DNA from: Pseudochryseolinea flava
GTDB lineage: Bacteria > Bacteroidota > Bacteroidia > Cytophagales > Cyclobacteriaceae
Length of the DNA: 64,000 nt
Direction of reading: 5' to 3'
Assembly (NCBI RefSeq): GCF_003286915.1
Contig: NZ_QMFY01000001.1
Location: 1,054,001 to 1,118,000, forward strand
Shown here: positions 1 through 64,000 of the stretch, in pieces
Layout of the letters: each line of letters starts with the position of its first letter
How positions within the stretch are numbered: position 1 is the stretch's first letter
Position numbers and translations under genes: made by a program
The notes under the pieces: model-generated
Told to the model about the DNA's origin: nothing
The model's database searches: none
What the model saw: the letters and a program-made list of their open reading frames with translations, nothing else

Positions 1-778
1 CTGGCTTTAGTTTTTCAAAATGTGTTTTGATGTAGCGCTCAGCTTCTGCTGGCTCGATGTCGCCCACCACAATGACGGCCATAAGATCGGGACGATACCA
101 ATCGCGATAGAATCGTTTGATCACATCGTGCTTGAAGTTTTTTAAGATATCGTCTTTGCCAATAGGAAGTCGCTCTGCATACTTCGATCCTTGAAACATC
201 TTTGGATAAACAACACGAAACATTCTATCTTCAGCACCCTTTCCGCCGCGCGATTCTTCCAATACAACGCCTCGCTCTTTATCAATTTCCGCGCCGTCGA
301 ACGCGACAGTACTTGCCCAATCTTCAAGGATTTGAAATCCTTTTTCAATGTTTTCCTTTTTCTCCGTTGGGATGGGAAGAATGTAAACAGTTTCATCAAA
401 TCCTGTATAAGCGTTGAGGTCAGCGCCGAATTCAACACCGATCGATTGCAAGAACGAGACGATGTCATTCTTCTGGAAATTTTTGGACCCATTGAATGCC
501 ATGTGCTCAACAAAATGCGCGAGTCCCTGTTGATCGTCATCTTCAAGTATTGAGCCTACATTAACAGCAAGTCGAAGTTCAATCTTTCGCTCGGGTTTTA
601 CATTTTTACGAATGTAGTAAGTCAAGCCATTGCTCAGCTTTCCAATTTTAACAGTTGGATCAATCGGCAATTTCTCTTTTAATTTTTCCTGTGCAACAAC
701 GGATTGCCCGAGAAACAACAGCGTAAGTGCATACGTCCAAAGGCTAATGGAATGTAGTAGTTTGTGAAACCGTAACAT
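1..778 (-). CDS. M16 family zinc metallopeptidase, N-terminal part (runs off left edge)
   Basis: Read directly on the minus strand from an ATG at 778; about 259 codons are present and the C-terminal part lies outside the window. Residues 1-30 form a signal peptide (MLRFHK, hydrophobic core, VVAQ), so the product is exported. The inverted zinc motif HFVEH (H88, E91, H92) is present, and E168 in the KERGVVLEE segment sits 76 residues after H92, as expected for the third zinc ligand, so this member should be an active protease. Bacteroidota M16 enzymes of this type are periplasmic or outer-membrane-associated and about 900 residues or paired with an inactive subunit. The inactive M16 protein at 9810-11069 is a possible partner only by inference. 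Confidence 0.9.
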   Translation of the reverse strand, partial: MLRFHKLLHSISLWTYALTLLFLGQSVVAQEKLKEKLPIDPTVKIGKLSNGLTYYIRKNVKPERKIELRLAVNVGSILEDDDQQGLAHFVEHMAFNGSKNFQKNDIVSFLQSIGVEFGADLNAYTGFDETVYILPIPTEKKENIEKGFQILEDWASTVAFDGAEIDKERGVVLEESRGGKGAEDRMFRVVYPKMFQGSKYAERLPIGKDDILKNFKHDVIKRFYRDWYRPDLMAVIVVGDIEPAEAERYIKTHFEKLKP

Positions 779-827
779 GTATTGAGGTTTTATTGAGATG
801 ATTATAATAAGTGATCGTTTAATTTGA

Positions 828-1628
828 TTAGTATCCCCAACGTGGCTTGATCTGATTAAGCATTTCTTGATGAATGTGACCATTTGCCGCACACAGTTCG
901 CCGCCGAATAAAAAGTTATTTCCACCTTTAAAGTCGGTAACTTTTCCGCCGGCTTGTTGAACGATGAATGCTCCTGCAGCGACGTCCCACGGGTTCAAAT
1001 TATATTCGAAAAAACCTTCAAGTCTCCCGCATGCCACATACGCTAAGTCAATCGCTGCACTGCCCAGGCGTCGAATGCCATGTGTCTTATATAGAAATTC
1101 TTTGATGATGTCGAGGTAAGCATCTTTCTTTTCAGAATGATAATATGGAAATCCAGTTGCGAGCAAACTTTCGCCTAATGAGGGAACCGACGATACACGA
1201 ATTTCATGGTCGTTGCAAAATGCTTTGCCTCCCTCTATCGCGTGAAAACACTCTTTTCGCACAACGTGATACACTGCGCCAAATATCGTTTCTGTTCCAC
1301 GCGTTAACCCAATACTGATTGCATAAATCGGTAAGCCGTGAAGAAAATTGGTCGTACCATCAAGTGGATCGATGATCCAGTTGTAAGTATTTTGCTTGGA
1401 CTGTTCAACGGTACCCTCCTCAGTGATGAAGCCAGCTTCAGGTACTATTTTGTGAAGGCTATAAACCAGTCTTCGTTCAGCTTCCTTGTCAACGTAGGAA
1501 ACCAAATTATTGAAACTGTTCTTTTGTTCAATCTTACTGAGATCGAAACCTGCCCCTTCTTTCTGGATAAAATCTCCAACTTCTACACAAAGCTCTGCTA
1601 CGCGTTTATCGATACTGATTAAATCCAT
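828..1628 (-). CDS. suhB: Inositol monophosphatase family phosphatase
   Basis: A 266-residue cytoplasmic protein of normal family length. It has the first metal-binding cluster E70-E71 and DPLDGTTNF (from D87, with D90), and the second cluster NPWDVAAGA around W213-D214. Known members hydrolyse myo-inositol-1-phosphate or related sugar phosphates with Mg2+; in Bacteroidota the true substrate is often untested, so the suhB name indicates family rather than proven substrate. It is transcribed on the minus strand with an 86-base gap to rsmI downstream, so co-transcription is possible. All catalytic residues that can be recognised are intact. Confidence 0.92.
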   Translation of the reverse strand: MDLISIDKRVAELCVEVGDFIQKEGAGFDLSKIEQKNSFNNLVSYVDKEAERRLVYSLHKIVPEAGFITEEGTVEQSKQNTYNWIIDPLDGTTNFLHGLPIYAISIGLTRGTETIFGAVYHVVRKECFHAIEGGKAFCNDHEIRVSSVPSLGESLLATGFPYYHSEKKDAYLDIIKEFLYKTHGIRRLGSAAIDLAYVACGRLEGFFEYNLNPWDVAAGAFIVQQAGGKVTDFKGGNNFLFGGELCAANGHIHQEMLNQIKPRWGY

Positions 1629-1714
1629 TGCGATATTGTTTTCTTGATTAATGAAATATACTCATCAAGAATGAAACTAACACGCGATGAAATTATAATT
1701 TGATAAATGGTAGG

Positions 1715-2404
1715 TTAATCAGATTGCTTACCGGCGACGACAATTACGATTTCGCCTTTCACATCTTTGCTTTGATAATAGTGTAAAACTTCTTCGACCG
1801 TACCCGTTGTAGTCTCTTCAAATTTTTTGGTGAGCTCGCGCGAGACAGAAACTTGCCTATCGGCGCCGAAAAATTCCTTGAACTGTTCAAGTGCCTTTAC
1901 GAGGCGATGGGGCGATTCATAAAATACCATCGTGCGCTCTTCAGCAGCGAGATTCTTGAGTGCCGTTTGGCGACCTTTTTTATGGGGAAGAAAACCTTCG
2001 AACACAAATCGATCGCAAGGTAGTCCTGATTTAACAAGTGCAGGAACAAACGCAGTAGCACCGGGGAGGCATTCCACCTGAAGCCCTGCTTGTAAGCATG
2101 CACGGATGATGAGAAACCCCGGATCTGAAATTCCTGGTGTGCCCGCGTCAGAGACAAGCGCCATACGCTCACCTTTTTGCATCCGTTCGATCAGCGACGA
2201 TACGATTTTATGCTCGTTGAAATTATGAAAACTCTGCAAGGGTTTTGCAATCTCATAGTGTTTCAATAAAAAGCCCGATGTTCGCGTGTCTTCTGCGAGA
2301 ATCAGGTCGGCGTTTTTTAGAACATCCAATGCACGTATCGTGATGTCGCCCAAGTTGCCGATCGGTGTGGGAACTATGTAGAGGTTGATGATTTTTTCTG
2401 ACAT
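1715..2404 (-). CDS. rsmI: 16S rRNA (cytidine-1402-2'-O)-methyltransferase RsmI
   Basis: A 229-residue protein of the SAM-dependent tetrapyrrole-methylase fold. The N-terminal signature VPTPIGNLGD is at residues 11-20 and the SAM-binding loop SDAGTPGISDPG at 85-96, both hallmarks of RsmI. The enzyme adds the 2'-O-methyl group to C1402 in the decoding centre of 16S rRNA. The protein is shorter than the roughly 285-residue E. coli enzyme, lacking its C-terminal extension, which is common in Bacteroidota. Its stop lies 12 bases after... the next gene starts: the pterin dehydratase gene ends at 2417 just upstream of this start, so the two are probably one transcript. Confidence 0.95.
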   Translation of the reverse strand: MSEKIINLYIVPTPIGNLGDITIRALDVLKNADLILAEDTRTSGFLLKHYEIAKPLQSFHNFNEHKIVSSLIERMQKGERMALVSDAGTPGISDPGFLIIRACLQAGLQVECLPGATAFVPALVKSGLPCDRFVFEGFLPHKKGRQTALKNLAAEERTMVFYESPHRLVKALEQFKEFFGADRQVSVSRELTKKFEETTTGTVEEVLHYYQSKDVKGEIVIVVAGKQSD

Positions 2405-2416
2405 CTATTGTTCGAT

Positions 2417-2659
2417 CTAACTGGCTGCGGCGTCGATAGCTTTTGCAAGTTTATGGTCTTTGTCCGTAACGACATCGCCGGCATCATGTGTTGATAGTTC
2501 GAAGCTCACGGTGTTGTAAACGTTCGTCCATTGCGGATGATGATCCATCTTCTCCGCGAGCAAGGCAACTTTTGACATGAACCCAAAAGCCGTAACGAAA
2601 TCTTTAAACTTGAATGTTTTCTTCAGCCGATTGTTCTCCTGTATCCATTCCATAGTCAA
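2417..2659 (-). CDS. phhB: 4a-hydroxytetrahydrobiopterin dehydratase (pterin carbinolamine dehydratase)
   Basis: An 80-residue small protein with the family signature DHHPQW at residues 39-44, followed by NVYN and STHDAG (56-61). The histidines of the HHP motif and H58 are the catalytic residues known in PCD/DCoH. The enzyme dehydrates 4a-hydroxytetrahydrobiopterin to recycle the cofactor of aromatic amino acid hydroxylases; some homologues serve in molybdopterin or folate contexts, which the neighbourhood here does not decide. The start could be the ATG at 2659 or the one two codons later. It ends 12 bases before the rsmI start. Confidence 0.93.
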
Positions 2660-2716
2660 AACGATTTAGAATATCGATTTACGATTTTTTCTGCACATCG
2701 CTATGGAAGGTTGCCA

Positions 2717-2980
2717 CTAAAGGGCGACAATGCCCTCAATCGCTGCGGCAGCAACATAGATTCTAATAACCTCGTCGCTTGAATTGGCCATCACTTGTGC
2801 TGTAACGCTTGTGTAGTTCCCTTGCTTAGAAAGTTTTTCAGTCACAGCATGCTTAGGAAATAGTTTCTTGACTTCCTCCTCTTTCCCTTTCGGCACAATG
2901 AATTTATAAATGTAAAGTGAGGGCCAGGCGTAGTGCTGGTCCAGTTTCTCTCTAAAGTTGTTAAACCATTCTTCGTTCAT
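2717..2980 (-). CDS. DUF493 family protein
   Basis: A short soluble protein resembling the DUF493/YbeD family: it has the pattern PSLYIYKFIVP near residue 20 and ends with a region ending AAAIEGIVAL. YbeD-like proteins have an ACT-like fold and a suspected regulatory role, but no activity is established. The reading frame could extend to a TTG at 2992, but that codon lies inside the terminator hairpin of the upstream foldase gene (2991-3017), so the ATG at 2980 (87 residues) is chosen. It is followed by the pterin dehydratase gene 57 bases downstream. Confidence 0.85.
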   Translation of the reverse strand: MNEEWFNNFREKLDQHYAWPSLYIYKFIVPKGKEEEVKKLFPKHAVTEKLSKQGNYTSVTAQVMANSSDEVIRIYVAAAAIEGIVAL

Positions 2981-2981
2981 C

Positions 2982-3017
2982 TTAAAAAGCAACGCCTCCC
3001 GACAAGCAGGAGGCGTT
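2982..3017 (-). terminator. Rho-independent terminator of the PpiD-like foldase gene
   Basis: A 9-bp perfect stem, AACGCCTCC (2991-2999) with GGAGGCGTT (3009-3017), and a 9-base loop. On the minus strand it is followed by GCTTTTTAAG. It lies 21 bases past the stop at 3038 and directly ahead of the DUF493 start, so DUF493 needs its own promoter or read-through. Confidence 0.85.
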
Positions 3018-3037
3018 CATTAAAATTTTTAATATTC

Positions 3038-5146
3038 CTAGTTGAACTTATAGCGCTCGTCTTCAATATCAGATTTTTCTTTGATGGCCTCGGAGATACT
3101 ATATCCGGCCATGTTCAGGCTCTGCAGAAGTTGTTGTGAATACGGCGTGTAGTTTTCAATTGCAGGTGCAACAGTTTTGTTTTGCAGTTCAACAATCAAA
3201 ACACCGTTTTCACCATTGAAAGGTTGTGAACGCTTCCCATTCTCAAGGGAGAAGGATACACCCACGGCAACAGGATCGTAATTAACAGCTGGTGGTAATC
3301 CATTGCCACTTAAGCGCACGTTGCTAGAAGTATAAACAGTTGCTTCTTTTCCGAAGCCAGCTGCAATTTCGTCTAACGTCCCTTTTAAGCCATTGAGCTT
3401 CGCAGCGATTGCTTTGCCCTTTACAATTTTTTGTACTTCAGGCGTAATTTCATTCTTAACGGATTCAAATGGGCGATGGCCTTTTTTGATCTCGCCTGTC
3501 ATAACAGCAACTACATTTTGTCCTTCAAGTTCGAACACCTGAGAAACCTTGTCTGTTTTTGCTTCACGGTACAACCATTGTACTACTGCGCGTGCCTCGC
3601 CGAGACTGCTAACACCTCTGTCGCTAGCGCGGATGCTCTTCGCTTCGAGAACCGTTAGACCTTGCTCTTTTGCTTTTGCTTCGAAGTCTTCCACATCAGA
3701 TGCAGTTGCTAATGCCTCTGCCTTCGTAAACGCTGCGCTGATAGATGCATCCAATGGAATGATTTGTTCTTCAACAATAGCCAATTGATAAGCTCTGTTT
3801 GTTTTTGGATTAGTGACATCAATGATGTGGTATCCAAACTGTGTTTCTACTACTTCGTTCAGAAGTCCAGCTTTGGTAGCGCCGAAGATGGCATCTTCAA
3901 AAGGCTTCACCATGGTGCCGTTGTTTGCAAACCATCCTAAGTCACCACCGCGTTGCGCGTTAGATTGATCTTGGCTGAATGCACTTGCTTGACCTGCAAA
4001 GTCTGCTCCTTTTTTGATGGCATCCAATACATTGTTTGCACGTGTTTTTGCGTCAGCTTTTGCAGCATCCGTTGAATCGGTCCAAGTAATTAGGATGTGA
4101 CGAGCACTAGCGTAAGAAACAGTGTCGTTCGTCACTTTAGAAACTTTTACAATCTTGTACGAGTCGCCATCAACAATAGGGCCGATCACTTTACCCTCCA
4201 CGAGGCTATCGCGGTTGATGAAAGTTGGAAGCGTACCATTGTTGTATTTTTCAAATGGCGTGTTGCTTAATGAATATTGGTAAGCAACCGCGGAATCATT
4301 AGATGTAGTACGGAAAGCTTCAAGTGCTTTTGCAAGTTTGTCCTGTACGATGGCGCTATCCTGAGCAGATGGCACAACGGGTACGCTAACATACTTGATA
4401 TCGCGAGTGGCTTCTGTTTTGAAGCGTTCGATGTTCTTCTGATAAAAGTCCTTGAGGTCGCTGTCGGAAACTTGTGCAGCAGAATCACTGATGGCAAAGA
4501 AAGGAACATACAGATATTTCAGTTCAGCTACATCTTCTTGTGCGTGATAAGCACGTTCAGCTTCGGCCTTTGTGACATAGCCTGTTTTGAGAATAAGGTT
4601 TTCGTATTTGATACGGGCACGCGCAGGTGCGAGGTTATCCGCATACATCTTCAGACGTAAGTACTCTTGCGAGTTTTGATTACTTCTTGCTTGGCTAATA
4701 TAGTTCTGCATCATAGCGCGATCGAACTCGCCAGTTTGAGGGTTCACAAAAGCCTGACGAAGTCCTTCTTCGATGTTAACACCTTCGATCATGTCAAGCT
4801 GTTCTTCTTGCGTAACCGTAATACCAACCTTTTCGAATTGTGGTTGGAATGCGTACTTGGCAATCAAAAGCTCCCATGCTTGTTGACGGATACCGATCAT
4901 TTCGCGTTCACCCGGGTCGCGTTGTGCACGCTGACGATATTGTTCTTCCATTTGGAGCACAGTAGCGTCGAATTCTTTTTTGGTGATTTCTTTACCGGCG
5001 ATGGTGCCTACTTTATCGGCGCCCCATCTCATGATGTTGGAATTACCACTGAAGATATCACCGAGAATAAATGCTGAAATCGCGACAAACACGAACACCA
5101 CTAATCCGATGCCCGCCTTATCACGCAAAGTTCCTATCAATGCCAT
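3038..5146 (-). CDS. PpiD-like membrane-anchored peptidylprolyl isomerase (SurA N-terminal plus parvulin domain)
   Basis: A 702-residue protein. An N-terminal transmembrane anchor covers about residues 11-31, after a short cytoplasmic start MALIGTLRDKAG typical of PpiD. A SurA_N-like chaperone region follows (about 40-190), then a parvulin rotamase domain (about 347-440) with ARHILI, GGDLGWF and FGYHIIDV. A further C-terminal region (450-650) resembles a second, degenerate parvulin module. PpiD-like proteins work at the periplasmic face of the inner membrane on newly exported proteins, which fits the outer-membrane and T9SS cargo encoded nearby. It has its own -7 box upstream and a strong terminator downstream, so it is probably monocistronic. 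Confidence 0.92.
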   Translation of the reverse strand: MALIGTLRDKAGIGLVVFVFVAISAFILGDIFSGNSNIMRWGADKVGTIAGKEITKKEFDATVLQMEEQYRQRAQRDPGEREMIGIRQQAWELLIAKYAFQPQFEKVGITVTQEEQLDMIEGVNIEEGLRQAFVNPQTGEFDRAMMQNYISQARSNQNSQEYLRLKMYADNLAPARARIKYENLILKTGYVTKAEAERAYHAQEDVAELKYLYVPFFAISDSAAQVSDSDLKDFYQKNIERFKTEATRDIKYVSVPVVPSAQDSAIVQDKLAKALEAFRTTSNDSAVAYQYSLSNTPFEKYNNGTLPTFINRDSLVEGKVIGPIVDGDSYKIVKVSKVTNDTVSYASARHILITWTDSTDAAKADAKTRANNVLDAIKKGADFAGQASAFSQDQSNAQRGGDLGWFANNGTMVKPFEDAIFGATKAGLLNEVVETQFGYHIIDVTNPKTNRAYQLAIVEEQIIPLDASISAAFTKAEALATASDVEDFEAKAKEQGLTVLEAKSIRASDRGVSSLGEARAVVQWLYREAKTDKVSQVFELEGQNVVAVMTGEIKKGHRPFESVKNEITPEVQKIVKGKAIAAKLNGLKGTLDEIAAGFGKEATVYTSSNVRLSGNGLPPAVNYDPVAVGVSFSLENGKRSQPFNGENGVLIVELQNKTVAPAIENYTPYSQQLLQSLNMAGYSISEAIKEKSDIEDERYKFN

Positions 5147-5167
5147 AATCTAAATTTTAAAGAGCCG

Positions 5168-5175
5168 CAAATTTA
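5168..5175 (-). promoter_or_regulatory. TAnnTTTG -7 box upstream of the PpiD-like gene
   Basis: On the minus strand the sequence reads TAAATTTG, a perfect match to the Bacteroidota -7 consensus. It sits 22 bases upstream of the ATG at 5146. No convincing -33 TTG is seen at the usual distance. Confidence 0.6.
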
Positions 5176-5248
5176 ACCCGATATCCGTATTAGAAAAATA
5201 TCGTGTTTAAAAAAGGTTGAGAATCCGTAATCCTTGAGAATCAAAAGG

Positions 5249-6532
5249 CTAGCTAGCCTCGCCCGAAGCTGAATTTTCGTCATTTTTGACGTCGTCGACG
5301 GTAATTTTAACCACCCCAATCCGGTTGCTGAAAATGCTTTGAATCGTGAAATTAAAGGGTGTCATTCTAATAATTTCACCAACCGAAGGAATGTTGTCAG
5401 TATGTGCTAGTATCAGCCCGCCCAACGTATCGTAATCGCCCACCGGCAGACCCAATTTGTAGGTTAAATTCAGGTAGTCTATTTCCAAACGGGCATTAAA
5501 ACGATAAGTCCGCTCGTCTAGCTGTTCTTCTAGAAGATTCTCTTCCACCGATTCGGTGCTCGGCGGTGCGCCAAAAATCTCGTCGACAATATCCTCTGCA
5601 CTCACAATACCCGCTGTGCCACCAAATTCATCCATGACAACCGCAACGTTCTTCTTCTCGACAATGAACCTTTGCATAAGCTCATTGGCTGGCGTTGTTT
5701 CCGGCGCTGTGATCACCGGAATGAGAATGTCATGGATACTGAAAGGTTGCCGAAACAACGACGACGAATGGCAATACCCAATGATATCGTCGATGTTTTT
5801 TTTGAAGATCATAATTTTTGAATGGCCGCTGTCCATAAAAGCCTTCCGTAATTGGTCGATCGTATTCGTAATCTCCACCGCCGCAATTTCAGTCCGTGGA
5901 ATCATACAGTCGCGAATTTTTACTGTCTTGAAGTCCATCGCACTGGCGAGAATTCGCTCGTCGCCAACGTAAGACGCGGGCTTGTCATCAATAACTTTTT
6001 GGAGTGGTGTAATGCGAAAAAACGGGCGATGCTCAATTTCCTTTCGTCGCAACAATTTTCTGGTAAAGAAGCGATGGGTTAAAATAATGCCGTAAGTAAA
6101 AGGAAGTAACCCAATGTAGGAAATGATAAATGGAACCGTAATGAGTGTGACCACACGTTCGGGGCTGATCATGGCCCAACATTTCGGGATGATATACCCG
6201 ACGAGCACAATCATCGCAGTGACGACCAGGATAAACAAAAATATACTCGACACATTCGTGAGGTGGTTAAACTCTCGCGGTGACAATGCTTCGAGAACGT
6301 TTAGCAGGTAAAAAACAGAAAATCCCAACGACAGAATGTTTCCCAACAGGGAGGTGCAAAAAAGATGTTCTGGTTTGCTTACAAAGAAATACATGATCTT
6401 CGCAGTCATCGATCCTTCCCGCGACGCAATTTCAAGTTGCAATTTGTTGCTCGACAAGAAAGAGATTTCGGCACCTGAAAAAATCACTGCCAGGAGTAAA
6501 GAAAGCGCGGCATAACCAACATCGGTTGTCAT
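5249..6532 (-). CDS. gldE: GldE-like CNNM/CBS-domain membrane protein
   Basis: A 427-residue protein with four N-terminal hydrophobic segments (DUF21/CNNM domain, residues about 1-160), a CBS pair (about 190-320, including GTAGIVSAEDIVDEIFG) and a C-terminal CorC/HlyC-type domain (about 345-415, LGLPVGDYDTLGGLIL). CNNM proteins are linked to Mg2+ or other cation transport; in Flavobacterium GldE, of this type, supports gliding with GldD and GldI. No gldD lies beside it here, so the gldE name rests on architecture and length only. It is preceded 4 bases upstream by a 51-residue membrane protein. A second CNNM protein is at 27469-28773. Confidence 0.85.
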   Translation of the reverse strand: MTTDVGYAALSLLLAVIFSGAEISFLSSNKLQLEIASREGSMTAKIMYFFVSKPEHLFCTSLLGNILSLGFSVFYLLNVLEALSPREFNHLTNVSSIFLFILVVTAMIVLVGYIIPKCWAMISPERVVTLITVPFIISYIGLLPFTYGIILTHRFFTRKLLRRKEIEHRPFFRITPLQKVIDDKPASYVGDERILASAMDFKTVKIRDCMIPRTEIAAVEITNTIDQLRKAFMDSGHSKIMIFKKNIDDIIGYCHSSSLFRQPFSIHDILIPVITAPETTPANELMQRFIVEKKNVAVVMDEFGGTAGIVSAEDIVDEIFGAPPSTESVEENLLEEQLDERTYRFNARLEIDYLNLTYKLGLPVGDYDTLGGLILAHTDNIPSVGEIIRMTPFNFTIQSIFSNRIGVVKITVDDVKNDENSASGEAS

Positions 6533-6536
6533 CGTT

Positions 6537-6692
6537 TTATTTTTTCTTTCTCAGTACGAGTAGAAAAAAAAGAATCATCGTGAACATCAAAGCCCAATAG
6601 GCGTCACCTAATCCACCTACCATCACACGGTGAATTCCGATAATGAGGAATACCACGGCGAGGGAAAGGATTAACATATCAGCGAGTTTCAT
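6537..6692 (-). CDS. Small 51-residue membrane protein upstream of gldE-like gene
   Basis: Read directly: ATG at 6692, TAA ending at 6537. The protein starts MKLADMLILS, has one hydrophobic segment around residues 7-20, a central HRVMVGGLGDAYW loop, a second hydrophobic segment around residues 32-45 and a basic RKKKK-like tail. Two short membrane helices in hairpin form are likely. It lies between the arginase-fold gene (stop at 6715) and the GldE-like start (6532), with only 4 bases to the latter, so co-translation with it is likely. I do not recognise a family. Codon usage and the tight spacing argue that it is real, but length makes this uncertain. Confidence 0.6.
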   Translation of the reverse strand: MKLADMLILSLAVVFLIIGIHRVMVGGLGDAYWALMFTMILFFLLVLRKKK

Positions 6693-6714
6693 AAGGAGAA
6701 TGCTTTTGCAATTG

Positions 6715-7881
6715 TTAGATCAGTTTCGCGAGCATGTTGATGTATCGCTCTGGGACTTCACCCTTCACGGCAGTTTGGTAGTCGGCGTAACTACAGGGTA
6801 CAATGCTGTTTCTCGAATAGCGTTCGCGTCCATTTGGATAAGGTACCTCTATCCACCACTTCTCACTGAATTTACTTTTGTAAAACGTAATGACTTCAGG
6901 TTCTACCGGCATCGATACCGAGTACTTAAGAAAGTCATTGCTTTTGAAATTTTGTTCATGCTTTCGGTGATAGTATCCTTCTATAAAATACCAGAGCATC
7001 GTTGCAATGACAGCAGCTGTTTTCTTATGTGCGTCATCAAATGAAGGGTTGTATTCGTAGAACCCAACCGAGCTAAGTTTTTCGTTCAAGCCAGCATACC
7101 AACACAATTGACAGGCCTCTTCGCCAGTTAGTCCGAAGGGTTGTGCGTTTGCATTTCCGGGAGCATCAGCAGATCGAATCGCTGTAATATCGAAAGACAA
7201 AAGATCGGCCGTTCGAATTGCGGGCTCAATTTCTTGAAGATTATTTCTAATCTGTCCAATGCGGAACGCTTCAAAGTAAAGCTTTTCGAGAATGGCCACC
7301 GACATTGGATCGATCAAATAACTTTGATACGCAAGGTGTGTGTAACTGAACAGGTAGTTTGGCTCGTGAAGAAGAATTTTATGAATGTGCTGTGTACTTG
7401 GTGTGCTGCTTTCGTCTTTGCGGTCGTCAAGGTCGAGTGACGCATCGATGTTCAAAAAGCTGACAAGCTTCTCAAGTGTTTCGTAACTGCTGTATTGCCC
7501 GTAATCGAGATCATGTGATCCACCCAGAATGATCGGCAATACATTGCTCTCCAACAGCATTCTACATACTTCGCTGATGCGCACATACGACTCATCCAAA
7601 TCGTGCCCAGGCTTGAGGTGCCCGAGGTCGATGATGCGATAAGCGCCGGTTCCTTTCTTGAGGTTATAAAGTTTTCGTCTGATTTCATCGGCGCCTGCGT
7701 TGCATCCTTCGTTGTTTTTTGAACCGCGAGATTCAGCGACACTAAAAATGGCGATGTGGGCATCCTTATAGTCAGGCATTTTGTCACCAAAAACCCGAAT
7801 GTTTCGGTGGAAGCTTCCCGGCGAGGTGATGTTGTGATAAATCGATTCATCGACAGGTGAAAAAAGAATGGTCAGATCCAT
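6715..7881 (-). CDS. Arginase/formimidoylglutamase-fold protein with altered metal site
   Basis: A 388-residue ureohydrolase-fold protein of the group usually named formimidoylglutamase in Bacteroidota. The first motif is intact (ILGGSHD). In the second motif, canonical DAHxD reads DASLD, and in the third, canonical SFDIDxxDP reads SFDITAIRS followed by DAPG. Thus two of the six expected manganese ligands (one His, one Asp) are replaced by Ser and Thr. The fold is clear; arginase- or agmatinase-type catalysis is doubtful. No histidine-degradation genes lie nearby. It is the first gene of a minus-strand set leading into the 51-residue protein and the GldE-like gene, 22 bases away. Confidence 0.8.
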   Translation of the reverse strand: MDLTILFSPVDESIYHNITSPGSFHRNIRVFGDKMPDYKDAHIAIFSVAESRGSKNNEGCNAGADEIRRKLYNLKKGTGAYRIIDLGHLKPGHDLDESYVRISEVCRMLLESNVLPIILGGSHDLDYGQYSSYETLEKLVSFLNIDASLDLDDRKDESSTPSTQHIHKILLHEPNYLFSYTHLAYQSYLIDPMSVAILEKLYFEAFRIGQIRNNLQEIEPAIRTADLLSFDITAIRSADAPGNANAQPFGLTGEEACQLCWYAGLNEKLSSVGFYEYNPSFDDAHKKTAAVIATMLWYFIEGYYHRKHEQNFKSNDFLKYSVSMPVEPEVITFYKSKFSEKWWIEVPYPNGRERYSRNSIVPCSYADYQTAVKGEVPERYINMLAKLI

Positions 7882-8076
7882 AGGCTTAAAATCTTCCGTA
7901 AGATAGAATCAATTTTTGATCTGAGTGAGGCTAGGTAAAGCATAATGGTGCACGGCAAACGGTCTTTCGACCGGCAAAATTGACCACTCGCCCCTAAAAA
8001 CGATGTTACGACTCCGGTCTCAATTTTTTTGTTTCGCTTCAATTATTATATTTACTTGATAGTGAGATAATTATTT

Positions 8077-9792
8077 GTGAATATTAAACTTCCACTTAAA
8101 TATCAGCGGGACCTCCAGATTATAGGAGTCGCGTTGTTATATTATCTCTCGGCGAGGCTTGGTTATTTTTTGGCCTTCGAAAACACGACTGCCCTACCCA
8201 CTTGGCCTCCATCCGGGATAGCATTTGCACTGATGATCCTCTTAGGACGATCGGCCTGGCCAGGCATTACAATAGGCGCACTGGTAGCTAATGTGATGGC
8301 CTATTGGAACAATCCTAATCTTGGTGCGCAAACCATCATTACTATCAGTTGCTTTATCGCCATCGGCAACACCCTTGAAGCGGTTACAGGAAATTATTTG
8401 ATGAAGGTTTGGATAAAAGATCCTTATCCTTTTCGTCACGCCAAAAATGCCTTTCGATTTTTATTCGTCACGTTATTCGTTTGCGTTATCGGTGCGGGCA
8501 TCGGCGCTGCGAGTTTGTTCTACAATCATGTAACGTCGACAGACACGCTCTTGAGAAATGTGTTCTCTTGGTGGATCGGTAATGTTGTAGGAATTTTATT
8601 GTTCACGCCGTTCATTCTTGCCATCGCACAAGGCATGAAGCAAAGGATCAAACCAAAGAAATTCCTGGAGATCGGCATATTTCTCTTCAGCGTCACCAGC
8701 ATCTACTTCTTACTGCAAGTTGATTATTTAGCGATGACGTTGGAAAGGTCACTCCCGTTTTTAGTACTTCCCTTTTTATTGTGGTTGGCATTTCGATTTG
8801 AACTTTTGGTGGCAATTTCTGGTGTGCTAACTACCGCATTAGTGTCCGTCTATTATACAACGGTGAACAATGGTCCATTTGTATTGACAACGCCAGATGA
8901 TTCTATGTTACTCTTGCAAATTTTTATCGGCGTGATTTCGATCACAACGCTTATCCTTAGCGCAACCGTCAAAGAACGTATCGACGTGCAACATGAATTG
9001 CAAAAGTTTAATGAAAATCTTGAGGCGATGGTTGAGGAGCGTACCCGCGCACTTAACGATGAGATTACTTCGAGAAGAACGGTGGAAGAAAAAATTCAAC
9101 GGACCAATCAAGAACTTAGTAAACGCAATACTGAGCTTGACAATTTTGTATACAGTGTATCGCATGACCTTCGCGCGCCAATTGCCTCGGTGCTAGGATT
9201 GATTAACCTCGCACGGAAGGATCAAGAAGCCACAATGAAAGACATGTATCTCGACATGATCAACAAAAGTGCGCTTCAACAGGATCATTTTATAAAAGAA
9301 ATTTTGGATCAGTCGAGAAACTCAAGGCTTGAAGTAAAACGGGAAGAAATATTCTTCGAGCCATTGATCGATGAAACATTTAGCCAATTAAAGTTTGCAA
9401 CATCGACGGGGAAATCTGTTGAAAAGATTATTCGTATTAAACAAGAAAAGCCTTTTTATTCCGATCGTTGGAGGTTAAAGGTGATCTTAAATAATATCAT
9501 CTCCAATGCGATTCGCTATCGCAACGGGAAAGATCCCGTCATCAAGGTTGATGTGGAAATTGCGGATCATAACGTTACGCTTTCTATTGAAGACAATGGT
9601 AAAGGTATTGAGCGCGAACACTTGCCAAATATCTATAAGATGTTCTATCGCGCTACTGACGATGGCGCAGGGTCGGGACTTGGTCTTTACATTGTGAAAG
9701 AAGCGATTGACAAGCTCAACGGAAACATCTCCATTGATTCGACGGTAGGAAAAGGAACTACAGTCAATTTACGAATTCCGGAGATCGCTTAA
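8077..9792 (+). CDS. MASE1-domain sensor histidine kinase
   Basis: A 571-residue protein. Residues about 10-300 form a MASE1 membrane sensor with around eight to nine helices (WPPSGIAFA near the start). A coiled coil (about 305-350) leads to the HisKA domain with the H-box SVSHDLRAPIAS, then an HATPase domain with N-box NNIISNAIRYRNG, DNGKGI and GSGLGLYIV. It should autophosphorylate on the H-box histidine; the signal is unknown. The start is a GTG at 8077, the only reasonable start before the first helix. No response regulator is adjacent, so it is an orphan kinase. It is divergent from the arginase-fold gene across a 195-base gap holding a small CGGTC-TTTC-GACCG hairpin. Confidence 0.93.
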   Translation: MNIKLPLKYQRDLQIIGVALLYYLSARLGYFLAFENTTALPTWPPSGIAFALMILLGRSAWPGITIGALVANVMAYWNNPNLGAQTIITISCFIAIGNTLEAVTGNYLMKVWIKDPYPFRHAKNAFRFLFVTLFVCVIGAGIGAASLFYNHVTSTDTLLRNVFSWWIGNVVGILLFTPFILAIAQGMKQRIKPKKFLEIGIFLFSVTSIYFLLQVDYLAMTLERSLPFLVLPFLLWLAFRFELLVAISGVLTTALVSVYYTTVNNGPFVLTTPDDSMLLLQIFIGVISITTLILSATVKERIDVQHELQKFNENLEAMVEERTRALNDEITSRRTVEEKIQRTNQELSKRNTELDNFVYSVSHDLRAPIASVLGLINLARKDQEATMKDMYLDMINKSALQQDHFIKEILDQSRNSRLEVKREEIFFEPLIDETFSQLKFATSTGKSVEKIIRIKQEKPFYSDRWRLKVILNNIISNAIRYRNGKDPVIKVDVEIADHNVTLSIEDNGKGIEREHLPNIYKMFYRATDDGAGSGLGLYIVKEAIDKLNGNISIDSTVGKGTTVNLRIPEIA

Positions 9793-9809
9793 TTTCAGCA
9801 AAAGACAAA

Positions 9810-11069
9810 CTATCCAACAGCGACTTCGAAGAAGCTATCGCCTTGGAAATATTTAGATGCTGTTTCCATAAGATCCTCGTCCGTTAATTGATCAATACGG
9901 TTGATCAAGGTTTGATAGAATCCTTCTGGTAAGTTGTAAAGCAATGTGCTTTTCAGTTTGTCGGCATGGGCAAAAGGTGTAGTCATCTCCGATTGCAAGC
10001 TTCCAATAAAATGATTGCGTGCCGTATCAAGCTCGTCGAGTGGTACGGGTTCCGAGTACAAACGTGCTAATTCTTTCTTAATCTCATCGAAAGTAAGCTC
10101 CAAATTTTCTTTGTTAACGTCTGCGCCAATCACTAAATACTGTTTATGTTTTAGCGTGTTGTAAGAAGCGTAGATGCCGTAAGTAAGTCCTTTTTCTTCG
10201 CGAATATTTTTCATTAAGCGCGATCCAAAATATCCACCAAGCACATGCGTTAAAAAGAGTACCGACGGGTAGTCGGGATGCGTTCGTGAAATGATTTCTT
10301 TTGCTGATCGTAAAGAGGATTGCAAGCTCCCTTCTTTCTCTTGAATTTGACGGTAAGGCTTCAGGGCGTCGTTTGCATGTACACTCGCCGTCGATGCCTT
10401 GATGGGTATGTTGCTAAAAGTTTCTTGGATGAGCTTTTGTTCACGGTCCGTTACCTGTCCAGAAGCGATGATCAAGAAATCTCCAAATTGTGCTTGAACA
10501 TGTTGATGAAGCATGTCGCGGGTGATTGCATTTACATCCCCTTCTTCAAGCTCTTTTCCGTACGGATGATTTTTTCCAAACAGATTGGCGCGAATAAGTT
10601 TCGAGGCAAGGAAACTTGTTTTTTCATTATTTACCTTCAAGTTTTGTTGATAAATAGATTTTGTTTGCGCCAGTTCTTTTTCAGGAAATGCTGCGTCTGT
10701 GAGAAGTTCGTAGAGTAATGATAATGTAGGTTGTAAATTTTTGTTTAGCGTATAGAGTACAATAGATACCATATCCATTCCTGGATTAATTTCTAAGTGC
10801 GCGCCGTATTGATCAAATATCTGGGCGATTTCAAAACTTGATTTTTTGCTGGTGCCTTTTGAGAGAAGACTCCCAGAGAAGTAGGCAGCACCAAAATGTT
10901 TTTCAGTCCATCGACCACCTTTAATTAAGATCTCGATTTTGATAACCGATTGATTCCCGCCGGAGATTGTGTAAACGTTGAGTCCATTGCGCAACGTAAT
11001 TTGCACTGGTGAAATAAGCTCAAAAAAAGTGCTCCTCGTAAATGGAGGAGCAATGGTGCGATCAAGCAT
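9810..11069 (-). CDS. Catalytically inactive M16 peptidase-like protein
   Basis: A 419-residue M16 fold: an N-terminal domain with the expected ALPINPG-like segment (EINPGMDMVSI) and a C-terminal domain with IREEKGLTYGIYASY, the R/Y region conserved in non-catalytic M16 subunits. Where active enzymes carry HxxEH this one has YFSGSLLS, so no zinc site exists. Known inactive M16 proteins pair with an active subunit, as in bacterial M16B pairs or mitochondrial processing peptidase. No signal peptide is visible, unlike the active M16 at the left edge. It follows porV by 9 bases and probably shares its transcript, so a link to secreted-protein handling is an inference. Confidence 0.88.
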   Translation of the reverse strand: MLDRTIAPPFTRSTFFELISPVQITLRNGLNVYTISGGNQSVIKIEILIKGGRWTEKHFGAAYFSGSLLSKGTSKKSSFEIAQIFDQYGAHLEINPGMDMVSIVLYTLNKNLQPTLSLLYELLTDAAFPEKELAQTKSIYQQNLKVNNEKTSFLASKLIRANLFGKNHPYGKELEEGDVNAITRDMLHQHVQAQFGDFLIIASGQVTDREQKLIQETFSNIPIKASTASVHANDALKPYRQIQEKEGSLQSSLRSAKEIISRTHPDYPSVLFLTHVLGGYFGSRLMKNIREEKGLTYGIYASYNTLKHKQYLVIGADVNKENLELTFDEIKKELARLYSEPVPLDELDTARNHFIGSLQSEMTTPFAHADKLKSTLLYNLPEGFYQTLINRIDQLTDEDLMETASKYFQGDSFFEVAVG

Positions 11070-11078
11070 GAATGTTAT

Positions 11079-12287
11079 TTATTCTGTATCAGATCCTGAT
11101 AAATCTCTGTTACTAAAATCTTCCCATTGGAAGAGGAGCGAAAAACGTAACGTTTCAGCAAGTGGGTGCTCACGTTTATTGGTTGGTACAAGGTAGGCGA
11201 CGTCTACGCCAAATGCCTTTTTGCTACGAAAACCAATTCCAAGCGTGAGGTATTTTCTGTTGCCTTTTGTTTTTGCTTCATTAAAATATCCGATACGACC
11301 AGCGAAAGTATCGTTATACCAATATTCTACGCCTACTGACGTCATAAATTCTTTTATCTCTTCCTTGAAGCCATCGGGCGCATCAGAGAATGATCCGAAT
11401 ATCCCACTCAGCAATGATCGATCTGGATCTTTTCCGTCTACGATATTGCCTTGCGCATCATAGCGTGGTTGTGTTGGGACTAGCAGTTTGTTAAAGTCTA
11501 ACGCGAATGTGAATTTATTAAATGGATCTAGTTCTTTCGTAAGGGCTGAACCAAAGCGCAAATTGGTTGGTAAAAAGTCTTTGTTCTCGCCGCCGGTGTA
11601 AGATATTTTCGCGCCGATGTTCGAAATTGCAGCGCCGAGGTTCAATGTAGAACTGGTACCAAGTTCTGTGGTGTAAAACACACCAATATCCGCAGCAACG
11701 CTGTTACCAGGCTGGGCGTCATTCCCCGCTGTAAATGCGCCTGTCAGATTTGAATGGATATAGCGAGCAGATAAGCCAACGCTAAAGTTTTCTGTGAGCA
11801 GTCGAGAATACGTTACGTCGACTGCAACTTCTCTCGGATTGAAATCTCCTTGACTTACGTTGTTATTATCGCGGAAATTGATTTCTCCCAAGTCAAAATA
11901 TTTCAGCGACATTCCAATGGCTTGTTGGCGATTGATTTTGTAAAAGCCAGACAGATAAGAGATGGACATGTCATTTACAATCTTACCCAACCAAGGTGTG
12001 TAGGAGGCGCTAAATCCGTAAAGCTTATCAATGAAAACCAGCTTGCCGGCATTCCAATAGGCTGACGATGGGTCGGCAGAAGTAGCAACACCAACATCCC
12101 CAAGCGCTGCATGACGTGCATCCGGTGATATTGCCAGAAATGGTACGGCCGTTGTGATCGCGTTGTCTTGTTGTCCAATCAGATCAGGTGACCCGCCAAC
12201 ACCTTGCGCGGAAATATTCGAGGCTACAAAAATTTGTAAGGATAAACTGACGGCTATGGCCAGTGAAAGATTAGCGCTGAGTTTCAT
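11079..12287 (-). CDS. porV: Type IX secretion outer-membrane shuttle protein PorV (LptO)
   Basis: A 402-residue FadL-like 14-strand barrel protein. A signal peptide (about residues 1-28, ending NISAQ) is followed by the family opening with TTAVPFLAISPDAR and GDVGVATSADPSSAYWNAG. PorV carries T9SS cargo from the translocon to the sortase PorU at the outer membrane. It lies 30 bases downstream of porU, the classic partner arrangement, and 9 bases upstream of an inactive M16 gene. The other T9SS core genes are not in this window. Confidence 0.95.
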   Translation of the reverse strand: MKLSANLSLAIAVSLSLQIFVASNISAQGVGGSPDLIGQQDNAITTAVPFLAISPDARHAALGDVGVATSADPSSAYWNAGKLVFIDKLYGFSASYTPWLGKIVNDMSISYLSGFYKINRQQAIGMSLKYFDLGEINFRDNNNVSQGDFNPREVAVDVTYSRLLTENFSVGLSARYIHSNLTGAFTAGNDAQPGNSVAADIGVFYTTELGTSSTLNLGAAISNIGAKISYTGGENKDFLPTNLRFGSALTKELDPFNKFTFALDFNKLLVPTQPRYDAQGNIVDGKDPDRSLLSGIFGSFSDAPDGFKEEIKEFMTSVGVEYWYNDTFAGRIGYFNEAKTKGNRKYLTLGIGFRSKKAFGVDVAYLVPTNKREHPLAETLRFSLLFQWEDFSNRDLSGSDTE

Positions 12288-12317
12288 CAGGTTAGTTTCT
12301 AAGGTCGGTAAAGATAG

Positions 12318-15300
12318 TTAATTCAAAACAATAAGTTTTGTAAACACTTCTGTTTTAGAGTCGTTCGTTAATGAACGAACTGCCAGTCGTGCTAAGTATA
12401 AACCTCCAGGAAGTTTTTTGCCGAACACCTGGAAGGCATCCAAATCAACTAGTTTCACTTCGTAACCACTCTCCTCAACGGAAAAACTGTATGACTTAAG
12501 CTGCTGACCAGCTAGATCGTAAATAATGAGTTCCCCTGCAAGATTATCGCCGGATCTATTATGCTGGAAGAATAAAGTCGTCTCATTTTCAAACGGATTA
12601 GGGTAGTTCCCAAATTTCTCCACAACAAGTGATTCACCATCACTAACAATAAAATTTATACTGGCTTGGTTGGGATTGTTATAACTGTCCCAAGCCTTAA
12701 CGGTAATGGTGTGTTTGCCCGCCGACAAGTTTCGAAGCGGGTAATTGACCCACCCGATTTTATAGGTATCGATGTCTGCACTATAATATTCGTTTATCAA
12801 AAATGTCTGACTACCATCCAACGTCGCAATCATGTTGTTGCCAATGCCATAGTTTGATATATTCATGCCAGACGCATCTTGTAATTTTACAACAAGTGTT
12901 GTGTTCGGAGAGGCAATGCCACCGGGTAAAAATGTTGTGTCGCCGACGAACAGCTCAATCATAGGGGCGCCGTTGTCTTGACCTGAATTCGCCTGTGTGC
13001 CGCCGATCTTGAAACCTTTTGATGCGCCAATGGCCTCTGTTTTCAAAGTCGGATCATAGGCGTATAGACTTAATTTCCCATCGCCGTATTCGTATGCAAT
13101 ATTTTTTGGCAGCATGATTTCAAACGCGAACTGTCCGTTGGTAACCTTTGCCTTTCCTCGATACAGCGCATTGTACCACTGTTTAAAACTGAATGCCGGA
13201 TTATTTTTTCCGATGGTTACAAAATCTGTTTGCTTATCGAAGAGTATGCTCTCTAATGTGCCGTTGAAATTTTTAATGGTATCGCTACTCACGACGTCAC
13301 GAATAACACCCTTGACAACCGCAGTAGATAACGCTTTCAATGTATCACTCCCATCCTTTGTTTCAAGTGACGTGACATCGACCACCACATTGGGCGATGC
13401 CAGTCGCATAGAAGGGTCGCCCATGAGCGAGAAATTTCGATTACCAATACCTGTCTCGCTGTTATTCTTTGTGTCGCGGAAGATCTCACCCATGGTGCGG
13501 AACCGTCCATTCTCGCGCAGGAAGAATGCCTCATAGAAAGCTTGATTGAGATAATAGTTGTTTACCGAAAATACAGGTCGTGTTGTGGTTACGAGGCCTA
13601 TACTACCCCCATTTTCCTTTACGACACTTAGTTCTGCCGTTGAAATTTCATCGGGATTATCTTGGCGGCCAAACTCGCACGTGGCGGTAACAAGAAACGG
13701 ATAGCGTTTGTTTTCCAAGGTAGAAACCTCCTCGTCACTAAAAACATCTTCATCAGCCCATACATGTTCGGAGCCGTGCCCCGTATAATTTATGATGAGT
13801 GCACCACGATAAAAATCTTCGACGATTTTTTCATTTACGATAGGAATCGATTCACCATTTGGTCGCACTGTTTTTTGATAGGCGCCAAGAAATATTTTGC
13901 GCGTGTCGAATTCCGGTGCGTTATTGTCGATAACGTTGGCCAACGTGTTTGCCTGAAGCTGATGCTCGCGCGTAAATTTGTCTGTGTTGTTTCCGTCATC
14001 AGCAACGAATACGATATCGTTGCGCCAGCCACCAAATTTTTTCTGCGAATTATCATATTCAATCAACTTGTCAACGATGTGACGCGCTTCATCTATAGAT
14101 TTAACCGGAAGTCTGCCGACGCCCACCTCAAGGTCGTGCGCTACCGGTGGCGACTCCGTCCAGGCTCCTTCATCGTCATCTAAAAATCCAAAGTAATCAT
14201 CCGATGAATATGTTTCTAAAGGATCTAACGAATTCTCCGATTCGTAAGTGGGAACGAAATTGGTGAACGTCCTGAGGTGTCCCACATAATCGTATGATCC
14301 TCGTCCGAATAATAAAACGGATTTTAGCTTTTCTGGCGATCGATCGTAAAGGTGTTTTATAAAATCACGGAGCGCTGTAACATCCTGTCTGCCGGAAGAG
14401 AATTCGTTGAAGATTTTTTCTGTCGTCGTCACCAACGTACTCAGGCCGTCATGTTGTTGGCGATGCTGTGCTAGTCGCGTTGCCTCTGACAAAAAATCTG
14501 CATGCGTGATGATAAGCAATTCCGGCGTGGAAGAACCATGCAAATCTTGGTTGACAACCTCATTCAAAAGCGCGGGTGATGGAAAGTTTTTGTTAAAAAT
14601 GACGAATGATTGTAGCGATGCGGTAGGAGCTGAGAAACGGCCTTCTTCGTTGGCGATACTAAGCGGAACGCGCTTGGGGTTATATTGATCTGTGACGTTC
14701 CATACCATTTCAGTGGCTTCCACATTTGAGATGGTAAAAGTCGATGTTGCCGATGTGGAATGTCCTGAGTTGAAATGTAGTTGATCTTCGTATTTCGAAA
14801 GTTGTCGAGAGAAGCTTAATAGAAAAAAGTCGATGAAACCCGAACCGATCCCTGGTTTGTTATATTGAAATCTAAGTTCATGCTGGTCTGACGATCCGAG
14901 GTTGAATGCTGACGCTATTTTTGATACTGTGTCGCGATGCTGAATTCCCTTCGAACCATAAGTGGATTCTGTAAACCCTTCCACGACCTGCGTATGCAGT
15001 GGTGATCCATTCAGGCTACTCTTAAAAGTCGCATCAGCTCCAAACGCTTGGCCCACCACGGAAGAAACAAACTTGAAAGGTGCGTCGGAAATAATGCCTT
15101 TGATGTTAAATTTAAAATCAACGTTGCCGCCATCGTTGATGCGCTCTCCCAGCCATTGCCTTCCCGAGTTTAGAATAGAGAAGTTATCGTTTTCGTAATA
15201 GTAGTAATCTGGAAACCTTTCAACAACGGGATGGGTACCAGCCAGGGCGTCGGTTGTTTCAATGCGCTTGCCAAAATCATTTCCAACGGTTACAAAGTAA

Positions 15301-15707
15301 TAGTTCGCGTCGCTGTAAAGATTTTTTTCATATCGGAAGATTTCTTTTGTGACTTCGTATTCAACCAGATTCGGGCCCTCCGCATAGAAGAGAACGAAGT
15401 CATTGTTGTCAATTTTTCCATCGCCGCCGTCATCAACATGAACGGCAAGTTCTTGTAAGTCATTCGGTCGCGGCGCGAGATTAGGTTGAGGCAACATACC
15501 GCCACTATTCCCGAATAATCTAACTTTTTTTGAGTCAAGTGATCCTGCACTGAAACCCATTTTCTTGAGTTGACTACCTGTAATTTTGTAAACGCCTGCT
15601 TTGGAGACAGCAACTTTGTACCATCTGCCGGTTTGTAGAACGGATGATTGTGCACCAAGCTCGTGGCAAATGAAAATGAATGTAAATATTATAAATAACC
15701 GGTGCAC
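12318..15707 (-). CDS. porU: Type IX secretion sortase PorU (C25 gingipain-like)
   Basis: A 1129-residue protein with a signal peptide (1-19, ending LGAQ). The C25 catalytic dyad is clear: H644 in NYTGHGSEH and C677 in TATCEFG. The C-terminal 90 residues form a T9SS-type domain, starting FGNYPNPFENET and ending FTKLIVLN, which in PorU is retained as a structural part rather than removed. PorU cleaves the C-terminal signal of T9SS cargo and attaches it to anionic LPS on the cell surface. The gene is directly followed by porV, and 13 bases separate it from the upstream pssA stop side (15721), so pssA-porU-porV-M16 may be one long transcript. Confidence 0.96.
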   Translation of the reverse strand: MHRLFIIFTFIFICHELGAQSSVLQTGRWYKVAVSKAGVYKITGSQLKKMGFSAGSLDSKKVRLFGNSGGMLPQPNLAPRPNDLQELAVHVDDGGDGKIDNNDFVLFYAEGPNLVEYEVTKEIFRYEKNLYSDANYYFVTVGNDFGKRIETTDALAGTHPVVERFPDYYYYENDNFSILNSGRQWLGERINDGGNVDFKFNIKGIISDAPFKFVSSVVGQAFGADATFKSSLNGSPLHTQVVEGFTESTYGSKGIQHRDTVSKIASAFNLGSSDQHELRFQYNKPGIGSGFIDFFLLSFSRQLSKYEDQLHFNSGHSTSATSTFTISNVEATEMVWNVTDQYNPKRVPLSIANEEGRFSAPTASLQSFVIFNKNFPSPALLNEVVNQDLHGSSTPELLIITHADFLSEATRLAQHRQQHDGLSTLVTTTEKIFNEFSSGRQDVTALRDFIKHLYDRSPEKLKSVLLFGRGSYDYVGHLRTFTNFVPTYESENSLDPLETYSSDDYFGFLDDDEGAWTESPPVAHDLEVGVGRLPVKSIDEARHIVDKLIEYDNSQKKFGGWRNDIVFVADDGNNTDKFTREHQLQANTLANVIDNNAPEFDTRKIFLGAYQKTVRPNGESIPIVNEKIVEDFYRGALIINYTGHGSEHVWADEDVFSDEEVSTLENKRYPFLVTATCEFGRQDNPDEISTAELSVVKENGGSIGLVTTTRPVFSVNNYYLNQAFYEAFFLRENGRFRTMGEIFRDTKNNSETGIGNRNFSLMGDPSMRLASPNVVVDVTSLETKDGSDTLKALSTAVVKGVIRDVVSSDTIKNFNGTLESILFDKQTDFVTIGKNNPAFSFKQWYNALYRGKAKVTNGQFAFEIMLPKNIAYEYGDGKLSLYAYDPTLKTEAIGASKGFKIGGTQANSGQDNGAPMIELFVGDTTFLPGGIASPNTTLVVKLQDASGMNISNYGIGNNMIATLDGSQTFLINEYYSADIDTYKIGWVNYPLRNLSAGKHTITVKAWDSYNNPNQASINFIVSDGESLVVEKFGNYPNPFENETTLFFQHNRSGDNLAGELIIYDLAGQQLKSYSFSVEESGYEVKLVDLDAFQVFGKKLPGGLYLARLAVRSLTNDSKTEVFTKLIVLN

Positions 15708-15720
15708 GAATCTTCGGGAT

Positions 15721-16413
15721 TTAAGCGAATGCCTTTCCTAACAACGAAAGCGCGATGTATAATAGTATGATCAGTGGCAACGCGCTCCACTGCAGCAATA
15801 CTAGGAGTAATACAGCCAGGATCAAGAAGGTAAACCGTAGCTTGTTATCCGTCCACGAAAAGTTTTTGAATTTAAGCGCGAAAATTTCAACTCTCGAAAC
15901 CATTAACAATGAAAATACAATGGTAATGGTTACCAAGATCCAATCTTGAAATAGCCAGCTCGTGACTGTCGCTGGCAACAACGGCAGAGAAGAGATGAAA
16001 ATACTATTGGCTGGTGTGTTTAGTCCTTTGAAATTATCGGATTGCGTTTCGTCGATGTTAAATATAGCCAATCGTACTGCGGAAAACGCCGCGATCATGA
16101 AAGCGATGTAAGGTAGGTACTCGTTCGTGGTGCTGCTACCGATGAGTTTGTACATGACAAGCGCAGGGAGCACGCCAAAGCTCACCACATCGGCGAGCGA
16201 ATCTAGTTCTTTTCCAATAGGGGAAGTAACTTTTAGAAGCCTCGCAACAAAACCGTCAAAAAAATCAAATACACCGGCTGTCCAGATGAAGTAAGCTGCT
16301 GGTACATTTCTACCCTCCAACAAAAAAACAATTCCAAAACAACCGCAGAGTAGATTACAGCAAGTTAGAAAGTTAGGTATTTGACGAATCATAAGTTTAA
16401 AAAGTCTTAACAA
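15721..16413 (-). CDS. pssA: CDP-diacylglycerol-serine O-phosphatidyltransferase
   Basis: A 230-residue integral membrane enzyme with about six helices. The CDP-alcohol phosphotransferase motif DG-x2-AR-x8-G-x3-D-x3-D is complete, from DFFDGFVAR to GKELDSLAD (about residues 50-76). It makes phosphatidylserine from CDP-diacylglycerol and serine. The next step, decarboxylation to phosphatidylethanolamine, is encoded by psd at 59754-60413 in the same window but not adjacent. The gene lies upstream of porU in the same direction with a 13-base gap. Confidence 0.94.
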   Translation of the reverse strand: MLRLFKLMIRQIPNFLTCCNLLCGCFGIVFLLEGRNVPAAYFIWTAGVFDFFDGFVARLLKVTSPIGKELDSLADVVSFGVLPALVMYKLIGSSTTNEYLPYIAFMIAAFSAVRLAIFNIDETQSDNFKGLNTPANSIFISSLPLLPATVTSWLFQDWILVTITIVFSLLMVSRVEIFALKFKNFSWTDNKLRFTFLILAVLLLVLLQWSALPLIILLYIALSLLGKAFA

Positions 16414-16425
16414 TCAAAATGATAA

Positions 16426-17073
16426 TTAGTGTTTGATAGCACAAAATGGATTGGTTTGTTTTTCAAACTCAATCGTTGTTTCAGGACCATGACCAGGATA
16501 CACCGTAACATCATCCGGCAAGGTGAAAAGTTTTGTATGAATGCTTTCAATCAAAGTCGAAAAATCTCCGCCAGGTAAATCTGTTCTACCGATGCTATTA
16601 TAGAAAAGAACATCTCCACCGATCACTATTTTTTGTCCTTCATGGTAGAAAACGACATGACCCGGAGCGTGTCCTGGCGTAAAAAGGATTTTAAGTTTTT
16701 GATTCCCAAAATGAACGTAGTCATCTTCCTGCAAGTAAGCGTCAGCGGTGGCTTCATCATATTGGAAAAAACCGTAGTGTGGCGCGTAAACTTTTACCGC
16801 TTTCAATACTGGCTCATCCTTTTCATGAATGAATAATTTCACCTTATACTTTTCTTTCACGAATGCATTTCCCAACACATGGTCCACGTGGCAGTGTGTA
16901 TTCAGAAGCATTTTTACCGTAAGCTGGTGATGTTCGATGAACGAGGTGAGCTCGTATTTTTCTTCTGCATCATAACATCCAGGATCGATGATAACACACT
17001 CGCGCGTTTCGTCGAATAGGATGTATGTATTTTCCTGAAGCGGGTTAAAAGCAAAGACTTGTAATTGTAACAT
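16426..17073 (-). CDS. MBL-fold metallo-hydrolase (glyoxalase II-like)
   Basis: A 215-residue soluble protein of the metallo-beta-lactamase fold. The metal motif reads NTHCHVDHVLGN (H-x-H-x-D-H), with the later ligands in TPGHAPGHV, GGDVLF and YPGHGPET. It resembles the hydroxyacylglutathione hydrolase-like group common in Bacteroidota; the usual thiol-ester substrate is likely but unproven, since the C-terminal substrate-binding domain of true GloB is missing. It lies 12 bases upstream of pssA in the same direction. Confidence 0.9.
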   Translation of the reverse strand: MLQLQVFAFNPLQENTYILFDETRECVIIDPGCYDAEEKYELTSFIEHHQLTVKMLLNTHCHVDHVLGNAFVKEKYKVKLFIHEKDEPVLKAVKVYAPHYGFFQYDEATADAYLQEDDYVHFGNQKLKILFTPGHAPGHVVFYHEGQKIVIGGDVLFYNSIGRTDLPGGDFSTLIESIHTKLFTLPDDVTVYPGHGPETTIEFEKQTNPFCAIKH

Positions 17074-17171
17074 ATCGTGAAAACAGCTTCAAAAATAGCT
17101 GCCTTTTTCGGGAGACCCATTAATTTTATTTCAAATTTGCAATTCTTTCTTGATCTGAAATCAACATCGTA

Positions 17172-18236
17172 TTGGAATCATTCGACTACATTATTGTTGG
17201 GCAAGGAATTGCTGGTTCGTGTTTGGCAATTCGGCTATTAGACATTGGTAAACGGATCCTCGTAATTGATCAACCCGAACGAAATTCTTCTTCGCGCATT
17301 GCGGCAGGCATGTTTAACCCCGTCACGGGGCAGAAAATGGTTCGTACTTGGCTCGCCGATGAACTATTTCCAACGCTTCATTCTTTTTATCGCGGCGTCG
17401 AACAGTCGACCCAATCACGCTGTTTATACGACGTGCCGCTGTATCGACCTTTTATTTCAGTAGAAGAACAGAACGAATGGATGGGAAGGAGCGTAGATCC
17501 GATATATACTAATTTCATCGATCAAGTTTTCACCTCACCTAATTTTGCTCATGTAAAAAATCCATACGGTGGATTGCTTCTCAAGCAGTGCGGCTACTTG
17601 GATACCAGAGCATTTATTTCGGCCGTGTCGGGCAGAATTAGACGTGAGGGTGTGCTGCGGCATGAGCATTTCGACGACGCGCGGTTGTCACCGATTGGCG
17701 ATGGCGTACAGTATGGTGAGGTTAACGCGAAAAGAATTATTTTTTGTCAGGGCGTTCATGAAAACAGATGGTTCGACTGGCTACCGGTACGGCCATTAAA
17801 GGGAGAGACTATTTCTATTCAATCGCCGTTTCGAGAACAAGTTATTTTAAATCGCGGCGTTTATATTTTGCCAAGCGACAGTGCAGGAAGACAGCGCATT
17901 GGATCGACTTATAACGTACAAGACAAAGAAGCGGCAATCACATTGACGGCGCGGATGGAGTTGGAAGAAAAGGCGAGTGGCTTGGTTGATTTTTCGATTC
18001 AGACGGTTGACCATCAGTGGGGTTGGCGCCCAACAAGTCCCGATCGTCGGCCCATGCTTGGGGCGCATCCGGAGCAGCAGTCGCTGATTGTCTTTAATGG
18101 ACTTGGAACGAAAGGGATTAGCCTCGCGCCATACTTTTCTTTGGTTTTGACCCGCTGGATGGAAAATCATAAACCATTAAATAAAGAAGTAGATATTGAA
18201 CGTTTTAAATCATTATATTGGAAGTCCCCTAAATAG
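17172..18236 (+). CDS. FAD-dependent oxidoreductase (DAO family)
   Basis: A 354-residue protein starting at a TTG (17172), the last possible start before the Rossmann strand. The dinucleotide-binding motif VGQGIAGS is at residues 9-16 and the C-terminal FAD contact appears as GLGTKGISLAPYFS (about 307-320). RPMLGAHP precedes it. The family includes glycine/sarcosine oxidases and MnmC-type domains; the substrate is not clear. It is followed after 3 bases by the large propeller/barrel gene, so the two are almost certainly co-transcribed. Confidence 0.88.
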   Translation: MESFDYIIVGQGIAGSCLAIRLLDIGKRILVIDQPERNSSSRIAAGMFNPVTGQKMVRTWLADELFPTLHSFYRGVEQSTQSRCLYDVPLYRPFISVEEQNEWMGRSVDPIYTNFIDQVFTSPNFAHVKNPYGGLLLKQCGYLDTRAFISAVSGRIRREGVLRHEHFDDARLSPIGDGVQYGEVNAKRIIFCQGVHENRWFDWLPVRPLKGETISIQSPFREQVILNRGVYILPSDSAGRQRIGSTYNVQDKEAAITLTARMELEEKASGLVDFSIQTVDHQWGWRPTSPDRRPMLGAHPEQQSLIVFNGLGTKGISLAPYFSLVLTRWMENHKPLNKEVDIERFKSLYWKSPK

Positions 18237-18239
18237 CGT

Positions 18240-21200
18240 ATGATTCTTCGAAAGGTATTATTGATAATCGTTCTGGTTGTAGGTACAATTTATACCAGCA
18301 GTGCACAGCTGGCCAGAGAAGTGTTTGGTAAGAACAGAATTCAATACAGGAATTTTGATTGGGTTTACCTGAGTGGTGAAAACTTCGACGTCTACTATTA
18401 CGACGGCCGACGTGCTGTTGCGCAAGACGCGTTAAATTTTTTGGAAGCAGAGTTCGATCGAATCACCGACATGATCGACTATCCTCCATATTTTAAAACC
18501 AAAGTTTTTATTTACAACTCGCTTACGGATTTGCGCCAGAGCAATATGGGGCTGAATAAGAATGTGCATAAAGTCGGGGGAGAGACAGATTTTATCAAGC
18601 CATACATAGAGGCGGCGCACATGGGAACCGCACAAGAGTTTAAAGATGAACTTTTATCGCGTATGGCCGAGCTTATGGTAAATGAAATGATGTTCGGTGG
18701 AAACCTGAAGGACATTTTTCAAAGTTCTATCCTGATGAACTTACCAGATTGGTTCGTGCAAGGTTCATCATTGTATGTTGCAAAAGGTTGGACGGCAGAA
18801 ATGGATGACTACATCCGTCAGCTGATGAAGACTAAGCGCGCGAAAAAAGCTACTAAACTGGGTGGACGTGAGGGCGCACTGGTTGGCCAATCAATTTGGA
18901 ATTTTATCACCGAGAAGTATGGTAAGAGTAGCATGGCCAACATCCTTAACTACACGCGTGTTACCCGGAATGAGGAACGGAGTATACTGATCACCCTTGG
19001 GATTACCTTCAAGCAAATGCTCGCGGAGTGGCAACGCTATTATGGTGAAATGTCTGCTACGGTAGCAAAGTCGTACATCGAACCCGAGGAGGCTAACCGT
19101 TTTTTAGAACATCATAATAGAACTACCGAATTCACACAAGTTAAACTCAGTCCCGACGGAAAGTATTTGGCTTATGCCGAGAATGATCGCGGTCGTTATG
19201 TAATTCGTGTACGCACGTTGTCGAGCGGAAAAGAAAAAGTAATTCTCGCGGGTGGAAGCAAGGTTATCAACCAACGGGTAGACTATAGGCAGCCTCTAAT
19301 TGCTTGGTCGGATCCGAACGTGTTGGGTGTAATCGGTACGCGCCAAGGGCAGTACGTGTTTTGGTTGTACGATATTGCAACAAATACAAAACAGCCTCGC
19401 ACGCTCGATAAATTTAGTAATGTGCGCAGCTTCCATTTTTCAAACAATGGGCGCCTGATAATCATCAGTGCCGATTTTGAAGGCAGAAGCGATTTATTTT
19501 TGTTAAGCACAAGACGCGATCGTGTGAAACGGTTAACCAATGATCTTTACGATGATTTGGATCCAAGCTTTATCCCCAACTCAAACAAGATCGTGTTTAG
19601 TTCTAATCGTACGCACGATACATTACGCGCAAACGCAAAACCTGAGTTTGATAAACTGAACAATAATTACAATCTGTTTGTCTACGATTTAGACAGCTCA
19701 AGTGTACTGCTCGAACGGGTCACCAACACAATCAGTAAAGACTATGCTCCTTTGGCCCTTGATGCTGATAATTTCTACTACCTAAGTGACCAGCGTGGAA
19801 TCGTAAACCTTTTCAAGTTCAATCGAGCGACGAAGATATATACGCAGGTGACAAATTTTTCTTCGAGTATTAAAAACTACGATCTCATCTTTGCTAATCA
19901 GACCTTAGCAACAGTGATGACCAACAAGCAGCGGCAAAGTATCTATGTCGATCAGAATTTTGACATCAACCGTTCAATGTTCACGCCATCGACAAGAAGA
20001 AAAGAACTGCAACAGGCACGTGTGATTCGTGAAAAACGTAAGCAGGAAGAAAATAAGGTAATGAGCGTACGTGATCTTGTAAACGCCAGGAAGAAGGAAG
20101 TACAAGCGAATGATTCAACAACGCTGCCGGCGGATTCCCTGCAGGCTATTCCAGCGGATACATTAAAGCCGGATACGACGAAATCCGACACTTTAATTCA
20201 GCAATCGGATACGACAACGGTGAAAGCAACAGCACTGGCGAAAAAAGATGAAACGGTAAATACAGATAATTATGTGTTCGAAGATGAGGCCGTGAAGCAA
20301 ACACAGCCAAGTGAGTCGTTACTTACGCGTTACATGAAGGCACGTGACAAAAATCGCGTTACAGGACCATTTCCGTACGAGCCAAGATTCAGTGCCGATA
20401 ATTTAGTTACCTCGCTTGTAATTGATCCGCTACGCGATCTGGGTATCCAAATAGAGGCACAAATGAACGACATGCTGGAAAATTATCGGATATACGGTGG
20501 ACTCATGGCGCCGATTAATTTGCGTGGCGGTGACTTTTTTGCTGAGTTTCAGTACCTCCCAAAAATGATGGATTTCAGTGTCCGCTTTGATCGAAAAGCT
20601 ATTCGGTGGGACGCGCTTCCTGGTAATGATATTAATCAGTTTAGTAAAGAGTATAAATACACCTTGCATCGTCTTGAGTTGGGGGCATCGCTTCCAATAT
20701 CAGATCGTTTTAGGTTGACAGTAAAACCATTTGCCGCAGTTGCTGGATCATCCGAGCTTGGAGAATCAAACGTCGCGTCACTGCCCGATCCGGATAAACC
20801 GATCACAAATTATTATGCGGGTGGTAAGTTTGAAATGGTATACGACAATTCTGTTTCTACTGGTCTGAATTTGATTGAAGGCTCCCGCGGAAAGATTTCG
20901 TATCAACATCATCAAGGACTAAATGATAATTCTTTAAGCTTTAGTCAAATCTCTGCCGATGTTCGTCACTACCAGAAAATATATAGAGAAATTGTACTTG
21001 CTGTACGAGGGTTTGCAGGCCATTTCTTTGGTAATTCACCCAAGGTCTACTTGCTTGGCGGTATGGACAATTGGCTTTTCAATAAATCTGAATACTATGG
21101 TGTTACCAGTAACGGCGTAGCCAATCCGCTTGGTGTTGCTGGCGAAACTCAAGATTTGTTGTTTGTTGAGTATACCACAAGCTTACGGGGTTTTGATTAC

Positions 21201-21575
21201 AGCACGCTATTTGGAAATTCCGTTTTGTTATTCAACGCTGAGTTGCGAATACCATTGATCCGAGCGCTTTCAAATGGACCGGTGTCTTCCAATTTTTTTC
21301 GCAATATGCAGTTGACTGGCTTCTATGATATTGGAACAAGTTGGTCGGGTCGGCCTCCTTTCAATTCAGGGAATAGCGTTAGTTACTACATCGTTGAACG
21401 GGGGCCTTTCAAAGCTGAAATCAAAAACTATTTAAACCCATGGTTATATAGTTATGGCGTCGGATTACGTTCCATGATGCTGGGCTATTATGTAAAGTTT
21501 GACCTCGCATGGCCAGTGGAAAATTACAAAGTGCAGGATCCGCGTCTACATGTAACACTGGGCTTCGATTTTTAA
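18240..21575 (+). CDS. Envelope fusion protein: degenerate gluzincin-like domain, TolB-like propeller, Omp85-like barrel
   Basis: A 1111-residue exported protein (signal peptide 1-23). Residues about 35-260 resemble a peptidase-MA gluzincin domain, but the HExxH place reads AELMV (143-147) and the third ligand region PDWFVQGSSLY has Q where Glu is expected, so it should not be a protease. Residues about 290-560 are TolB-like propeller blades (LSPDGKYLAYAEN, DLDPSFIPNSNKIVFSSN). A Thr/Asp/Ser-rich linker follows (about 620-690). Residues 730-1111 form an outer-membrane barrel with LRGF at 982-985, at the place of the VRGF/Y loop of Omp85 proteins, then NAELRIPLI and a terminal aromatic residue. 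Similar proteins are often annotated as Tol translocation proteins. The function is unknown. Confidence 0.85.
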   Translation: MILRKVLLIIVLVVGTIYTSSAQLAREVFGKNRIQYRNFDWVYLSGENFDVYYYDGRRAVAQDALNFLEAEFDRITDMIDYPPYFKTKVFIYNSLTDLRQSNMGLNKNVHKVGGETDFIKPYIEAAHMGTAQEFKDELLSRMAELMVNEMMFGGNLKDIFQSSILMNLPDWFVQGSSLYVAKGWTAEMDDYIRQLMKTKRAKKATKLGGREGALVGQSIWNFITEKYGKSSMANILNYTRVTRNEERSILITLGITFKQMLAEWQRYYGEMSATVAKSYIEPEEANRFLEHHNRTTEFTQVKLSPDGKYLAYAENDRGRYVIRVRTLSSGKEKVILAGGSKVINQRVDYRQPLIAWSDPNVLGVIGTRQGQYVFWLYDIATNTKQPRTLDKFSNVRSFHFSNNGRLIIISADFEGRSDLFLLSTRRDRVKRLTNDLYDDLDPSFIPNSNKIVFSSNRTHDTLRANAKPEFDKLNNNYNLFVYDLDSSSVLLERVTNTISKDYAPLALDADNFYYLSDQRGIVNLFKFNRATKIYTQVTNFSSSIKNYDLIFANQTLATVMTNKQRQSIYVDQNFDINRSMFTPSTRRKELQQARVIREKRKQEENKVMSVRDLVNARKKEVQANDSTTLPADSLQAIPADTLKPDTTKSDTLIQQSDTTTVKATALAKKDETVNTDNYVFEDEAVKQTQPSESLLTRYMKARDKNRVTGPFPYEPRFSADNLVTSLVIDPLRDLGIQIEAQMNDMLENYRIYGGLMAPINLRGGDFFAEFQYLPKMMDFSVRFDRKAIRWDALPGNDINQFSKEYKYTLHRLELGASLPISDRFRLTVKPFAAVAGSSELGESNVASLPDPDKPITNYYAGGKFEMVYDNSVSTGLNLIEGSRGKISYQHHQGLNDNSLSFSQISADVRHYQKIYREIVLAVRGFAGHFFGNSPKVYLLGGMDNWLFNKSEYYGVTSNGVANPLGVAGETQDLLFVEYTTSLRGFDYSTLFGNSVLLFNAELRIPLIRALSNGPVSSNFFRNMQLTGFYDIGTSWSGRPPFNSGNSVSYYIVERGPFKAEIKNYLNPWLYSYGVGLRSMMLGYYVKFDLAWPVENYKVQDPRLHVTLGFDF

Positions 21576-21647
21576 AGAAACCACTACTGACAATTTCTTT
21601 TATCTTGCAAAGGCATTTGAAAACGATGCCTTAACTTTTTATACAGC

Positions 21648-22526
21648 ATGATTAAATCCATGACGGGTTTCGGAAGAACCAATCACGACGATGGCCAAGT
21701 GCAGATCAGTGTCGAGTTCAAAAGCTTAAACTCCAAATTTCTCGATCTCAACCTTAGGCTTCCTAAAAATTTCGCCGACCGTGAGATTGAATTGCGGAAC
21801 CTTATCAGTGAAAAACTAGAACGTGGAAAAGTGTCGGTCACGATCGAATGTCAGCGTCATGGAGAAAGTACCATTCGACAAACATATAACGAAGCGTTGT
21901 TTGTTTCCTACTACACCGCGCTTAGACAGCTCGCCGATCGTGTAGTAGCACCCCATGAGAACATTTTTCAAATCGCCCTCAATTCACCGGATGTCATTAA
22001 TTCGAATCTGACAGAAAATACGTCGGATGATGAGTGGAATAAAGTAAAGAAGTGTATTGTCGAGGCCATTAAAGCCTGCGATACATTTCGTGCCGCTGAA
22101 GGAAAAGTATTAGAAGATATGCTCAAGGCCTGCTGCGCATCGATCGAAAAAGGATTGCGCGCAGTAGAGCAACAAGATCCTAAACGAGTACAACGCATTC
22201 GCGAAAAATTAAAAGGAAATGTTCAAGCCTTTTTTGGAGAGGAAGGATACGATCTTAATCGCCTTGAACAAGAGATAATTTTCTATATCGAGAAGTTGGA
22301 TATCAACGAAGAGAAGGTAAGACTTCAAGCGCATTTGAACTACTTTATTCAAGCCTTGAACGAGTCGCAGTCAAATGGAAAAAAATTAGGCTTTATTGCG
22401 CAAGAAATCGGTAGAGAAATCAATACGATCGGTTCCAAAGCCAACGACGCTGATATTCAAAAGCATGTTGTTGTGATGAAAGAGGAGTTAGAAAAAATCA
22501 AAGAACAACTAAACAACGTACTGTAA
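21648..22526 (+). CDS. yicC: YicC family endoribonuclease-like protein
   Basis: A 292-residue protein opening MIKSMTGFGR, the diagnostic start of YicC. The C-terminal half includes RLEQEIIFYIEKLDINEE and the closing block NTIGSKANDADIQ, both typical. E. coli YicC (RNase-related, acting on the small RNA RyhB) is the studied member; whether RNA cleavage holds in Bacteroidota is untested. It follows the fusion protein gene by 72 bases, with a TATCTTGC sequence in the gap that matches the -7 box with one mismatch. It converges on lptC, with only 4 bases between stops. Confidence 0.94.
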   Translation: MIKSMTGFGRTNHDDGQVQISVEFKSLNSKFLDLNLRLPKNFADREIELRNLISEKLERGKVSVTIECQRHGESTIRQTYNEALFVSYYTALRQLADRVVAPHENIFQIALNSPDVINSNLTENTSDDEWNKVKKCIVEAIKACDTFRAAEGKVLEDMLKACCASIEKGLRAVEQQDPKRVQRIREKLKGNVQAFFGEEGYDLNRLEQEIIFYIEKLDINEEKVRLQAHLNYFIQALNESQSNGKKLGFIAQEIGREINTIGSKANDADIQKHVVVMKEELEKIKEQLNNVL

Positions 22527-22530
22527 AGCA

Positions 22531-23067
22531 CTAATCGTCAATTTTAGTTTGGCCACGCGGATTGATAATCTCGTAGTCACTAAGATCTTGTTCTGCATCC
22601 AATCCATCACCGTAGATGACCTCTCCGGGCTGTCGGATAGTAACAAACTTGTCGGTAAATATCTTTTTCGAAGACCTTTTCCAGAAAAGCTCCTCTGTGC
22701 TAAGGTGTTCGTCTGTCGCTACATTGTCTACTTGAACATTCCCTTGGCCGCGCCATTGATCCTGCTCTTTAAAGAAATAAGCATGATTTGCACTTAGCTT
22801 AGATTCCAGCTTTCCATTCTCGTCGTAAAATTCTAGGTAGATGCCTTTGGGAAACTCTTGATCGCCATTTTGAAACTCATAGAGAAGCGCTGCTTGCATC
22901 TTCACCTTTACCCGATCATTCTCAGTGTAAAACATTTCGATGTTTTCAGCCTCACGCATGGGACCTTCATACTCAAGCGGTTTTTTGATTTCTGTTTTGC
23001 TACAGCTTGCAAGAACAAGCCATGACATCATCAAAATGCAAATGCGACTAAAAGCAAATTCTTTCAT
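22531..23067 (-). CDS. lptC: LPS export periplasmic protein LptC (lipoprotein form)
   Basis: A 178-residue protein with a lipoprotein signal: hydrophobic core, then LASC with C22 as the lipidated cysteine. The body has the LptC/OstA-like strands (ENIEMFYTENDRVKVKMQA, LSANHAYFFKEQ, VIYGDGLDAEQDLSDY). In E. coli LptC is a membrane-anchored part of the Lpt bridge that moves LPS to the outer membrane; the Bacteroidota form is commonly a lipoprotein. It lies 38 bases downstream of an outer-membrane protein gene, which itself overlaps coaX, a gene order also seen in flavobacteria to my knowledge. Confidence 0.92.
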   Translation of the reverse strand: MKEFAFSRICILMMSWLVLASCSKTEIKKPLEYEGPMREAENIEMFYTENDRVKVKMQAALLYEFQNGDQEFPKGIYLEFYDENGKLESKLSANHAYFFKEQDQWRGQGNVQVDNVATDEHLSTEELFWKRSSKKIFTDKFVTIRQPGEVIYGDGLDAEQDLSDYEIINPRGQTKIDD

Positions 23068-23105
23068 GTAGGCTGCGATATTATTGTCGACAGCGTAGCG
23101 ATCAG

Positions 23106-24374
23106 TTAATCAAATCTTCTCTTAATGAACCACTGGTCATTGAAAGTGATTCCGAAGAATACTTTGAAATAGGTTTCTTCTAAATCTGTTTTTGCCTGAT
23201 CGCCGCGCTTACCATACTTAAAGGCAAGATCTATGCTGGATCTTCCTGATGGAACAGAAAAACCAAAATTAATGCCAACGTCTTTTACCGCGTTGCCATT
23301 TCTTAACCATGGATACTGCTCCATGCTTACACCAAGGCGGTAGGTCATCCGTTGAAGAAGTTTTTGTCCTAATAGATCAGGCGTAAAATCACCGCCAATG
23401 GCGCCACGCCATGCGAGGTCTAATTCCTCATCTTCGGTATCGAACGTGCTTCCGCTCCAATTCTCAACGGCAACCTCAGTGGCCACGGTCCACTTGGTGC
23501 CTTTACCCCACGCTGCACCGATGGTCAAATTTCCTGGGATGTCATAGTCCCCTTTGTACTTGCCAGCTTTATTGATGTCGAGTGTGTCACCATTTTGTGT
23601 TAACAAGTAGTAAAGGTTCTCCGTACGGCCAACAAGTGAGCTTCCGAGCGAGAAAGTAGCGCCTGCGCTAAAACGATATTTGTCGTTATGTCCGAGGGAA
23701 TCTTTTGAGAAAGAAACACCTCCTCCAAGGTTAAATCCTTTGAACGAAGTTTTCGTCTCAACAGTCGATGTAAACCGGACGTGTGTAGTAGGATCTTTCA
23801 TAAGCGTCAACGATTCAGTATCATCGATCGGCCCGAAGAGATAAGCAGCTTTTAGTCCGACGGTAATTTCCTTTGTAATACGAACACCGTTCGACCAGTA
23901 AAGCTGTGTTAATCCACCGGTACCAGTTTGGCGAATCTCCTGTGGTGTAACGCTATCGTCGGAGGTTCCACTATTCACAAAGTCGTAATCAACATTTGAA
24001 TAAGGCATGAGCCCTAGCGAGGTTGTCCATTTAAAAGTTTTGATCGGAAACGCAACTGCCAAATAGTTCATATTTCCACCCTTTGATTTATGCGTTGCTC
24101 CGCCACCTTTAATAGTTCGAGACTCGCCAACAACACCAACCTCGAATACGGTTAGCGTGTTATAAACCAGCAAGGCTGGATTTTGATTATTGAGGTACCA
24201 CGCTTGAGGCTGTGCGACTCCGATGCCACCCATTCCCTGATTGTGGATGAGGGCATTCCCGTAAGATTCTCCAATACCGAAAGTAGTAAATGGTGAGCGA
24301 GAGCCTTGTGCTAATACTTCTGTCGCCGCTGCCACGACCACCAAAAGGATAATAAACTTCTTAACGATTGACAT
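23106..24374 (-). CDS. Outer-membrane beta-barrel protein of the coaX-lptC cluster
   Basis: A 422-residue protein with a signal peptide (1-22, ending EVLAQ) and a barrel-like alternation of polar and aromatic residues throughout, ending FFGITFNDQWFIKRRFD. The opening SPFTTFGIGES and NQGMGGIGVAQPQAWYLNNQNPALL resemble the FadL/PorV-like opening in which a conserved NPA motif lines the hatch. I therefore read it as a FadL-related barrel; the cargo is unknown. It overlaps the end of coaX by 14 bases and lies just upstream of lptC, so a role connected with LPS or lipid transport is an inference from position. Confidence 0.85.
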   Translation of the reverse strand: MSIVKKFIILLVVVAAATEVLAQGSRSPFTTFGIGESYGNALIHNQGMGGIGVAQPQAWYLNNQNPALLVYNTLTVFEVGVVGESRTIKGGGATHKSKGGNMNYLAVAFPIKTFKWTTSLGLMPYSNVDYDFVNSGTSDDSVTPQEIRQTGTGGLTQLYWSNGVRITKEITVGLKAAYLFGPIDDTESLTLMKDPTTHVRFTSTVETKTSFKGFNLGGGVSFSKDSLGHNDKYRFSAGATFSLGSSLVGRTENLYYLLTQNGDTLDINKAGKYKGDYDIPGNLTIGAAWGKGTKWTVATEVAVENWSGSTFDTEDEELDLAWRGAIGGDFTPDLLGQKLLQRMTYRLGVSMEQYPWLRNGNAVKDVGINFGFSVPSGRSSIDLAFKYGKRGDQAKTDLEETYFKVFFGITFNDQWFIKRRFD

Positions 24375-25086
24375 TATAGATCAGAATGCTGTTTAACCCG
24401 CTGAGAACCAATTCAGGGACCGCAAATATGGCCGCTTTAAGTTTGTTTTCAAAAAAACGAGCGTCCCCACCACACAAAATCACTTTCAAATCCCCGAATT
24501 TCTCATGATAACGTAAAATAATTCCTTCAATTTCGTCGCATAAACCATAAATCACCCCGCTTTGCATACACTGCTCCGTTGAGGTGCCAATCAAAGCCGG
24601 TTGGTCTACCGGCTGAATTAGCGGCAACCGCGCCGTGAATGTATGCATCGCCTCAAATCGCATCCGAAGCCCAGGGCTAATGCCACCGCCCAGGTAATTG
24701 CCTCCCGCATCTAAAAACTCGTAGGTGATGCATGTTCCAGCATCAATAGCCAAGCAATGCTGATTGGGAAATAATTCGTACGCGCCGCAGGCTGCTGCAA
24801 TGCGATCAACACCTAGCGTCTGCGGCGTTGCGTATCGATTAACAACCGGCAACGGAAGGGACGGGGTCAAGATAAACTTCGCTTTAAAATGACGAGCCCA
24901 ATCCATCACGACCGTGGCATCAACCGATACTGAACTCACGATGATGTAATCGCCGGAATAGTTTTCAAGAAAGCCCCTTAATTTTTCAGCCGAATCGAAC
25001 ACTATTTTATCCACCAATCGACGCTCTTTAAAAATGCCTACCTTGGCGGAAGTGTTTCCGTAATCAACGACTACATTCATCATCAT
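24361..25086 (-). CDS. coaX: Type III pantothenate kinase
   Basis: A 241-residue protein with all CoaX signatures: the phosphate-binding DYGNTSAK near residue 8, TLGVDRIAA around 95, DAGTCIT around 120, and GGGISPGLRMR. It phosphorylates pantothenate, the first step of coenzyme A synthesis, in a form not inhibited by CoA. Three successive ATG codons (25086, 25083, 25080) could serve as the start. The 3' end overlaps the next gene by 14 bases, indicating translational coupling. The start faces anmK with only about 24 bases between the two ATG codons. Confidence 0.95.
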   Translation of the reverse strand: MMMNVVVDYGNTSAKVGIFKERRLVDKIVFDSAEKLRGFLENYSGDYIIVSSVSVDATVVMDWARHFKAKFILTPSLPLPVVNRYATPQTLGVDRIAAACGAYELFPNQHCLAIDAGTCITYEFLDAGGNYLGGGISPGLRMRFEAMHTFTARLPLIQPVDQPALIGTSTEQCMQSGVIYGLCDEIEGIILRYHEKFGDLKVILCGGDARFFENKLKAAIFAVPELVLSGLNSILIYNVNR

Positions 25087-25087
25087 T

Positions 25088-25095
25088 TATATTTG
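25088..25095 (+). promoter_or_regulatory. TAnnTTTG -7 box for anmK
   Basis: The plus strand reads TATATTTG, a perfect -7 match, 14 bases before the ATG at 25110. Transcription would begin near 25102, after the alternative GTG at 25098, which supports ATG 25110 as the true start and implies a very short leader. The box lies right beside the coaX start on the other strand. Confidence 0.6.
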
Positions 25096-25109
25096 CAGTG
25101 CTCAAAAGT

Positions 25110-26189
25110 ATGGATTCAAAGAATAACTATAAAGTTATCGGCTTGATGTCTGGGACATCGCTCGATGGACTCGATATCGCGTATTGTCAGTTCTCGAAAA
25201 CAACGAAGGGTTGGAAATACGATATTCTGCAAGCTACTACCGTTGACTATTCGGCGGCGTGGACGCAGCGCATCTCGACGGCACATACGCTGGTAGGTGA
25301 AGAGCTAATCGCCCTTCACGTTTCTTATGGAAAGCTGCTGGGAAAAATTTGCAAGGACTTCATGCAACGACACAAATTGTCGAAAGTAGATTTTATCGCA
25401 TCGCATGGACATACGATTTTTCACCAACCGGCAAAGGGGTTTACGTATCAAATTGGCGATGGGAATGCATTATATGCTGAGTGTGGTGTTCCTGTTGTCT
25501 GCGATTTTCGCGCACTAGACGTCATGCGCGGTGGACAAGGAGCGCCACTTGTTCCAGCGGGTGATAAAGTCCTTTTTACTGACTATGATGTTTGCCTTAA
25601 CCTGGGTGGCATTGCAAACTTGTCAATTGATATTCGTCGCCAACGCAAGGCTTACGACATTTGCTTCGCGAATATGGGATTGAACTACTTGGCAAGAAAA
25701 GTCAACAAGAAATTTGATGCGGGTGGGCTCATGGCAGAGCGGGGAAATCTCAATGTTAAAATGCTACAAGCTCTGGATAAAATCTATGAAGATTTACGAT
25801 TGATACGTCCTTCCTTAGGGCGCGAATTCTTTGAAGAAAAAATTGTTAAAATATTAGATGATGAACGAATTCCAGTCGATGATCGCCTTCGAACTTTTAC
25901 AGAATCATCAGCAATTGAAATTGTGAAGGCAGTGAAAGCGTACCATAGGAAAGTTAACGTATTATGTACGGGTGGTGGCGCGTTCAATACATTTCTGATT
26001 GCTAAATTATTAGAACATGGTGGCGACGATATAGCATGGATAGTACCCGACGAAAACGTGGTAAAATATAAAGAGGCGCTTGTGTTTGCTTTTCTCGGCG
26101 TACTTCGTGCGCGACGTGAAGTAAATTGTTTGAAGAGCGTCACCGGGGCGCTCGTTGATAGTAGTGGAGGCGTCCTGGTTGGATTTTAA
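25110..26189 (+). CDS. anmK: Anhydro-N-acetylmuramic acid kinase
   Basis: A 359-residue kinase. The diagnostic MSGTSLDGLD motif is near the N-terminus, followed by SHGHTIFHQP, QIGDGNALY, GGQGAPLVPAGD and the CTGGGAFN nucleotide-binding motif. It converts anhydroMurNAc from recycled peptidoglycan to MurNAc-6-phosphate. An in-frame GTG at 25098 adds four residues, but it lies upstream of the predicted transcription start, so ATG 25110 is used. It is divergent from coaX and followed after 24 bases by a dehydrogenase gene. Confidence 0.95.
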   Translation: MDSKNNYKVIGLMSGTSLDGLDIAYCQFSKTTKGWKYDILQATTVDYSAAWTQRISTAHTLVGEELIALHVSYGKLLGKICKDFMQRHKLSKVDFIASHGHTIFHQPAKGFTYQIGDGNALYAECGVPVVCDFRALDVMRGGQGAPLVPAGDKVLFTDYDVCLNLGGIANLSIDIRRQRKAYDICFANMGLNYLARKVNKKFDAGGLMAERGNLNVKMLQALDKIYEDLRLIRPSLGREFFEEKIVKILDDERIPVDDRLRTFTESSAIEIVKAVKAYHRKVNVLCTGGGAFNTFLIAKLLEHGGDDIAWIVPDENVVKYKEALVFAFLGVLRARREVNCLKSVTGALVDSSGGVLVGF

Positions 26190-26213
26190 ACTAGCAAATT
26201 TTCATAGAGACCA

Positions 26214-27440
26214 ATGAAAGAATTATTGAACAAATTCGAGACGAAACGTCCGGAAGTAGTATTTGAATGGAAAGATAGCGAGACTGATGCAGAAGGTTGG
26301 GTTGTGATTAACTCATTGCGTGGAGGTGCCGCCGGTGGTGGAACGCGTATGAGAAAGGGACTTGATAAGCGAGAAGTGGAGTCGCTCGCCAAGACAATGG
26401 AAGTAAAGTTCACAGTGTCGGGCCCGCCCATTGGGGGAGCAAAGTCAGGGATAAATTTCGATCCCAATGATCCGCGGAAAGCCGGTGTGTTACAACGTTG
26501 GTACGCCGCGGTGATGCCGCTGTTAAAATATTATTACGGTACGGGTGGCGACTTGAACGTTGACGAAATTCATGAAGTAATTCCCATTACTGAAGACGTC
26601 GGCATTTGGCATCCACAAGAAGGTGTTTTCACAGGACACTATAAGCCAACGGAAGCCCAAAAAGTAAATCGCATCGGCCAACTTCGGCAAGGTGTTGTGA
26701 AGGTGATTGAAGATGAAAAATTTTCTCCATCACTGGCGAAAAAGTATACCGTAGCCGACATGTGCACAGGCTATGGTGTCGCTCAGGCGGTCAAACACTA
26801 TTACACTTTATGGGGCGGCGATGTGAAGGGAAAGCGCGCCGTGGTTCAAGGATGGGGTAACGTAGGCGCTGCCGCTGGATTTTATCTCGCACAATTGGGT
26901 GTGAAGATTGTCGGCATCGTAAGCCACGAAGGTGGGTTGATTAGCGAAGATGGATTTTCGCTTGAGGAAATCAGGGAACTTGTCATCAACAGGAATGGAA
27001 ATAAATTGGTATCGCCAAAGATGCTTACTTTCGATGTGGTGAATAAAAAAGTATGGGATTTAGCGTTCGAGATTTTTATTCCCGCAGCAGCGTCACGCTT
27101 GATCACGCGCGAGCAAGTTGACCGAATGATTGCATCGAAGGTGGAAGTATTTTCTTGCGGTGCGAACGTTCCATTTGCTGATCCTGAAATCTTCTTCGGT
27201 CCTACAGGATTGTATGCCGATCAAAAATTCTCGGTGATTCCGGATTTTATTGCCAACTGTGGAATGGCTCGTGTATTCGCATACTTCATGGAGAGTGAAG
27301 TGAAAATGACGGATGCTGCAATATTTGAAGATATCTCCACAATAATTCTTAATGCGCTTAAAAAGACGCACGCGACAAATGCAAAAAACACGGGCATTGC
27401 ACAAGCATCTTTTGAAGCAGCGCTAAAACAACTGGTGTAA
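26214..27440 (+). CDS. Glu/Leu/Phe/Val dehydrogenase family protein
   Basis: A 408-residue NAD(P)-dependent amino acid dehydrogenase. The substrate domain has GGGTRMRKG, the catalytic lysine motif PPIGGAKSGI, and GTGGDLNVDE with the catalytic Asp; the Rossmann motif VQGWGNVGAAAG follows near residue 210. It oxidatively deaminates an amino acid to its 2-oxo acid. Substrate is not clear: the SGI in place of GGI after the lysine, and the difference from the plain glutamate dehydrogenase at 60498-61778, suggest another substrate. It lies 24 bases after anmK and may be co-transcribed. Confidence 0.9.
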   Translation: MKELLNKFETKRPEVVFEWKDSETDAEGWVVINSLRGGAAGGGTRMRKGLDKREVESLAKTMEVKFTVSGPPIGGAKSGINFDPNDPRKAGVLQRWYAAVMPLLKYYYGTGGDLNVDEIHEVIPITEDVGIWHPQEGVFTGHYKPTEAQKVNRIGQLRQGVVKVIEDEKFSPSLAKKYTVADMCTGYGVAQAVKHYYTLWGGDVKGKRAVVQGWGNVGAAAGFYLAQLGVKIVGIVSHEGGLISEDGFSLEEIRELVINRNGNKLVSPKMLTFDVVNKKVWDLAFEIFIPAAASRLITREQVDRMIASKVEVFSCGANVPFADPEIFFGPTGLYADQKFSVIPDFIANCGMARVFAYFMESEVKMTDAAIFEDISTIILNALKKTHATNAKNTGIAQASFEAALKQLV

Positions 27441-27468
27441 AAAAGATCGCTGAAGTGATTGTGCGATA

Positions 27469-28773
27469 TTAATCTTGCGCTTCCTCTTCGGATTTAGGCA
27501 AAGTCCGCAGCTCTACGATTTCCGGAAGTGTTTTATTCATCTTCACAATCTTCACGTGATAGCCGTCAAGATCAAATTCTTCTCCTTCACGCAAGTCGAA
27601 AGGTTTGTGAAGAAGGAGAAGTCCTGCTAAGGTGTCGTAGTCTTCAGACTCCGGGAATGGTTCGTCTAAAACTTTATTGATGTCGTGAATAGATGAGGTT
27701 GCTATAACCTGATACATGTTATCATGCTGCGTAACGATTTGCGCTTCATGATCATGCTCATCTTGAATCTCGCCAACAAGCTCTTCGATGATATCTTCCA
27801 TGGTTACAATGCCGATGGTACCGCCATATTCACTGATCACAATCGCCATCTGCACTTTCTTCTTTTGGAATTCACGCAACAAGTGGTCAATCGGTTTATT
27901 CTCTGTAACGAAATAAGGTTGGTGCGCTATTTCGAGCAGACTCTTATTCGTCTTGTTGATGTAGTGGAAGATAATGTCCTTTCCGTGAAGGATACCTTTG
28001 ATCTCATCAAGATTGTGATCATAAATCGGATACCGTGAATAACCTTCTTTCATCACGATCTGCAAAGCCTGATCGAGGGTAACATTGGAGTTGATTCCCG
28101 ATATTTTAATGCGCGGAACCATCACTTGTTTTACAATGCGATCGTCGAAGTCGAAAACATTTTGAATGAGTTCGCGCTCGCTGCTTTCAATGGCACCGCC
28201 TTCTTCACTTTCTGCGATGATCAGTTTCAATTCTTCTTCCGAATGAATATCCTGTTCGCTCACCGGACGAATTCCAAAGGGACGCAGAATCAAATTAGCA
28301 AGACCATTCAGTAAACGAATGAAGGGCTTGAAGATGAAATAAAATACACGGAGCGGTATTGACACGCTCAGGGTAGTCGACGTCGGATAACGAATAGCCA
28401 ATGATTTCGGCGCAAGCTCGCCAAACACAATGTGCAACACGGTTAAGGTTGCGAAGGCAATGGGAATAGAAATGTTATGGGCTGCTTCCTCTGTTATTTT
28501 TAAGTCGAAGCTATGCATCACGGAAATGATCATTTTTGAAACGACATCTTCACCGACCCAGCCGAGGCCAAGACTCGCAAGCGTGATGCCCAATTGCGTC
28601 GCCGCTAGAAATCCATCGAGGTTGTCGATGATAATTTGTGCGGCTCGTTTAGATGAATTGCCAGCTTGAAGTGCAATTTGTGAGGAACGGACCTTCACAA
28701 TTGCGAATTCGGCAGCAACGAAAAAACCATTTAGAAAAACTAAAAAGAGCGTGAGCAGGATGTCAAAAGTCAT
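27469..28773 (-). CDS. CNNM/CBS-domain transporter-like protein (HlyC/CorC family)
   Basis: A 434-residue protein with a DUF21/CNNM membrane domain (about 1-175, with NGFFVAAEFAIVKVRSSQ), a CBS pair (about 205-330, QVMVPRIKISG and EYGGTIGIVTMEDIIEELVGEI) and a CorC-type C-terminal domain (SEDYDTLAGLLLL). This is the usual housekeeping member of the family, linked to Mg2+ or Co2+ efflux or homeostasis. It is longer and closer to standard HlyC/CorC proteins than the GldE-like paralogue at 5249. It converges on the dehydrogenase gene with a 28-base gap. Confidence 0.93.
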   Translation of the reverse strand: MTFDILLTLFLVFLNGFFVAAEFAIVKVRSSQIALQAGNSSKRAAQIIIDNLDGFLAATQLGITLASLGLGWVGEDVVSKMIISVMHSFDLKITEEAAHNISIPIAFATLTVLHIVFGELAPKSLAIRYPTSTTLSVSIPLRVFYFIFKPFIRLLNGLANLILRPFGIRPVSEQDIHSEEELKLIIAESEEGGAIESSERELIQNVFDFDDRIVKQVMVPRIKISGINSNVTLDQALQIVMKEGYSRYPIYDHNLDEIKGILHGKDIIFHYINKTNKSLLEIAHQPYFVTENKPIDHLLREFQKKKVQMAIVISEYGGTIGIVTMEDIIEELVGEIQDEHDHEAQIVTQHDNMYQVIATSSIHDINKVLDEPFPESEDYDTLAGLLLLHKPFDLREGEEFDLDGYHVKIVKMNKTLPEIVELRTLPKSEEEAQD

Positions 28774-28797
28774 AGCCTAAAAAACCGCATTAAACAG

Positions 28798-28805
28798 CAA
28801 AGTTA
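28798..28805 (-). promoter_or_regulatory. TAnnTTTG -7 box upstream of the CNNM gene
   Basis: On the minus strand it reads TAACTTTG, a perfect match, 25 bases upstream of the ATG at 28773. No clear -33 TTG is present. Confidence 0.55.
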
Positions 28806-28903
28806 ACGTTATTACGTGATTCTTTCATTTTTCTTCTTTTTCAGCGTTTTTTGAGCGATTAAGGCCATTATTGACCAGTTTTGTTATCGGTCGTAACAAA
28901 AAA

Positions 28904-28930
28904 GAAGGACGAACACGCTGTCCGTCCTTC
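28904..28930 (-). terminator. Rho-independent terminator of lysC
   Basis: Stem GAAGGACG (28904-28911) with CGTCCTTC (28923-28930), an 11-base loop. On the minus strand it is followed by TTTTTTG. It lies 28 bases past the lysC stop. Confidence 0.85.
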
Positions 28931-28957
28931 AATGGTTTTTTTGAAATATTTAGCCTA

Positions 28958-30280
28958 CTATTTCAATCCGAAAAGGCCTTCGTTTAAAGCGTTCAGTGCC
29001 GGAGCTTTATTGCCTTTATCAACAAGAACTGTTACGTTGTTCGTACTTCCCCCGCTACACACCATTCTTACAGGGATGGATGAAAGCGAATCGAAAATTT
29101 TGTTCAGCACACCTTTCTGTTCTGTGATTTTATTCCCAACAACGCAAATAATTGTTTGATCTTTATACACTTCAATAACGCCGAATTTTTTCAATTCATT
29201 TTCAATTGCCGTAAGATGTGTATTGTTATCGATGGTTAACGATACTGCTACTTCCGATGTAGTAACCATGTCGATAGACGTCTTGTAGTTTTCAAAAACT
29301 TCAAACACACGACGCAAGAAACCGTAAGCCATCAGCATACGCGACGACCTAATGTTAATCGCAGTAATATCATCTTTTGCAGCGATTGCTTTGAAAGAAC
29401 CTTCGGTACCTTTACTCGTAATGATTGTTCCAGGAGCTTTTTCATCCATCGTGTTTTTCAAGCGCACGGGTACATTCATCTTTTGCGCTGGTACAATGGT
29501 TGACGGGTGAAGAATTTTAGCGCCGAAGTATGCTAATTCTGAAGCTTCGTCGAAAGTAAGTTCTGAGATAGGGACCGTTTTCTTGACGATGCGCGGATCG
29601 TTGTTGTGCATGCCATCGATGTCGGTCCAGATCTGAATCTCCTCTGCTTGAATGGCAGCACCCACGAGTGAAGCAGTGTAGTCGCTACCACCACGTTTAA
29701 GGTTATCTATTTCGTTTCGGTGGTTGCGGCAAATATATCCTTGCGTAATAATGATCTCGATGTTGTTTAGCGAGCTTACCAATGGTTTCAGGCGCACAGA
29801 TATTTTCTCCAACTCAGGCTCTTCATTTTCGTCGATAGACATGAAGTAAAGCGCAGGCAATAGACGTGCACTAATTTTTCGTTCTTGAAGGTGCTGATAA
29901 AAAAGTTCAGTAGAAATCAATTCACCCTGTGCGAGTAATTCGCGATAACCTTTATTGTCAAAATGACCTGCTGCAAGCAACCTGATAAAGATGAAGAATC
30001 GACTTACGATTTCCTGACCAATGGCTTGGAAAGATTCGCTGCCGTACAATTCCTTTACAAATGTGTTGTAATGAGTTTCGAGCGTAGCGATTGTTTCTTC
30101 CGCCTTAGCCTTTTGGCCGAGCAGAAGATTGTCTCCGATTGAAACCAATGCATTAGTGGTTCCGGACAATGCCGAAAGCACGACGATCTTTTTACCGGGT
30201 GTTGAAAGCAACAGCTCGGCAATTTTCTTCATACGTTCAGGCTTGCCGACGGAGGTACCTCCGAATTTCATTACGAGCAT
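28958..30280 (-). CDS. lysC: Aspartate kinase
   Basis: A 440-residue enzyme starting MLVMKFGGTSVGKPERM, the aspartokinase signature. The kinase domain (about 1-290) includes ITQGYICRN and KRGGSDYTASLVGAA; the remainder holds two ACT domains (about 305-440) for allosteric control by lysine and/or threonine. It phosphorylates aspartate at the head of the lysine, threonine, methionine and diaminopimelate pathway. It has its own -7 box upstream and a strong terminator downstream, so it is monocistronic here; no fused homoserine dehydrogenase is present. Confidence 0.96.
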   Translation of the reverse strand: MLVMKFGGTSVGKPERMKKIAELLLSTPGKKIVVLSALSGTTNALVSIGDNLLLGQKAKAEETIATLETHYNTFVKELYGSESFQAIGQEIVSRFFIFIRLLAAGHFDNKGYRELLAQGELISTELFYQHLQERKISARLLPALYFMSIDENEEPELEKISVRLKPLVSSLNNIEIIITQGYICRNHRNEIDNLKRGGSDYTASLVGAAIQAEEIQIWTDIDGMHNNDPRIVKKTVPISELTFDEASELAYFGAKILHPSTIVPAQKMNVPVRLKNTMDEKAPGTIITSKGTEGSFKAIAAKDDITAINIRSSRMLMAYGFLRRVFEVFENYKTSIDMVTTSEVAVSLTIDNNTHLTAIENELKKFGVIEVYKDQTIICVVGNKITEQKGVLNKIFDSLSSIPVRMVCSGGSTNNVTVLVDKGNKAPALNALNEGLFGLK

Positions 30281-30299
30281 GTGAGTAAATTTTAGCGGG

Positions 30300-30307
30300 C
30301 AAATATA
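30300..30307 (-). promoter_or_regulatory. TAnnTTTG -7 box for lysC
   Basis: On the minus strand it reads TATATTTG, a perfect match, 20 bases before the lysC ATG at 30280. Confidence 0.6.
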
Positions 30308-30425
30308 GCGATCAGAAAAATTATTTTAGGTGTTATGTTGAAAACGCAACTGAAAATTTTATACACCACACGCAAACTAAAGTATGTTAGTTGCTCAACG
30401 AACTGGGGGATTATGCTAAAAAACA

Positions 30426-30451
30426 AAGGGCGTCCCTTGCGAGACGCCCTT
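30426..30451 (-). terminator. Rho-independent terminator of dnaK
   Basis: Nine-bp stem AAGGGCGTC (30426-30434) with GACGCCCTT (30443-30451), loop of 8 bases. On the minus strand it runs into TTGTTTTTTAG. It begins 20 bases past the dnaK stop. Confidence 0.9.
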
Positions 30452-30470
30452 GTCAATGATTGAGCAAGTT

Positions 30471-32387
30471 TTACTTCTTGTCGTTCACTTCTTCATATTC
30501 TACGTCCGACACATTGTTGCTATCGGAACTTCCACCTTGTGCACCACCTTGGTTACCAGTAGCACCTGCAGTTGGACCGCCAGTGTTTTGATACATCTCG
30601 GTAGCCGCGCCTTGCCATGCTGCATTGAGCGTGTTCATCGCATTTTCAATGCCTGTCAGATCTTGATTCTTGTGCGCTTGTTTTAATGTCTCAAGTGCAT
30701 TATTGATCGTCGTCTTGTTCTGTTCAGAAAGCTTCTCACCATATTCTTTCAACTGTTTTTCAGTTTGGAAGATTAATGAGTCAGCTTGGTTGATCTTGTC
30801 TTGACGCTCTTTCTCTTTGCGATCAGCTTCAGCATTCGCTTGTGCTTCTTGCTTCATCTTGTTGATCTCTTGTTCTGTCAATCCTGAAGATGCTTCAATA
30901 CGGATCTTTTGCTCTTTGCCGGTGCCCTTGTCCTTGGCAGACACGTGGAGGATACCGTTCGCATCAATGTCGAATGTAACTTCGATTTGAGGAATACCTC
31001 TTGGCGCTGGCGGGAAGCCATCCAAGTGGAATCTTCCGATCGTGCGATTGTCTTTCGCCATTGGACGCTCACCTTGAAGGACGTGAATCTCAACCGATGG
31101 TTGATTATCCGCTGCCGTCGAGAACGTTTCAGACTTCTTCGAAGGAATCGTTGTATTCGACTCAATCAATTTTGTGAACACACCACCGAGCGTTTCGATA
31201 CCCAATGAAAGCGGTGTAACGTCGAGGAGAAGTACATCTTTTACTTCACCTGTTAACACACCACCTTGAATGGCAGCGCCAACCGCTACTACTTCATCAG
31301 GGTTAACACCTTTTGATGGCTTTTTACCAAAGAATTTTTCTACTTCTTCTTGAATGCGTGGGATACGAGTCGATCCACCAACAAGAATTACTTCGTCGAT
31401 TTCAGATACGTTTACACCGGCATCTTCTACTGCTTTACGGCATGGCTCCAGTGTTCTGCGCACGAGATCATCAACCAACTGCTCAAATTTGGCGCGGCTG
31501 AGTTTTTTCACCAAGTGTTTAGGAACACCGTCAACAGATGTAATGTATGGTAAGTTTACTTCCGTCTCAGATGAACTTGATAGTTCAATTTTTGCTTTTT
31601 CAGAAGCTTCTTTTAAGCGCTGAAGCGCCATTGGATCTTTACGAAGATCTTGGCCTTCTTCTTTCTGGAATTCTTCTGCCAACCAGTTCATGATGCGCAA
31701 ATCGAAGTCGTCACCACCAAGGTGAACATCACCGTTCGTTGATTTTACTTCGAATACACCGTCACCGAGTTCAAGGACTGAAATATCGAATGTACCACCA
31801 CCTAAGTCGTAGACGGCGATTTTCATGTCTGCGTGTTTCTTGTCAAGACCGTAAGCAAGGGCAGCTGCAGTTGGTTCGTTGATGATACGTTTTACATCAA
31901 GACCTGCAATCTGGCCAGCTTCTTTGGTTGCCTGACGCTCAGCGTCATTAAAGTATGCTGGTACAGTAATAACAGCTTCTGTCACAGAAGTTCCAAGATA
32001 GTCTTCTGCTGTTGACTTCATTTTCTGAAGGATCATCGCAGAGATCTCTTGTGCTGTATACAAACGATCGCCGATGCGAACACGAACGGTGCTGTTGTTA
32101 CCAGCTTCTACCTGGTACGACACCATTTTCTTTTCGCCATCTACATCGTTGAAGTTTTTGCCCATGAAACGTTTGATGGAAGAAACGGTATTCTGGGGGT
32201 TGGTAATAGCCTGACGCTTTGCAGGATCACCCACCTTACGCTCTCCCTTTCCGTTGTCGAGAAAGGCAACTATTGAAGGCGTCGTCCTACGGCCTTCGCT
32301 ATTGGCAATCACAACCGGTTCGTTACCTTCCATCACAGCAACGCACGAGTTAGTGGTTCCTAAGTCTATTCCAATGATTTTTCCCAT
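30471..32387 (-). CDS. dnaK: Chaperone DnaK (Hsp70)
   Basis: A 638-residue Hsp70 with the N-terminal [13 protein letters not shown], the phosphate loop [21 protein letters not shown], the linker [19 protein letters not shown] and a substrate domain (about 390-510). The tail ends with the charged [11 protein letters not shown], typical of bacterial DnaK. It folds and refolds proteins together with DnaJ and GrpE, encoded at 44978-46689. The region upstream lacks a TAnnTTTG box and instead has a -24/-12-like element shared with grpE. A strong terminator follows, so it is monocistronic. Confidence 0.98.
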
Positions 32388-32424
32388 GATATTATTTAGT
32401 GAGTTTATTTTCTGCGGTCAGCTC

Positions 32425-32441
32425 TTCAATGGTTGTGCCAA
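32425..32441 (-). promoter_or_regulatory. Candidate -24/-12-type promoter of dnaK
   Basis: The minus strand reads TTGGCACAACCATTGAA. It matches the sigma-54 pattern TTGGCAC...TTGCA in spacing (GG-N10-GA) except for C to A in the -12 box. TTGA ends 38 bases before the dnaK ATG. The grpE upstream region has the same arrangement at 46724-46739. No TAnnTTTG box is found between the TPR gene and dnaK. Confidence 0.5.
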
Positions 32442-32463
32442 GGCCTTTTTTGGCGATTTTTTG

Positions 32464-32487
32464 TGACACAATGACAGTGAATTGTCA
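32464..32487 (-). promoter_or_regulatory. TGACA/TGTCA inverted boxes upstream of dnaK
   Basis: TGACA at 32464-32468 and 32472-32476 and TGTCA at 32483-32487; the last two form an inverted repeat with a 6-base spacer. The last box overlaps the stop codon of the TPR gene. Similar ACTGACA/TGTCAGT boxes flank the grpE promoter, so this may be an activator or repressor site. Confidence 0.4.
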
Positions 32488-34458
32488 TTTTTTTGGACGC
32501 TTTCGCGCCTCTTTTAACATCGCCGCTGCTTCTGGATAATACACCCCCGTCAGAAACTGGAAGTCTTCAATAGCCTGTTTTCGGTCTCCCATCGCCAGGT
32601 ATGTTTTACCTCGCAGAAATCGCGCTTCATGATTAAACTCGTAAATGGTCAATGCCAACGTGAAGTTTTTTACGGCTTGATCATAATGTTGCTGCCCGAG
32701 TTCGATTAGCCCATTGTAGCGTGCAAGGATAGAAAAAACACGTTTGCGATTAGTGTCGTCTTTGCCTTCTTCCGATTCCAACAAGCGGTTTTTTTCAACT
32801 TCCAGCGATGCGCGCTTCCAGCTCTTCGCGTTGATAAAATAGTCGATGAGTAGATATTTAAACGCCGGACTGTTTGAATAGGTATCCTTAAATTCATTGT
32901 GGAATGAGATAAGGTTCGTTGTGTCACTTGTCGCTGCATATTGCTCCGCTAGCTCGTTCAGAATAGGTTCGTCCGAAGGGTTTAAACGTAATGATTGACG
33001 ATAGTCAGCAAGTTTACCAGCCACGTCATTTATTTCTCCACGGCAATACCCTCTCGTCTTCCAGGCATCTGCATCTACTGAATCAACTTTCAGAAACGTT
33101 GTCAGGTCATTGATCGCTTCAACATAATCTTTTTGATGTGCACGAATATATCCTCGGATTCTGTAAGTGACATGCATCGATGGCTCCAAACGTAGCATCT
33201 GGTCGAGATCGGCATAAGCTCCTTTCCAGTCACCTAACTGATAACGATAGATTGCGCGCTTTTTATGAGCGTCGATAATTTCATTGTCTAGCGCAAGTGC
33301 TTTGTCATAGTAGATGTGTGCTGAGTCGTGTTTTGAACTGTGGTCGTAGTTTACCGCGCGCATGTAAAATATCGTTGCAGATGGTTCGGTGTTCTCAGCC
33401 AGCTTTAGAAAGTAATTGGATTGAGCACTATTCCCAGCGACGAAGTAGCAAAAACCTTTTTTGAAACTTATGAGTGCGTGCTCGTTTAATCCATAGCTGA
33501 ACCTTGCTACATATGCAGCAGCATTCTGAAGCTCTATCTGTTTATCCAATGCGGTTTCGGAAGCTTTATACGCATTGACATCCAGTTTGTGCATGAGCAC
33601 TGCCTTCTTAATATCATTAAATGCACGATCAAAATCTTTTAATTCAATGTGAAGAAAACTTCTGAAAATAAGATAATATGGATCGTTTGGATGGGCACGA
33701 ACCAGATTATTCCAGTCCCTAAGGCACCTGACGTAATCTCGACGATCAAGATAAATCATACCTCGCCAGAAAAGCCCTTCAGAAATCAAAGAGTCTATCG
33801 CAAGTCCGCGGTCAAGTAGTTGAAGCGCCGCCGTATTTTTCTTTCCGTTCGACCGGATTTTCAGCACCCCCTGCATAATGTATCCCTGTGCAAACGCCGG
33901 ATCGACAGCAGTGCTTTTTTCATAGTATCGCTCTGCATCGGAAAAATCGTAACGTGCCAGGTTCACGTTTGCTAATCCATAGAGTGCAAGTGCATGAGAA
34001 GATTCCATTTTGATAACTTTGCGATACGTTGCCTCGGCCTCGCTCAGTGCGTGTAACTGATAATAAGTTTCTGCCAGTAGATAATGCCCCGCGACCAACG
34101 CGTTTTCCTTTAGCACGCATGCTATGAAGTCTGCTTTTGCTTTCTCATGATCCCCCGCAATACGATAGGCAACGCCGCGGTAGTATAATGCTGGCCAAAA
34201 ATCAGGTTTCTCTTTCAGTACTTGTGTGAAATTGATAACAGCCTGATCATATTTTTCAACATCAATATTGGTCAGACCTTCATTCATGATAACTTGGATG
34301 TTGCCCGGAAGGCTCCACTCAAATTTGATGACAGGATATTTGGTGGGATCAATTTGTGCGCGAAATCTTTCGCTAACCATTTGGCCGCTGCTCACAAAAT
34401 GAATGAGCAGCGCCATGATTAAAATAACGGATACCCTGGAGTTGAGGTATTGATACAT
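32485..34458 (-). CDS. Exported tetratricopeptide-repeat protein
   Basis: A 657-residue protein with a signal peptide (about 1-25, ending VSSGQ). The rest is built of about 15 TPR units of 34 residues, for example FWPALYYRGVAYRIAGDHEKA and ALYGLANVNLARYDFSDAERYYEKS, ending in the basic tail ARKRPKK. TPR arrays are protein-binding scaffolds; no enzymatic domain is present. The partner is unknown. It is the gene upstream of dnaK on the same strand; its stop overlaps the candidate dnaK control boxes, and there is a 22-base gap to the aldo/keto reductase gene before it. Confidence 0.88.
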   Translation of the reverse strand: MYQYLNSRVSVILIMALLIHFVSSGQMVSERFRAQIDPTKYPVIKFEWSLPGNIQVIMNEGLTNIDVEKYDQAVINFTQVLKEKPDFWPALYYRGVAYRIAGDHEKAKADFIACVLKENALVAGHYLLAETYYQLHALSEAEATYRKVIKMESSHALALYGLANVNLARYDFSDAERYYEKSTAVDPAFAQGYIMQGVLKIRSNGKKNTAALQLLDRGLAIDSLISEGLFWRGMIYLDRRDYVRCLRDWNNLVRAHPNDPYYLIFRSFLHIELKDFDRAFNDIKKAVLMHKLDVNAYKASETALDKQIELQNAAAYVARFSYGLNEHALISFKKGFCYFVAGNSAQSNYFLKLAENTEPSATIFYMRAVNYDHSSKHDSAHIYYDKALALDNEIIDAHKKRAIYRYQLGDWKGAYADLDQMLRLEPSMHVTYRIRGYIRAHQKDYVEAINDLTTFLKVDSVDADAWKTRGYCRGEINDVAGKLADYRQSLRLNPSDEPILNELAEQYAATSDTTNLISFHNEFKDTYSNSPAFKYLLIDYFINAKSWKRASLEVEKNRLLESEEGKDDTNRKRVFSILARYNGLIELGQQHYDQAVKNFTLALTIYEFNHEARFLRGKTYLAMGDRKQAIEDFQFLTGVYYPEAAAMLKEARKRPKK

Positions 34459-34480
34459 ACGATTCTTAAGAATAAACTTT

Positions 34481-35452
34481 CTACTGCGACCACGCCGTTG
34501 GCGTACGATCCCAACGGTGACCTTTCAATTCTTGTAGCAACAACTTCGGTAACCCTTTGCCATCGCTTGTTCCGATATTTGCTTCAACGTTTTTCAATTT
34601 ACGCATTCCTGGAATAATGGTGTGCACATCATCGTTGCTGAGAATGAAACGCAGTGCCATCTCGGCCATTGTCATGCTGCTTGGAATTAATGGACGCAAT
34701 GCTTCAGCATGATCTACGCTTGGAATCAAATTCTCAGGAACGAAGTAAGTCGATCGCCAATCGTCAGCCGGGAATTTTGTGTCTTTTGTCAATGTTCCTG
34801 TGAGTGTCCCTTCATCAAAAGGTACGCGTGCTATAACACCAATATCCAGCTTCTTGCAGAGCGGAAACAACTTGTCTTCTGGTGCTTGATCAAATATGTT
34901 GTAAATCACCTGAACCGCGTCAATCAAACCGGTTTCTAAAGTTTTTAAAACATTCTCAGGCTCCCAGCGATTTACGCTGATGCCAAAGTGTTTTACTTTT
35001 CCTTCTTTCTTCAATTTTTCGACACCCTTTTTCCAGTCGTCGTGATTTGCCCAGCCATCTTCCCACACGTGGAATTGTTGTAAGTCGATGCAATCGACAT
35101 TCAGATTTTTTAAGCTTTTTTCGGTGTACTCAATAATGTGTGATGCCGGAAAACAATCCTCCAGTTTATAGGATGGTTTAGAAGGCCATTTAAAATTCTT
35201 GGCAGGTATTTTCGTCGCGAAGTGCAATTGCTTGCTAGCGTGTTCCTTCATCAATTCACCCAGGATCTGTTCGCTTTTTCCGGCAGCATAGGCCCACGCG
35301 GTATCAAAAAAATTACAACCCAGTTCAATGGATCGATCGAGTGATCGTTTGATTTCTTGACTATCGTTACCCGTCCAGCCGGCGAGTCCCCACATGCCGT
35401 AACCGATTTCACTTACTTTCCAGTCTGTTTTCCCAAAGCGTCTGTACTCCAT
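34481..35452 (-). CDS. Aldo/keto reductase
   Basis: A 323-residue TIM-barrel oxidoreductase with the catalytic tetrad D50, Y55 (FDTAWAYAAGKSE), K81 (ATKIPAK) and H128 (QQFHVWEDG). NADPH-binding residues appear in the C-terminal part (IIPGMRKLKNVEANIG). It reduces aldehydes or ketones; the physiological substrate is unknown. It has a perfect -7 box 32 bases upstream and is divergent from prfC. The TPR gene follows in the same direction after 22 bases. Confidence 0.93.
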   Translation of the reverse strand: MEYRRFGKTDWKVSEIGYGMWGLAGWTGNDSQEIKRSLDRSIELGCNFFDTAWAYAAGKSEQILGELMKEHASKQLHFATKIPAKNFKWPSKPSYKLEDCFPASHIIEYTEKSLKNLNVDCIDLQQFHVWEDGWANHDDWKKGVEKLKKEGKVKHFGISVNRWEPENVLKTLETGLIDAVQVIYNIFDQAPEDKLFPLCKKLDIGVIARVPFDEGTLTGTLTKDTKFPADDWRSTYFVPENLIPSVDHAEALRPLIPSSMTMAEMALRFILSNDDVHTIIPGMRKLKNVEANIGTSDGKGLPKLLLQELKGHRWDRTPTAWSQ

Positions 35453-35483
35453 CTCGAAATATTTTATTTAATGATTTGAATGG

Positions 35484-35491
35484 CAAAAGTA
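35484..35491 (-). promoter_or_regulatory. TAnnTTTG -7 box for the aldo/keto reductase
   Basis: On the minus strand it reads TACTTTTG, a perfect match, 32 bases before the ATG at 35452. It is only 26 bases from the divergent prfC -7 box. Confidence 0.6.
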
Positions 35492-35517
35492 GCCACCGTC
35501 AGGCTTTACTTTTTTTC

Positions 35518-35525
35518 TACCTTTG
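35518..35525 (+). promoter_or_regulatory. TAnnTTTG -7 box for prfC
   Basis: The plus strand reads TACCTTTG, a perfect match, 20 bases before the prfC ATG at 35545. Confidence 0.6.
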
Positions 35526-35544
35526 CGGCCGGACAATATAGATC

Positions 35545-37122
35545 ATGAACCTCGAACAGGAAATAGCGAAACGACGAACTTTTGGGATTATCAGTCACCC
35601 CGATGCAGGAAAAACGACACTCACTGAAAAATTGCTGCTGTTTGGTGGTGCGATTCAGAAGGCAGGCGCTGTTAAGTCAAGCAAAATCAAAGACCACGCT
35701 CGTTCCGACTGGATGGAGATTGAAAAGCAAAGAGGTATCTCGGTTGCTACGTCGGTGATGGGATTTAACTATCGTGACGTTAAGATTAACCTCCTTGATA
35801 CACCCGGTCACAAAGACTTTGCGGAAGATACGTATAGAACACTCACGGCTGTCGATAGTGTCATCATGGTGATCGATTGCGTGAAAGGGGTAGAGATGCA
35901 AACAGAGAAACTCATGGAGGTTTGTCGCATGCGCAATACGCCAGTGATTTGTTTCATCAACAAGCTCGATCGTGAAGGTCGTGACCCATTCGATCTAATC
36001 GATGAGATTGAAGAAAAGTTAGATATTAAAGTTCGCCCGTTGAGCTGGCCGATCAGTATGGGTAAGACTTTCAAAGGGGTGTATAGCCTTTACGAAAAAA
36101 GTCTTCATCTATTCACACCAAGCAAAATCACGATCGAGGAAGGACTTGAAGTCGATATCAATGATCCACAATTGGATGAACGTGTGGGTGAGAATAACGC
36201 AAAGCAACTTCGCGCTGACGTAGAACTCATTGAAGGTGTGTATCCTGATTTTAATATACAAGACTACCTCGATGGAAAAGTAGCACCTGTTTTCTTTGGA
36301 AGCGCGGTTAACAACTTCGGTGTAAAAGAATTGTTAGATACCTTCATTCGCATCGCACCGCCACCGGTTGAACGTGAAACAACGGTACGGGTAGTAGAAC
36401 CAGAGGAAAAGAAATTTACAGGGTTCATCTTCAAGATACATGCGAACATGGATCCTCAGCATCGAAACAGAATTGCCTTCCTTCGAATATGCTCAGGTAA
36501 ATTCGAAAGAGGTAGTAACTACTATCACGTTCGTCAAGAAAAAAACTTACGCTTCTCCAATGCAACGGCCTTCATGGCGCAAGACCGTGAAACCGTTGAG
36601 GAAGCTTTTCCGGGTGATATCATTGGTATCTATGATACCGGTAACTTAAAGATTGGTGATACGATCACGGAAGGCGAAAAGGTAATGTATACCGGTATTC
36701 CGAGCTTCTCGCCAGAAATCTTTAAAGAAGTAATCAACCTCGATGCGATGAAAACCAAGCAGCTGGAAAAAGGATTGCTGCAATTAATGGAGGAGGGCGT
36801 TGCGCAGTTGTTTACCTACGAACTTGGAAAAAGAAAAGTAGTCGGTGTAGTAGGCGCGCTTCAGTTTGAGGTAATTCAATTCCGGTTGAAGAATGAATAC
36901 AATGCTACTGCGGAATTTCAGTCGCAAAGTATTTATAAGGCATGCTGGATTAGCAGTGACGATCCGAAGAAGTTGAACGAGTTCATCGATTCAAAACAGC
37001 GACATATTGCGCGCGATAAAGATGGTAAACTTGTGTTTATGGCTGAATCGAGAGCGTGGCTGCAGATGGTGCAAGACAACTTTCCTGAAATTCAATTTCA
37101 CTTTACCTCGGAGTTTAAATAA
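35545..37122 (+). CDS. prfC: Peptide chain release factor 3
   Basis: A 525-residue translational GTPase. G1 [10 protein letters not shown] is at residues 17-26, the switch region carries [12 protein letters not shown]3 DTPGHKDF and G4 NKLD. Length and the C-terminal RF3 domain ([14 protein letters not shown]) distinguish it from EF-G. RF3 recycles RF1/RF2 after termination. It is followed by an RluA-type gene after 6 bases, so the two form a transcript with the small membrane protein downstream. Confidence 0.97.
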
Positions 37123-37128
37123 ACAGCG

Positions 37129-37818
37129 ATGAGCAGGCCGCGACCATTCGAAGTGATTTACGAGGATAATCACCTGCTCATCGTGAATAAATCTCCAGGT
37201 ATTTTAGTGCAAGGCGATGCCACCGGCGACGTTCCGCTCTCGGAACTTTGCAAAGCCTATATCAAAAAGAAATTCAATAAACCCGGCGATGTGTTTCTTG
37301 GTGTTGTGCATCGACTGGACAGGCCTGTTAGTGGCGTAGTGGTGCTGGCGCGAACCTCGAAAGCGCTGGAAAGAATGAATGCGCTGTTCCGTGAGAAGGA
37401 GACAAAGAAAACGTACTTCGCCATTGTGGGTAAAAAGCCTGCAGAAGATTCCGGTACGTTGATTCACTGGTTACTCAAAGATGAAAGTAAAAATAAAACA
37501 ACGGCTTTTGCGCAAGAACGGAATGGCGCACTGCGTTCAGAGCTGAGTTATCAACTGATCGGTAGTGCGGATGGTCATTGGCTTTTGGAAGTAAATCCTG
37601 TTACAGGAAGGCCACATCAAATTCGGGTTCAGCTTGCGAGTATGGGTTGCGTGATAAAAGGCGATGTAAAGTATGGCGATTCAACACCGAATGAAGATGG
37701 CAGTATCTGCTTACATGCACGGAAGCTTTCATTCGTGCATCCGGTTAGAAAAGAATTAATTTCGATCGAGGCTCCGGTTCCCGATAGGGGGTTATGGAAA
37801 TATTTTCTAAACTTATAA
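37129..37818 (+). CDS. RluA family pseudouridine synthase
   Basis: A 229-residue enzyme. The catalytic motif HRLDRPVSG (with the active Asp) is near residue 63, and VTGRPHQIRVQLA lies near 158. No S4 RNA-binding domain is present, so it belongs to the short RluA-type group; the target uridine in rRNA or tRNA is not determined. It begins 6 bases after prfC. Confidence 0.94.
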   Translation: MSRPRPFEVIYEDNHLLIVNKSPGILVQGDATGDVPLSELCKAYIKKKFNKPGDVFLGVVHRLDRPVSGVVVLARTSKALERMNALFREKETKKTYFAIVGKKPAEDSGTLIHWLLKDESKNKTTAFAQERNGALRSELSYQLIGSADGHWLLEVNPVTGRPHQIRVQLASMGCVIKGDVKYGDSTPNEDGSICLHARKLSFVHPVRKELISIEAPVPDRGLWKYFLNL

Positions 37819-37834
37819 TGTTAATCCTCCCGTT

Positions 37835-38158
37835 ATGTTATGGACTGAGAAGCTTAAGACTCGCTGGAATCTGAAAAGTGGTTGGCAGTTATTGTTGATA
37901 CTGATTGTTTTTGCATGCACGGGATTATCGGCGATGTTTATCAAAAAGCCGGTGATGAATTTTCTTACCGATGGAAATGCAAGTAACTGGAAGGCTAGTA
38001 TGATCTACTACATTTTTCTGATGACGCCATTGTATAACGTTCTGTTGCTTGGCTATGGATTCATCTTTGGTCAGTTCAATTTCTTCTGGGAATTCGAGAA
38101 GAAGATGTTCAGAAGAATTTTCAGACGATCAGCAAAAAACCAAGAACCCGTGAAATAA
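37835..38158 (+). CDS. Small membrane protein (DUF6787-like)
   Basis: A 107-residue protein with two hydrophobic helices (about residues 18-36 and 55-80) flanked by basic, aromatic stretches: WTEKLKTRWNLKSGWQ at the start and FFWEFEKKMFRRIFRR at the end. It resembles the Bacteroidota DUF6787 family of unknown function; the match is from memory of the pattern. It lies 16 bases after the pseudouridine synthase gene and closes the prfC transcript, ending at the bidirectional hairpin at 38163-38184. Confidence 0.78.
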   Translation: MLWTEKLKTRWNLKSGWQLLLILIVFACTGLSAMFIKKPVMNFLTDGNASNWKASMIYYIFLMTPLYNVLLLGYGFIFGQFNFFWEFEKKMFRRIFRRSAKNQEPVK

Positions 38159-38162
38159 AAAA

Positions 38163-38184
38163 AAGCCCGGTTGTTACCAGGCTT
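38163..38184 (-). terminator. Terminator of atpDC
   Basis: Stem AAGCC-GGT/ACC-GGCTT with one mismatched pair (38163-38184). On the minus strand it runs into TTTTTTTT, a strong tail for atpC transcripts; on the plus strand the tail is only CTTTGT, so it may weakly stop the prfC transcript as well. Confidence 0.85.
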
Positions 38185-38210
38185 CTTTGTCGATCAAATT
38201 TTCTCATTTA

Positions 38211-38456
38211 CTATTCTACGATACCATCGGCCAGAAGAATGGTTTTGTTTTTCAACACTTCCACAACTCCACCCGTAATGGTAATTGTATTCTTTAAATC
38301 TTTGGACTTGTATTCGACAACGCCTTCTTTCAACAAGCTGATGAGTGGAGCATGGTGATCCATGACCTGGAATGAACCATCAGCGCCTGGAAACGTGGCG
38401 ATCGAAACTTCACCCTCAAATACTCTTTTCTCTGGTGTTAATATTTCTAAATGCAT
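38211..38456 (-). CDS. atpC: F1F0 ATP synthase subunit epsilon
   Basis: An 81-residue protein corresponding to the N-terminal beta-sandwich of subunit epsilon: LTPEKRVFEGEV, FPGADGSFQVMDHHAPL and TGGVVEVLKNKTILLADG. The C-terminal helical hairpin that inhibits the enzyme in E. coli is missing, as is usual in Bacteroidota. It lies 70 bases downstream of atpD, separated by a 10-bp hairpin. Confidence 0.95.
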   Translation of the reverse strand: MHLEILTPEKRVFEGEVSIATFPGADGSFQVMDHHAPLISLLKEGVVEYKSKDLKNTITITGGVVEVLKNKTILLADGIVE

Positions 38457-38482
38457 GCTGTTCGCGTTGTTGATTGAAATAA

Positions 38483-38512
38483 CACAAGGTTGAGCGAGAA
38501 CCCAACCTTGTG
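38483..38512 (-). other. Hairpin between atpD and atpC
   Basis: Perfect 10-bp stem CACAAGGTTG (38483-38492) with CAACCTTGTG (38503-38512) and a 10-base loop. On the minus strand it is followed by TTATTTC, a poor U-tract, so it may be a partial terminator or an mRNA-stabilising or processing element that sets the atpD to atpC ratio. Confidence 0.65.
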
Positions 38513-38525
38513 ATCATCTTAAAGA

Positions 38526-40287
<1,762 letters not shown>

Positions 40288-40304
40288 CTAGAACCGAAGG
40301 CAAC

Positions 40305-41531
40305 TCAGTGTGTTACTGCGTTGATGGAGATCCTGAACGTTGTGCCCTGATTTTCTTCGGAGGCCTTCACGAAAATTTTGCCGTTGTGGTAAGTATCGAT
40401 AATTCGTTTGGCCAAGGTCAATCCTAATCCCCAGCCTCTCTTTTTTGTGGTAAACCCAGGACGAAATACGGTCTCGAGCTTTGACCGCGGAATCCCTTTT
40501 CCAGTGTCTGACACGTCTATAAATACCTTATTCTCGCTACCCCTTAAAATTTTGATGGCGATTACGCCAGAATTCCCCATGGCATCGACGGCATTTTTAC
40601 AAAGATTTTCGATAACCCATTCAAACAACGGCGCATGAACGTTGGCGATGATGCTTTCAGAAAGGGTGTAGACTTCAATTTTAATTTTTGACGACACACG
40701 TGGGCGCAGATAGTTTACAACGTTATGGATAAGCGCAACAACATTTTCTTGTTTTAACGTAGGTGTCGATCCAATACTCGAAAAACGTTCTGTCACAATC
40801 CGGAGCTTTTGAATATCCTTCTCAAGCTCTTCAACTACTCCTTTTTCGCGCATGTCAGCATCTTCTCTGATCACTTCGACCCATGCCATTAAAGACGACA
40901 ACGGTGTGCCTAGCTGGTGTGCTGTTTCTTTTGCAAGCCCTACCCATACACGGTTCTGCTCCGCGGCCTTCGAATAATTAAAAGCCATGTAGGCAATGAA
41001 TCCGAAAATGGCGATAACCGATAACTGGATGTAAGGGTATGCAATGATCTGTGTTAATAGGCTGGAATTTTTATAATAGATATACTGTGTCCCAAAAACC
41101 TCATTGGTTTGTGGATCGCGCAACGTTACCGTTATGGGTTCGTAGGTCTCACGCATCAAATCCATTTCCTTTTTTAGAAAAGATTTCGTACGATTTTCCG
41201 ACCAAGTGCTATCGATAAATAGGTTGCGAGACGATAAAACATTCCCATTGCCATCGGCGAGTATGATCGGAATGGATTTGTTCTGAAATAATAATTCTTG
41301 CGCGATGAAGTTTACATCGCTATAGGGGTCTTGTTCTTTCGCAGTGTATTCAATTGCCTTGGCGTACAAATGAACCTGCTGACGTTCGCGTCCCTTCAGC
41401 TGATCGACAAGAATTTTTGTGTAGTAAATAGATCCCGCACTAATTAAGATTGAAACAGCGAGAACAACCCACTTGAATCGTGTATTGCGTTGATAGAAAT
41501 CAATCCCCGGCGTAACGATCTTTTTACTCAT
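40305..41531 (-). CDS. Two-pass sensor histidine kinase
   Basis: A 408-residue protein with transmembrane helices at about 20-39 and 168-187 and a periplasmic region of about 130 residues between them. No HAMP domain is evident. The H-box KETAHQLGTPLSSLMAW holds the phospho-accepting histidine; N-box NLCKNAVDAMG, DTGKGIP and GWGLGLTLAKRIID complete the ATPase. The H-box with GTPLS is the form common in Bacteroidota. No response regulator is adjacent. It lies 130 bases downstream of the ABC exporter operon, across a repeat, and ends 270 bases upstream of atpD. Confidence 0.94.
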   Translation of the reverse strand: MSKKIVTPGIDFYQRNTRFKWVVLAVSILISAGSIYYTKILVDQLKGRERQQVHLYAKAIEYTAKEQDPYSDVNFIAQELLFQNKSIPIILADGNGNVLSSRNLFIDSTWSENRTKSFLKKEMDLMRETYEPITVTLRDPQTNEVFGTQYIYYKNSSLLTQIIAYPYIQLSVIAIFGFIAYMAFNYSKAAEQNRVWVGLAKETAHQLGTPLSSLMAWVEVIREDADMREKGVVEELEKDIQKLRIVTERFSSIGSTPTLKQENVVALIHNVVNYLRPRVSSKIKIEVYTLSESIIANVHAPLFEWVIENLCKNAVDAMGNSGVIAIKILRGSENKVFIDVSDTGKGIPRSKLETVFRPGFTTKKRGWGLGLTLAKRIIDTYHNGKIFVKASEENQGTTFRISINAVTH

Positions 41532-41548
41532 GCAGGATTGAAAATAGC

Positions 41549-41660
41549 AACTTTAAGCTAAAAGCGGAAAGCAGAAAGCTTAAAGTCTTGCGTCACGGCT
41601 GTTCTGTCTTTTTTCAGAGCACGCGCACTTTCTGCTTTTAGCTTTTTGCTTTCCGCTTAA
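41549..41660. repeat. A/G-rich inverted repeat between ABC exporter and histidine kinase genes
   Basis: The left arm (41549-41585) is built of words such as AAGCTAAAAGCGGAAAGC and AGCAGAAAGC; the right arm (41627-41660) carries the complements (CTTTCTGCTTTTAGC, TTTGCTTTCCGCTT). The centre has a 7-bp stem CTGTTCTG...CAGAGCA with one wobble pair. The right arm ends one base before the ABC permease stop codon at 41662. Confidence 0.65.
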
Positions 41661-41661
41661 T

Positions 41662-42963
41662 TTAGTTTTTCATCATAAACCACTTTGCCAGCACTTTGTA
41701 ATTTACTTTCGTGCCGTGCATGAGAATTCCCACGCGATAAATTCTTGCGGCAATCCAAGTGGTGAGAATAAATCCGCCGATCAATAGAACCTGCGACAAG
41801 ATCAATTGCCAGAGTGGCACACCGAAGCCTAGTCGCCCCATCATGGCGATCGGAGACGTGAATGGAATAATAGATAACCAAACACTGATTGGGCCTTGTG
41901 GATCATCGATAATGAAGGTAAACAATCCAAAGTAGGCAATCAGCATCGGGAGTGTAATGGGGAACATAAACTGTTGCGCTTCCGCAGGACTGTCGACAGC
42001 TGAACCCACGGCCGCGAACATGGCACCGTAAATGAGATATCCGCCGAGGAAAAAGAATAAGAAGTTACAAATGAGATACGTGAATGGGATTTTATCAATG
42101 TTTGCATGTAAGTCCATCACAAACTGATTCTGTGCGGCTTGCGCTTCTGGCGTCATTTGACTGACCATTTGCTGTTGGCTGGAGTCGATGCCAAAGTATG
42201 AAAACACAACGCCGGTAAGTGTGGTGATGAGTATAATCCAGATAATGAATTGCAATAATCCTACTGAGGCGAGTCCAAGAATTTTGCCCAGCATTAATTG
42301 GAAAGGGCGAACAGAAGATACAATAACTTCAACGACCTTGCTCGTTTTCTCTTCGATGATGCCCTGCATAATTTGAGCACCGTAAATGAAGATAAACATA
42401 TACATCAATATGCCGGCGGCGACACCGACGCCTACGATCCATCCGGAATTTGATTCTTGTTCAACGTCGCCGCTGATGTCGGTAGTCTTAAGCGAAACCG
42501 ACGTCTTCAAGCTATCCAGGATGGCTCTGTCGATCTTAAACCTTTCCATTTTGAGCTCCTTGATTCGCTCTTCGAGAACATAATTGATGTCGCCCTGTAC
42601 GCCGAGACTAATTTTGCTCTTGGTGAAAAGTTGTATTCCCTGTGGTTTTGAAATATCAATTTCTGGAATGTAGAGCAACGCAAAAACTTGTTCATCTTTC
42701 TTAAGATTTTCCTTCGCTTCTGCTAGCGTTGATGTTTCTCTTACAAACTCAAATTTTTTGCTGTCGGGCTCAAAAATTTTGCCCTCGTCAATGTAATGAA
42801 TGATCTTCTTTGCTGCGGTTTCATCTTGTTGTTTCTTCACATAAAATAGTACCGCCATAATAGACGGGAAGATCAATGGAATAAGAATAGTAGCGACAAG
42901 AAACGATTTCTTCTGCACGCGATTTAAAAACTCACGCTGAATGATGAGGAATACCTTATTCAT
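41662..42963 (-). CDS. ABC-2 type exporter permease (NatB-like)
   Basis: A 433-residue protein with one N-terminal helix (about 20-40), a long extracytoplasmic region (about 45-175) and five to six C-terminal helices (180-420). The signature IIEEKTSKVVEVIVSSV before the second helix block is typical of NatB-type Na+ extrusion permeases and their relatives. The substrate is not certain. Its start overlaps the ATPase gene by 8 bases, so the two form one transporter. Confidence 0.92.
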   Translation of the reverse strand: MNKVFLIIQREFLNRVQKKSFLVATILIPLIFPSIMAVLFYVKKQQDETAAKKIIHYIDEGKIFEPDSKKFEFVRETSTLAEAKENLKKDEQVFALLYIPEIDISKPQGIQLFTKSKISLGVQGDINYVLEERIKELKMERFKIDRAILDSLKTSVSLKTTDISGDVEQESNSGWIVGVGVAAGILMYMFIFIYGAQIMQGIIEEKTSKVVEVIVSSVRPFQLMLGKILGLASVGLLQFIIWIILITTLTGVVFSYFGIDSSQQQMVSQMTPEAQAAQNQFVMDLHANIDKIPFTYLICNFLFFFLGGYLIYGAMFAAVGSAVDSPAEAQQFMFPITLPMLIAYFGLFTFIIDDPQGPISVWLSIIPFTSPIAMMGRLGFGVPLWQLILSQVLLIGGFILTTWIAARIYRVGILMHGTKVNYKVLAKWFMMKN

Positions 42964-43867
42964 GTGTGCCTCCTTTCACCAACGAGATAAAGATTTCACT
43001 CATGGTTGGAATTTTTTCTGTAAAACTATGGATCTCGGTATAGTCAGTAAGCGTTCGAATCAAATGATTGGCGCTGCCCGAAGAGATTTGAATTTCTGAC
43101 TGGTAAACGTTGTCTTCTAATTTTTTTTGATCGAGTAGTGTAAAGCCATTTTGATTTAAGGCGAATGTTCCGGTGTGTTCTACACGATAGGTATTCGATC
43201 GATATTTTTCCTTCACCTGTTTTTTCGATCCTTCGAGAATCTTTTCAGATCGGTTGATTAATGCAATATGATCGCAAAGATCTTCTACGGTCTCCATGCG
43301 GTGGGTAGAGAAGATAACCGTGCACCCCTTTTCTTTCAGCTCTAAAATTTCTTTTGTGATAATTTGTGCATTGACAGGGTCGAAACCTGAAAATGGTTCA
43401 TCGAGGATGATCAACTTGGGTTCATGCATCACCGTACTGATGAACTGTACTTTCTGGGCCATGCCTTTGCTGAGGTCTTCAACCTTTTTGGTCCACCAGT
43501 CGGTGACCTCAAACTTTTTAATCCACGCTTTGCTACGTTCTGTTGCTTCTTTTTTGCTAAGGCCTTTGAGTTGCGCGAGGTAAACGAGTTGCTCTCCAAC
43601 TTTCAATTTCTTATAAAGGCCGCGCTCTTCAGGGAGATAACCAATTACACCAATGTGTTTGGCTTGAAGAGGTTCACCGAATATCGAGATCTGCCCTTTG
43701 TCGGCGTTAATGATCTGATTGATAATTCGAATAAGGGTTGTTTTTCCGGCACCATTAGGCCCAAGTAATCCATAAATGGAATGCGAAGGGATGTTGATGC
43801 TGACGTCGTTAAGCGCTACATGATTGGCGTAGTGCTTGGTCACGTTAGTGGCTATCAGTGCTTCCAA
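42956..43867 (-). CDS. ABC exporter ATP-binding protein (NatA-like)
   Basis: A 303-residue ATPase with Walker A LGPNGAGKTTLIR (about 35-47), signature DLSKGMAQKVQF, Walker B KLIILDEPFSGFDP and the H-loop FSTHRME. The C-terminal extension of about 80 residues is a DUF4162-like domain found in ABC-2 ATPases. It powers the permease encoded 8 bases downstream (overlapping). Confidence 0.94.
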   Translation of the reverse strand: MEALIATNVTKHYANHVALNDVSINIPSHSIYGLLGPNGAGKTTLIRIINQIINADKGQISIFGEPLQAKHIGVIGYLPEERGLYKKLKVGEQLVYLAQLKGLSKKEATERSKAWIKKFEVTDWWTKKVEDLSKGMAQKVQFISTVMHEPKLIILDEPFSGFDPVNAQIITKEILELKEKGCTVIFSTHRMETVEDLCDHIALINRSEKILEGSKKQVKEKYRSNTYRVEHTGTFALNQNGFTLLDQKKLEDNVYQSEIQISSGSANHLIRTLTDYTEIHSFTEKIPTMSEIFISLVKGGTHE

Positions 43868-43943
43868 AGGTTTAAGTTTTGATACGGCGTATTAGTATCA
43901 AAACATACCCTGAAATTACTCTTGAAACAAACTAATTTGAAGC

Positions 43944-44852
43944 TTACGGATTGGATTCTTTAAACACGATGCTTCCCATGGAAACATCTAAATCGAATGT
44001 GAGTGCATTCTTGGCATCCTTTGCATTGGCCTTGTAGGCCTTATTTGCAAACGTGCTTTCTGAAATTTTTTCAAGTGATGCAGGCATTTTTACGCTGCAA
44101 AGCCATGAGTCGTGAATTTTAACCAGAACTGGCGTCTCTTGGTTCGGCAGAATAATGATAAGGTTACCCGCGCCTACGCTTCCTTTTACGCGATTGCTTA
44201 AGAGTGGCTTATTGCTGAAATCTAAAGACATATTACCGAAACCCACGTCGGCTTTCACAAAACGCGTGCGTGAAAGGTTGATGTTTTTTACGTTAATAGA
44301 ACCCAAATCAACCTTCACAACGAATGTATCCATGTCGATCTGGTTCTCTAAAGATGAAGTATATCCGACATTTACGTCTGCACTTCCTGTATTGATTTTG
44401 AGTTTTTTGATGGCCAGTCCCGAAAGATCTACGTTGGCATTACCGACACCGTATTCTAATTCGAGGAAATATGGTTTCGCATTGGTAAGATACATTTTCC
44501 AAATCTTGTCGACAGTTTCGTTGTCAGAAGATCCGAAAAAACGTGTGGAAATAGACTCACTTAGCCCTTCAGAATGGTTTTCTTCAAGATTAAGCCGGAT
44601 CTCAAATGTTTTCCCTTTTAGCTCTTGGCGAAATTTATGATCGTAGGAATTTTCAGATTGGTTGCTGAAAACATTTAAAACTTCAGGATTTTGGCTTGGC
44701 TTGATGTAGCAATTGCCGCTGTTTGCTTTGACGCAAAGCAGTACATTTTGACAGGATTGGTTGTCCTCAACAGTAAATTGCTTCTTAATTTGCCCGAATA
44801 CGGTGCCCGCAAGCACAATTCCGCAACATGTTAACCAATACTTACTCTGCAT
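43944..44852 (-). CDS. Exported beta-helix protein of the DUF4097/head-domain type
   Basis: The frame is open from further upstream, but the start at the ATG at 44852 (MQSKYWLTCCGIVLAG) gives a proper signal peptide ending VFGQ and 302 residues. The body is a series of short strands such as GVGNANVDLSGLAIKKLKINTGSADVNVGY and GNMSLDFS, the pattern of DUF4097 (putative adhesin) right-handed beta-helices. The function is unknown. It lies 76 bases downstream of the ABC ATPase gene start side, separately transcribed, and 126 bases downstream of dnaJ in the same direction. Confidence 0.75.
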   Translation of the reverse strand: MQSKYWLTCCGIVLAGTVFGQIKKQFTVEDNQSCQNVLLCVKANSGNCYIKPSQNPEVLNVFSNQSENSYDHKFRQELKGKTFEIRLNLEENHSEGLSESISTRFFGSSDNETVDKIWKMYLTNAKPYFLELEYGVGNANVDLSGLAIKKLKINTGSADVNVGYTSSLENQIDMDTFVVKVDLGSINVKNINLSRTRFVKADVGFGNMSLDFSNKPLLSNRVKGSVGAGNLIIILPNQETPVLVKIHDSWLCSVKMPASLEKISESTFANKAYKANAKDAKNALTFDLDVSMGSIVFKESNP

Positions 44853-44977
44853 GAAGAATAGATACGCACTGTTACACTGTAGGTTACAGTGTGTAAGGTT
44901 AAACATGAAATTAAATTAATTGAGGTGTATCAGAGGACGTTACTGCTCCTCGTTTAAACCTTAAAAGCCGCCCGGAT

Positions 44978-46099
44978 CTAGTTAAAATACTCTTTCATTC
45001 GCTCAAAAAAGCCCTTTTCGTTCGCATCAGGATGTGGCTGAAAGTTAGGTGAATCTTTTAGTGATTCCAGCTTAGCCTTTTCTTCTGAACTAAGCTTTTT
45101 TGGCGTCCACACGTTCACATAAATCAATTGATCGCCGGTCTCGTAGCCGCTCACATCTTTCAATCCTTTACCGCGTAGTCTTAATACTTTTCCGCTCTGT
45201 GTGCCGGCTTCGATTTTAATTTTAACCTTTCCACCAACGGATGGCACTTCTGCTGTCGTACCCAATGCAGCGTCTACAAAATTGATATACAGATCATAGA
45301 TCAGGTTATTGCCGTCGCGTTTTAAAACCTTGTCCTCCGTTTCTTCAATGAGGATTAAAAGATCGCCAGCAATGCCTCCACCTGGGGCTTCGTTTCCTTT
45401 TCCTCCCATAGACAGTTGCATACCATCGGCAACGCCGGCAGGAATTTTTACCGCGATGATTTCTTCTTTGGAAACCAATCCGGAATTGTCGACACCAGCT
45501 GGTTTTTTATCAATGATTTGTCCAGAGCCGTCGCATGATGAACAGGTCGTAGCGGAAACCATTTGACCGAGCATCGTATTGACAACTTTTCTAAGTTGTC
45601 CGGCGCCGTTACAGGTTGTACATGTTTTGAAGGTTACGCCTTCTGCACGAATGAGTCTATTGACTTTTATTTTCTTCTCAACGCCATTGGCAATTTCCTC
45701 CAATGAGAGTTTGAGTTTTATTCTCAGGTTAGAACCTTTCCGCTGACGGCGACCACCCTGGCCTCCTCCGCCACCACCGAAGAAACTGTCGAACGGACTA
45801 CCGCCACCGAAAATATCTCCAAACTGGCTGAAGATATCATCCATGTTCATATGGTGTCCGCCAAATCCGCTACCACCTTGGCTATGGCCAAATCGATCGT
45901 AACGTGCGCGTTTGTCAGCATCGCTTAATACTTCGTAGGCCTCTGCAGCTTCCTTGAATTTTTCTTCCGCTTCCTTATTGCCAGGATTTTTATCAGGGTG
46001 GAATTGGATAGCAACCTTACGGTAAGCTTTCTTAATTTCTTCGGGCGTTGCAGTTTTGCTTACACCTAATATTTCGTAGTAATCTCTTTTCTTCGACAT
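44978..46099 (-). CDS. dnaJ: Chaperone DnaJ (Hsp40)
   Basis: A 373-residue type I J-protein. The J domain (1-70) has the HPD motif (FHPDKNPG). A G/F region follows (about 75-125, GGGGGGQGG). The zinc-finger region has CTTCNGAG and CSSCDGSG; only two CxxCxGxG repeats are visible where typical DnaJ has four, so the zinc site is reduced. It then has the C-terminal substrate-binding barrels. It stimulates DnaK ATPase activity. It is 26 bases downstream of grpE in the same transcript. Confidence 0.96.
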
Positions 46100-46125
46100 G
46101 GTAATGCGGATTTAGCGACGTGCGA

Positions 46126-46689
46126 TTAGCTTCCTACAACAACTTTTGCAAAGCGAATAACTTTGTCATTGAGTAAATAACCTTTCTCAACAACATCCAC
46201 CACTTTGCCTTTAAGTTCTTCGCTTGGCGCTGGAATTTGTGTGATTGCTTCGTGGAGGTCGGCGTTGAATTCTGCGCCTTGTCCAACGTCCATCACTTTC
46301 ACTTGATGCTGGTCGAGTACTTTCTTGAATTTGTTATGAATCAGGAAGAATCCCTCGAGATCTTTATCGGTTTTGTTTGCGAAAGACTTTTCTGCGCGCT
46401 CAAAGTCGTCTGCTACTGGGAGTAGTGCCACGAGAAGTTGTTCGTTGGCAGATTGAATGAGTTCCAATTTTTCTTTCCCTGTTCTGCGACGGAAGTTTTC
46501 GAATTCGGAATACAAACGGATGTATTTATCCTTTTGCTCAGCAACTTCACCCTTTAGCTTCGTCAATTCAGCATCCACTGCTTGCCCTGCTGCTGTTGTA
46601 TCCGCCGCATTGTCTGCGTTTTCTGTTTCCGCTGTGTTTACAGCTGCAGTGTTCTCGTCTTGAGGAAGTTGTTCTTCTGAATTTGCCAT
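46126..46689 (-). CDS. grpE: Nucleotide exchange factor GrpE
   Basis: A 187-residue protein: an acidic, alanine-rich head (ENTAAVNTAETENADNAADTTAAGQA), a long coiled coil (about 45-95, YSEFENFRRRTGKEKLEL) and the beta domain with HEAITQIPAPSEELKGKVVDVVEKGYLL. It releases ADP from DnaK. It starts the grpE-dnaJ pair, and its upstream region carries the same -24/-12-like element as dnaK. Confidence 0.97.
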   Translation of the reverse strand: MANSEEQLPQDENTAAVNTAETENADNAADTTAAGQAVDAELTKLKGEVAEQKDKYIRLYSEFENFRRRTGKEKLELIQSANEQLLVALLPVADDFERAEKSFANKTDKDLEGFFLIHNKFKKVLDQHQVKVMDVGQGAEFNADLHEAITQIPAPSEELKGKVVDVVEKGYLLNDKVIRFAKVVVGS

Positions 46690-46723
46690 AGTTATCCTTG
46701 AAAATTGAATAGAGCCCCAAATG

Positions 46724-46739
46724 TCAACAATTTTGCCAA
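46724..46739 (-). promoter_or_regulatory. Candidate -24/-12-type promoter of grpE-dnaJ
   Basis: The minus strand reads TTGGCAAAATTGTTGA, with GG-N10-GA spacing as in the dnaK element. The TTGA ends 34 bases before the grpE ATG. No TAnnTTTG box is found in the 111-base gap to obgE. Confidence 0.5.
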
Positions 46740-46740
46740 A

Positions 46741-46798
46741 GGCATTTTAATGCCAAACTGACACTTTTGAAGGCGTGTCTCTTCGTGCCAATGTCAGT
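46741..46798 (-). promoter_or_regulatory. Inverted boxes and hairpin upstream of grpE
   Basis: A GGCATT-TT-AATGCC hairpin (46741-46754) abuts the candidate promoter. Further upstream ACTGACA (46757-46763) and TGTCAGT (46792-46798) form an inverted repeat with a 28-base spacer. The TGACA/TGTCA words also occur upstream of dnaK. Confidence 0.4.
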
Positions 46799-46800
46799 AT

Positions 46801-47793
46801 TTAGTCGTGGAGGTTTTTCCAGATCAAATCCTTCAGTTGTTGGATGCCTTGTGTCGTAATGGAAGAAATGAATACGGAAGGCAGCTCAGTCGGCACTTCG
46901 CGTTGCATCTCTGTCCTCAATTCGTCGTCGAGCATGTCCGATTTAGAAATTGCGAGAATCCGTTTTTTGTCGAGTAATTCCGGATTATACTTTCGTAGTT
47001 CGTTCAGCAATATCTCGTACTCTTTCTGTATATCCTTGGCATCAGCTGGAATCAAAAATAGCAGCAGAGAATTTCTTTCAATGTGTCGAAGGAACCGAAT
47101 ACCAAGTCCTCTACCTTCTGCAGCACCCTCAATAATGCCCGGTATGTCGGCCATAACAAATGATCGATCATCGCGATACTGTACCACACCTAGATTCGGC
47201 GTTAACGTTGTGAATGGATAGTCACCAATTTTTGGTTTGGCGGCAGAAACAACAGAGAGTAATGTTGATTTTCCTGCGTTCGGAAATCCTACAAGACCTA
47301 CATCCGCGAGTAATTTTAGCTCGAGAATGATCCACTCTTCAACACCAGGTTCACCAGGCTGCGCAAATTGTGGCGCTTGACGTGTCGAAGTTGCAAAGTA
47401 TGCGTTCCCTTTACCTCCGCGACCTCCAGGTGTGATGATTACTTCTTGTCCATCTTCGTTGATTTCGCAAATGACTTCACCTGTTTCAGCTTGACGCGCT
47501 ACGGTACCAAGGGGTACTTCGAGAATTTCATCTTTGCCATCGGCTCCCGTGCGATCTTGTTCTTCACCCGGATTACCATTGGTAGCGATGACGTGTTTTC
47601 GATATTTTAAGTGAAGGAGTGTCCACAGTTGAGCATTTCCGCGTAGGATGATGTGTCCACCACGGCCGCCGTCACCACCATCGGGCCCGCCTTTCTGAAT
47701 AAATTTTTCACGGTGGAAATGGAGGCATCCTGCGCCACCATGTCCGGAGCGTGAACAGAATTTAACGTAGTCGATGAAGTTCGGTGATGACAC
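46801..47793 (-). CDS. obgE: GTPase ObgE (Obg/CgtA)
   Basis: A 330-residue protein: the glycine-rich Obg domain (1-158, [15 protein letters not shown] and [12 protein letters not shown]) then the G domain with NAGKSTLLS, switch region [12 protein letters not shown]3 [17 protein letters not shown] and G4 SKSD. It lacks a C-terminal OCT domain, as in many Bacteroidota. It acts in late 50S ribosome assembly and stress responses. It is preceded 11 bases upstream by adk, and followed by a 111-base gap before grpE. Confidence 0.96.
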
Positions 47794-47804
47794 TGTGATG
47801 AATG

Positions 47805-48389
47805 TTATTTCGTCAAAAGACTTTTGTCAATTTCGCGACAGATGTTGTCGAATATATCTTGTTCGCTGCCGACACCAATCACAGAAGCATATTTGTTGTG
47901 TGTCTTATAGTAGTCGGCAACAACAGCTGTTTCTGCTTTGTAAACGGAAATGCGGTTTTCGATTACTTCAGGTTTGGCATCGTCAGGGCGATTTTCTTTT
48001 GCTGCACGTTTTGCAAGCCTTACGCGAAGTTCATCTTCAGGAACAACAAGTTCCACAAGAATTTTGATGGGCGTATTCTTAGAATTCAGCAATTTGTCGA
48101 GTGCTTCTGCCTGAGGTGTTGTACGGGGAAAACCGTCGAAAATAATTCCCTTAACATCACCGCTTGATTTGATCTTATCATCCACCATATCAATGACCAC
48201 TTGATCAGGAACCAAGTTGCCCTTCGACATGTAGTCTTGTGCTAGTTTCCCAAGCGGTGTTCCTTCTTTCAAATGCTTTCTGAAAAGATCACCAGTAGAA
48301 ATGTGCGTCAGCGAATATTTCTCGATAAGTTTCGCGCTCTGCGTTCCCTTACCCGCACCGGGAGGACCAAACAAGATGATGTTAACCAT
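47805..48389 (-). CDS. adk: Adenylate kinase
   Basis: A 194-residue enzyme with the P-loop [15 protein letters not shown] near residue 6, the NMP motif [22 protein letters not shown] and a short lid ([15 protein letters not shown]). The short lid without zinc cysteines marks the Bacteroidota-type enzyme. It interconverts ATP, AMP and ADP. It lies 11 bases upstream of obgE and 73 bases downstream of hpt, so hpt-adk-obgE form one likely transcript. Confidence 0.97.
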
Positions 48390-48462
48390 GTCGATTTTGT
48401 AAGTTTTCGTGATTTGACAGTTTTTGGCTTTTAAATAAGCTGACGAAGATAAGGAATGAATT

Positions 48463-48990
48463 TTAATTTTTTAACTGATAGATCTCTTTCAAATTTCGAC
48501 CAAGACCATCATAATCAAGACCATAGCCAACGACAAACTCATTCTCGATCTCAAAGCCTACATATTTTATAGCGACGCCTTTTTCGCGTGCGTGTTGCTT
48601 GCGCAGTAAAGCGACGATTTCAACCGAGCGTGTTCCAAGGCTTTTTAAATCTTCTACAATTTTTTGCAACGTGACACCGGTGTCAATGATGTCTTCAATA
48701 ATGATTATATCCTGGTTGAATAAACTTTCTTCAATTCCAATCATTGACTTGAGCTGACCGGTGGAAGCGGTGCCAGCATAAGACGAGAGTTTAACGAATG
48801 ACACACGACACGAAAGATCAATTTGTTTGATCAAATCACTCGCAAACATAAACGAGCCATTCAAAATCGGAAGAAAGATGGGCGATCTACCTGCATAGTC
48901 TGCATTAATTTGCGCGCCCAAACTCCTGACCTTTCCTTGAATATCCGACTTATTAATGTATTGCTTGAACGTTAAATCTTTGATCTTCAT
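48463..48990 (-). CDS. hpt: Hypoxanthine phosphoribosyltransferase
   Basis: A 175-residue purine salvage enzyme. The PRPP-binding motif IIIEDIIDTGVTL is near residue 95. It makes IMP (and often GMP) from the base and PRPP. Its -7 box lies 21 bases upstream of the ATG, and it leads the hpt-adk-obgE set. Confidence 0.95.
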   Translation of the reverse strand: MKIKDLTFKQYINKSDIQGKVRSLGAQINADYAGRSPIFLPILNGSFMFASDLIKQIDLSCRVSFVKLSSYAGTASTGQLKSMIGIEESLFNQDIIIIEDIIDTGVTLQKIVEDLKSLGTRSVEIVALLRKQHAREKGVAIKYVGFEIENEFVVGYGLDYDGLGRNLKEIYQLKN

Positions 48991-49011
48991 GCATCAACCC
49001 AAAAAGGAGCG

Positions 49012-49019
49012 CAAAGATA
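49012..49019 (-). promoter_or_regulatory. TAnnTTTG -7 box for hpt
   Basis: On the minus strand it reads TATCTTTG, a perfect match, 21 bases before the hpt ATG at 48990. Confidence 0.6.
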
Positions 49020-49080
49020 TAAGAATTCACCATATCCGATGTGACTAAAAAACATGCAATCGATCGTATCGCCTGAATTC

Positions 49081-49662
49081 CTACTTTTGATAACGATAAT
49101 GACCTGTTATGGTGTACTGGAAAAGGCAGTCGGCAAGTACTTGACCTCCGCCAATGTTGTGCACGATAAGCCATCGCTGTAGGTCACTTGATTTTTTATT
49201 TACGACAATGCCGATGTGCGTTATACCACCGCCAAGGTCCCAAGTGACAATATCTCCGGGACTATAATCTCCATTCTGTTTTGAGATTTTTAAAACTTTA
49301 CCGTGGCGACTAAAAAATGTCATCAAGTTGGGCACTCGTCGATGGTCAATGTTTTTGTCTGTTGCCTTTAATCCCCATTTCTTCGGATACACATTGAAGT
49401 GCGCCTTCATGTCTTGATGAACTTCCTTTTGCAAATCAATACCCAGCTTTCGATAGGCGCGTACCACAACATCAGTGCATACGCCTTTGTTCGCAGGAAC
49501 ATCGCCGTTCGGATACGGGATGGAGAAATACGATGGATCGTAAACGACGTCGTCGTCGATTAACGCCAAAGCTTCCGAAGATAACTTTTCAGTAAATGTT
49601 TGCGCATGAACTGAAGTTGAACAGACGATGAAAAAAAATAGCCAGGTAAAACGAAGAGACAT
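49081..49662 (-). CDS. DUF1287 family exported protein (NlpC/P60-like fold)
   Basis: A 193-residue protein with a signal peptide (1-20, ending VHAQ). GVCTDVVVRAYRKLGIDL holds the cysteine that would be the nucleophile in an NlpC/P60-type cysteine hydrolase, and GDIVTWDLGGGITHIGIV supplies the conserved His. DUF1287 proteins have this fold; their activity on peptidoglycan has been suggested but is not established. The gap to hpt (90 bases) has no gene. Confidence 0.88.
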   Translation of the reverse strand: MSLRFTWLFFFIVCSTSVHAQTFTEKLSSEALALIDDDVVYDPSYFSIPYPNGDVPANKGVCTDVVVRAYRKLGIDLQKEVHQDMKAHFNVYPKKWGLKATDKNIDHRRVPNLMTFFSRHGKVLKISKQNGDYSPGDIVTWDLGGGITHIGIVVNKKSSDLQRWLIVHNIGGGQVLADCLFQYTITGHYRYQK

Positions 49663-49676
49663 ATTTAATTTTTTTC

Positions 49677-49711
49677 CTGCTTTCTACTTTCCGCTTTCCG
49701 CTCTCTGCTTA
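49677..49711. repeat. Single A/G-rich repeat arm after the M42 peptidase gene
   Basis: The minus strand carries AGCAGAGAGCGGAAAGC followed by GGAAAGTAGAAAGCAGG, the same words as the 41.6-kb repeat. It ends directly on the M42 stop codon (49709-49711). No opposite arm is seen within the gap. Confidence 0.55.
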
Positions 49712-50626
49712 CAAGTCTTTCATTAGCCATTGGTAAAGCTCGATCATTGCATCGATATCATCTTTATGGACTTTTTCGTGTGGTGTGTGCGCATATTGTT
49801 CAGGTGCCCCCACGAAACACCAATCGAAAGGATAAGGAGAAGTTTGTAATTCACGTCCATCGCTAGACCCCATACCTTCTACTTCCAATTGAAAACGTAC
49901 TTTTCTCTTTTTTGCAATGGCGATGATCTTATTAACGAAACTGCGGCGTGGTATATTTCGATCTCGCATGGAGATTGCAACACCTTTGCCATGTTCGACA
50001 CCATCGGAGACCCAGGTTATGTCGGAAATAAGTGCTTGACGAACTTTCCAGTTTTCGTAAATAAATTTTGCCAGGTAAGGTACGGCGCCTCCGCCATGTT
50101 CTTCCCAGCAACTAAAAACGATAACACCGTCCTTCAACGTCTCGGCTACCCGAAGCGCATTGTAGATGCCAAGACGATCGTCTAGATATGCAGATTCAAT
50201 AAATTGCTTGCCGTTTCGGAAGTTAACTTTATAGGTGAGTTCCGTTCCGCGGTCAATCGTCCTGCCAAACTTGTAGAACGCATGGTTGTCGCGATCAAAG
50301 TCTAATGTGCACTCGATAAGACCTTTGCTATCATGACCGACGAGTATTGTACCTACTTCCGGGTCGGGGCTGCCGATGGGAAGTAATTGATTTTGATATC
50401 GGACCGTAAACCCGATGCTATCCATGTGTGCGAAAATGGCGGTACGCGGCTTGCCGAATTTTAGAATGATACAATCTTGGAACTCATCGCCGTGAAAAAT
50501 TTCTGGGGCATTTTTCCATTTCTTTTTTTCTTTTTGGATATAACGCAATAAGAAATCTTTCATTGGTCCTTCATTACCTGAGGGTGCGTGGACTTCACAA
50601 AGTTGCTTTAACAGTTTCATGCTCAT
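49709..50626 (-). CDS. M42-type glutamyl aminopeptidase-like peptidase
   Basis: A 305-residue dinuclear-zinc peptidase. Ligand motifs are seen in AHMDSIGFTV (His), LDDRLGIYNA (Asp), SCWEEHGGG (catalytic Glu), SDGVEHG, and the late HTPHEKVHKDD (His). Known members cleave N-terminal residues from peptides and form tetrahedral particles. It is somewhat shorter than the typical 350 residues. It is minus-strand and divergent from upp. Confidence 0.85.
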   Translation of the reverse strand: MSMKLLKQLCEVHAPSGNEGPMKDFLLRYIQKEKKKWKNAPEIFHGDEFQDCIILKFGKPRTAIFAHMDSIGFTVRYQNQLLPIGSPDPEVGTILVGHDSKGLIECTLDFDRDNHAFYKFGRTIDRGTELTYKVNFRNGKQFIESAYLDDRLGIYNALRVAETLKDGVIVFSCWEEHGGGAVPYLAKFIYENWKVRQALISDITWVSDGVEHGKGVAISMRDRNIPRRSFVNKIIAIAKKRKVRFQLEVEGMGSSDGRELQTSPYPFDWCFVGAPEQYAHTPHEKVHKDDIDAMIELYQWLMKDL

Positions 50627-50635
50627 GGGCCATGT

Positions 50636-50643
50636 TATTTTTG
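50636..50643 (+). promoter_or_regulatory. TAnnTTTG -7 box upstream of upp
   Basis: The plus strand reads TATTTTTG, a perfect match, 60 bases before the upp ATG at 50703. Confidence 0.5.
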
Positions 50644-50702
50644 TAAATGATTGCGTTCTAACCGCAACTTTATTTTAAATTTTCAAGAGAAAAAAATAAG
50701 CT

Positions 50703-51347
50703 ATGGTTTTTAATCTGAGTGAGCAGAATTCGATTGCTAATCAATTCCTGATGGAACTTCGTGACAAGGCGTTACAACAGGACAGGCTAAGATTTCGCAA
50801 GAACCTTGAACGTCTTGGCGAGATTATGTCGTTTGAAATTTCAAAACGGCTTACCTACACAACTAAAGTCATCGATACGCCGCTGGATAAATGTCGTGTG
50901 AACGTGATGAAGGAACAGCCTGTTCTCATTACGATCCTTCGGGCCGGGCTACCGTTCTTTCAGGGATTCATCAATTTTTTCGACCGTGCCGATGCCGGTT
51001 TTATTGGCGCCTATCGAAGAGAAACTTTGGACACGGTGCAGATTAAATTCGACTACATTACGTCTCCCATCACATCAGGGCGGGAAGTAATCCTGATCGA
51101 TCCTATGTTAGCAACCGGTAAATCATTGCTTGACTCCGTGAATCAAATTATGAAGCGCGGGAAGCCAGCAAATATTCACATTGCTTCACTCGTGGCAGCA
51201 CCTGAGGGAATAAAATTTTTAGCAGAGCAAATGCCAATGTCTTACTCATTATGGACATACGCTATCGATGAGAAGCTTAATGCACAATCCTATATTGTTC
51301 CCGGGCTTGGCGATGCCGGTGACCTAAGTTTTGGTGCCAAACTATAA
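50703..51347 (+). CDS. upp: Uracil phosphoribosyltransferase
   Basis: A 214-residue pyrimidine salvage enzyme. The PRPP motif LIDPMLATGKSLLDSV is near residue 130 and the uracil-binding IVPGLGDAGDLSFG at the C-terminus, both diagnostic. It makes UMP from uracil and PRPP. A small membrane protein gene follows 56 bases downstream in the same direction. Confidence 0.97.
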   Translation: MVFNLSEQNSIANQFLMELRDKALQQDRLRFRKNLERLGEIMSFEISKRLTYTTKVIDTPLDKCRVNVMKEQPVLITILRAGLPFFQGFINFFDRADAGFIGAYRRETLDTVQIKFDYITSPITSGREVILIDPMLATGKSLLDSVNQIMKRGKPANIHIASLVAAPEGIKFLAEQMPMSYSLWTYAIDEKLNAQSYIVPGLGDAGDLSFGAKL

Positions 51348-51402
51348 TCTCGAATCAGCGTTATGATCATTAAATCGTTTCTGAACGAATAACTTTTGTT
51401 GC

Positions 51403-51897
51403 ATGTGGGATGAACTCTTAAAAGCGATTCCAATATTTTTCTTCACAATGATCAAATTCATTTTTGGTCCATTGGGCGGTTACATTGCTGGATTGAATTT
51501 ATTGACTACGGTTTTGACTTCTGTGGCTGGCATGATGGGTGCGGTAGTGTTGTTCACGTATTTCGGTGAATTCTTAAGGAATAAAATCCTTGCTCGTGTG
51601 GTTACGAAGACCAAGAACTTTTCGGAACGTCGTAGAAATTTCGTGAAATTTTGGAGGCGTTATGGATTAGTAGGCGTCGCTGCGTTAACGCCAATTTTAC
51701 TAACGCCAATTGGAGGAACTATACTGGCTGTAAGTTTTGGTGCTCCCAAAAACAGGATCATCTTTTTTATGTTTGTGAGCGCAGCGCTGTGGTCGCTGGT
51801 TTTTAGTGCGGCGATATACCTGGCCGGAGATCAACTCATTGCAATTTTAACACAATACTTTACACTCCCAGAAGGACTCGACAGGCGTGGGCTATAA
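51403..51897 (+). CDS. Small multi-helix membrane protein (COG2426-like)
   Basis: A 164-residue protein with about four helices (residues 8-30, 33-52, 91-112, 125-150). The block RRYGLVGVAALTPILLTPIGG with its Pro-Thr-Pro and glycines resembles the small multidrug-export/DedA-like superfamily. The start at ATG 51403 precedes the first helix. The function is unknown. Confidence 0.78.
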   Translation: MWDELLKAIPIFFFTMIKFIFGPLGGYIAGLNLLTTVLTSVAGMMGAVVLFTYFGEFLRNKILARVVTKTKNFSERRRNFVKFWRRYGLVGVAALTPILLTPIGGTILAVSFGAPKNRIIFFMFVSAALWSLVFSAAIYLAGDQLIAILTQYFTLPEGLDRRGL

Positions 51898-51910
51898 AAA
51901 CGCTAATCTG

Positions 51911-52975
51911 TTATCCGGCAATTAACGATAACACTTTTTGTGAAACGATTTGTGGCGTGATGCGATTGAGGCATGGAAAATCTCCGATGTAGCACGTTTC
52001 TTTTCCATAAACAGAACATGGTCTACAGGGTAGTTCTTCTCTGGGAATTTGCAGCACGTTTTGTTGTGAACTTCCAAACGGACCGAATCCAACATCGGGA
52101 TGTGTGCCGCCCCAGATTGAAAGCAAAGGCACATTACTCAACGCCGCCATATGCATATTGGACGAGTCAACGCAGATCATCAGATCCAAATGCTGCATGA
52201 GCGCAATCTCTTGGCGCAGTTTGAGCTGGCCCGCGATTACTTCGCAATGTTCAGGAAATTGTTGTCGCAGCGATTCAAAGAATTTTATTTCTTTGTCGCC
52301 ACCACCAAATAAAAAGAATTTAACAGGTCCACCTTTGATCACTTCAGTGATAAGTTGTGGATAATTTTCTAACGGCCAGATTTTTGTTTTATGTGCGGCG
52401 AATGGAGCAACGCCAATCCATTTTCTGTTCTCTGCAGATTTTTTATAGCCGAACCATCCTGACGCATTTTGAATGGACTCGCTCAATGCGAGGTACGGCG
52501 GTGAAGTAATGTCAAAGTTATATCCTGCCTTTTCAAAGGCTTGGCGATAACGTTCGACAGTATGCGTTAGTGGTGCTGTGATCTTGTTCTCTTTCCTGGT
52601 AAAAGCTTTCTTTTCACTTCTCCCTTTTTCGAAAGTAACGACGCGCGACCCGAAGATTTTGAATAAACTTCGAAGCATGATTGTACGCACATGATCGTGC
52701 ATGTCTAACACCACATCATAGGGTCCTTTTCGAAGTAATTTACCGAAGAGGTCACGCAAACCCAGTATGCCTGTGTAAGTATAATCTACGTCGGCGGGAA
52801 AAACATTGACACGCTCAAGGTCAAAAAAAAGCGGTCCGAATTTAGGACGGGTTACAACGGTGACTTCCACATTCGGGTATGCAGCGGTAAGCGATTTTAC
52901 TACGGGCACCAACAGCGCCACATCGCCCATCGCGGAGAACCGAAGGATAAGTATTTTCTTCTTCAAAACGGTCAC
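51911..52975 (-). CDS. Glycosyltransferase family 9 (ADP-heptose:LPS heptosyltransferase-like)
   Basis: A 354-residue GT-B enzyme. The opening KILILRFSAMGDVALLVPV is the GT9 start, and the sugar-nucleotide domain shows PFAAHKTKIWPLENY, FLFGGGDKE and CVDSSNMHMAALSNVPLLSIWGGTHP. It adds a heptose-like sugar to LPS or lipooligosaccharide core. Its start overlaps the DUF4254 gene by 4 bases, so the two are translated together. Confidence 0.93.
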   Translation of the reverse strand: MTVLKKKILILRFSAMGDVALLVPVVKSLTAAYPNVEVTVVTRPKFGPLFFDLERVNVFPADVDYTYTGILGLRDLFGKLLRKGPYDVVLDMHDHVRTIMLRSLFKIFGSRVVTFEKGRSEKKAFTRKENKITAPLTHTVERYRQAFEKAGYNFDITSPPYLALSESIQNASGWFGYKKSAENRKWIGVAPFAAHKTKIWPLENYPQLITEVIKGGPVKFFLFGGGDKEIKFFESLRQQFPEHCEVIAGQLKLRQEIALMQHLDLMICVDSSNMHMAALSNVPLLSIWGGTHPDVGFGPFGSSQQNVLQIPREELPCRPCSVYGKETCYIGDFPCLNRITPQIVSQKVLSLIAG

Positions 52976-53580
52976 TTCTTTTGATTATACAACATCGGGT
53001 TTAGAGAAGCATCGTTATACATCTTCATCTGACGATAAACTTTGAATCTTCTCTCGCCGTTACGAATGTCTTCCATCAACTCATCAAAAGCAAACTTCAT
53101 GTCCTCACGTTGCTCAAGCAACACCGCTAGCTTTAATTGACACTTTTCCAAGTGATCGTCGCTGGCATCTTTTCGTTGGGTTTGCTCCTTCATGTGATAA
53201 ATTTTCAACATGAGGATGCTCATTCGATCCATCAACCAAGCTGGTGTTTCCGAGTTTATTCGCGTGCCCGGTTTAGGGACAACGTTTTTAAATTGCTCTA
53301 GAAAATAATCGTCGAGTTGTTCCACTTTATCGGTGCGATCTTGATTGGATTTGTCAATTCGACGTTTGATCAAAATTCCTTCTGCTGGATCTATGTTTGG
53401 TAATCGGATAATATCCTCTAAATGCCATTGCACGGTGTCGATCCAATTTTTTAGATAGAGCAGCGCTTCAAAACTTCCGGCAGGATATGGATTGTTGATT
53501 GGTGTGTCGACGTTATCGGTGAGGTGATAGTCGTCAATACTTTTTTGAAAGACTGAATAACAGGCGTTGGCTGAAAGCAT
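52972..53580 (-). CDS. DUF4254 domain protein
   Basis: A 202-residue, largely helical, charged protein with the family block WHLEDIIRLPNIDPAEG followed by IKRRIDKSNQDRTDKVEQLDD. Homologues are commonly coupled to GT9 genes as here (4-base overlap), suggesting a helper role in LPS sugar transfer; no activity is known. Confidence 0.9.
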   Translation of the reverse strand: MLSANACYSVFQKSIDDYHLTDNVDTPINNPYPAGSFEALLYLKNWIDTVQWHLEDIIRLPNIDPAEGILIKRRIDKSNQDRTDKVEQLDDYFLEQFKNVVPKPGTRINSETPAWLMDRMSILMLKIYHMKEQTQRKDASDDHLEKCQLKLAVLLEQREDMKFAFDELMEDIRNGERRFKVYRQMKMYNDASLNPMLYNQKK

Positions 53581-53665
53581 ACTGTATATTTAAGACGCAA
53601 TTTAGTTATTTTGACAGCACTTGATCACCTTGTCTGGTGGTTCGGTCATAAAATTATTCACGCAA

Positions 53666-54259
53666 ATGTCATCACACCATTTTGTCAAAGAAGGACAAGA
53701 ACCCGCGCTGTTTATTGTAAACGCACTGTCGTATCATGCCGCCGAGCCATTGCTGGAATGGGCACCGTTGGTTGTTGTGTCGGAGGGGGCTTTAGAAGAT
53801 GTATTGATATGGGGGATAAAAATCGATGCGGTGATCACGAACCATGATCACGACACTTTAGCAGATAAAATCGCGCATCAACATCCGATCGCGATCATTC
53901 CGTATGGGATGCAGGAAGATTTTATCAAAGTAGGCATTGATTTTCTTCGCACGCGCGAGAGTACAGCTGTGAATGTTATGGCCGACGTATCGATCGCAGA
54001 TTTCTCAACAGCTCATCAAGATTTAAACTTCCAATGTTCGTTGTTAAACAAGGAGGCTAAGTGGTCGCTGATTCGCAATCGGCATTTTGAAAAATGGATG
54101 GAAGGAGACGCGACGCTGATGCTCCATTGCGGGGGTCCCGGGGCGATAACGGTTGAAGGTGCTTTGCGAGTGTCTAATGCTCAGGTCATTGTAAAACCTC
54201 ATGAAGGGTTAGTAAAAGTTAGGAGCGACCAAGATTTCTGGGTGGGAGAAGCTTATTAA
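53666..54259 (+). CDS. Thiamine-pyrophosphokinase-like protein with altered active site
   Basis: A 197-residue protein starting MSSHHFVKEGQEPALFIVN; an ATG 45 bases earlier is possible but less plausible. The SEGALEDVLIWGIKIDAVI segment aligns with the DGA...L..GI.PD.I region of thiamine pyrophosphokinase. There the canonical GDxDS is replaced by NHDHD, and the DG of the first motif by EG. The C-terminal half includes HCGGPGAITVEGALR. The fold call is by pattern; TPP synthesis is doubtful. Confidence 0.68.
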   Translation: MSSHHFVKEGQEPALFIVNALSYHAAEPLLEWAPLVVVSEGALEDVLIWGIKIDAVITNHDHDTLADKIAHQHPIAIIPYGMQEDFIKVGIDFLRTRESTAVNVMADVSIADFSTAHQDLNFQCSLLNKEAKWSLIRNRHFEKWMEGDATLMLHCGGPGAITVEGALRVSNAQVIVKPHEGLVKVRSDQDFWVGEAY

Positions 54260-54354
54260 TTATTTTTTTCAGGAATAGGGGTAAAGATTTTTTCAATTGT
54301 CATAACCTCAACGCCCTAAAACCGTAAATTTCGCTGTTAAATCAACCCAAAGCA

Positions 54355-54930
54355 GTGGAATTAACGGACCAGCAATACCTCTCAGCGCTAAAAACGGGCG
54401 ATATAACTGCTTTTGAAATGCTGTTCCGGAATTACTATCAGCCGCTCTGCAACTATGCATATACCTTCGTGCAAGATCGCGACGAAGCAGAAGAGATCGT
54501 TCAAGCCACGTTCATGTCGGTTTGGGAGAAGCGTGATGCACTAGAAATACGAACTGCAGTACGTCCCTATTTGTATGCGATGGTTCGCAACGCATGCTTA
54601 AATGTGATCAAGCATGAAAAGATTAAACAGGTGCATGCAGCAGGTGAAATAGCATTTGCGGAACGAAGTGTTGAATCGGTTACACGAACGGTGATGGCCG
54701 CTGAACTCGAGGACAAAATTCAAGAGGCGCTGTTGAAACTTCCCGAGCAATGTAGACTGGTATTTAAGCTTAGTCGATTTGAGGAGTTGAAATACGCTGA
54801 GATTGCAGAACAACTGAATATATCGATTAAAACAGTCGAAAATCAAATGGGCAAGGCGTTGAAAATCATGCGTGATCAGCTCAGCGAGTATCTACCAATG
54901 TTGATTATCCTGATGAATGGATTTATTTAA
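54355..54930 (+). CDS. ECF-type sigma factor (FecI-like)
   Basis: A 191-residue sigma-70 family member. Region 2 (about 20-90, YQPLCNYAYTFVQDRDEAEEIVQATFMSVWEKRD) and region 4 (about 125-180, LPEQCRLVFKLSRFEELKYAEIAEQLNISIKTVENQMGKALK) are present; region 3 is missing, as in ECF factors. The start is a GTG at 54355. The next gene is its anti-sigma partner, with 9 bases between. Confidence 0.95.
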   Translation: MELTDQQYLSALKTGDITAFEMLFRNYYQPLCNYAYTFVQDRDEAEEIVQATFMSVWEKRDALEIRTAVRPYLYAMVRNACLNVIKHEKIKQVHAAGEIAFAERSVESVTRTVMAAELEDKIQEALLKLPEQCRLVFKLSRFEELKYAEIAEQLNISIKTVENQMGKALKIMRDQLSEYLPMLIILMNGFI

Positions 54931-54939
54931 AAAAAGAAA

Positions 54940-55938
54940 TTGAACAACCTACCGACACATATTGATGAACTGATTAGCAAGTATCTTGCCGGTGAAGCTT
55001 CGCCTGAAGAAGCCACACAGGTTAATACTTGGGCCGCTGCAGATGATAGCAACAAGAAATATCTACAGCAACTTGAATTCATTTTCAAGAAAACGCCAGC
55101 GATTCAAAAGTGGCAAGACTTTGACACCGATGCGGCATGGTCTAAAATGCGCAGCAAGTTGAAGGAGGGTTCGACGAAGACTGTCGAACTTCATCCTAGA
55201 AGATCGTTCCATTATTTACAGATTGCAGCAAGCATCGTGATTGTATTAGGCATTGGATTCGGTATCTATCAGATGATGGACATAAATAAACCGGCCAATG
55301 TTGTAGCAGTGTCGTCCACCAAAGAAACGAAGAGCGATACACTCCCGGATGGAAGCAATGTGTTCCTCAATAAATTGACCGAGCTCGATTATGCATTTGA
55401 TAAGAAAGATAAAACGCACCGTATAAAGCTTCGCGGCGAAGCGTATTTTCATGTAAAGCACGAGGACGATAAGAAATTTTTAGTGGAGGCTGAGGGAATC
55501 TTTATCAAAGATATTGGTACTTCGTTCAATGTAAAGGCTTATCCAAATACCAATACCATTGAAGTGGTTGTTGAAGAAGGAGAAGTTCAATTTTATTCGA
55601 AAGATAACCCAGGTGTCTATCTGCAAGCCGGTGGGCGCGGTGTCTACAACAAGAAAGATAAAACGTTTACGGTGGAACCACCACAAGCAAACGTACTCGC
55701 TTATAAAACGAAATTTTTCAGCTTTAGCGATGCAAGGTTAGGCGATGTTGTTGAAGCGCTTAACAATGTGTACGAAAAGAAACTTTCAATAGGGTCTCAG
55801 CTAGAGAATTGCTTGCTCACCGTTTCGTTTAACAACGAGGATCTAAACGAAATCGCTAATATTATTGGTGAGACGCTTAATCTTAAGGTGACCGTTACCC
55901 GCGATGGATTCTTACTCGATGGAGATGGTTGTGAGTAA
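54940..55938 (+). CDS. FecR-type anti-sigma factor with C-terminal DUF4974 domain
   Basis: A 332-residue inner-membrane protein. An N-terminal cytoplasmic part (about 1-85) ends before a helix at about 90-108 (LQIAASIVIVLGIGFGIYQ). The periplasmic FecR domain (about 125-235, LPDGSNVFLNKLTELDYAFD) is followed by a DUF4974 domain (about 250-325, FFSFSDARLGDVVEALNN), related to the STN fold. It should hold the sigma factor until a signal arrives from the outer membrane. The start is a TTG at 54940. The next gene overlaps it by up to 35 bases. Confidence 0.93.
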   Translation: MNNLPTHIDELISKYLAGEASPEEATQVNTWAAADDSNKKYLQQLEFIFKKTPAIQKWQDFDTDAAWSKMRSKLKEGSTKTVELHPRRSFHYLQIAASIVIVLGIGFGIYQMMDINKPANVVAVSSTKETKSDTLPDGSNVFLNKLTELDYAFDKKDKTHRIKLRGEAYFHVKHEDDKKFLVEAEGIFIKDIGTSFNVKAYPNTNTIEVVVEEGEVQFYSKDNPGVYLQAGGRGVYNKKDKTFTVEPPQANVLAYKTKFFSFSDARLGDVVEALNNVYEKKLSIGSQLENCLLTVSFNNEDLNEIANIIGETLNLKVTVTRDGFLLDGDGCE

Positions 55939-57796
55939 AATCAGATTTGTCGGTGCATTAGTTTTTGCGCTGATAACATGGTGCACATACGGTCAGCGTG
56001 CGACTCCGCCACCACTGGAAAGAACCATTACAATCAGTTTTGATAATGAGACCGTTGATGGCGCGCTAAAAAAGATTGGTCAACAAGCCGGCCTTACATT
56101 CTCGTATAGCCCTTCCGTTGTAAAGATCGATCGTCCAATTAACGCGAATTTTATCAATAAGACCGTTCGTCAAATTCTTGACGAGATGTTTAAGGGACAA
56201 ATTCATTATAAGTCGCGTGGGGATTATGTTATTCTAACAAAAGCGGAGGGTGCATCTAATCAACAAAAAGTAAGCGGTTATGTGATTGATGAAGCGACAG
56301 GCGACAAGTTGAAAAACGTAAGTATTTATGATCCTGTGTCGTTGGCATCTGCGATTACCGATGATTATGGTTATTTCCAAATTGAGGTACCGAATGCGAA
56401 AGAGGTGAAGCTTGCCGTTCGAAAGCATAACTACACCGATACCTTAGTGTATGTTCCTTCTGAAAACGGATTAATCGATATCCGACTAGCATCGAAAAAA
56501 CTTGGAATTTTTGCAGATAGTGTCGGTCACAAAATGAAACGCTTTTGGCTTACCACTAAAGCCCTGACGCAGCGCGCTATCATGTTCGAGAACATTGAAG
56601 ATTCCATTCATCGTAAGTTTCAATTTTCATTTGTGCCTTTTGTGGGAACGAATCATAACATGAGTGGTCACGTTATCAACGATTTTTCTGTCAACATGAT
56701 TGGCGGATATTCTCTCGGCGTTAATATGATAGAGTTCGGTGGAATGTTTAACACGGTGCGCGGAAATGTTAGAGGAGCTCAATTCGCCGGATTGTTCAAC
56801 GCCGTTGGTGGCGAAGTGGAGGGCTATCAAGCCGCCGGATTGTTCAACGCGGTTCGAGGGAAAACCCATGCAGTACAGACGGCGGGGTTGATCAATTTCA
56901 GTTGGGCGGAAACGGAGACCGTCGGGATAGCAGGTCTGATAAATTTCGGTTACAAGGATTCGCATGATGTGCGAGTCGCCGGGCTAAGCAATATTAATTT
57001 TGGAAATCAAGGAGGTCCGCACGTAGCAGGACTTTTTAATTTTACGACCAAATCATCAGGCCCGGCACAACTAGCGGGCTTATTTAATTTTGCAGCGGCC
57101 AATGTAAAGGGAGCACAAGTAGCTGGCATGTTAAATTTTACGGCGGGTGATCACGAAGGCGCGCAAGTTTCTGGCCTCGTGAATTTCGCCGGAAAAAGAA
57201 TGAAAGGTGCGCAAGTTGGTGTGCTGAATTTCGCAACAAAGTTCAAAGGAACGCAAATTGGTTTATTTAATATTTCAGATAGTACTGACGGCGTGCCTAT
57301 CGGCTTGCTCTCAATTGTAGGCAGAGGTTATCATGCGATCGAGATATCTGCCGACGAGGTTTTTTATACCAATGTGTCATTCAGAACCGGCGTGAGAAAA
57401 TTCTATAATATTCTTACGGCAGGTATTCAGCCGCACACACTTTCGGAAGATGTGAATGTTTGGACCTTTGGATATGGCGTCGGAACGTCTCCAAGGCTTT
57501 CGAATAAATTCTACTTAAACATTGATGTTACGGCGAATCAAATCGTTGCAGACGGAAACATTGATGCCTTGAATCTTTTAAACAAATTGTATGTGGGCGG
57601 GGAGTGGCGCGTGAGTAAAAATTTTGGTCTAGCAGCAGGCTGCACAGTGAACGCACTCGTACAGGAAACATCTTACGAGGGATACCCAGATATTTTCCCT
57701 AACCTCAAGCCAGACATCATTGAGGAACATACTTATGACAATGACCGCATTATGAAAATGTGGTTCGGTGCTAAAGTTGGGCTGCGTTTTTTTTAA
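55904..57796 (+). CDS. STN-domain surface-repeat protein (non-TonB partner of the sigma/anti-sigma pair)
   Basis: Up to 630 residues; ATG codons at 55904, 55919 and 55925 all precede a signal peptide ending TYGQ. An STN domain (about 42-112, TISFDNETVDGALKKIGQQ) is followed by a carboxypeptidase-regulatory-like domain (about 120-190, VSGYVIDEATGDKLKNVSIY). From about 275 to 470 there are about 13 units of 15-16 residues on the theme GAQVAGLFNFA, the LA_2272-type surface repeat. The last 155 residues resemble a barrel tail, ending GAKVGLRFF. It lacks the plug and 22-strand barrel of a TonB receptor. I infer it receives an envelope signal for the FecR protein. Confidence 0.88.
   Translation: MDSYSMEMVVSKIRFVGALVFALITWCTYGQRATPPPLERTITISFDNETVDGALKKIGQQAGLTFSYSPSVVKIDRPINANFINKTVRQILDEMFKGQIHYKSRGDYVILTKAEGASNQQKVSGYVIDEATGDKLKNVSIYDPVSLASAITDDYGYFQIEVPNAKEVKLAVRKHNYTDTLVYVPSENGLIDIRLASKKLGIFADSVGHKMKRFWLTTKALTQRAIMFENIEDSIHRKFQFSFVPFVGTNHNMSGHVINDFSVNMIGGYSLGVNMIEFGGMFNTVRGNVRGAQFAGLFNAVGGEVEGYQAAGLFNAVRGKTHAVQTAGLINFSWAETETVGIAGLINFGYKDSHDVRVAGLSNINFGNQGGPHVAGLFNFTTKSSGPAQLAGLFNFAAANVKGAQVAGMLNFTAGDHEGAQVSGLVNFAGKRMKGAQVGVLNFATKFKGTQIGLFNISDSTDGVPIGLLSIVGRGYHAIEISADEVFYTNVSFRTGVRKFYNILTAGIQPHTLSEDVNVWTFGYGVGTSPRLSNKFYLNIDVTANQIVADGNIDALNLLNKLYVGGEWRVSKNFGLAAGCTVNALVQETSYEGYPDIFPNLKPDIIEEHTYDNDRIMKMWFGAKVGLRFF
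56749..57290 (+). repeat. Encoded tandem repeat array (about 13 units) in the STN protein
   Basis: The units are 15-16 residues with the core AGLFNF, as in FAGLFNAVGG, QLAGLFNFAAAN, QVAGMLNFTAGD and QVSGLVNFAGKR. At the DNA level they are diverged, so they are an old protein repeat, not a recent DNA expansion. Confidence 0.85.
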
Positions 57797-58482
57797 ACAA
57801 AGAAGTTGCGTAGTAAGGGCATGAGTGCTTCTAAATTTACGCGCTCAATTGGGTGAGGCGTGTTGGGCAATTGCTGAAACGATCCGAAAGGAATTTGTTG
57901 AGCAACTTGCTCGGCTACGTTAGCGGGTGCCATGTTATCTTTATCGCCGGCAAGAACAAGGACCTCTTGTTGAATTGCCCCAAGCGTGTTCTCATCAAGT
58001 GTAGGGCGACTGCCAAGCTTCGACATCATGTTAGCGGTTGCTTCTAGCAAAAGTTTCCAATGACTGTCGCCGTGCAGTTGCTTAAGAAGGTCTGCAAACT
58101 GAGGAATTTTCGTGAGGATTTTTTCAGGATCTAGCTTCTGAACTTCGGCTTGTGCAACCACCGGAGACCAATCAAACTTTGTTCCAAGGGTAACTATTTT
58201 ACGAAAGCGTGCTGGCCATTGCGCGGCAGCGGTGAGTGCCACATAACCGCCCATGCTATAGCCAAATACATCGACAAAAGATAAGTCATGATGATTAAGA
58301 AAGCTCATGATTTCTTCTGCGAATACATCAACGTGAAATCCATGTTGTGAAAATGGCTGTTGCCCATGGCCAGAAAAATTCAAGGACATCGTTGTGTATC
58401 CTGATTGCTGTAAAGCGCTCTCGATTGGCACGAGTTGCTCACGCGTTCCTAAGGCGCCATGTAAAAGAAGGATTGGATTCAT
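57793..58482 (-). CDS. Alpha/beta hydrolase
   Basis: A 229-residue alpha/beta-hydrolase. The oxyanion motif LLHGALGTRE is at residues 6-15, the nucleophile elbow GYSMGG with S76, then VLAGDKDNMAP with the acid and NTPHPIERV with the His. The substrate is unknown. It converges on the STN gene with a 4-base overlap of coding ends. Confidence 0.9.
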   Translation of the reverse strand: MNPILLLHGALGTREQLVPIESALQQSGYTTMSLNFSGHGQQPFSQHGFHVDVFAEEIMSFLNHHDLSFVDVFGYSMGGYVALTAAAQWPARFRKIVTLGTKFDWSPVVAQAEVQKLDPEKILTKIPQFADLLKQLHGDSHWKLLLEATANMMSKLGSRPTLDENTLGAIQQEVLVLAGDKDNMAPANVAEQVAQQIPFGSFQQLPNTPHPIERVNLEALMPLLRNFFV

Positions 58483-58504
58483 CCTTCAAAATAAAAAAGA
58501 AAAG

Positions 58505-59614
58505 CTATTGTGCGACTTGCAGAACGGGTTTCTTGCCGAGTTCCTTTAACAGTTTGCCATGAAGCCAAAGCGCGTTTAAAAATGTAGGCGCCGACTTATA
58601 CGGAAGGCCAAACTCTTTCGCAGTTTTTTCAACGATAGGTGAAATGTTTCGGTAGTGAACGTGGCAAATGTTTGGGAACAAGTGATGTTCTACTTGGAAG
58701 TTCAAACCGCCACAGTACCAGGAAAGAATGGTGTTTTTGTTAGCAAAATTAGTTGTTGTGTGCAGTTGATGGATAGCCCAGCTATTTTCCATTTTGCCAT
58801 CTTCGTCAGGCAATGGATATTCTGTTCCATCGATCACGTGTGCAGGCTGGAATATCACAGCAAGAATGAATCCTGCCACATAATGCATGATCAGAAAACC
58901 AACGAGCCATTGCCCCCATGTAATCGAGAGCACCATCATTGGGATAACCAAAATGTATACAAAATAAAGAATCTTGCTGCTCACCATCACCAACCACTCT
59001 TTCACGAATGTTGTCTTCTGCTTTTTCACCAATCCATCTTTTTCGTATTTGCCGAGACGAATGAAGTCTTTGGCGACGACCCACACCAATGTCATTAGTC
59101 CATAAAAGAACCATGCGTAGAAATGTTGGAAGCGGTGAAAAAATTTCCAAGGACCATACGGTGTCATGCGAAGAATACCACGTGGACTAATATCCTCATC
59201 GACATCGTGAATATTCGTGTAGGTGTGGTGAAGCACGTTGTGTTGAACTTTCCAGTTGAAAGCATTACCGCCGACAACGTTCAAAGAATAACCAAGGAGA
59301 TCGTTTACCCAAGGCTTGTTAGAATAAGAGCCATGGTTTGCATCGTGCATGATCGAAAGCCCGATACCAGCAACGCCGAATCCCATCATCACACAAAGAC
59401 CGATAAGCGGCCACGTGCCCGTTACAGTCTCAGTAAGAATTAAGAAATATGGCGTGAAGTAGATGATGAACATTGCCGCTGTCTTGATGAACATTTCACC
59501 GTTAGCTTGTCTAGCAATTCCATTCGATTTGAAATATTCATTCACACGCTGATTGAGCGTGGTAAAAAAATCCATTTGCGTAGAGGCAAACTTAATAGGG
59601 TTCGCGGCTTTCAT
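58505..59614 (-). CDS. Fatty acid desaturase (front-end/acyl-CoA desaturase type)
   Basis: A 369-residue membrane di-iron enzyme with the three histidine boxes HDANHG, HNVLHH and QVEHHLFP; the Gln in the third box marks the front-end/acyl-lipid group. Four helices are visible. It introduces a double bond into a fatty acyl chain. It lies 22 bases downstream of the hydrolase gene and separate from psd by a 139-base gap with two inverted repeats. Confidence 0.92.
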   Translation of the reverse strand: MKAANPIKFASTQMDFFTTLNQRVNEYFKSNGIARQANGEMFIKTAAMFIIYFTPYFLILTETVTGTWPLIGLCVMMGFGVAGIGLSIMHDANHGSYSNKPWVNDLLGYSLNVVGGNAFNWKVQHNVLHHTYTNIHDVDEDISPRGILRMTPYGPWKFFHRFQHFYAWFFYGLMTLVWVVAKDFIRLGKYEKDGLVKKQKTTFVKEWLVMVSSKILYFVYILVIPMMVLSITWGQWLVGFLIMHYVAGFILAVIFQPAHVIDGTEYPLPDEDGKMENSWAIHQLHTTTNFANKNTILSWYCGGLNFQVEHHLFPNICHVHYRNISPIVEKTAKEFGLPYKSAPTFLNALWLHGKLLKELGKKPVLQVAQ

Positions 59615-59657
59615 CGTATTGCGTTTTAGGGATCAGTTTGTCCAGACAGATAGTTTA

Positions 59658-59720
59658 TGCCTAGACTAACAGATTCTAAAGCTAGGCAATAATGAATCGA
59701 TAACGAGTGTTAGCGACACT
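59658..59720. repeat. Two short inverted repeats between desaturase and psd genes
   Basis: TGCCTAG (59658-59664) with CTAGGCA (59682-59688), and AGTGT (59706-59710) with ACACT (59716-59720). They have no clear U-tract on the minus strand, so they are not standard terminators. Confidence 0.4.
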
Positions 59721-59753
59721 TATTTTGCCCTGCATGTACTATTACTAGATGGA

Positions 59754-60413
59754 TTACTTTAATTCAGCGATGACTGTACGTCCGCCTTTGGTGATGTCAC
59801 CAATTTTAACAGTGACTTTGGCATCAAGCGGCAGGTAAATATCAACACGCGATCCAAATTTAATAAAGCCGAACTCTTGGCCTTGCTCGAGCGATTGTCC
59901 TTCTTGCACGTAGCATTTAATTCGACGTGCAAGCGCTCCAGCGATCTGGCGGAAAAGGATCTCAACGCCATTTTTCATCTTTACAACCACTGTCGTTCTT
60001 TCATTTTCAGTGCTTGACTTGGGATGCCACGCTACTAAATATTTTCCTGGATGATATTTGTAAAAACTAATGTTCCCACCTACAGGCATACGATTCACGT
60101 GAACATTCACGGGCGACATGAAAATGGAAACCTGCTTACGTTTGCCTTTTAAATATTCTGTCTCCTCCGTTTCTTCAATCACAACAACTTTGCCGTCAGC
60201 AGGCGCGAGCACTTGGTTGTCGTGCTTGGTGATGTCGAAGATCGGATTTCTAAAAAATTGAAGAATGATCAGGTAGAAAAGCACACTGGCGAAGATCACA
60301 CCATTCTGAGTGTAAGGGCTTGTCGGAAACAAATAGAATACACCCCAGTTGAGGGCAAAAAGAATAATTAACAAAACGAAAAGAAGTGTGCGTCCTTCGC
60401 GGTGAATGGTCAT
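59754..60413 (-). CDS. psd: Phosphatidylserine decarboxylase (archaeal-type, short)
   Basis: A 219-residue membrane protein with two N-terminal helices (about 8-28, 33-52) and the C-terminal FGS cleavage motif (KFGSRVDIY), where autocatalytic cleavage creates the pyruvoyl cofactor. VHVNRMPVGG and YLVAWHPKSS are typical. It converts phosphatidylserine (made by PssA, 15721-16413) to phosphatidylethanolamine. Its -7 box abuts the gdhA terminator. Confidence 0.94.
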   Translation of the reverse strand: MTIHREGRTLLFVLLIILFALNWGVFYLFPTSPYTQNGVIFASVLFYLIILQFFRNPIFDITKHDNQVLAPADGKVVVIEETEETEYLKGKRKQVSIFMSPVNVHVNRMPVGGNISFYKYHPGKYLVAWHPKSSTENERTTVVVKMKNGVEILFRQIAGALARRIKCYVQEGQSLEQGQEFGFIKFGSRVDIYLPLDAKVTVKIGDITKGGRTVIAELK

Positions 60414-60436
60414 GACTAAAATTTTTGATTCGTTTT

Positions 60437-60471
60437 AAAAAAGCAAACAGCAAGCCTCAACGACTTGCTGT
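60437..60471 (-). terminator. Rho-independent terminator of gdhA
   Basis: Eight-bp stem ACAGCAAG (60447-60454) with CTTGCTGT (60464-60471), loop of 9, followed on the minus strand by TTTGCTTTTTT. Confidence 0.85.
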
Positions 60472-60472
60472 G

Positions 60473-60480
60473 CAAAGGTA
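60473..60480 (-). promoter_or_regulatory. TAnnTTTG -7 box for psd
   Basis: On the minus strand it reads TACCTTTG, a perfect match, one base from the hairpin base. Transcription would begin inside the first arm of the terminator. Confidence 0.5.
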
Positions 60481-60497
60481 TAGTATAATTGGAAGAA

Positions 60498-61778
60498 TTA
60501 ATATCCTCCCCTGAATTTATAGGTCTTCGATACTTTGTCGATGGCCACCATGTACGCAGCAATTCTCATGGGCACCTTATATTCCTGTGACACGCGGTAG
60601 ACATTGTTAAAGGCGTCCTTCATGATCCGGTCACTTCGTCTATTCACGCGATCTGCAGTCCACTTGTAACCCAAGCGATTTTGTACCCACTCAAAATATG
60701 ATACGGTAACACCGCCAGCATTGGCGAGGATGTCAGGTACTACCATGATGCCTTTTTCATTGATGACATTGTCGGCCTTTGAGGACGTAGGACCATTCGC
60801 ACCTTCTACTATCAATTTAGCCTTGATGTTCGGGGCATTGGTAGAATTAATAACATCTTCAGTCGCAGCTGGAACGAGTAAATCTACAGGGAGTGTAAGC
60901 AGATCTTCGTTGGAGATTTTTTCTGCGCCAGCAAATCCTTCAAGGGAGCCTTTATTGTTGTCGCGATACTGTACCGCTTTATCGATCTCGATTCCTTTTT
61001 CATTGTAGTAAGCGCCAGAAAGATCACTCACAGCTTGAACGATCAGTCCGCGCTCATGAAGAAGTCGCGCAGCCCAAGAGCCCACGTTTCCAAATCCTTG
61101 CACCGCGCAAGTTGCCTTATAAGGATTGATCTTTAATTTTTCCATCGCGGCCATCGCTGTCACCATTACACCGCGGCCTGTGGCTTCTGTTCTACCGAGA
61201 GATCCGCCCATTACAAGCGGCTTACCCGTAACCACAGCATGGGTGGTCATCCCTTGAATACGTGAGTACTGGTCCATCAGCCACGCCATCTCGCGCGGAC
61301 CTGTTCCCATGTCGGGGGCAGGAATATCTTGATCTGGTCCGAACACATCGGCCATCGCTTGCGTGTAAGCCCGCATGAGACGTTCAATCTCACCGGCCGA
61401 CATCTCCCGTGGATTACATGCTACGCCACCTTTGGCACCACCGTATGGAATGTCAACGACTGCGCATTTCCAGGTCATCCACGCCGCGAGTGCCTTCACT
61501 TCATCTAAGTTTACGGCCATATCGAAACGTATACCTCCTTTTGACGGGCCTAGAATCGTGGAGTGAATTACGCGGTATCCTTCGAATACTTTGATCGTCC
61601 CGTCATCCATTGTAACGGGAAGCGATACAATCACTTGGCGCGCAGGGTTTTTAAGTACGTTATAGATCTCTTCTTCAAGACCTAAAATTTGAGATGCTAC
61701 TTTAAAGCGCGACATCATCGCTTCAAATGGATTCTCTTTATCTTTTAATGGAGCAGGTTCAATGTATGCCATAGACAT
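60498..61778 (-). CDS. gdhA: Glutamate dehydrogenase
   Basis: A 426-residue enzyme with PYGGAKGGVACNP (catalytic lysine), GPDQDIPAPDMGTG, the Rossmann motif VQGFGNVGSWAA and PAATEDVINSTNA. This is the standard NAD(P) glutamate dehydrogenase type, in contrast to the dehydrogenase at 26214. It links 2-oxoglutarate and ammonia to glutamate. The 167-base gap upstream has a duplicated ATGGTTAAAA word and no clear promoter match. Confidence 0.94.
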   Translation of the reverse strand: MSMAYIEPAPLKDKENPFEAMMSRFKVASQILGLEEEIYNVLKNPARQVIVSLPVTMDDGTIKVFEGYRVIHSTILGPSKGGIRFDMAVNLDEVKALAAWMTWKCAVVDIPYGGAKGGVACNPREMSAGEIERLMRAYTQAMADVFGPDQDIPAPDMGTGPREMAWLMDQYSRIQGMTTHAVVTGKPLVMGGSLGRTEATGRGVMVTAMAAMEKLKINPYKATCAVQGFGNVGSWAARLLHERGLIVQAVSDLSGAYYNEKGIEIDKAVQYRDNNKGSLEGFAGAEKISNEDLLTLPVDLLVPAATEDVINSTNAPNIKAKLIVEGANGPTSSKADNVINEKGIMVVPDILANAGGVTVSYFEWVQNRLGYKWTADRVNRRSDRIMKDAFNNVYRVSQEYKVPMRIAAYMVAIDKVSKTYKFRGGY

Positions 61779-61945
61779 TTGAGTTATTCGAAAAGATACA
61801 AATTTTTATTCCGGAGCAAATGGTTAAAAAATGGTTAAAAATGTCTCCGAAAACGGTTGCAAGATAAATAATTACGATCAGACCATACGACAAACGAGCG
61901 AGATCTATACTCATCATGATAAAGTTTGTAAGGCATCTGTTTTAC

Positions 61946-62371
61946 CTAAATTTTATTCTGCCGAAGGCGCCATTCGTCAACTGAAATTCTGCCTGCACCG
62001 CTGAGCAAAAAGAAAATGGAGCCAAACAGCATCGTCAAAGCTTGAAAAGACTCCTGAAAACTTGTGCCGATATGTGCAATCAGCAGCGCAGCAATAAAGT
62101 TTATAATCATTACAACGGCAGCCCAGCGAATATAGGCGCCCAATAGATACATGATCCCAAGGATGAACTGCGCGTAGACGGAAACAACCGCTGCAAGCAA
62201 TGGTGCTGCTACGTCATGCGCGGCGAGAAAATCTCGGAACTCCAACATGCGGGCCCAGCTGAATACATTGTCCTGAGTGCCATCAATTAGTCGCCAGCCT
62301 ATCAGAAGGCGAAGCAATAAATTTCCCCAGCCACTATACTCGTAAAAGATGGTGTCGATGTTTTTGCGCAT
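61946..62371 (-). CDS. DoxX-like membrane protein
   Basis: A 141-residue protein with about four helices, resembling DoxX/SURF4 (LLRLLIGWRLIDGTQDN, GIMYLLGAYIRWAAVVMII). A TTG four codons earlier (62383) is also possible; the ATG at 62371 is preferred. The upstream sensor gene ends at 62384, so the two are close or coupled. Confidence 0.82.
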   Translation of the reverse strand: MRKNIDTIFYEYSGWGNLLLRLLIGWRLIDGTQDNVFSWARMLEFRDFLAAHDVAAPLLAAVVSVYAQFILGIMYLLGAYIRWAAVVMIINFIAALLIAHIGTSFQESFQALTMLFGSIFFLLSGAGRISVDEWRLRQNKI

Positions 62372-62383
62372 GCTAAGTGACAA

Positions 62384-64000
62384 TTACGAATTTGATTTCT
62401 TTCTCAGCTGTTCTAATTCTGTTACATCGGCCTGAAATCCTAACAGTCCTGTTTCGTTTAGTGGATCAATGAAGAATGGCATTTTTACGGTCTGTAAAAT
62501 TCGTCCATTGTCTTCGTGAATATATTCTGTTCGACCACTGGCAATAATTTGGTGCTCCGCTTCTAGCCAGGCTTTGGCGTCATCATGTGCGTAGAAGTCG
62601 AAATCCGATTTCCCGATCAGGCCCTCGGGAGAGTCAAACCCATGAAACCTCGACACCGCATCGTTTACCACGAAGAACTTTCCGTTGTACTGCTTCAAGA
62701 AAACCTTAAGCGGAATTTCATTCAAAATTCTGATTAACATTTTGCGGAATGCTTCCATGTTTTGATTAAGGGCATCCAATGCGAGTTCTTTTGATTTAAT
62801 TTCTGAAATGTCGGTGAGAAAGCAAATCACACGTTGTGTTCCGCTCAAGCTTTGTAGTGGATAAAAACCGATTCTGATCCACTTAATATTTTTTTGTGGG
62901 TCTAGCACTTGAAATACTTTTTCCGCGGGTCTTCCATGAACAATGTCTTGCCATAACGAAGGAAAGTTCTTCGTGTTCTCATCGGTCGCGACGAAGAAAT
63001 TTTTCAAGAGCTTTCCGTACAAGTCCTGCGCTGTAAAGCTTAATGTCTGAAGCAATCTCTCGTTGACCTTTGTAATTTCTCCTGCTTGATTTAATTCCAT
63101 TGTTGCTGTTAGCGTGTCGATGGCTTTAAAGAGGTCTTCCATCTCTAAATTCATTTTGCGCATGTCTTCCTGAGTTACATACAGCTCTTCCATACTTTGC
63201 CGCATGCGTTCCTCCTGACTTTTCATTTCGCCCTCGCGTTGAAGAGCGTTATCCAATAAACCCTTTGTTTCTTCACTCACACGAATACTCGAAATGCTTT
63301 GTGCCAGTGCCTCAGCAACTCTGTCTACGAACTCGAGTCTATAGGCTGGAAATGGATTGAAGCTTGCAATTTCTAGCACACCCACAATTTCATCTTTTAA
63401 TTTGAGTGGTACGATGAGAATGCTTTTCGGGTTAGAGGATCCTAATCCAGACGTGATGTTTATATAATTATCTGGAATTTTAGTTATGTAGATGCGTTGA
63501 CGCTCAAGAAAACATTGTCCTAATAGACCTTCGCCAGGCAAGATAATTTTGTTTAGATATTTCTTACGTTCATAGGCATAACACGCAACCATCTCCAGTT
63601 CTTGTGTTTGATTTTCAACAAAAATTCCGCCTTGGTTTGCGCCGAGGTACCGGATGAGTTTGCCAATCAGTTCTTCGCACATGGGTTTGATAGAAGTGTG
63701 CGCACCCATAATCTCACGGAACTGAGCAAGCCCTTCATTGGACCAATTTCGATTTCTTTCAGTATCTGCATCAGCGCGGAATTTGTCGTAGATATTCCTT
63801 AACGATGCATCGATCACATCACTTCCGGTTTGGTCATGTTCTCGACTATACTGTCCTGACTTAATCTTGTCGATGGTTTGAGCAATATCGGTGATCAGCT
63901 GTTCATGTTTCTGCTCCGATTCATGACGTTGCGCGCCTCTTGGTGTGATGAAGTACACGTACAAAATGAAGCACAGTGGCAAAAGTTCTATCAAGATCAC
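62384..64000 (-). CDS. GAF/PAS sensor protein, N-terminus beyond right edge
   Basis: The visible part is 538 residues, 5' end missing. It has a transmembrane segment near its start (IELLPLCFILYVYFI), a HAMP-like linker and coiled coil, a GAF domain (about 90-235, VPLKLKDEIVGVLEIASFNPF), a second coiled coil (about 240-290) and two PAS domains (about 290-400, 410-530; GLIGKSDFDFYAHDDAKAWLEAE). The protein ends just after the second PAS without a kinase, GGDEF or output domain. Its output must be conformational or through partner proteins. Confidence 0.85.
   Translation of the reverse strand: MILIELLPLCFILYVYFITPRGAQRHESEQKHEQLITDIAQTIDKIKSGQYSREHDQTGSDVIDASLRNIYDKFRADADTERNRNWSNEGLAQFREIMGAHTSIKPMCEELIGKLIRYLGANQGGIFVENQTQELEMVACYAYERKKYLNKIILPGEGLLGQCFLERQRIYITKIPDNYINITSGLGSSNPKSILIVPLKLKDEIVGVLEIASFNPFPAYRLEFVDRVAEALAQSISSIRVSEETKGLLDNALQREGEMKSQEERMRQSMEELYVTQEDMRKMNLEMEDLFKAIDTLTATMELNQAGEITKVNERLLQTLSFTAQDLYGKLLKNFFVATDENTKNFPSLWQDIVHGRPAEKVFQVLDPQKNIKWIRIGFYPLQSLSGTQRVICFLTDISEIKSKELALDALNQNMEAFRKMLIRILNEIPLKVFLKQYNGKFFVVNDAVSRFHGFDSPEGLIGKSDFDFYAHDDAKAWLEAEHQIIASGRTEYIHEDNGRILQTVKMPFFIDPLNETGLLGFQADVTELEQLRKKSNS

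Follow-up and report, generated by a model that had tools for sequence, protein, structure and literature searches.

The window, a stretch of 64,000 nucleotides of Pseudochryseolinea flava DNA, contains three neighboring genes that probably encode a FecI/FecR-type cell-surface signalling system in which the TonB-dependent transducer is replaced by a TonB-free outer-membrane sensor, and to which an envelope regulon can be assigned by prediction. Descriptions of FecR-type signalling usually tie it to TonB-driven import. With a conserved version whose sensor contains no transporter, the STN/FecR relay would prove to be a general channel from the cell surface to the genes, and the LA_2272 repeat proteins would gain a predicted role. 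In those parts of the literature that were available, LA_2272 is mentioned in just two papers, a single time in each, and both concern Leptospira.

The first gene (54355-54930, plus strand) codes for a FecI-like ECF sigma factor of 191 amino acids, which matches TIGR02985 with 183.7 bits (cut-off 126.4). It is followed by the gene for a FecR anti-sigma factor of 332 amino acids (54940-55938, plus strand), which consists of a single transmembrane segment at around residues 95 to 113 (hydropathy peak at residue 95), a FecR domain at residues 127 to 217 (PF04773, 1.6e-15) and a FecR_C domain at residues 260 to 319 (PF16344, 2.7e-7); both domains score above their cut-offs. Relatives of FecR residues 128 to 284 in the PDB are 4m0n and 4m0h. 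The third gene (55904-57796, plus strand) encodes a protein of 630 amino acids, counted from the first ATG, with an STN domain, a CarbopepD_reg domain and LA_2272 repeats, which is predicted to reside in the outer membrane. The profile matches agree with the earlier note on this DNA, in which the same three genes had been recognized. The overlap of up to 35 bases between the third gene and fecR was also borne out, this being the value obtained if the ATG at 55904 is the start codon; the other in-frame starts at 55919, 55925 and 55931 (GTG) would shorten it to 20, 14 or 8 bases. Homologues of RseP and Prc are both present.

The STN domain of the third protein (PF07660, 2.9e-9, 37.0 bits, cut-off 28.4) comprises residues 41 to 113 in the AlphaFold2 model and 65 to 113 in Pfam (56024..56242, plus strand), and is followed by a transthyretin-like CarbopepD_reg_2 domain at residues 123 to 197 (56270..56494, plus strand; 3.6e-8), which corresponds to the regulatory-like domain noted previously. 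The top Foldseek match of the protein is 5aq0, a transthyretin-like domain (E 1.5e-3). Residues 257 to 475 (56672..57328, plus strand), delimited by the AlphaFold2 model, are made up of 16-residue repeats, and the LA_2272 repeat family NF047436 matches the protein with 49.8 bits (cut-off 25). Self-identity at lag 16 is 0.343, compared to at most 0.173 in 2000 shuffles at lags 10 to 24. Eleven regular units can be counted, which are spaced by 16 residues nine times and by 15 once; the 'about 13' repeats reported before exceed this number, but fit the run of two-strand units in the AlphaFold2 model. This region may fold into a beta-solenoid with Asn/Gln ladders, and residues 476 to 629 (57329..57790, plus strand), whose long strands adjoin the C-terminal FF and match the barrel-like tail described earlier, may form a small barrel in the outer membrane with aromatic residues at its end. 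The AlphaFold2 model has a pLDDT of 89.1 and shows the STN domain, the transthyretin-like domain, the two-strand units of 16 amino acids and the long C-terminal strands. The barrel topology is uncertain, since the pTM of the model is only 0.59 and a Foldseek search against the PDB yielded zero matches at E <= 1e-3, with weak ones to outer-membrane barrels. The earlier claim that the trio lacks a TonB receptor as its outer-membrane member is supported by both approaches: no Plug or TonB barrel family matches the protein up to E = 1 in Pfam, and the model has far fewer long strands than a 22-strand TonB receptor. Furthermore, a TonB receptor is absent from the best 50 of 773 Foldseek matches.

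The arrangement is not confined to this locus but widespread: when 291 genomes of the order were searched for STN-LA proteins, that is, proteins combining the STN domain with LA_2272 repeats, 186 had a match at E <= 1e-3, a count that includes partial and N-terminal-only matches. The proposed search for other genomes in which an ECF sigma factor and FecR are followed by such a protein was fruitful, as a FecR gene lies directly upstream of 67 of the STN-LA genes in 72 picked loci, the window's own included; the remaining five have no adjoining FecR. The 67 loci support the view that the trio is a conserved unit, and in most of the 72 loci the third gene overlaps or abuts fecR. A scan of genome contigs with the third protein returned 30 stretches that fit a pattern, none of which was confirmed. 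Sixty aligned STN-LA proteins are 526 to 757 amino acids long (after a length filter of 520 to 760). In 49 sequences, two leucines never vary, L92 within the STN domain and L38 shortly ahead of it, and the repeats and the C-terminus possess conserved letters of their own. In a tree of 40 LA-linked FecRs, chosen from the 67, and 35 others, the LA-linked proteins cluster (3 label changes vs 25.2 in shuffles); however, the split is not clean, as L166 is placed outside the cluster and L053 and L209 within it, and at least two changes are required by starred branches.

A predicted ECF promoter, an exact copy of the motif TAGGGGT-N14-TTGTC, is located at 54276..54301 (plus strand), 53 nucleotides before the start of the ECF gene, and the sigma factor may control its own locus via this motif, which is shared with relatives. 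The window's genome contains seven exact copies (reversed control: one; expectation: 0.30-0.70), all of which lie just ahead of a start codon: one at the ECF operon, two each at genes for STN-less receptors and for DUF2807 proteins, and one each at genes for a PAP2 phosphatase and a small protein. In genome G684, which belongs to another genus and whose trio is 52-74% identical to that of the window, homologues of six of these seven genes (57-73% identity) carry the exact motif. Relatives likewise have it ahead of many genes for ECF sigma factors, second LA proteins and STN-less receptors. Twelve ECF genes of one family of genomes (f1) have the motif exactly in eight cases, with one mismatch in one and with two mismatches in two. 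The motif is not universal in the surveyed loci: exact, one-mismatch, two-mismatch and absent cases number 15, 8, 13 and 29 for ECF genes (n=65), 8, 3, 13 and 5 for STN-less LA genes (n=29), and 6, 5, 0 and 14 for receptor genes (n=25). The idea that it serves all FecI-type sigma factors of the window's genome was rejected, as no site with up to one mismatch was found at the other 11 FecR loci, ten of which have an ECF gene. Among the genomes covered by both the protein search and the motif search, 19 exact motifs occur in eight with a strong STN-LA match, where the reversed control gives 7, whereas four genomes without any STN-LA match contain none (control: 4); G119 (one motif) and G244 (none), which have weak matches, were left out of this comparison. 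Across 60 genomes of the family, 55 exact copies compare with 45 in the reversed control, and the signal lies in the genes that follow rather than in the total count. Of these 55 copies two are identical, and among the 54 distinct sites examined, 32 are followed by genes for ECF (4), FecR (4), LA (5), receptor-type (6), DUF2807-type (8) or PAP2 (2) proteins or for the small protein (3), seven of these sites belonging to the window's genome. A further 11 fall within a frame of more than 150 amino acids, likely by chance, and 11 lie ahead of other genes or of no gene. With the predicted promoter and the seven-site regulon, this undescribed mode of surface sensing can be tested directly.

These features are consistent with a mechanism in which the third protein would expose its STN domain to the periplasm, while the transthyretin-like domain and a helix would join it to the repeat solenoid and the small barrel in the outer membrane. 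The STN domain would then meet the STN-like C-terminal domain of FecR, and a change in the solenoid or barrel, caused by a ligand or by the state of the outer membrane, might alter this contact. FecR could subsequently be processed by Prc/RseP-type proteases, thereby freeing the sigma factor, which would read the TAGGGGT-N14-TTGTC promoters of its own operon and of genes for the two STN-less receptors, the two DUF2807 proteins, the PAP2 phosphatase and the small protein, which is secreted. According to the available parts of the publications, the contact between two STN domains and the role of Prc are described for FoxA/FoxR, cleavage by RseP for FecR (PMC11637429; PMC8144685), and an STN-like C-terminal domain for PupR and FoxR (PMC11637429). 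As far as these sources go, the FecI/FecR/FecA and FoxI/FoxR/FoxA systems share with the window an ECF sigma factor, a single-transmembrane FecR with FecR_C and genes that lie side by side (PMC11637429; PMC8144685). The partner in the window resembles FecA and FoxA in its N-terminal STN domain and its predicted outer-membrane location, but has 16-residue repeats and a small predicted barrel instead of a match to a plug or TonB-type barrel.

At least one plug-bearing receptor that is encoded behind FecR in the window's genome (L054) also begins with an STN domain followed by CarbopepD_reg, and the third gene could accordingly be read as an ordinary FecA-type TonB transducer that is truncated or was misread. 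This reading has next to no probability, and the length, the domain content and the model of the protein refute it: the open frame is complete, the aligned relatives, within the length filter, are of similar size, and the repeats and C-terminus are conserved in their own right in place of a plug and TonB barrel. Rather improbable is also that the third gene is a mere target of the sigma factor, a surface protein with a relic STN domain, while FecR senses something else. STN-less LA proteins do resemble such targets, given the exact motif upstream of 8 of 29, and five orphan STN-LA genes exist; however, the close junction with fecR, the invariance of L92 and L38 and the fusion of LA barrels to anti-sigma-like domains elsewhere argue against it.

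Less improbable, but still unlikely, is that the true sensor is one of the regulon's STN-less TonB receptors and that the STN-LA protein connects it to FecR in a split, VreA-like transducer, so that signalling follows import. In 22 of the 72 loci, a gene for an STN-less receptor follows within 3.5 kb, and the exact motif precedes two such genes in the window's genome, whose Plug matches are weak (24.9 and 18.1 bits, cut-off 23.9, first 491 amino acids). The available part of the study on VreA/VreR/VreI (PUMA3) of Pseudomonas aeruginosa describes a FecR-type system whose STN partner, like that of the window, is not a TonB receptor, and proposes VreA as an adaptor to outer-membrane partners (PMC2729926). 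In the same source, VreA is mostly soluble, probably periplasmic and ends in a TolA/TonB-like domain, whereas the C-terminus of the window's protein consists of LA_2272 repeats and strands. Against this reading, 50 of the 72 loci have no same-strand STN-less receptor downstream within the stretch read (L098 has one on the opposite strand), and six profiles detected zero receptor genes in the short stretches around the Dma-like loci described below. The earlier suggestion that signalling does not depend on nutrient import finds only partial support, because STN-less receptors encoded elsewhere in the genome are, unlike in FecI/FecR/FecA, among the predicted outputs: the TonB-free sensor is supported, the independence as originally stated is not.

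A role as sensor for the LA_2272 barrel is favoured by its second context. In family f15, it follows an anti-sigma-like N-terminus, a membrane helix and a disordered tether in a single chain, by prediction the layout known from Dma, and is encoded behind an ECF gene. A search of 15 genomes gave matches in 10, each of which has such a fusion; the ECF gene lies just upstream in nine, and the tenth locus is interrupted by a contig end. Both the Dma-like proteins and the window tie a TonB-free outer-membrane barrel to an ECF sigma factor; the single chain of Dma is represented in the window by two proteins, FecR and the STN-barrel protein. The LA_2272 barrel is thus predicted to be linked to sigma factors along two routes, by STN/FecR and by direct fusion, and the Dma link suggests how such systems interconvert. 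It is somewhat probable that a general class of TonB-free outer-membrane-to-sigma signalling exists in Bacteroidota, in which a portable solenoid/barrel sensor acts either through a detachable STN and transthyretin-like adaptor to FecR or as part of an anti-sigma fusion that spans both membranes, a dedicated promoter governs envelope remodelling, and transport is an output. LA proteins of around 500 amino acids in family f43 were dropped as Dma-like candidates, as those read on the plus strand of their loci start with signal-like leaders. The AlphaFold2 model of one f15 fusion consists of helices and a disordered tether, followed by the strand pattern of the third protein.

The earlier note had described an ECF sigma factor gene, a FecR gene and a third STN-repeat gene, and gene and domain calls bore this out: the ECF gene (54355-54930) is followed by fecR (54940-55938) and by the gene for a 630-amino acid protein with STN, CarbopepD_reg and LA_2272-repeat matches (55904-57796; STN-LA hereafter). 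The claim that the third protein has no plug or large TonB barrel also held, as neither family was matched up to E = 1. Its repeat region comprises eleven units, spaced by 16 residues nine times and by 15 once, with a lag-16 identity of 0.343, whereas 2000 shuffles reached 0.173 at most. Among the 18 columns that are invariant across 49 aligned sequences, including that of the window, 15 hold Asn, Gln or Gly, which suggests a β-solenoid with Asn/Gln ladders. The FecR protein of the window, whose solved relatives are 4m0n and 4m0h, contains the sequence GTSF at residue 193; Gly-Thr is a self-cleavage site in FecR-type proteins.

The AlphaFold2 model of STN-LA, which was computed on the 49-sequence alignment (pLDDT 89.1, pTM 0.59), consists of an N-terminal leader helix, the STN domain (residues 41-113), a transthyretin-like domain (120-195), a helix (219-230), a strand (235-244), two-strand units of 16 amino acids (257-475) and long strands (476-629). 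Foldseek returned no PDB match at E ≤ 1e-3; a transthyretin-like domain was the top row, and the 50 rows listed contained weakly matching outer-membrane proteins and no TonB receptor. The sole match of a profile search in PDB sequences was the SusC homologue chain 9hfj, covering the CarbopepD_reg part only. On these results, STN-LA lacks a TonB barrel, and its C-terminal part may form a small barrel of uncertain topology.

The genome of the window encodes 12 FecR matches, one of which is the trio FecR, and its single NF047436 match also lies at the trio. Behind each of nine of the 12 lies a frame of 891 to 1210 amino acids, and a plug was present in all four of these that were scanned, while two ECF-FecR pairs (locus L053 on contig C44 and L062 on C33) have no receptor or STN gene behind them. 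Within the order, 186 of 291 genomes match STN-LA at E ≤ 1e-3, a count that also covers partial matches and those to the N-terminus only. The earlier note had proposed to search other genomes for the trio, and the loci surveyed, which were picked and are not a random sample (60 from the matches listed, later 18 more, and the window), contain fecR directly upstream of 67 of 72 STN-LA genes, at distances of -143 to +137 bp; the exceptions are L065, L099, L101, L116 and L171. Within 3.5 kb downstream, 22 of the 72 loci carry a gene for a TonB-type receptor without STN, 19 a second LA gene without STN, and 37 one or both, although some stretches end sooner. In a tree of 40 LA-linked and 35 other FecRs, labels change three times compared to 25.2 times in shuffles, so that the FecRs of LA trios cluster; L166, however, falls outside the LA cluster, and L053 and L209 fall inside. 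In the 4.3 Mb genome G064, the only FecR match adjoins an STN-LA gene (L205); receptor-linked FecRs are absent from this genome, and the trio can therefore persist without them.

A putative ECF promoter, TAGGGGT-N14-TTGTC, recurs at these loci. In f1, the family of the window's genome, TAGGGGT lies upstream of the ECF gene in 11 of 12 loci, and the full motif is exact in eight, including the window (54276-54301); one further locus has one mismatch, two have two mismatches, and none was found in L064. The motif also precedes second LA genes and STN-less receptor genes. Across 81 loci, which had been selected for having the trio, we counted 41 exact, 43 one-mismatch and 78 two-mismatch sites versus 0, 2 and 29 in one shuffle each. 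Exact, one-mismatch, two-mismatch and missing motifs were found before 15, 8, 13 and 29 of 65 ECF genes, before 8, 3, 13 and 5 of 29 LA genes without STN (including four Dma-like genes, none of which has the motif) and before 6, 5, 0 and 14 of 25 receptor genes. The motif is thus not universal. In genus g69, ECF and second LA genes alike are preceded by the variant TTAGGGT-N14-TTGTC, and family f19 lacks the motif at the ECF genes listed and retains TAGGGGT at their two second LA genes. In four other genomes, the full motif lies at the end of the ECF gene directly before fecR, which is followed by an STN protein in three and by a CarbopepD_reg-LA protein without detected STN in the fourth.

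Seven exact sites were counted in the window's genome, compared to one for the reversed motif and 0.30 to 0.70 expected by chance from the composition of the window. Each is located 10 to 53 nt ahead of a start, and none falls within a frame of more than 150 amino acids. No motif with up to one mismatch occurs at the other 11 FecR loci of this genome. The predicted targets are the ECF operon, two STN-less receptors on C45 and C11 (784- and 827-aa frames), two DUF2807 proteins and a PAP2 phosphatase; the remaining one is a 211-aa protein, which has a signal-like leader and matches no Pfam family. Both receptors were already known by homology before the motif search; their plug scores are 24.9 and 18.1 bits at a cut-off of 23.9 (491 aa scanned). 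G684, a genome of another genus, contains a homologous trio (74, 54 and 52% identity) and nine exact sites, six of which precede homologues of targets in the window's genome (57 to 73% identity), namely the ECF gene, a receptor, both DUF2807 proteins, PAP2 and the small protein. These six are taken as probable orthologues on the basis of a one-way comparison, and the sequence around most sites has otherwise drifted. A point against this regulon is the raw count from 60 genomes of the family, which amounts to 55 sites versus 45 for the reversed control. The PAP2 phosphatase of G684 (L278, 304-1356) has a piece of a CarbopepD_reg domain at its N-terminus.

A fused LA protein was matched in 10 of 15 genomes of family f15. 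It consists of a short N-terminal domain (consensus HExPYNPxDW), a transmembrane stretch (hydropathy above 1.5 in eight of ten), a long low-complexity linker and the LA part; in G161, the N-terminal part lies in another frame. An ECF gene is located just upstream on the same strand in nine of ten loci; seven of these gene pairs overlap by 8 to 17 bp, and the other two have gaps of 52 bp and about 240 bp. The tenth locus ends at a contig end. In the model of the L184 protein (pLDDT 72.7, pTM 0.55), helices between residues 7 and 90 are followed by a region mostly below pLDDT 50 (90 to 215) and the strand pattern of STN-LA. L191 (850-1965) and L193 (889-1977), both Dma-like, have lost the 16-aa repeats and kept the barrel part. 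At least two fusion genomes also carry an STN-LA gene (L026, L190). PMC13088901 describes Dma proteins as an anti-sigma domain, a transmembrane helix, a disordered tether and a C-terminal barrel, encoded beside an ECF21 gene. The f15 fusions share this layout and are likened to Dma by layout, their adjoining sigma factors being known as ECF only; as two scanned fusions gave no Pfam match, the label anti-sigma likewise rests on layout. The LA barrel thus appears to be coupled to ECF sigma factors in two ways, through STN-LA with FecR and through the f15 fusion, which argues for the barrel as the input.

PMC11637429 reports that FoxA and FoxR make STN-STN contact and that FoxR is protected from proteolysis, with a part for Prc, and PMC8144685 reports cleavage of FecR by RseP; one RseP and four Prc homologues exceed the cut-off in the window's genome. 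DUF2807 belongs to the 'Toastrack' group, which is discussed with envelope stress in PMC11237479, and we therefore guess that the signal might be the state of the outer membrane; alternatively, it might be a nutrient or glycan. Among the matches listed, titles and abstract openings of mainly open-access literature contained no description of the ECF-FecR-STN-LA arrangement. VreA, according to PMC2729926, is a FecR-type partner that resembles STN-LA in having STN without a TonB barrel, so that a non-receptor STN partner as such has a precedent. What appears to be new is the repeat-barrel partner, together with its Dma-like sister and the predicted regulon. Locus L292 (G119:C1:1300000-1306500) encodes, behind ECF-FecR, a 490-aa STN-CarbopepD_reg protein (2698-4170), whose STN was detected by our own profile and not by Pfam at E 0.01. 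Its C-terminus is neither an LA repeat nor a plug, and TAGGGGT-N14-TTGTC precedes fecR there; the STN adaptor may thus carry several sensor heads.
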